From an uncultured Collinsella sp. (GTDB lineage: Bacteria; Actinomycetota; Coriobacteriia; Coriobacteriales; Coriobacteriaceae), in contig CAKTWE010000030.1 in NCBI GenBank assembly GCA_934630385.1, positions 1-20,592 of the forward strand: 20,592 bases of DNA. The letters are read 5' to 3'. Of this stretch, positions 1 to 20,592 are shown in pieces. A model generated the notes under the pieces. The model saw only the letters and a program-made list of their open reading frames with translations, did not search any database and was not told where the DNA came from. Position numbers and translations under genes: made by a program. The stretch's first letter is position 1. The number at the start of each line of letters is the position of its first letter.

Positions 1-51
1 TCTTTCATGCAGCAGGGGCTCTCAATGTTTTTATGTCCTGCTCATATCGTC

Positions 52-76
52 TCTGCCGGCACCTGGGGACACTCCT
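52..76. repeat. Copy of a 25-bp dispersed repeat with a GGGGAC core
   Basis: This 25-base stretch, with core GGCACCTGGGGACACTCC, recurs base for base at 18342-18366 in the same orientation. A related unit (GGCACTTGGGGACGTTCC) lies at 18321-18338. It sits in the leader of the first signalling gene. The GGGGAC core links it to the hairpin repeats elsewhere in the window. It is intergenic if the downstream gene starts at 238. Confidence 0.7.
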
Positions 77-237
77 TTCACCCTTTGCCGTCTGCGGATT
101 TTGGGACATGTGGCCCGCTTTTTGGGCCTGCCTGTCGGTACACTAAAAGCACTATGGGTACCCGCGAGCGACATATCGGCCACGCGGCCGCCCGGACCGC
201 GCCGGTTGCGGATCCCAGGGGCGGCAGGCTCTTCGCC

Positions 238-2037
238 ATGCCGCGATTCCTTGTTGGTATATCGCATCGTGTATACCGCTGCCGCGTCTTCGCTATCGCC
301 GGTGTCACCACCGCGCTGTTCCTTATACTTTTGGCAGTCTTGCCAGCGTTGTTCGCCTCCGATTTCAAGCTTTCCAACACCACGCCCGTCTATAGTGAGG
401 TGTCCGAGGAGGTCGTGGATGCGCTCGTCCATTCGAGCTCTCTCCCGCTGCTTGTCGCCGCAATTGCATTTTCGATCTGGGGCGTGCTGGTCTATCTGCG
501 TTGTTTGGACTATGCGTTGCGCCGTCGCCTTGTTGCCATCGCTGCCATTTGCGCCCTGTGGATGATCGAGGTCATCCTCAAATATAAGTCGTTCACGCCG
601 TTCTATGCCACCGTGCTGTGGTACCTGTACTACGTGCCCATGACGCTCATTCCGCTGATCTACCAGCTGTGCGGCCTGCGCCTCGCGGGTTTGGAACAGC
701 ATCGTATGGGGCGTCGGTACCGCACCGTTTTGTGGGCCATGGCCGTCCTGCTTATCGGCTTTGTGCTCACTAACGATGTGCATCGGCAGGTCTTCCACTT
801 CGATCGATCGAGTGGAACCTGGAGCAACGATTACACATACGGTTGGGGCTACGGTGCCGTTCTGGTATGGACAGCCTTTAACTTCGTTGCCTTTTTTATC
901 TTGGTGGGACGGTCCTCGTCTTTTCGCATTCAGCGTTTCTCGGGCACGGCCGCGCTTGTCCTATTGGGCGGCGCGTTCTTTGCCATTTCATACGCGCTGC
1001 GCGTTCCCTGGGCATGGAGGCTCAACTTTTCGCTTGTCTATTGCGTCCTGTGCGTGGTGGCGATGGAAATCTGCCTCGATTGCGGTGTCATCCCGTCGTA
1101 CCACGATATCGCCGGTATTTTCGGCACCTTGCCGCTTGACCTCAAAGTTCTAACACGTGACCTGCAGGAAGTCTATGTCACGCCGGTGTCAAAGCCAATG
1201 CCGGTAGGCGTGCGTGAGGAGTTGCGGGTCCAAGAGCACGGGCACGCTCACGCCTTTGCCGTGGCGTCCGATCCCGATGTAATGTATCGCGCCTTTCCAC
1301 TGCTGGGCGGATCGGCCCTGCTTGCCCAAGACGTGTCGGAGCTCAACGAGCTTAACCGTGAACTGGCACATCGTCGCATGGAGCTGCAGCGCCAAAATGA
1401 GCTGCTCACGGCCGACTACGATCTTAAGACGCATCTGGCAGATCAAGAGGCCGAGACCTTGCTGGTCCAAGACGTGGACCAGGCGCTTGCCCGCGCGTTC
1501 GAAGAGATGTACGACCTGCTGAGCTCGCTGCCACCGTTGACCGACGAGGCGTCTTCACACGAGCGTTACCGCATGCTGCAGCGCGCCAAGATGCTCGTCG
1601 CCTATTGCAAGCGCAAGGGGTCGCTCACGTTGGCGCAGCACGGGGAGAGCGGTTTTGATCGCGACCGCATTCAACTCATTGCCAACGAGCTCGCAAGCGA
1701 CCTGCGCACCATCGATGTCGATTGCGCCTCGATTATCGCCATACGACGCCCGATGCACGCCAGTACGGTAAGCGCCCTGTACGACTGCGTGTATGACTTT
1801 GCGTTTTTTGCCTACACCACCGACCATCCGGCGCTTATGTATCACTTGGGCGACCATGACCGGTGCAGTGTCGAGCTGCGCGCCACGCTATTTTCCAACG
1901 ATGATGAAGATCTTTCGCAGACGCCCGCTGCGCAAGAGCTCGAAAGCGCTCTGCAAGGGCGCAACGTGGCATACCGCCTTGAGGGCGAGCCCGGCCAGCT
2001 GCGTATGATCGTCTTGATGCCGAGGGCGGGTGAGTGA
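238..2037 (+). CDS. Polytopic membrane sensor protein, 7TM-type N-terminus, no recognisable kinase core
   Basis: About 599 residues from the ATG at 238; the frame stays open upstream, with other ATGs at 7, 25 and 154. I prefer 238 because the first membrane helix follows directly and the upstream part is repeat-like. Roughly eight hydrophobic helices fill residues 15-280, including a WYLYYVPMTLIPL segment and an LTNDVHRQVFHF stretch like the N-terminal 7TM region of some Clostridia-type histidine kinases. A coiled-coil-like stretch follows at about 375-430 (LNRELAHRRMELQRQ). The last 170 residues have the position and size of a kinase core, but I see no H-box, N-box or GxGxG motif. The gene overlaps the next one, a true histidine kinase, by four bases. 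I infer a co-sensor or pseudokinase that feeds the kinase. The signal is unknown. Confidence 0.75.
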   Translation: MPRFLVGISHRVYRCRVFAIAGVTTALFLILLAVLPALFASDFKLSNTTPVYSEVSEEVVDALVHSSSLPLLVAAIAFSIWGVLVYLRCLDYALRRRLVAIAAICALWMIEVILKYKSFTPFYATVLWYLYYVPMTLIPLIYQLCGLRLAGLEQHRMGRRYRTVLWAMAVLLIGFVLTNDVHRQVFHFDRSSGTWSNDYTYGWGYGAVLVWTAFNFVAFFILVGRSSSFRIQRFSGTAALVLLGGAFFAISYALRVPWAWRLNFSLVYCVLCVVAMEICLDCGVIPSYHDIAGIFGTLPLDLKVLTRDLQEVYVTPVSKPMPVGVREELRVQEHGHAHAFAVASDPDVMYRAFPLLGGSALLAQDVSELNELNRELAHRRMELQRQNELLTADYDLKTHLADQEAETLLVQDVDQALARAFEEMYDLLSSLPPLTDEASSHERYRMLQRAKMLVAYCKRKGSLTLAQHGESGFDRDRIQLIANELASDLRTIDVDCASIIAIRRPMHASTVSALYDCVYDFAFFAYTTDHPALMYHLGDHDRCSVELRATLFSNDDEDLSQTPAAQELESALQGRNVAYRLEGEPGQLRMIVLMPRAGE

Positions 2038-3533
2038 CGATGCAGATTTCGTTCATCCTTCCCCAAATCGTTGCGCTCGATGTTGTCTTTGCCCTGGCTG
2101 CGTGTCTGCAGATGATCCACGTCCCACTCATCGCATCGCGCCGCTCGTCCTATAACCGTAAGGTGATTTGCGCCTACGAGACGAGCCTTGTGCTTCACCT
2201 GATGATTTCGGCGCTCATCTTATTCGCGTCGTCTGGCTCGTATCTGGTGGCGCCGCTTGACGTTTGCGCCAGGGCAATGGGCGGAGTGCTGTGGCTCAAT
2301 GCCGCGATCTTTGCCTATGGCGTGGTCCTTATGGTGCACTATCGTCGCCCTGTCATGCTGGCCGAGCTGCTGCTTGTTGGCGCCGTGACACCGCCGGTGG
2401 TTTTTGCCATGGGCTCGGTGTGGGCCGTTGTCCTTATCGCAGAGGGAGCGTTCTTCCTGTTCCGTTCCGTCGCGGCGCTCTTGATGGACGTCCGTAACCG
2501 CCGGGAGGATATCACCGCGTTCTCGACGATCGAAACCATCAACGTGATTCCCGTGGGCATCCTGTATCTGGACTCGAGGGGCCGTCCACTGCTCATGAAC
2601 CGCTGCATGCGCAAAAACCTGGTGGAGCTTCATATGCCTACCGACCTAGGCGATATGAGCGGTACATGGAACGACCTGCGCAAGCTCAGCATGCAAATGC
2701 CCGAAGGCGGTAAGAACCGCGCGCGGATCAACCTGGACCGCTTTGGTGAGGCGCGTGCGGTGGTCGAGGTTTCTCCCGCCGAGATTCGCCTGTTTGTGTG
2801 CGATGGCGTTATGGTCTCGGGCCGTTCGTTCGAGCGCATAATCGGTCTGGATGTGACAGAGTATGCGCATGCGCATGACCGCCTGGCGCAGGCCAACCAC
2901 CTGCTTGAGCTTGCGGGCCAAGAGCTCCAGGCCCAGATCGAAGAAGTCAAAAAGGTTGCCGACAATGCGGCCTATCTGCGTATGCGCGCTCGCGTGCACG
3001 ACGTGATCGGGCAGCGCCTGTCCATCCTCCATCGCTATCTGGAGGAGGGGCGCCTGGACGACGAGTCGCTCGAGCAGATCGACCCGCTGCTGCGCTCAAT
3101 CGCTGCCGATCTGCGCAGCGGGGGCGACACCGAACCGGCAGAGCAAATGGGCGATATCGTCCATGCCTTTGGCCTGGTGAGCGTGCAGATCGATGTGGAG
3201 GGCGAGCTGCCAAGCGACGTGCGTGTCGCGGCAGCCTTTTTGCAGATTATCCGCGAAGCCTCGACCAATGCCACCAAGCATGCGCAGGCGCATCGGGTCC
3301 ATGTGCGCTTGTGGCAGGAGGGGACGGATGCTGACGCCGTCGCGCACATGACGATTTCTAACGACGGGTCCCCGGCCCCCGTATCGTATCGCGAGGGAAC
3401 GGGTATCCCAGGTATGAGGCATGTCGCGCAAGATCTGGGTGGCAGCCTAGAGGTCCACGCCACCCCGCCCTTTACGCTTACGGTATCCATTCCGCTTAAC
3501 GCCAACGACACGTCCCAAAGGAGAAACTCATGA
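2034..3533 (+). CDS. Sensor histidine kinase, NarX/LiaS type (HisKA_3)
   Basis: About 499 residues. It starts at GTG 2034, overlapping the upstream stop, or at ATG 2040; both have G-rich upstream sequence, so the choice is open. Five or so membrane helices occupy residues 5-150. A PAS-like stretch (about 165-275) follows, then a helical linker and the phosphoacceptor box HDVIGQRLS with His322. The C-terminal ATPase domain shows the N-box REASTNATKHAQ (Asn412) and the glycine-rich lid GTGIPGMRHVAQDLGG. This is the layout of kinases that phosphorylate NarL-type regulators, and such a regulator follows with a 4-bp ATGA overlap. The membrane part probably senses together with the upstream 8-helix protein. 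The stimulus cannot be read from the sequence. Confidence 0.9.
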   Translation: MTMQISFILPQIVALDVVFALAACLQMIHVPLIASRRSSYNRKVICAYETSLVLHLMISALILFASSGSYLVAPLDVCARAMGGVLWLNAAIFAYGVVLMVHYRRPVMLAELLLVGAVTPPVVFAMGSVWAVVLIAEGAFFLFRSVAALLMDVRNRREDITAFSTIETINVIPVGILYLDSRGRPLLMNRCMRKNLVELHMPTDLGDMSGTWNDLRKLSMQMPEGGKNRARINLDRFGEARAVVEVSPAEIRLFVCDGVMVSGRSFERIIGLDVTEYAHAHDRLAQANHLLELAGQELQAQIEEVKKVADNAAYLRMRARVHDVIGQRLSILHRYLEEGRLDDESLEQIDPLLRSIAADLRSGGDTEPAEQMGDIVHAFGLVSVQIDVEGELPSDVRVAAAFLQIIREASTNATKHAQAHRVHVRLWQEGTDADAVAHMTISNDGSPAPVSYREGTGIPGMRHVAQDLGGSLEVHATPPFTLTVSIPLNANDTSQRRNS

Positions 3534-4150
3534 TCCGCGTGTTAATTGTCGAAGATCAGGCCATCCTGCGCGAGAGCCTGGCGCGCTCCGTTGGCGACCA
3601 GCCCGATATGACCGTCGTTGCCGCGATCGCCGATGCCTCCGAGGTCTTGGGTGTCGCGCTCAAGGAGCGCCCGGACATGATACTGATGGACGTGTGCACC
3701 GAACACGATTCAAACGGCATCGTGGCGGCGGCACGCATCAAGGAGCAGCTGCCCGAGTGTCGCATCATTATCATGACAGGCATGCCCGAGATCACCTTTG
3801 TCGATCAGGCCCGCGAGGCGGGCGTCGATAGCTTTGTGTACAAGAACGTCGGTATCGACGAGCTGTTCGCCGTGATGCGCTCCACGTTGGCTGGCTACTG
3901 CACGTTTCCCAAGCCGCCCGAGAGCATTTTTTCGGGCACGGCAGCCCTCGACGATGTCGAGCTATCGATTTTGCGCCTTGCCTGCGAGGGCAAAAGTCGT
4001 CGCGAGATCGCGGCCGAGCTGTTTATGAGTGAGGGCACCATCAAGCGCCGCATCTCGGAGATCCTGAGCAAGACCGGCTACGACAACATCATGCGCCTGG
4101 CCGTGCATGCGGTGACCGAGGGTAGCATCGTTCCCAACATGGAGCGCTAA
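3530..4150 (+). CDS. NarL/LuxR-family response regulator
   Basis: 206 residues, starting at the ATG that overlaps the kinase stop (ATGA), with AAAGGAG eight bases upstream. The receiver domain (1-120) has the acidic pair Glu8-Asp9, phosphoacceptor Asp54 in ILMDVC, Thr83 and Lys105 (FVYKN). A LuxR-type helix-turn-helix occupies about 140-200, with LACEGKSRREIAAELFMSEG leading into the recognition helix. It is the output partner of the histidine kinase directly upstream and probably controls envelope or transport genes, possibly including its own operon. The 'DVCTEHDSNG' stretch after Asp54 is slightly longer than the usual DxxMPxxxG. It is the last gene of the operon. Confidence 0.93.
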   Translation: MIRVLIVEDQAILRESLARSVGDQPDMTVVAAIADASEVLGVALKERPDMILMDVCTEHDSNGIVAAARIKEQLPECRIIIMTGMPEITFVDQAREAGVDSFVYKNVGIDELFAVMRSTLAGYCTFPKPPESIFSGTAALDDVELSILRLACEGKSRREIAAELFMSEGTIKRRISEILSKTGYDNIMRLAVHAVTEGSIVPNMER

Positions 4151-4176
4151 CGCTCGTTACGCATCGGCATAAAAGC

Positions 4177-4211
4177 GACGGGGCCGCAGGATCATCTCCT
4201 GCGGCCCCGTC
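4177..4211. terminator. Bidirectional terminator between convergent operons
   Basis: A perfect 15-bp stem (GACGGGGCCGCAGGA with its complement) closes a 5-base loop. On the minus strand it is followed by GCTTTTATG, giving a short U-run, and it lies just past the last gene of the leftward operon. On the plus strand it follows the response regulator gene but has no T-run. It probably serves both operons. Confidence 0.8.
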
Positions 4212-4259
4212 TGGTGTGCGCGGATGTGTCCGCCAATCCGCGGCTGTCGTGGTCTACCG

Positions 4260-5102
4260 CTACGCGATGGTTGCGCTGTAGGAGGCGACGTCCTCGTAGG
4301 AATCGGTCAGGTAGGCGTCGATGCCGATGGTCGTGTTGACCAGGTCGTCAAGGCTGTCAAGCTCGCCGCTCGAGAACGTGAATTCCTCGGTGGCGTTGGT
4401 GCCGGGCATCAGGTGAGCCGAGAACCAGGGTTCCTTCATGGTGCCGTTGATGTTGGTCTTGCCGGAAGGAGCGTAGAAGGTCAGGTCCTTGTCGCTCTTG
4501 TTGGTGATGTTGACGACAAAACCGATGTCGCCCCACTCGTCCTTGAACTTCTCGGTGATGGTGATGGTGCACAGGTCGTCATCGGCAACGGTGACGGCGG
4601 GGGAGATTTCAATCTTCTGGACGTCGTCGTCTTCGACGGCCTCGTCGATCTCTTCTTCCTTTTCGGCCGCCTCGCGATCCTTCTTCACCGTGCCGGACAG
4701 GTCCTTGTCGGACTTGGTAAAGACAAGATTGCCGTCATCCTCTTCGAGGATGAGCTTGCCGTCCTTGAGCTTCATGTCATGCGACTCGTCTTCGGCGGTG
4801 ATGGTTACGGTGGTGGCGTCCTTTGCCTCCCATTTAAGGTCGACGACTTCAAGGAACAGGTCGAGGGCACCTGTACCGTCCTCATCGAGAATCAGGACGC
4901 AGTGCACACCCCAATCCTCGAGCATCTTCATGTACTCATCGGTCAGTTCTTCGCCCTCCAGGGTTCCACCCGAGAGTTCCCAGCTGCCGACGAAGTTGGC
5001 CTTGGGGTCTTTGCCGCCGCCGCTGCAGCCCGTCAGGGCAAAGGCGAGCGCAAGGACGCATGTCAGAAATGCGAGTACGGACTTTTTGAACGTTGTCTTC
5101 AT
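4260..5102 (-). CDS. Putative lipoprotein with acidic linker
   Basis: 280 residues, starting at the ATG at 5102 with an excellent AAAGGAGG site. A longer upstream reading is possible but overlaps the SPFH gene. The N-terminus is a lipoprotein signal: Lys6-Lys7, a hydrophobic stretch, then LALTGC with Cys26 as the lipidated residue. Residues 35-140 look like a small beta-rich domain (VGSWELSGG ... LVFTKSDKDLSG), reminiscent of lipocalin-like domains. An acidic linker (AAEKEEEIDEAVEDDD) follows. The C-terminal 110 residues resemble an immunoglobulin-like fold (VVNITNKSDKDLTFYAPSG), as in DUF4352-type lipoproteins; that family name is a guess. It follows the SPFH gene on the same strand with an 80-base gap, so it may be partly co-transcribed. 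Its function is unknown; it would be anchored on the outer face of the membrane. Confidence 0.85.
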   Translation of the reverse strand: MKTTFKKSVLAFLTCVLALAFALTGCSGGGKDPKANFVGSWELSGGTLEGEELTDEYMKMLEDWGVHCVLILDEDGTGALDLFLEVVDLKWEAKDATTVTITAEDESHDMKLKDGKLILEEDDGNLVFTKSDKDLSGTVKKDREAAEKEEEIDEAVEDDDVQKIEISPAVTVADDDLCTITITEKFKDEWGDIGFVVNITNKSDKDLTFYAPSGKTNINGTMKEPWFSAHLMPGTNATEEFTFSSGELDSLDDLVNTTIGIDAYLTDSYEDVASYSATIA

Positions 5103-5141
5103 GGTGTCCTCCTTTATCGAACGAAACCCATAGAAGCAAAT

Positions 5142-5163
5142 GCGGGGGTGGCGGATCCCCCGC
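5142..5163 (-). terminator. Weak hairpin between SPFH gene and lipoprotein gene
   Basis: GCGGGGG pairs with CCCCCGC across an 8-base loop in the 80-base gap. There is no U-run of more than three. It may attenuate read-through into the lipoprotein gene or simply be a chance GC-rich dyad. Confidence 0.35.
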
Positions 5164-5182
5164 CAATTACCAGATAGAGGGG

Positions 5183-6424
5183 CTAGGGCCTGGGCGTTCC
5201 GCAGTTGCTGCAGAACTTGCCGCCGTTTTCGCTGCCGCAGTTGGGGCAGAACCACTTGGCCGGTGCCGGGGCGGGTGCGGGACTGCCACACTCGGAGCAG
5301 AACTTGCCGGTGTTGGTGGCGCCGCAGCTGCAGGTCCATGTGCCGGCCGCGGGGGCAGCGGCAGGAGCCGGTGCGGGAGCGGGTGCCGGAGCCGGCTGCG
5401 GGGCGGCCTGCTGCTGTGCCTGGCCGGCGGCGAACAGCTGGCTGGCGTTCATGCCGCCCATGCCACCTGCCATGCCCATGCCCATAAAGCCTGCCATCGC
5501 GCCGTTGGGGTTGGCGGCTGCCGCGCGCATTGCGTCGCTCTGGGCGCTGGCAATGTTGGCTGCCGCCATGGTGGGATCGCGCATGACCGCGGCTTTCTGC
5601 AGATCCTTGATCATCTGCTCGTCCTCTTGTGAGGCGGCGATGGAGTTGACGCCAAAGCTCACAATCTCGACGCCGCGCAGGTCACGCCAATCGGCAGAGA
5701 GGACCTCGTTGAGCGCGCGGGCGAGCTCGGTGGTGTGGCCGGGGATGGCGCTGTAGCGGATGCCCATTTCCGAGATCTTGGCAAAGGCGGGCTGCAGGGC
5801 GGTGAGCAGCTCGGACTTAAGCTGGCTGTCGATCTTGTCGCGCGTGTAGCTATCGGTCACGTTGCCGCACACGTTGGTGTAGAACAGCAGCGGGTTGGTG
5901 ATGCGGTACGAGTACTCGCCGTTGCAGCGCACGGAGATGTCAACGTCCAGGCCAATGTTGTTATCGACCACGCGGAAGGGCACGGGCGAGGCGGTGCCGT
6001 ACTTGTTGCCGATGATCTCCTTGGTGTTGATGAAGTAGACGCGCTGGTCCTTGCCCGCGTCGCCGCCAAAGGTAAAGCGGCTGCCGATATTGGCGAAGGT
6101 CTCCTTGATGGAATCGCCTAGGTTGCCGCTAAAGACGCTCGGCTCGCTGCCGGTATCGAAGACGAACTCACCGGGCTCCAGTGCGACTTCGATGATCTTG
6201 CCGTTTTGCACCACGAGCATGCCCTGGCCGTCGTTGACGGCGATGACGGAGCCGTTGGAGATGACGTTGTCCTCGCCGCGCGTGTTGGAGCTGCGGCCAC
6301 CGGTGCGTTTGCTGCCCTTGCAGGCCAAGACGTCAGCAGGCATCGATTCGCAGTAGATAAATTCCTTCCACTGGTCGGCCATGACGCCGCCGGCAGCTCC
6401 CAATCCAGCTTTCAAGAGTCCCAT
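5183..6424 (-). CDS. SPFH-domain protein with two C-terminal zinc ribbons, YdjI-like
   Basis: 413 residues from the ATG at 6424, preceded by AAAGGAAG. Residues 1-260 form an SPFH (stomatin/prohibitin-like) domain of the YdjI type, recognisable from the start MADQWKEFIYCESMPADVLA and from VNDGQGMLVVQNGKIIE. A Met/Gly-rich stretch (NPNGAMAGFMGMGMAGGMGG) and a Pro-Ala linker follow. Two short zinc ribbons finish the protein: CSCGATNTGKFCSECG and CPNCGSENGGKFCSNCG. In Bacillus subtilis, YdjI is the flotillin-like protein that with YdjG and YdjH links the PspA homologue to the membrane. The YdjG-like gene lies 48 bases upstream, so a membrane-scaffold role under envelope stress is the best inference. 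No PspA gene is in the window. Confidence 0.9.
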   Translation of the reverse strand: MGLLKAGLGAAGGVMADQWKEFIYCESMPADVLACKGSKRTGGRSSNTRGEDNVISNGSVIAVNDGQGMLVVQNGKIIEVALEPGEFVFDTGSEPSVFSGNLGDSIKETFANIGSRFTFGGDAGKDQRVYFINTKEIIGNKYGTASPVPFRVVDNNIGLDVDISVRCNGEYSYRITNPLLFYTNVCGNVTDSYTRDKIDSQLKSELLTALQPAFAKISEMGIRYSAIPGHTTELARALNEVLSADWRDLRGVEIVSFGVNSIAASQEDEQMIKDLQKAAVMRDPTMAAANIASAQSDAMRAAAANPNGAMAGFMGMGMAGGMGGMNASQLFAAGQAQQQAAPQPAPAPAPAPAPAAAPAAGTWTCSCGATNTGKFCSECGSPAPAPAPAKWFCPNCGSENGGKFCSNCGTPRP

Positions 6425-6472
6425 GGTGATCTTCCTTTCTCGTCAAAGGCCGGGTGGTATTGGTTGGATTGC

Positions 6473-7795
6473 TTAGTCGTCCTTGTCGTCTTTCATGACA
6501 ACGGTGGTCTCGGTGTGGCTGAAGGTGTCGTGCTTCTCGGTCAGGTCGAGCTCGCCGCAGTACTCGTCGGCGTGGGTGGCCTCGTTGGCCGTCTTGAGCT
6601 GGCCTACCAGTAGCACGTCTCCGATAATCACGATGATCAGCGGCGCGATGATGTTGATGAGGATGCCCTCGATATCAAAGGCGAGGTAATCCGGATCGAA
6701 GGCGTTCTCGCCCATAAAGAGAATCTGGGAGAGGACAAATCCGATCACAAAGAACAGCACCGAGGCGATGGCGAGCTTGGGCTTTGAACAGGGGAGCTCG
6801 CCGACCAAGCGGCCGGTCTGGCCGTTCATGGCAAACAGGTAGCTCTTGCCGTTCCACGAGGTGGAGAGCATCCAGACGGGGAACAGGGCGTAGTCGCTGT
6901 CTTCCCAGGTGTAGTCGAGCTGCTTGCTTTCGACCGTGGCGTCGTCGTATTCGTCGATGACGGTTTCGCGCAGGGCCGAGATCGTGCTCTCCTCCATGCG
7001 GCGCTCGGCGCGTGCCTTGCAGGTCTCGCAGTCCTCGTCGTAACGGTTGGCGATGTAGCCGGGCATATATGCGACCGAGAACGGACGCAGCGCGTCGTAG
7101 TCAAACGGCTCGATGGCGTCCATGTGGCCGTCGGGCATCTTGGACGATCCGTCGACGGGCACGCGCTTAAACGAGATATTGCCCTTGCGATAGGCATCGT
7201 AGTGGTCGGTGGTCGTGACGGTGCGGTCGGATTCCTCGGTCACGGTCTCGTTGGTCGCGTCAAAGTACACTTCGCCGTCAACGCGGGCGCCGTAGAGCCA
7301 AAACGGCACGTAGACACCTTGGACCTCGTCGATGTGGTTGCCGGTGACAAAGCTCTTGGGCAGCAAGATTTTGCCCTTGTAGTGTTCCTTGAGTGCGGCC
7401 GTGACGTCGTCGCGCCCGAGCTTAAACGGAATCACCAGGTCGGGCGAGAAGTCGCCAGAGAGCTGGCCGGGCGCCACGGCGGAGTTGCCGCAGTACGGGC
7501 AGGTGGTGACGGCGACAGTGCCGTCGGACACGAGCTCGGCGCCGCACGACGAGCAGATGTAGCCGGCGTTTTGGGCGAGCTCCTGCACCGCGTCGTCGGC
7601 GACGGACTTGGGCGTTGCGGCTGCCGCATCGGCTTTGGCGTCTGCCTTGTCCTGGCGCTCGCGATAGAGGGCCTCGACTTCTTCGACTTCAAAGCGTGAG
7701 TCACAGTAGTCGCAGACGAGCTTTTGCTCGGCGCTTGCAAAATGCAGGGGGCCACCGCAGGCAGGGCACTGATAGTTAACGCTCTCGAAGGCCAT
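6473..7795 (-). CDS. Zinc-ribbon membrane protein, YdjG-like
   Basis: 440 residues from the ATG at 7795 (AAAGGA upstream). Two zinc ribbons open the protein: Cys10-x2-Cys13 with Cys28-x2-Cys31, and a second one at about 80-105 (CSSCGAEL ... CPYCG). A soluble region (about 120-335) contains VYVPFWLYGARVDGEVYFDA and a CETC pair. Two membrane helices follow at about 340-365 (ASVLFFVIGFVLSQILFMG) and 380-405 (IINIIAPLIIVIIGDVLLVG is the approximate core), then a charged tail. This matches the TFIIB-type zinc-ribbon proteins exemplified by B. subtilis YdjG. It sits between the DUF4428-type gene and the SPFH gene in one operon. It is probably a membrane partner of the SPFH protein. Metal binding is inferred from the cysteine pattern. 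Confidence 0.88.
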   Translation of the reverse strand: MAFESVNYQCPACGGPLHFASAEQKLVCDYCDSRFEVEEVEALYRERQDKADAKADAAAATPKSVADDAVQELAQNAGYICSSCGAELVSDGTVAVTTCPYCGNSAVAPGQLSGDFSPDLVIPFKLGRDDVTAALKEHYKGKILLPKSFVTGNHIDEVQGVYVPFWLYGARVDGEVYFDATNETVTEESDRTVTTTDHYDAYRKGNISFKRVPVDGSSKMPDGHMDAIEPFDYDALRPFSVAYMPGYIANRYDEDCETCKARAERRMEESTISALRETVIDEYDDATVESKQLDYTWEDSDYALFPVWMLSTSWNGKSYLFAMNGQTGRLVGELPCSKPKLAIASVLFFVIGFVLSQILFMGENAFDPDYLAFDIEGILINIIAPLIIVIIGDVLLVGQLKTANEATHADEYCGELDLTEKHDTFSHTETTVVMKDDKDD

Positions 7796-7819
7796 GATCG
7801 GTCCTTTCCGTGCCGGAGG

Positions 7820-8557
7820 CTATGCGCCGATGGCGCCGCCGCAGTATTCGCAGCGCCCACTGGCATCGGGAATGGTGGTGGCTCCGCAGAAGGGGCAGGT
7901 CACCGCGGTCTTGGGGGCCTTGGCGGCCACGACGCTGTCGCGCGTCTCCTGGCGCAGCTGCACCAGCGCGTCGCGGACCTCGGTTGCCTGGCGCTTGGCC
8001 TCGCGGTATTCGATGGAGCCGCGCTGATCGATGGTGGAGTCGTTTACGCGCAGGTTGATCTCGGTAAAGTACGGCGTGTTGACGTGAATGGTCAGATTAA
8101 AGTCGTAATCCAGGTCGTAGCGCGGCGGGTTGTAGCTCTCGCGCTCGCCGTCCTTGGTCTCGCGATAGATTTCGGTGCGGTGCTCGTCGATATCCATATC
8201 GCAGCCGAGTACCTGCGAGAACTCGATGATATCGGGATTGGCGTCGCGCCAGCGGCTCTGCGAGGTAATGATCAGCAGGCCCGCGTCTTCGTCGAGCATG
8301 ATGTTGGTGCGTCCGGCAGACAGCGTACGCGTGGGGTTGAACGAAGCCAGACGTTCGGCATTGGCCTCGCGGTAGGCGAGTTGCTCGCGGATATCGTCCG
8401 CGGTGCTGGAGCGATAGGCGTGGAAGTAGGGGGAGAGCTTGCCGGCGCACTCTTTGCACAGGTAGCCTTCGTTGATTTTGGTCTTACCTAGAAGTCCCAG
8501 CTCGGTACCGCAAATCGCGCACTCTTTCTTCTCGAACATCTTGTCAAAGAAGCCCAT
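7820..8557 (-). CDS. DUF4428-type double zinc-ribbon protein
   Basis: 245 residues from the ATG at 8557, with GGGAGG upstream. An N-terminal zinc finger (CAICGTELGLLGKTKINEGY, then LCKEC) is typical of DUF4428. The middle, about residues 60-200, is a soluble domain with no recognised catalytic motif, containing the TNIMLDEDAGLLIITSQSRW strand region. A second ribbon closes the protein (CPFCGATTIPDASGRCEYCG). There is no signal peptide or membrane helix. It is the first gene of the leftward operon, 24 bases ahead of the YdjG-like gene. Similar proteins are often found beside SPFH and zinc-ribbon genes; the exact role is unknown. Confidence 0.85.
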   Translation of the reverse strand: MGFFDKMFEKKECAICGTELGLLGKTKINEGYLCKECAGKLSPYFHAYRSSTADDIREQLAYREANAERLASFNPTRTLSAGRTNIMLDEDAGLLIITSQSRWRDANPDIIEFSQVLGCDMDIDEHRTEIYRETKDGERESYNPPRYDLDYDFNLTIHVNTPYFTEINLRVNDSTIDQRGSIEYREAKRQATEVRDALVQLRQETRDSVVAAKAPKTAVTCPFCGATTIPDASGRCEYCGGAIGA

Positions 8558-8638
8558 GGCTGCCTCCCATCAACTGGTAGCGTGTGTCACTTTTGATGAT
8601 GGGGGAGTGCGCAGCCTTTCGCGATACCCAGGCGGCTC

Positions 8639-8726
8639 AAGGAGTCTCCACAACTGGGACACATGGCCCATTTTCACCTACTCATTGGGGACGTACTTAA
8701 ATGAGTGACAGTTGGAGATGCTCCTT
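8639..8726. repeat. 88-bp nested hairpin element with GGGGAC in the inner loop
   Basis: Imperfect inverted arms pair AAGGAG with CTCCTT, TCTCC with GGAGA, and AACTG with CAGTT. Inside them lies a second hairpin at 8680-8706, ACTCATT paired with AATGAGT around GGGGACGTACTTA. The inner hairpin is near-identical to one at 18371-18399. The element occupies the 335-base gap (8558-8892) between the divergent DUF4428 and LuxR genes. The rest of that gap shows only a weak possible promoter: TTGCAA near 8806 and GATATT 18 bases on. Confidence 0.65.
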
Positions 8727-8892
8727 GCCGAGCTAGAGGTTGCGCGTGCCCCCTCTGGGCCATGCGACTCAAAATCGCGGCGTGATGTGGACGACTGGGG
8801 TCGAATTTGCAACATTTCGAACTTGGCTTCGATATTGAGATTGGTTCTTTATTAAAATGGTGTTCCGGACAACAAAGCGGGTGGGGGTTACC

Positions 8893-10437
8893 ATGAGGGA
8901 CCTGGGAGACACAACCGCATATTTGCGCCGGGGCATGCGGGAGATTCTGTGCCTGGCGCTGTTCTTCTTCACGTTTTTGGCGTGCGAGTATCTCTTTGAT
9001 GTGCGCATAGCCGAGTTCGTGCCATCGAGTGAGGTCGTCATCTACGAGAGCATCGTTGTCGGCGCGAGCGTGATTGGCTTTTTCGTGCGCCCATTTCTGT
9101 ACTATCGCCATCCCCAGGCGATCGATGCGACGAGCGATATTACAGGCGTGCTGTTGGTATCGGCGTTGCTGCTGATGATTATGGCAGTGCGGTTTGAGGT
9201 GGTAATTGCCGGCGGCCTGGTGGCGTGCTGCGCCCTGGGCTATTGCGGATCGACCGCCCATGCCAATCTTGCGCGGCGTTTTGCGCAGACGCCCTGCCTG
9301 GCGCGTGCCGTGGCGGTTTCCTATGCTGCGGGCATTTTGGTGCAGGTGCTCAACCATATGGTGATGCCTGCGGGCATTCCCCAGCAGTCTGTTCTCATTG
9401 CCTGCGCGATTGCGCTGGTGGGGCTGCTTCACGGTGCCCGCCGCGCTAAATTGCGTGATGAGCCTGCGCTCGAGTTCGAGGTCGAGATTGCCGAGCTATC
9501 GGTCGATGCGTCGGAGCGTGGCGCCAGGTGGCACGATGACCCCGAGGCAAAGGCGGCCTTTCAGGGTGCCGTGGTGCGTCTGACGGTGGCGACCGCTTGC
9601 CTCACCGGCGTGTTCGCAGCCCTCAATGCCGGCCTTACGACCTCGCATGCCGCTGGCGCTATCGATCTGGGCGACTGGCCGCGCTTGTTGCTGGTTGTGA
9701 GCGCCCTTGCCGCCGGCGTCCTGTATGACCTGCGTGGGCGTTCGTATATGAATATCATCATGACGTGCGCCGCCATGCTGTCCACGCTCTCGTTCTTTGT
9801 GCTTATCACCGATGGCAACGGTGGCAACACGCTTGTCGCCACGATTATCTTTTACCTTGGCACGGGCTTTTTCGTGGTGTTCTTCACCGCGAAGTTCGCC
9901 GCGATTTCGATGTATGCCCGCTGGGCGTATCTGTGGCCGTGCATAGGCCGTGTTATCAACAATGTTTGCTCGATACTCGTGACGGCTCCGGCGGTGGCGA
10001 TTATCTCGAGTCAAAACGTGCTGGCGGCAGTGAGCGTCGTGCTCGTGCTGTTTGTCGGCATCGCGATTTCGCTGTTAGGACAGTTTGGACAAGACGGTGA
10101 GGGCGAGGCGACGCACGGCGGGCTGGCGCTTGCCACCGACGATCTTGGCGTGAGCTGTGAGCCCGGCCAGGCCGACACGGTGCCCCTGGAGGCGCCGGAG
10201 CTTTCGTTTGACGATCGGCTCGATGGCTTCGTTGCCGCCTTTGGGCTCACCAAGCGCGAGCGCGATGTTCTGGAGGCACTGGTCGTTTCGGACGACAGCG
10301 TGCAGGACGTGGCAGCGGCACTCTTCCTTTCGCGCTCCACGCTCTATCGCCACATCGCTTCGATCAACAAAAAGACCGGTGCCTCCTCGCGCGTAGCCCT
10401 CATCAACTTCTTCTGGTCCTGGACACCCCAAGACTAG
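8893..10437 (+). CDS. Membrane-bound LuxR-family regulator with about 12 helices
   Basis: 514 residues from the ATG at 8893 (GTGGGGG upstream); an in-frame ATG at 8857 would add 12 residues but has no ribosome site. About twelve hydrophobic helices fill residues 15-400, split by a charged loop near 185-225, in a transporter-like 6+6 pattern. The last 70 residues (445-508) are a LuxR-type helix-turn-helix: GLTKRERDVLEALVVSDDS, then VQDVAAALFLSRSTLYRHIA. This layout is abundant in Coriobacteriia such as Eggerthella, Slackia and Collinsella, where such proteins often sit beside the genes they control. It may act as a one-component membrane sensor. The ligand is unknown. It is monocistronic, with a terminator three bases past its stop. 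Confidence 0.88.
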   Translation: MRDLGDTTAYLRRGMREILCLALFFFTFLACEYLFDVRIAEFVPSSEVVIYESIVVGASVIGFFVRPFLYYRHPQAIDATSDITGVLLVSALLLMIMAVRFEVVIAGGLVACCALGYCGSTAHANLARRFAQTPCLARAVAVSYAAGILVQVLNHMVMPAGIPQQSVLIACAIALVGLLHGARRAKLRDEPALEFEVEIAELSVDASERGARWHDDPEAKAAFQGAVVRLTVATACLTGVFAALNAGLTTSHAAGAIDLGDWPRLLLVVSALAAGVLYDLRGRSYMNIIMTCAAMLSTLSFFVLITDGNGGNTLVATIIFYLGTGFFVVFFTAKFAAISMYARWAYLWPCIGRVINNVCSILVTAPAVAIISSQNVLAAVSVVLVLFVGIAISLLGQFGQDGEGEATHGGLALATDDLGVSCEPGQADTVPLEAPELSFDDRLDGFVAAFGLTKRERDVLEALVVSDDSVQDVAAALFLSRSTLYRHIASINKKTGASSRVALINFFWSWTPQD

Positions 10438-10439
10438 CT

Positions 10440-10480
10440 AACCACCACAAAGGGGACAGGCATCTTTGTGGTGGTTTTTT
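10440..10480 (+). terminator. Intrinsic terminator made from the CCACCACAAAG repeat
   Basis: ACCACCACAAAG pairs with CTTTGTGGTGGT around an 11-base loop (GGGACAGGCAT), followed by five more T residues. It lies three bases after the LuxR regulator stop. The same stem recurs at 14176-14209 and, modified, at 17095-17131. Confidence 0.9.
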
Positions 10481-10582
10481 ACCTGCAAAAATATGAATAT
10501 GAGACATTTGTCACCTGCCGTTTTGGTGCTCAAAGGCATATGAATGTGATGCTGAGCAGAGCAGAACGGAGGGGGTGCACCT

Positions 10583-11032
10583 ATGGCGTCTCGGGGTTGC
10601 GCGTCTAATAAAACTGCGGGCGCGCTTATCGCCGTGGTGGTCTTTGCCGCGGCGGTGACAATCATGCGAGTTTACGTTGCCGGCGACCATGGCGCTCAAG
10701 GAAAGACTGCCGCGCAAGTGTCGCTCAACGATTGCGCTGCCGTTCCGGTGGCGGTCAAGCTTATCGAGGACGGGGAGGCGCGGACGGTCTATGAGACCGA
10801 CGATGCTGAACTGGTCGCATCGACTTTTGCCGCGCTCGATGGCTGCACCGTGGGGGATGCGGTGGATGAGCGGATGAGCGATGCCGGTCGAACGCTCGTC
10901 TTTGTCTATACGGATGGCTCGGAGCAATCGGTAGAACTTGAGGGCAAAAACATCGTGCTCGATAAGACGGCGTACCGACTTAACGGTGCCGATGAGTTAT
11001 GGCGGCAGCTTGCCGCGATCAAAAACAGCTAA
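10583..11032 (+). CDS. Small single-pass membrane protein of unknown function
   Basis: 149 residues from the ATG at 10583, preceded by GGAGGGGG. One membrane helix or uncleaved signal lies at about residues 12-32 (AGALIAVVVFAAAVTIM). The rest is a small extracytoplasmic domain with two cysteines (DCAAVPVAV, DGCTVGDAV) and a VFVYTDGSEQSVEL strand pair. I do not recognise a family with confidence. It opens an operon-like run in which the next gene begins about 20 bases later. That context suggests an envelope role, but nothing more can be said. Confidence 0.8.
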   Translation: MASRGCASNKTAGALIAVVVFAAAVTIMRVYVAGDHGAQGKTAAQVSLNDCAAVPVAVKLIEDGEARTVYETDDAELVASTFAALDGCTVGDAVDERMSDAGRTLVFVYTDGSEQSVELEGKNIVLDKTAYRLNGADELWRQLAAIKNS

Positions 11033-11052
11033 CGAAATTGGGGATGTACGGG

Positions 11053-12615
11053 ATGAGTGACTTGAGATTCTGCCCGGCGTGTGGGGCGCAGCTGCCTCGG
11101 GTCGCCGGCGTGCCGGTGCGATTTTGCCCGGGGTGCGGCGTCCGACTTGAGGGCGTTGCATGCGGCTCGGATGCCACGGGGTCTGTGAATGACGCTGCTG
11201 CCGATGATGGCGCGAGCGAAGGCCGCGAGCCGGGCGTGGCTGTGCTGACCGATGTGCCGACGCAGAGTGCCAAGGCCGCGTCACCGTCTGGCGACACAAC
11301 CTCGGCGGACGCTTCTCGCGCAGGTGAGCTTGAGCTTCATGCCGCATGCGATACCTCTGGCGGCCAGGCACTCGCGCAGGTGGCGCTGCCGCGGGGCTGG
11401 CATATCGAAGAGGCGCATCTTGAGCGCAGCGGCAGTTTCGACTGCCCGATTTCGGTTGGCGTGACGGCGGCGGGTCCGATGGGTGAGCGGGTTATGTACC
11501 GCTCCGAGCTCTGCTACGTGGATGCGGGCGCCGTTGCCAAGCGTATCCCCACGCAAACCGAACGCAAGGTGTTTGTGCACGTGGAGGCAGCTTGCGACGA
11601 GCTGGCTCAGGCCTGTGCAGCACGGCTGGGCGCGCGGGCAGAGGTTGTTGCCGAGCAACCGTACCCATCGAGCGCGGCGCTCGATATCGAGCGCGAGCGT
11701 GCCCGCGTAAAGCGCGAGGCGGCAAACGACTTTGCGATTCAGGGCTTTTCGATGGAGCCGAGCAATGTGATCTATGAGTGCCGCATGCGTCGATATCGGC
11801 TCACGGGCGCTCCGGTGCCCACCGAGTTCGCGGTGGCGGCCAAAGTCGAGGGCTATATGTTTTCAATCGGCGGCGTCGCGGGTTCTTTGGGCAAAGGTGT
11901 TGCCGCTGGGGCCGAGGCGCTGCTGGGCGCGGGCCTTTCGAGTGGGCTGATCGGCGGTGTTTTGGGCAAGCGCCTGCGCGAGCGCCAGGCGGCGGCGGCG
12001 GCGGGACAGGGCGTCGCGCAAGAACAGTCCACGGGTCGAGGCGGTTGCCCGGACGGAGCGTCGTTCGAGCTGGGCGCGGCCGACCTGCTGCAGTGGCGTA
12101 TCAGGGACAGCTTCTGTTTGGTTGCGCCAGAAGGTCGCCTGGACGAGGCGGCCTCCACGGCGCTTGCATCAATGGCGTCGACTCTGCGGCTCAATCCGGC
12201 GATTGCACGCGAAGCGTCAGCTCAAAAGCAACAGATGGTGCTTGAGCAGCGCCAACGCACGCAGATGAACATTGCCCAGCAGCAACAGCAGTTTGCAGCC
12301 TGGCAACAGATGCATGCCTCGCAACAGGCGGCGTTCGACAGCTACCAGCAGGCGTGGTTCGATCGCAGCGACCGTCAGCACGCCGCGAATATGGCTGCCA
12401 GCGCCGCCAATTTTTCCAGCGCGGGCGTGGGGACGGGCGCTGCCTCGTATTCCGATGCCATTCGCGGGGTCAACCATTACGTCAGACCCGACGGCACCGA
12501 TGTCGAGGTCTCGGTGATGGCCGACCAGGCCTGGGTCAACGGTTCGGGCGATGTGATCGGTACACGCGATGGCTTTGAACCCGGTTTTGGCTGGACGGAG
12601 CTGCCTCGTCAATAG
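11053..12615 (+). CDS. Zinc-ribbon protein with Gln-rich helical region
   Basis: 520 residues from the ATG at 11053; an ATG at 11044 is possible, but GGGG at 11040-11043 is better spaced for 11053. A zinc ribbon opens the protein (FCPACGAQ, then FCPGCGVRLEG; Cys7, 10, 25, 28). A low-complexity linker runs from about 35 to 90. A soluble domain follows to about 285, with RKVFVHVEAACDELAQACAA. A Gly/Ala-rich hydrophobic stretch (SIGGVAGSLGKGVAAGAEAL) could insert in or lie on a membrane. A Gln-rich helical region lies near 405-450 (MNIAQQQQQFAAWQQMHASQ). The last 50 residues (VRPDGTDVEVSVMADQAWVN) form a small beta-rich tail. The function is unknown. It sits between a membrane protein gene and two lipoprotein genes. 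Confidence 0.85.
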   Translation: MSDLRFCPACGAQLPRVAGVPVRFCPGCGVRLEGVACGSDATGSVNDAAADDGASEGREPGVAVLTDVPTQSAKAASPSGDTTSADASRAGELELHAACDTSGGQALAQVALPRGWHIEEAHLERSGSFDCPISVGVTAAGPMGERVMYRSELCYVDAGAVAKRIPTQTERKVFVHVEAACDELAQACAARLGARAEVVAEQPYPSSAALDIERERARVKREAANDFAIQGFSMEPSNVIYECRMRRYRLTGAPVPTEFAVAAKVEGYMFSIGGVAGSLGKGVAAGAEALLGAGLSSGLIGGVLGKRLRERQAAAAAGQGVAQEQSTGRGGCPDGASFELGAADLLQWRIRDSFCLVAPEGRLDEAASTALASMASTLRLNPAIAREASAQKQQMVLEQRQRTQMNIAQQQQQFAAWQQMHASQQAAFDSYQQAWFDRSDRQHAANMAASAANFSSAGVGTGAASYSDAIRGVNHYVRPDGTDVEVSVMADQAWVNGSGDVIGTRDGFEPGFGWTELPRQ

Positions 12616-12691
12616 CGTGGGGCGGCTTATGTGCGAATCGATGCCGGGTGTGTTTCTCGGCATTGTGATAGAGAACGGGAAAGGAACAACG

Positions 12692-13447
12692 ATGAGGGAG
12701 ACGGTACTTTCGCGCACGGCATTTGTCGCGGCGGCGGGAACGGCGCTGCTGACGCTTGTGGGGTGCGGCGGACAGCGGACGCAGGATGCGACGGGTTTTA
12801 ACGACGACCGCCCGGTAAAGGACAAGATGGACGCGGGTGCGACGTCGGGCGATTCCGGCGACGCGGACAGCGGCTCGGGCGCGGACAGCGGCTCGGCGGA
12901 TGCGTTCGATACGTGGTCGGATGATTGCTGGGATGCGCACCGCAACATCAGCATCTCGGCACTCCTCGAGCTTAAGGGCTGGCAGTTGCAGGAGTTTGCC
13001 TCGCAGCAGGGCTATACCTGGCAAGACGCGCTCGAGATGTACGAGGACGAGGCGGGACACGTGCTCAGCGTCTGCAATATCAGCAAGGACGGCGCGACCG
13101 AATGGCTCGGCGAGGACGAAATCGGAAAGCTCGACAAGGGCGGCACCGGAAGCACCGTGATGTTCACGCTGCAACTTTCGGGCTATTCGAGCTGCGAGGA
13201 TGTTATCGCGGGCTTTTCCGTGCCGGTCGAGGACCGGGCGCAGATTACTTCGGGCTCATGGATCGCGTGCGTATACGGTTCCAACATGGCGCGGCACGTT
13301 GCCATGGCGAGCCCGATGGAAAACGGTGACTACCGCTTGGATCTCATTACCGAGGAGGCTATCAAGACCGGTAGGTTTACCCAGGGCGGCGGTGCTCCGA
13401 CGATAGACGAATTTTGGCAGGAAAAGACTGGACGCGCGCTCGGCTAG
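12692..13447 (+). CDS. Putative lipoprotein, first of a tandem paralogous pair
   Basis: 251 residues from the ATG at 12692, with AAAGGAAC upstream. The signal peptide ends in TLVGC (Cys25). Its SRTAFVAAAG start resembles a twin-arginine motif with only one arginine, so Sec export is more likely. A Ser/Asp/Gly-rich linker (about 55-75) precedes a domain that aligns with the next gene: NISISALLELKGWQLQEFAS against NVTVYAAINLDGADLVRLLK, then YTWQ against YEWQ. The C-terminal IKTGRF ... TIDEFWQE matches FIHTGY ... DIDELWSR. The pair probably arose by tandem duplication. The protein would be anchored outside the cell membrane. The ligand or partner is unknown. Confidence 0.85.
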   Translation: MRETVLSRTAFVAAAGTALLTLVGCGGQRTQDATGFNDDRPVKDKMDAGATSGDSGDADSGSGADSGSADAFDTWSDDCWDAHRNISISALLELKGWQLQEFASQQGYTWQDALEMYEDEAGHVLSVCNISKDGATEWLGEDEIGKLDKGGTGSTVMFTLQLSGYSSCEDVIAGFSVPVEDRAQITSGSWIACVYGSNMARHVAMASPMENGDYRLDLITEEAIKTGRFTQGGGAPTIDEFWQEKTGRALG

Positions 13448-13482
13448 GTGCGACGTGGCCAATACCATAGCGAGGAACGAAC

Positions 13483-14169
13483 ATGATGAATGAAGTGACG
13501 ATGAACCGTGCGGCCTTTGTGGCAGGCGCGGGTGCGCTGGCTTGTACGCTGGCTGGCTGCTCGGGCGGATTGGGCGGCGCGGGCGGTGCCAAGAAGGCGA
13601 CCACGGCGGACGCCGCCTGTGTAGACGACAACGCCAACGTGACGGTCTATGCTGCGATCAACTTGGACGGTGCCGACCTAGTGCGCCTGCTCAAGCATCA
13701 AAACTATGAGTGGCAAGGCGAGAGCGTGGGCTACGGTGCCGCCGATGACGCGGGACTTTTCGCTTTTACCTTTTCTAAGATTTCGGATGACGTGGACGAA
13801 CTTGCGAACAGCGCGATACCGCTTTCGGAGCCCGAGTACGAGGAGCTTGAGCCGGGCGGCGGAGACGATAGCGTGGCGATTTTGCTCTCGGTGGGCGGCT
13901 ATACGACGGGCGATCGTGCGCTCACCGGCGCAATCGGCGATGCGTCGATAGTGCAGGAGAAGTGCACAATCGACGATTCCGTGTATTGGCTGGTCAAGGC
14001 GCTCGACGGCAGCCGTTACGTGATTTCGGCCTATGACACCGAAGATGATGGCGACAGCGCGCATGACATCTATATCTATAGTGAGTCTTTTATTCACACC
14101 GGTTATCTGAGCGGCGGCGACCAAATCGATATTGACGAACTCTGGAGCCGCCTGACCAATGCCTCGTAG
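13483..14169 (+). CDS. Putative lipoprotein, second of a tandem paralogous pair
   Basis: 228 residues from the ATG at 13483 (GAGGA six bases upstream); ATGs at 13486 and 13501 are possible. The signal peptide ends in CTLAGC (Cys26) and, like its neighbour, starts with an NRAAFVAGAG segment. A Gly-rich linker precedes the domain shared with the upstream lipoprotein. The region between the conserved ends has diverged strongly and is very acidic (SEPEYEELEPGGGDD). It lies 35 bases after the previous gene and is the last gene of the operon; a strong hairpin terminator begins seven bases later. Confidence 0.85.
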   Translation: MMNEVTMNRAAFVAGAGALACTLAGCSGGLGGAGGAKKATTADAACVDDNANVTVYAAINLDGADLVRLLKHQNYEWQGESVGYGAADDAGLFAFTFSKISDDVDELANSAIPLSEPEYEELEPGGGDDSVAILLSVGGYTTGDRALTGAIGDASIVQEKCTIDDSVYWLVKALDGSRYVISAYDTEDDGDSAHDIYIYSESFIHTGYLSGGDQIDIDELWSRLTNAS

Positions 14170-14175
14170 CGCACC

Positions 14176-14209
14176 AAAACCACCACAAAGGGGACTTTGT
14201 GGTGGTTTT
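14176..14209. terminator. Bidirectional terminator made from the CCACCACAAAG repeat
   Basis: A perfect 15-bp stem, AAAACCACCACAAAG with its complement, closes a 4-base loop (GGGA). A-runs and T-runs at both ends make it work in either direction. It sits between the convergent lipoprotein and mgtA genes. The stem sequence is shared with the terminator at 10440-10480. Confidence 0.92.
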
Positions 14210-14243
14210 GCCCTTGGGCTGTCTACTGTGGCGGCTCACCGTG

Positions 14244-17012
14244 CTAAAGCAGCTCACCGTGGCGGGCAATGTAGCGGTGCTTTGCCAGCTGGGTGAGCGC
14301 GATGTAGGCGGTAACGATGCCGATGAGCAGTGCGAAAAAGCTCGCGGGCAGCGTCATGAGACCGAGTGCATCGGCGATGGGGCTTGCCGGCAGCCAGGTG
14401 ACGAGCGCCAGGCCCAGCACGGTGAGGGCGCACAGTGCCGGTGCGGCATGGTCGCGCGGGCTCGGCAGGCGCGGGGAGCGCAGCATGTGGACCACGAGCG
14501 TCTGCGACCACATGGACTCGACAAACCAACCGCTCTGGAAGAGCGCCGTAAAGGTCGCCATGCCTGCGACGTTGCCCGCGACGGCAAGCTCTGCCCAGCT
14601 TGCGCCCACGGCGGCAGGGCACACCACAAAGAAGAGCGCGGCGAAGGTCACAATGTCAAACAGCGAGCTCACAGGGCCCAGCTCGAGCATAAAGCCCTTG
14701 ATGGACGCGGCGTTCCAGGCGCGCGGGCGGGCGGTCCAGGCGTCGTCGACGGTGTCCCACGGCAGCGCGATGCACACGATCTCGTAGACCAGCGACAGCA
14801 GTACCAGCTGCAGGGCGCTCATGGGCAAAAACGGCAAGAACAGGCTCGCGACGGTCACGGACAGCACGTTACCAAAGTTTGAGCTCACCGTGGTCTTGAG
14901 GTACTTGAGCAGGTTGCCGTAGGTGCGGCGGCCTTCGATGATGCCGCGCTCGAGCACGCCCAGGTCCTTCTGGAGCAAGATGATGTCAGCGGATTCCTTG
15001 GCGATGTCGACGGCGGAGTCGACCGAGATGCCGCAGTCGCTCGCACGCATGGCGGCGGCGTCGTTGATGCCGTCGCCCATAAAGCCCACGGTGTGGCCGA
15101 GCAGCTCGCGCATGACGCGCACCAGGCGCGCCTTCTGCAGCGGCGAGAGCTTGGCGAAGAGGTGGGTGTTCTCGGCGCGCTCGGCAAGTTCGGCGTCGTC
15201 GAGCGCATCGATCTCGGAGCCCAGCAAGACGTTGCTCGCGTCGATGCCGATCTGCTCGCAGACGGTGGCGGCGACACGGTCATTGTCGCCGGTCAGGACC
15301 TTAACGGCGACGCCCTTGGCCTCGAGGGTGGCGACGGCGCCCGCGGCACTTGCTTTGGGCGGATCGAGGAAGGCCAAAAAGCCCATCAGCACCATGTCGC
15401 ACTCGTCGGCGATGCCAAACTCGCCCACGCAGCGCGGATTGGTTTTCTGCGCCACGGCAATCACGCGCAGGCCCTCGGCGTTGAGCCCGGCTACCTGCTT
15501 GCGAATCTGGGCGAGCTTATCTTTGGTAAGCGACTGGGCGGCACCATCGACCTCGACAAAGGAGCAGATCTCGAGCATTTCCTCGGCAGCTCCCTTGGTG
15601 ACCATCTGGGTTTTGCCTTGGGCGTCGGCGACAACTACGCTCAGACGACGGCGCGAGAAATCGAAGGGCACCTCGTCGACCTTGGTATAGCGGTCGCGCA
15701 GGCTCTGGCCCAGCATGGAATCGGGTGCGACAGCCGAGGGCGTCACGTCGGCACGGTCGATTACGGCCAGGTCGATAAGGTTTTTGAGGCCGGTCTGGAA
15801 GAAGCTGTTCAAAAACGCATGGCGCAGCACGCGTGCGTCCTCGTTGCCATCGGTGTTGAGGTAGCGCTCGAGCACGATGCGGTCTTCGGTGAGGGTACCG
15901 GTCTTGTCACAGCACAGGACGTCCATGGCACCCAGGTTTTGAATCGCCGGCAGTTCCTTGACGATAACCTGGCGACGGGCGAGGTCCTTGGCGCCCTGCG
16001 ACAGGCTCGTGGTCACGATGACGGGGAGCATCTGCGGCGTAATGCCCACGGCCACGCTCGTGGCGAACAGCAGCGCGTCGATGACGTTGCCCTTGGTGGC
16101 GGCGTTGATGGCAAAGACGGCCGGCGCCATAACGAGCATGAGGCGTATGAGCAACATGGAGACGCTCGAGACGCCGCGGTCAAACGCGCTCTTCTCGCCG
16201 CGCCCGTTGAGCATCTTGGCGATGCTGCCCAGGTAGGTGTCCGAGCCGGTGGCAACGACAAGTGCCATAGCGGTGCCGTTTTGCACGGAGGTGCCGGTAA
16301 AGACGATGTTCTTGCAGGCGGAGAGTGGTAGCGCGGAGCCGTCGGCACCCTCGACGACGGTGATGGCAGCGGTCTTCTCGACGGCCTCGCTCTCGCCGGT
16401 GAGTGCGGACTCGATCACAAACAGATCGCGCGCGGTGATGATGCGGGCGTCGGCCGGCACCATATCGCCGGCAGAGAGGCGGATCACATCGCCGGGGACG
16501 AGCTCATCGAAGGGGATTTCGATGCGCTCGCCGTCGCGCAGGGCGCAGCAGGTGTTGGAGACCAGGTCCTTGAGGGCCTCGGCAGCATTGCCGCTGCGGG
16601 CTTCCTGGATAAACTTCATGCCGCCCGATACCAGCAGCATGATGCCGATGACGATGACCGTGGAGGGGTCGCGCTGCGGCTCGGGCACGGCGAGCACGTC
16701 GATGTAGAGCGAGACCAGTGCGAGCGCGGCGAGGATGCCGGCGAAGGGATCGATGAAGGCGTCGGCGATGCGGCGCGCGAGTGTCTTGGTTGCCGTCTCG
16801 ATGGTGTTGGGGCCGATGGCGCTCAGGCGCTCGGCGGCGTGCTTGGCAGTGAGGCCGTCGGCTGTGGCGTCGAGCAGCACGAGGGCGTCCTCGGCGCTAT
16901 GGGTGGCGGCGAATATGGTGTTCTTGGGCAGGCCGGTGTGAGCGGCAGGGCGCGCCGTGCGGCGGCGCTTGGAGATAGCTTCGAGTACCGTGGCGGTTTT
17001 GAGCATCAGCAT
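14244..17012 (-). CDS. mgtA: Magnesium-translocating P-type ATPase
   Basis: 922 residues from the ATG at 17012, with AAGGAGG six bases upstream; Escherichia coli MgtA is about 900. An N-terminal P-type ATPase domain leads into the first helix pair (about 88-135). The actuator motif is LTGESE at 204-209. The membrane ion site shows VGITPQMLP (322-330), close to the VGLTPEMLP of MgtA. The phosphorylation site is CDKTGTLT with Asp369, preceded by IQNLGAMDVLC, a strong MgtA/MgtB signature. LNSFFQTGLKNLID and MGDGINDAAAMR also match. Six hydrophobic helices close the protein. It imports Mg2+ at the cost of ATP when the ion is scarce. The 5' region holds a leader ORF, hairpins and a promoter, described separately. 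No mgtC or mgtR gene is seen. Confidence 0.95.
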   Translation of the reverse strand: MLMLKTATVLEAISKRRRTARPAAHTGLPKNTIFAATHSAEDALVLLDATADGLTAKHAAERLSAIGPNTIETATKTLARRIADAFIDPFAGILAALALVSLYIDVLAVPEPQRDPSTVIVIGIMLLVSGGMKFIQEARSGNAAEALKDLVSNTCCALRDGERIEIPFDELVPGDVIRLSAGDMVPADARIITARDLFVIESALTGESEAVEKTAAITVVEGADGSALPLSACKNIVFTGTSVQNGTAMALVVATGSDTYLGSIAKMLNGRGEKSAFDRGVSSVSMLLIRLMLVMAPAVFAINAATKGNVIDALLFATSVAVGITPQMLPVIVTTSLSQGAKDLARRQVIVKELPAIQNLGAMDVLCCDKTGTLTEDRIVLERYLNTDGNEDARVLRHAFLNSFFQTGLKNLIDLAVIDRADVTPSAVAPDSMLGQSLRDRYTKVDEVPFDFSRRRLSVVVADAQGKTQMVTKGAAEEMLEICSFVEVDGAAQSLTKDKLAQIRKQVAGLNAEGLRVIAVAQKTNPRCVGEFGIADECDMVLMGFLAFLDPPKASAAGAVATLEAKGVAVKVLTGDNDRVAATVCEQIGIDASNVLLGSEIDALDDAELAERAENTHLFAKLSPLQKARLVRVMRELLGHTVGFMGDGINDAAAMRASDCGISVDSAVDIAKESADIILLQKDLGVLERGIIEGRRTYGNLLKYLKTTVSSNFGNVLSVTVASLFLPFLPMSALQLVLLSLVYEIVCIALPWDTVDDAWTARPRAWNAASIKGFMLELGPVSSLFDIVTFAALFFVVCPAAVGASWAELAVAGNVAGMATFTALFQSGWFVESMWSQTLVVHMLRSPRLPSPRDHAAPALCALTVLGLALVTWLPASPIADALGLMTLPASFFALLIGIVTAYIALTQLAKHRYIARHGELL

Positions 17013-17091
17013 AGGGTCCTCCTTGTTGAAGGGAGTTAGCGTACGTGTCGTATTTGCTTCAAAAAACCTAGATGTCGCTCACGTCAAGCTT

Positions 17092-17147
17092 GCGAACCAC
17101 CACAAAGGGGACAGGCACCTTTGCGGCGGTTTTGACGATCGGTTCGC
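17092..17147 (-). promoter_or_regulatory. Competing hairpins in the mgtA leader
   Basis: Read on the minus strand, GCGAACC (17147-17141) can pair with GGTTCGC (17098-17092). Inside lies the repeat-derived hairpin 17131-17095, AACCGCCGCAAAGG pairing with CCTTTGTGGTGGTT through G-U pairs. The two stems share bases 17095-17098, so their full forms exclude each other. The outer arm begins six bases past the stop of the leader ORF at 17153, within reach of a ribosome paused there. No U-run follows directly; a TTTTTT lies about 20 bases further down. Confidence 0.45.
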
Positions 17148-17152
17148 GGCGC

Positions 17153-17224
17153 TTATGCGTGTGCGGAATCCTCACGGCGTGCCGAGGGCGACATGCAGGT
17201 TTTTCGACTATGACTGCCTTCCAT
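17153..17224 (-). CDS. Candidate 23-residue leader peptide of mgtA
   Basis: A 24-codon reading frame (ATG at 17224, TAA ending at 17153) lies about 140 bases ahead of mgtA on the same strand. Its ribosome site is one of the best in the window: AAGGAGG with six bases (TGTGCC) before the ATG. The peptide is hydrophilic and basic, starting MEGSHSRKTC and containing SPSARRED. It has no membrane segment. In enterobacteria, mgtA and mgtCB have short leader ORFs (mgtL, mgtP) whose translation controls read-through. This one is unrelated in sequence as far as I can see. The case for a leader rests on position, the ribosome site, and the hairpins just after its stop. It could also be a chance ORF. Confidence 0.5.
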   Translation of the reverse strand: MEGSHSRKTCMSPSARREDSAHA

Positions 17225-17290
17225 GGCACACCTCCTTAAGGCTGGGCGCAGCGTGCTTTGGGTATCTCGTACCCGTATTAATCCGCCCGT

Positions 17291-17323
17291 ATTCTTGATG
17301 AGGGGGTTTGCAATGTCAACCCC
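17291..17323 (-). promoter_or_regulatory. Likely mgtA promoter with overlapping dyad
   Basis: On the minus strand a perfect TTGACA (17319-17314) is followed 17 bases later by AAGAAT (17296-17291, 4 of 6 matches to TATAAT). Transcription would start near 17284 and give a leader of about 270 bases. An inverted repeat, GGGGTT/AACCCC with a 9-base gap (17303-17323), covers the -35 box and could be an operator. A small GGGTA/TACCC hairpin follows near 17257-17271. Confidence 0.6.
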
Positions 17324-17449
17324 ATTGTTCGGAAAACCATCGTCTTTGACAAAGCCTTTACAGACTGACGTGGCCTCAAAGCGTACCCACATCGACGCCT
17401 CGCCTGCGCTAAACTGAAGGGCACGTACGCGATTACGAGAGGAGCCCGC

Positions 17450-18130
17450 ATGGAGGCTTACAAGCAAGAGTTCATCAAGTTCATGGTCGAGTCCGACGTT
17501 CTTAAGTTCGGCAGCTTTACGCTCAAGAGCGGCCGCCAGTCCCCGTTCTTTATGAACGCCGGCGCTTATGTGACGGGCTATCAGCTCAAGAAGCTGGGCG
17601 AGTATTACGCCCAGGCCATCCACGATAACTTTGGCGACGACTTTGATGTCCTGTTTGGGCCTGCCTACAAGGGTATTCCGCTGGCTGTTGTGACCGCCAT
17701 TGCCTACCACGAGCTGTACGGCAAGGAGGTCAAGTACTGCTGCGACCGCAAGGAGGCCAAGGACCACGGCGCCGACAAGGGCAACCTGCTGGGCTACGAG
17801 CCCCAGGACGGCGACCGCGTGGTCATGGTCGAGGATGTCACCACCAGCGGCAAGTCCATCGACGAGACCTATCCCAAGGTCAAGGCGGCTGCCGACGTCG
17901 AAATCAAGGGCCTGATCGTGTCCCTTAATCGCATGGAAGTCGGCAAGGGCGGCGTGACCACCGCGCAGAAGGAGATCGAGGCCAAGTACGGTTTTCCCGT
18001 CGCGAGCATCGTTTCCATGGCCGAGGTCGTCGAGACCCTCTACAACCACGAGATCGACGGCAAGGTCGTTATCGATGACGAGCTCAAGGCCGCCATCGAC
18101 GCCTACTACGAGCAGTACGGAGTCAAGTAG
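17450..18130 (+). CDS. pyrE: Orotate phosphoribosyltransferase
   Basis: 226 residues from the ATG at 17450, with GAGAGGAG upstream. It makes orotidine 5'-phosphate from orotate and PRPP, the fifth step of pyrimidine synthesis. Visible are the start region DVLKFGSFTLKSGRQSPFFM, the FGPAYKGIPLA loop, the KEVKYCCDRKEAKDHG catalytic-loop region, and the PRPP-binding motif VVMVEDVTTSGKS. Length fits the family. It stands alone here; no other pyr gene is nearby. No convincing promoter pair was found: a TTGACA at 17346 lacks a partner. No pyrimidine attenuator was seen upstream. Confidence 0.95.
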   Translation: MEAYKQEFIKFMVESDVLKFGSFTLKSGRQSPFFMNAGAYVTGYQLKKLGEYYAQAIHDNFGDDFDVLFGPAYKGIPLAVVTAIAYHELYGKEVKYCCDRKEAKDHGADKGNLLGYEPQDGDRVVMVEDVTTSGKSIDETYPKVKAAADVEIKGLIVSLNRMEVGKGGVTTAQKEIEAKYGFPVASIVSMAEVVETLYNHEIDGKVVIDDELKAAIDAYYEQYGVK

Positions 18131-18133
18131 GTA

Positions 18134-18161
18134 GTTACGCGGTTTTACCAAACCGCGTAAC
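18134..18161. terminator. Hairpin directly after pyrE
   Basis: A perfect 12-bp stem, GTTACGCGGTTT with AAACCGCGTAAC, closes a TACC loop three bases after the pyrE stop. No T-run follows, so it may protect the 3' end or pause transcription rather than terminate on its own. Confidence 0.6.
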
Positions 18162-18174
18162 GGCTCGACGCTGC

Positions 18175-18273
18175 GCGGGCCGCATTTGGACAATCTGACG
18201 TTCAACTTCAAGGGCGCGACCGAAAGGTCAGCGCCCTTTCGTTTCACGTCACCTTGTCTCAAATGCGGCCCGC
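18175..18273. repeat. 99-bp MITE-like palindrome containing an inner terminator
   Basis: The outer arms GCGGGCCGCATTTG are perfectly complementary (14 bp). Moving inward, GACAA pairs with TTGTC, TGACGT with ACGTCA, AAGGGCGC with GCGCCCTT, and GACC with GGTC across a GAAA loop. About 37 base pairs form with short internal mismatches. The inner part (18210-18245), followed by TCGTTTC, could terminate pyrE transcription. No open reading frame of note lies inside. No target-site duplication was identified. Confidence 0.75.
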
Positions 18274-18320
18274 TCGCTGTCGTTGCCAAGACATCGGCAC
18301 TCCCGTTGCTGGCAAGGGTC

Positions 18321-18366
18321 GGCACTTGGGGACGTTCCTTTTCTGCCGGCACCTGGGGACACTCCT
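18321..18366. repeat. Two tandem GGGGAC repeat units
   Basis: Units GGCACTTGGGGACGTTCC (18321-18338) and GGCACCTGGGGACACTCC (18348-18365) lie head to tail. The second sits within an exact 25-base copy (18342-18366) of the element at 52-76. They form part of the gene-free 18131-18537 stretch. Confidence 0.65.
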
Positions 18367-18406
18367 GATGTAGTCATTGGGGACGTTCTTAAATGACTAC
18401 TCAGGA
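18363..18406. repeat. GGGGAC-loop hairpin upstream of the XRE regulator
   Basis: TCCTGA pairs with TCAGGA, and TAGTCATT with AATGACTA, around the loop GGGGACGTTCTTA. The inner hairpin (18371-18399) matches the one at 8680-8706, with compensating changes in the stem (GTCATT/AATGAC against CTCATT/AATGAG). Confidence 0.65.
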
Positions 18407-18408
18407 TG

Positions 18409-18431
18409 AGCGTCCAAAAATCCGCGCTCGT
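18409..18431. repeat. Short dispersed repeat, first copy
   Basis: A 23-base unit, core AAAATCCGCGCTCGT, recurs at 19277-19299 with two mismatches. A partial third match (TCCACGCTCGT) forms the right arm end of the inverted repeat at 19205-19268. The copies flank the XRE-desulfoferrodoxin gene on both sides. Confidence 0.6.
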
Positions 18432-18446
18432 TCGATTGGCGCATGT

Positions 18447-18489
18447 CTACGCAGCGTAGGTTGTCGAGCCTGGCCTTCAAATGGATACT
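18447..18489 (+). promoter_or_regulatory. Candidate promoter and operator of the XRE-desulfoferrodoxin gene
   Basis: TTGTCG (18461-18466) and GATACT (18484-18489) are 17 bases apart, a moderate match to the consensus. The dyad CTACGCAGCGTAG (18447-18459) abuts the -35 box and is a plausible operator for autoregulation. The placement favours the ATG at 18538 over an in-frame ATG at 18481, which would lie between the two promoter boxes. Confidence 0.4.
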
Positions 18490-18537
18490 GACTGTCGAAC
18501 CGGTTCACTCCATTTCTTCAATTTGATTGGACAGCCC

Positions 18538-19158
18538 ATGAACCAGACACGGCAAACCAATGCCTCCCATACTTTTTTGGCAGCGCATGCCATCAAGCAG
18601 CTGCGCGAAGAGCGCGGCCTCACCCAGCGCGCCCTGGCGGAAAGCCTTGGCGTGACCGATAAAGCCGTCAGCAAGTGGGAATCCGGCCGCGGCCTTCCCG
18701 ACATTTCCCTCGTTGAGCCTTTGGCCCAGAGACTCGGCATAAGCGTGGCCGAGCTTTTGGCTGGTGACATTCGGGCCAACGCCAACCGTGCAGGCAATAT
18801 GCTCAAAGGCGTCTTTTACGTTTGCCCTATCTGCGGAAACGTTGTGCACGCGCTCGGAGAAGGCAGCTTTAGCTGCTGTGGCTCCACGATGTTTCCCCAG
18901 GAGGCCGAAGAGCCGGACGCGGACCACGCCTTTTCCATCGAGCGCATCGAGGACGATTGGTACGTCACGCTCGATCATCCCATGACCAAGGATCACTACA
19001 TTAGCTTTGTGGCATATGCGACTATGGACGGCATCTGCTTTAAGAAGCTCTATCCAGAGCAATCGGTGCAGCCGCGCTTCCATATTACCGGGCGCGGCAG
19101 GATATATCTTTACTGCAACCAACACGGACTCTTTACGTCGCTGACGCCTCGCAAATAA
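18538..19158 (+). CDS. XRE-family HTH regulator fused to a desulfoferrodoxin-like domain
   Basis: 206 residues from the ATG at 18538; the ribosome site is weak for this start and for 18481. Residues 15-75 are an XRE helix-turn-helix (IKQLREERGLTQRALAESLG, then VSKWESGRGLPDISLVEPLA). Residues 93-206 align with desulfoferrodoxin. The desulforedoxin-like iron site is YVCPICGNVV ... SCCGSTM (Cys96, 99, 113, 114). The superoxide reductase site is His130, His147 and His153 (DHPMTKDHYI), then Cys193 and His196 (YCNQHGLF). All nine ligands are present. The enzyme's Glu-Lys pair just before the first histidine is Ala128-Asp129 here. I infer a redox- or superoxide-responsive DNA-binding regulator rather than an enzyme. 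No target gene is adjacent except perhaps itself. Confidence 0.88.
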   Translation: MNQTRQTNASHTFLAAHAIKQLREERGLTQRALAESLGVTDKAVSKWESGRGLPDISLVEPLAQRLGISVAELLAGDIRANANRAGNMLKGVFYVCPICGNVVHALGEGSFSCCGSTMFPQEAEEPDADHAFSIERIEDDWYVTLDHPMTKDHYISFVAYATMDGICFKKLYPEQSVQPRFHITGRGRIYLYCNQHGLFTSLTPRK

Positions 19159-19204
19159 CGGCTGTCTATCCGCCCTCCTCATGCGTTCCCAGGGGACCCA
19201 AAAT

Positions 19205-19268
19205 GAGCGTGGATAATCTCCCGGTTTTGGCCTGTGTGCGGGCTCAAAGTGGGAGATTATCCACGCTC
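19205..19268. repeat. 18-bp perfect inverted repeat
   Basis: GAGCGTGGATAATCTCCC (19205-19222) is repeated in inverse at 19251-19268 around a 28-base loop. On the minus strand it is followed by ATTTTGG, so it might end transcription of the SIS gene. The arm end is shared with the 23-base repeat. It fills most of the 19159-19301 gap, which has no gene. Confidence 0.7.
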
Positions 19269-19276
19269 GTTAGTTA

Positions 19277-19299
19277 AGCGTCCGAAAATCCACGCTCGT
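19277..19299. repeat. Short dispersed repeat, second copy
   Basis: This 23-base unit, core AAAATCCACGCTCGT, differs at two positions from the copy at 18409-18431. It abuts the 3' end of the SIS gene. Confidence 0.6.
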
Positions 19300-19301
19300 C
19301 G

Positions 19302-19913
19302 CTACTTAAGCCCCGGAAGGCGGGTGTAGGGGAACGAGCGCTCTAGGAACTCGGAGCAGCGGGCGTAATCTTTGGCGAAGTAGCTGCTGTAGAGCGAATC
19401 GAGCACGTATTGCACGGCGATGTGGCTCGCAAACTGCGTGATGCGATGCGTCATGCTCTCGTGGTCACTCACCGTAAGGTAGGCGGCAAAGCCAGGGTGA
19501 ATGCGCGCGCAATGAGGCGTGCCGATGACGACGACCGGGACATGCCGACTGCTGAGGATCGGCAAGATATCCTTGAGGTTGGGGGCAAGGCCGCTGTAGG
19601 AGATGGCGATTGCCACATGGTCGGGGCCCGAGGCGAGCGCCGTGCGTACCTGGGCCTCGATATTGTCGCGGCACGTCGCGCTTTTACCGGCGGAGAGCAG
19701 ACGATCGCGGAACATTCCTGCTGGATAGAGATTGTGCGAGCCCGTGTAGATGTCGACCTGTCGGGCGTTCGCGATGAGCTTGGCGGCGTGGTCAAGCTGC
19801 GTGGGGTCGAGCGGCTCCTGTGTCTCGGCCAGCGTGGTCTGGTAGAGCCCCTCCATGCGCTCCATAACCTGCGCAGGCGTGGAAGCGGCATCGAAGGGAA
19901 AGTTGATATCCAT
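19302..19913 (-). CDS. SIS-domain protein, RpiR-like but without the HTH domain
   Basis: 203 residues from the ATG at 19913, preceded by GTGGGAG at good spacing; a TTG at 19943 would add ten residues. The SIS sugar-phosphate fold is clear: ARQVDIYTGSHNLYPAGMF, then AISYSGLAPNLKDILPILSS, VPVVVIGTP and MTHRITQFASHIAVQYVLDS. RpiR/MurR regulators run to about 280 residues with an N-terminal helix-turn-helix of about 75, followed by a linker like MDINFPFDAASTPAQVMERM. Here the protein begins at that linker. The preceding DNA encodes no helix-turn-helix in any frame I could read, and a GGGGAC hairpin repeat sits at the junction (19938-19966). It may be a decayed regulator, or a stand-alone SIS protein that still binds ligand or partners. 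Confidence 0.8.
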   Translation of the reverse strand: MDINFPFDAASTPAQVMERMEGLYQTTLAETQEPLDPTQLDHAAKLIANARQVDIYTGSHNLYPAGMFRDRLLSAGKSATCRDNIEAQVRTALASGPDHVAIAISYSGLAPNLKDILPILSSRHVPVVVIGTPHCARIHPGFAAYLTVSDHESMTHRITQFASHIAVQYVLDSLYSSYFAKDYARCSEFLERSFPYTRLPGLK

Positions 19914-19937
19914 GCGAACTCCCACACTCGCCAAACC

Positions 19938-19966
19938 TGCCAAAAGGGGACAGGTTTATTTTGGCA
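19938..19966. repeat. GGGGAC-loop hairpin at the 5' end of the SIS gene
   Basis: TGCCAAAA pairs with TTTTGGCA around the loop GGGGACAGGTTTA. The GGGGACAGG loop is shared with the elements at 10440 and 17095. It lies where the missing DNA-binding domain of the SIS protein would be expected to end. Confidence 0.7.
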
Positions 19967-20184
19967 CGTTTCGGTCGGTATCAGGAAGTGTCAGGGGCGG
20001 GGCGGCGGCAGTCCGTGGGCGCGAAAAGAAGTGTCGGGTTTGGCGCGCCCGCTTCTGCCCGTCCCGTGCGCAGGCGATACTCGGCTTATCGACCCGCGAT
20101 GCAAAGGAGGTGCTCATCCCACGAGCACTACTGGGAAGGGCTTGCGATTCGAGCCCTCGCCTTAGTATTTTGGCCATTTGGCAC
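19967..20184. other. Gene-free stretch between divergent SIS and EIIA genes
   Basis: No supported gene lies here. It is GC-rich in its left half. A dyad GTGCTC/GAGCAC with a 7-base gap lies at 20110-20128, beside an AAAGGAGG that has no suitable start codon after it. The right end leads into the EIIA promoter. Confidence 0.5.
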
Positions 20185-20190
20185 TATAAT
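20162..20190 (+). promoter_or_regulatory. Likely promoter of the PTS EIIA gene
   Basis: A perfect TATAAT lies at 20185-20190, about 50 bases ahead of the start codon. The best -35 at 17-base spacing is TTAGTA (20162-20167), a weak match. TGGCCA in the spacer is palindromic. Confidence 0.6.
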
Positions 20191-20239
20191 CACCATAGGC
20201 ATGCGCAAAACGTTGCGCTTAATCAAGAGGAGAAAACGT

Positions 20240-20592
20240 ATGGGTCTGTTTGACATGTTCAAGAAGAAGGCCGAGCCTGCCGCTGCCGCTGCTCCCGCCT
20301 CTGTCCCTGCTTCTGCCGGCGCCGACGTGCTGTGCTCGCCTGTCAAGGGCAAGGTCATCAAGATGGCCGACGTGCCCGATCCCGTTTTTGGTGGCGAGGT
20401 TCTGGGCAAGGGTTGCGCCGTGTGGCCCGAGGACGACCTGGTTTACGCTCCCTGCGACGGCAAGGTGACCGTCACCATGGGTCACGCCGTGGGCCTGCAG
20501 TCCGATAGCGGTATCGAGGTTCTGGTGCACGTTGGCGTCGATACCGTCAACATGAACGGCGACGGCTTCGAGGGCTTCGTCAAGGCCGACGA
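20240..20592 (+). CDS. PTS glucose-type EIIA component, partial at 3' end
   Basis: The first 117 residues, cut by the window end; family members run to about 160-170. The start at ATG 20240 has AAGAGGAG upstream. After a short basic start (MGLFDMFKKK) and an Ala/Pro-rich linker (11-28), the EIIA(Glc) domain begins with VLCSPVKGKVI. His82 (MGHAVGLQSDSG) and His97 (EVLVHVGVDTVNMNGDGF) are 15 apart, as are His75 and the phosphorylated His90 of E. coli Crr. It passes phosphate from HPr to a sugar permease. The N-terminal linker suggests a soluble single-domain protein or a tethered one; the missing end cannot decide. The divergent neighbour is a sugar-phosphate-binding SIS protein. Confidence 0.93.
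   Translation, partial: MGLFDMFKKKAEPAAAAAPASVPASAGADVLCSPVKGKVIKMADVPDPVFGGEVLGKGCAVWPEDDLVYAPCDGKVTVTMGHAVGLQSDSGIEVLVHVGVDTVNMNGDGFEGFVKAD

Follow-up and report, generated by a model that had tools for sequence, protein, structure and literature searches.

The window analysed here is a stretch of 20,592 nucleotides from an uncultured Collinsella sp., a gut bacterium, and it carries on the forward strand a gene of the HTH-Dx-SOR type (18538..19158) encoding 206 amino acids plus stop, as judged from translation, Pfam, NCBIfam and AlphaFold2. The protein begins with an XRE helix-turn-helix (HTH) of the Cro/cI type (residues 19-73; 18592..18756, + strand), which Pfam recognises as HTH_3 with 58.5 bits at a cut-off of 23. 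It continues with a desulforedoxin-like FeS4 centre (residues 93-118; 18814..18891, +), placed by Pfam and alignment, whose Cys96, Cys99, Cys113 and Cys114 form the CxxC-x(n)-CC set. The last part is a superoxide-reductase-type domain (residues 122-202; 18901..19143, +) with the Fe(His4Cys) ligands H130, H147, H153, C193 and H196, as found by Pfam, phmmer, fold match and alignment. The Desulfoferrodox model scores 22.4 bits (cut-off 22.2), and the order HTH, Dx, SOR is that of the HTH-Dx-SOR class, with the N-terminal FeS4 (Dx) domain at 20.1 bits just under its Pfam cut-off of 23. The desulfoferrodoxin model TIGR00320 covers residues 93-199 with 47.3 bits, far under its equivalog cut-off of 146.9. 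An AlphaFold2 model of the 206-residue protein has a mean pLDDT of 89.1. A longer reading frame starting at 18481 was disfavoured, and the start at 18538 preferred, because 18481 falls within the predicted promoter, whose -10 hexamer occupies 18484-18489.

A sequence-only reading of this DNA had described an XRE domain joined to both iron sites of a desulfoferrodoxin, with the catalytic Glu-Lys pair before H130 replaced by Ala128-Asp129. Both descriptions hold, as every ligand it named is found where it had placed it and the exchange is seen in the translation (codons 18919..18924, +). In the alignment with 2Fe desulfoferrodoxins that it proposed as a check, residues 93-199 match solved structures by phmmer (1vzg, E 7e-9), the Cys and His ligands line up with those of the 1vzg type, and Ala-Asp lies opposite the residues directly preceding the first His. 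The same domain has a lysine at position 151 (codon 18988..18990, +) within the motif HPMxKxH. The nearest genome searched encodes a protein identical to that of the window. Database labels, where given, read 'helix-turn-helix domain-containing protein', and one record is labelled 'XRE-family HTH domain/desulfoferrodoxin (superoxide reductase-lik...)'.

The surroundings of the gene have features of their own. Downstream, at 19202-19271, lies an inverted repeat with 31-nt arms that are 84% complementary and an 8-nt loop, and 19203-19299 matches another locus (L038:173-269) at 94%, so the repeat appears to be a hairpin element scattered among intergenic regions. On the reverse strand, 19302-19943 holds a SIS/RpiR-like reading frame, with matches under the curated cut-offs, of 213 aa vs 295 aa at the corresponding place in the near-identical locus L036. 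Similarity to L036 stops at about 19912 and restarts some 230 bases further along L036, so this frame appears to be without its 5' part.

The fusion class itself is already known. SORGOdb (2011) defined an HTH-Dx-SOR class of 19 proteins by architecture (PMC3116461), and the window protein shares with it an N-terminal HTH, a desulforedoxin domain and a superoxide-reductase domain in the same order. A search for the same fusion elsewhere, suggested by the sequence-only reading, found it widely. Altogether 4404 proteins match the window protein at E <= 1e-5, a number that is not a count of fusions because some match through the HTH alone; the best 120 of these 4404 were compared. At least 32 of 197 Coriobacteriia genomes have a match covering both the HTH and the iron domain, a lower bound as at most 15 candidates were scored per genome. 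Searches of genome contigs gave 535 confirmed relatives, not necessarily all fusions, and the best 80 of the 535 were analysed. They include Collinsella, Enorma, Gordonibacter, Faecalispora, Evtepia, Ruminiclostridium and Treponema, with many metagenome bins. The 80 loci span Coriobacteriia, Clostridia and three Spirochaetota records (L106, L112, L113), which come from uncultured organisms or metagenome bins and may be mis-binned. Protein alignments use 79 of the 80 loci, leaving out L114. The window and L036/L037 are near-identical; a reduced set therefore holds 54 regions whose proteins are less than 80% identical.

The metal ligands are conserved almost throughout the family. Among the 79 fusions the four Cys, H130, H147, H153 and C193 are invariant and H196 is present in 78. 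The query and its 120 best matches have the four Cys, H147 and H153 in 121/121, H130 in 120/121, and C193 and H196 in 116/121, and this near-invariance disfavours a chance resemblance to desulfoferrodoxin. The EKH triplet of the enzymes occurs in 0/79 relatives, 0/120 best database matches and 0/120 matches of a side branch described below, vs 21/21 stand-alone reductases taken from fusion-bearing genomes. Lys stands directly before the first His in one of 80 rows, as Asp-Lys, and Glu-Lys in none. The HxMxKxH motif with Lys151 is found in 79/79 fusions, 119/120 best matches and 114/120 side-branch matches, vs 0/21 stand-alone enzymes; Arg takes column 151 in five of the 120 side-branch proteins and at locus L220. 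Furthermore, every one of the 79 fusions has Glu174 and Arg180, positions that are not fixed in the stand-alone enzymes, while Pro173 is common to both. Judging from these alignments, the active-site lysine sits in the first loop in the enzymes and in the second in the fusions. A lysine in the second loop is not foreign to the fold, since the D. baarsii enzyme has HPMEEKH, with its Lys one place later than Lys151 in the phmmer alignment.

These observations bear on the further claim of the sequence-only reading, that the domain has become a sensor of superoxide, oxygen or NO controlling DNA binding. The disappearance of Glu-Lys from 79 relatives with near-invariant metal ligands speaks for it. 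On the other side, loss of Glu-Lys alone does not imply lost catalysis, and true reductases without Glu-Lys before the first His exist as exceptions. That reading had itself named, as evidence against it, an aligned lysine elsewhere in the active site together with normal reductase activity; the first half of this is found, because Lys151 lies in the second active-site loop of 79/79 fusions vs 0/21 enzymes. Lys151 might restore catalysis, and the leading alternative is that the protein is an autoregulated superoxide reductase, a trigger enzyme in which Lys151 stands in for Glu-Lys and the HTH sets only its own level. The lysine pattern suits such an enzyme, as does the retention of all five iron ligands throughout the main family, with H196 missing from a single member, and the Glu-less reductase of Nanoarchaeum equitans reportedly reduces superoxide. 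We nevertheless hold this account rather unlikely, as the same genomes also have a stand-alone EKH reductase.

A stand-alone reductase was counted in all 32 fusion-bearing Coriobacteriia genomes, which also agrees with the sensor reading. The call was made by place or search in 27 genomes and from E-values only in five (G022, G047, G067, G143, G153; two matches each, best E near 1e-16), and sequences from 21 of the 32 were compared. This co-occurrence is weak evidence rather than linkage, because PF01880 matches occur in 179 of 197 Coriobacteriia genomes and the reductase is thus general in the class. The complete four-Cys set is present in 79/79 fusions vs 10/21 stand-alone reductases, so the FeS4 site is more tightly constrained in the fusion in these genomes. 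The 11 of 21 without it (L004, L128-L136 and L138) are Collinsella-group enzymes that keep EKH and His4Cys. The same difference in the Cys set would suit a sensor of metal availability, in which Cys4 and His4Cys bind iron (or zinc) reversibly and report metal supply instead of oxidants. However, fold and ligands match a redox-active iron protein, and we regard this explanation as quite improbable.

Gene neighbourhoods were surveyed at the 80 loci, as the sequence-only reading had advised, and the survey brought out no conserved partner. The commonest neighbour is an ABC-ATPase-like protein (19/80 loci, in varying places). A P-type ATPase lies near the gene in 5/80 loci and no metal-transport gene is consistently linked across the 80, which weakens the metal-supply explanation, and the lack of any recurrent electron-donor-like neighbour among the same loci tells against a working reductase. 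Since no neighbour is conserved, no partner names the signal.

The region in front of the gene holds a palindrome, CTACG-CAG-CGTAG (18447..18459, +), followed by G at 18460, and a related site with at most two mismatches in 12 is found in 79/80 upstream regions. One base past the palindrome lies a predicted -35 hexamer, TTGTCG (18461..18466, +), placed by position rather than by consensus, as the -35 hexamer was defined as the six bases following CGTAGG. A predicted -10 hexamer, GATACT (18484..18489, +), follows after a 17-base spacer. In the palindrome scan, CTACG-N3-CGTAG occurs in 41/80 regions and any such word in at most two in 10 shuffles. Over the 400 bases upstream of each gene, the closest match to the 12 fixed positions differs at 0, 1, 2 or 3 of them in 40, 25, 14 and 1 of the 80 regions, respectively, and in 21, 23, 9 and 1 of the reduced 54. 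Of 708 upstream regions of other reading frames at the same loci, none has 0 or 1 mismatch and 11 have two, so that a conserved palindromic operator stands at the gene's own promoter in 79/80 vs 11/708 in the control. The same 80 regions served both to discover the motif and to count it first, and the genome-wide scans below are the independent checks.

A -10-like hexamer at 17-base spacing is found in 70/80 regions when ties are broken towards 17; without the tie-break, 17 is among the best spacers in 69/80, and it wins outright in 50 of the 58 regions that have one best spacer. Agreement among the 80 regions is 78-100% at the operator bases and at most 46% at the bases separating -35 and -10. 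Assuming a transcription start 7 bases past the -10 box, the operator is centred at about -43, a position that would be compatible both with occlusion of the -35 box and with contact activation. A weak -35 box, TGGCGC, occurs in 9/80 regions, and such boxes lean towards activation. Two exact sites lie elsewhere in the 80 loci. The one in L050 is the opposite strand of its own operator; the other is a second operator of L041 (L041:3362, +), which stands 1.9 kb ahead of the family gene, is followed by no evident gene and may be left over from a promoter.

The conserved operator argues for real DNA binding, which supports the part of the sequence-only reading that gave the HTH a regulatory role. 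Additionally, the operator can be tied to the HTH through one unusual locus (L167, genome G166), where it precedes a gene whose product resembles the family in its N-terminal HTH (54% over residues 12-79). The recognition helix is kept there and a membrane-like tail replaces the iron domain, making this hybrid, on the sequence evidence, a natural domain swap that links operator to HTH. Furthermore, at the position following CGT the 80 main-family sites have A (71), G (7) or T (2), vs T (6) or A (1) in seven sites of the GGxMK side branch, five of them from close relatives; L225, L227 and L228 have C, C and T there. Variation of the right half-site with linker type is suggestive only. These data matter for the idea that an enzyme has retained the HTH as a structural relic. 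HppE, an HTH joined to a cupin epoxidase, acts as an enzyme, and in the structure comparison HppE structures match the HTH part of the window protein. Nevertheless, a relic would hardly be expected with an operator conserved at its own promoter in Coriobacteriia, Clostridia and Spirochaetota records, or with that operator before a family-like HTH on another tail, and we give this idea very little credence.

Genome-wide scans show how rarely the operator occurs elsewhere. The strict pattern is present in 23 of 197 Coriobacteriia genomes, as a single site each. Nineteen of these sites precede an intact family gene; the remaining four are the hybrid (L167), a truncated family gene (L169), a site without a family gene behind it that was taken as a remnant (L168) and a site within an unrelated frame (L148). 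No strict site was found in 13 fusion-bearing genomes; 12 of them carry variants (CTCCACG...CGTAGG, CTACTGAGCATAGG, CTACGGAGCGTTCATTGC, CAACGAAGCGTTTGTTGC), and genome G169 has none in the 153 bases examined. In another 29 genomes that carry a family gene, a lone strict site was found in 20; it lies at that gene in 18 cases and at other reading frames in two (G214, G224). With one mismatch permitted, 28 of these 29 have a site, single in 24, and 27 of the 30 loci are at the family gene; the three others are a DUF4180 gene (L200), a DUF2992 gene (L210) and a short frame without Pfam match (L183).

The family of G212 was sampled with 300 genomes, a few of them shared with the other samples; 40 have a site at one mismatch, single in 39, and 26 of the 30 sites examined out of 41 precede a family gene. 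The others are two XRE genes with a membrane-like tail (L241, L243), a chloramphenicol-acetyltransferase-like gene (L238) and a site with nothing readable behind it (L247); L220, L225, L227, L228, L235, L236, L239 and L248 were assigned to the family by reading the sequences. Among 99 G075-family genomes, eight carry the subtype CTACGNAGCGTTYRTTGC, once each; the site lies at a family gene in seven (L251 again assigned by reading the sequence) and before a short frame without Pfam match in one (L257). A wide Clostridia sample of 391 genomes gave one match, at a family gene (L219). The non-family operator genes L238, L200, L210, L183 and L257 hint at a possible stress or xenobiotic theme, seen in few cases.

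A wider regulon was also considered and rejected, since two-mismatch sites are fewer than in the reversed control in 17 of 18 fusion-bearing genomes, G188 being the only one with more, although strict patterns would miss weaker operators. Three one-mismatch sites of G143 were dismissed because they fall in unrelated reading frames, as were the second sites of G211, within a coding frame, and of G224 (C79), which a long opposite-strand frame covers. A strict operator mostly at its own gene is also what an autoregulated reductase would show.

Further evidence comes from the side branch with a GG-x-M-K linker. One member used as query gave 1256 matches at E <= 1e-5. Among the best 120 of these, Cys96 and Cys99 are present in 120, Cys113 and Cys114 in 119, H147 in 119, H153 and C193 in 120, and H196 in 118. 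Column 130, normally the first His, holds Asp, Glu, Asn or Gln in 118 of the best 120 of 1256 and a gap in one, in an alignment that may be off by one there, the adjacent residue often being Arg. The G075-family members with this linker (L030-L035) retain the first His, so its loss is confined to part of the branch. L225, L227 and L239 are without it and retain HTH and operator. That part of this branch lost the first ligand yet kept the lysine, with three members keeping the operator, tells against a trigger enzyme; members with an incomplete His set would be easier to accommodate for a metal sensor.

Taken together, the domains of the protein and the conserved operator in front of its gene make it most likely that it responds to redox stress and regulates its own synthesis. 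That it is a self-controlling one-component, iron-based redox regulator with the desulfoferrodoxin part as signal input is a conclusion we consider probable, with moderate confidence. In such a circuit, the XRE domain would bind CTACG-N3-CGTAG next to its own -35 box as a dimer, a step suggested by the observed conservation, position and HTH linkage. The desulfoferrodoxin part would hold FeS4 and Fe(His4Cys) centres, as its conserved ligands and fold indicate. Superoxide, oxygen, NO or a change of redox state would alter the dimer and hence DNA binding, which may either repress or activate the promoter. The main output would be the amount of the protein itself, since a genome usually has just one strict operator, plus rare accessory targets.

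Some points do weigh against such a regulator. A regulator seldom has so few other strict targets, a pattern that an autoregulated enzyme could show as well, and zinc could occupy the Cys and His sites. With almost no other operator carriers, either pure self-dosage or a few weaker targets can be considered, and under pure self-dosage the protein's own activity would matter, as the trigger-enzyme account requires. Sensing is favoured over catalysis because a separate enzyme is present, Glu-Lys is lost, and members without the first His keep the circuit.

The 2Fe superoxide reductases (D. baarsii 1vzg/2ji1, D. desulfuricans 1dfx) differ from the window protein, which is without Glu-Lys before the first His, has a lysine two residues ahead of the third His and carries an HTH in front. 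Tyr172, together with Glu174 and Arg180, is conserved in the fusions and not in the enzymes compared. A study of the D. baarsii reductase is said to assign roles to Glu47 and Lys48. Unlike the XRE repressors P22 c2 and SinR, the fusion has an iron-protein fold as its C-terminal domain. HppE likewise joins an HTH to a non-haem iron domain, but that domain is unrelated, and the fusion gene has a conserved operator. To our knowledge, no characterised regulator uses a superoxide-reductase domain as its sensor. Literature searches returned, among the titles and abstract openings of the matches listed, no paper on a tested function of HTH-Dx-SOR proteins. TrtA of Treponema denticola, described as an XRE regulator with an oxygen phenotype, was ruled out as the same fusion, having 104 aa and, according to its authors, no similarity beyond residue 80 (PMC12724145). 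Relative to the main text of the SORGOdb article (PMC3116461), the operator, the exchange of Glu-Lys for Lys151 and the members without the first His are added here, and the hybrid is likewise new.

We tentatively suggest, at somewhat below even confidence, a large multi-phylum family in which a superoxide-reductase domain turned into an iron sensor through the move of a lysine between loops, controls essentially its own promoter, and in a side branch lost the first iron ligand and kept the circuit. The lysine exchange offers a natural experiment on the role of Glu-Lys in the enzyme. Moreover, the operator makes a sequence class of 2011 a testable circuit, with a short DNA, one protein and two coloured iron centres.
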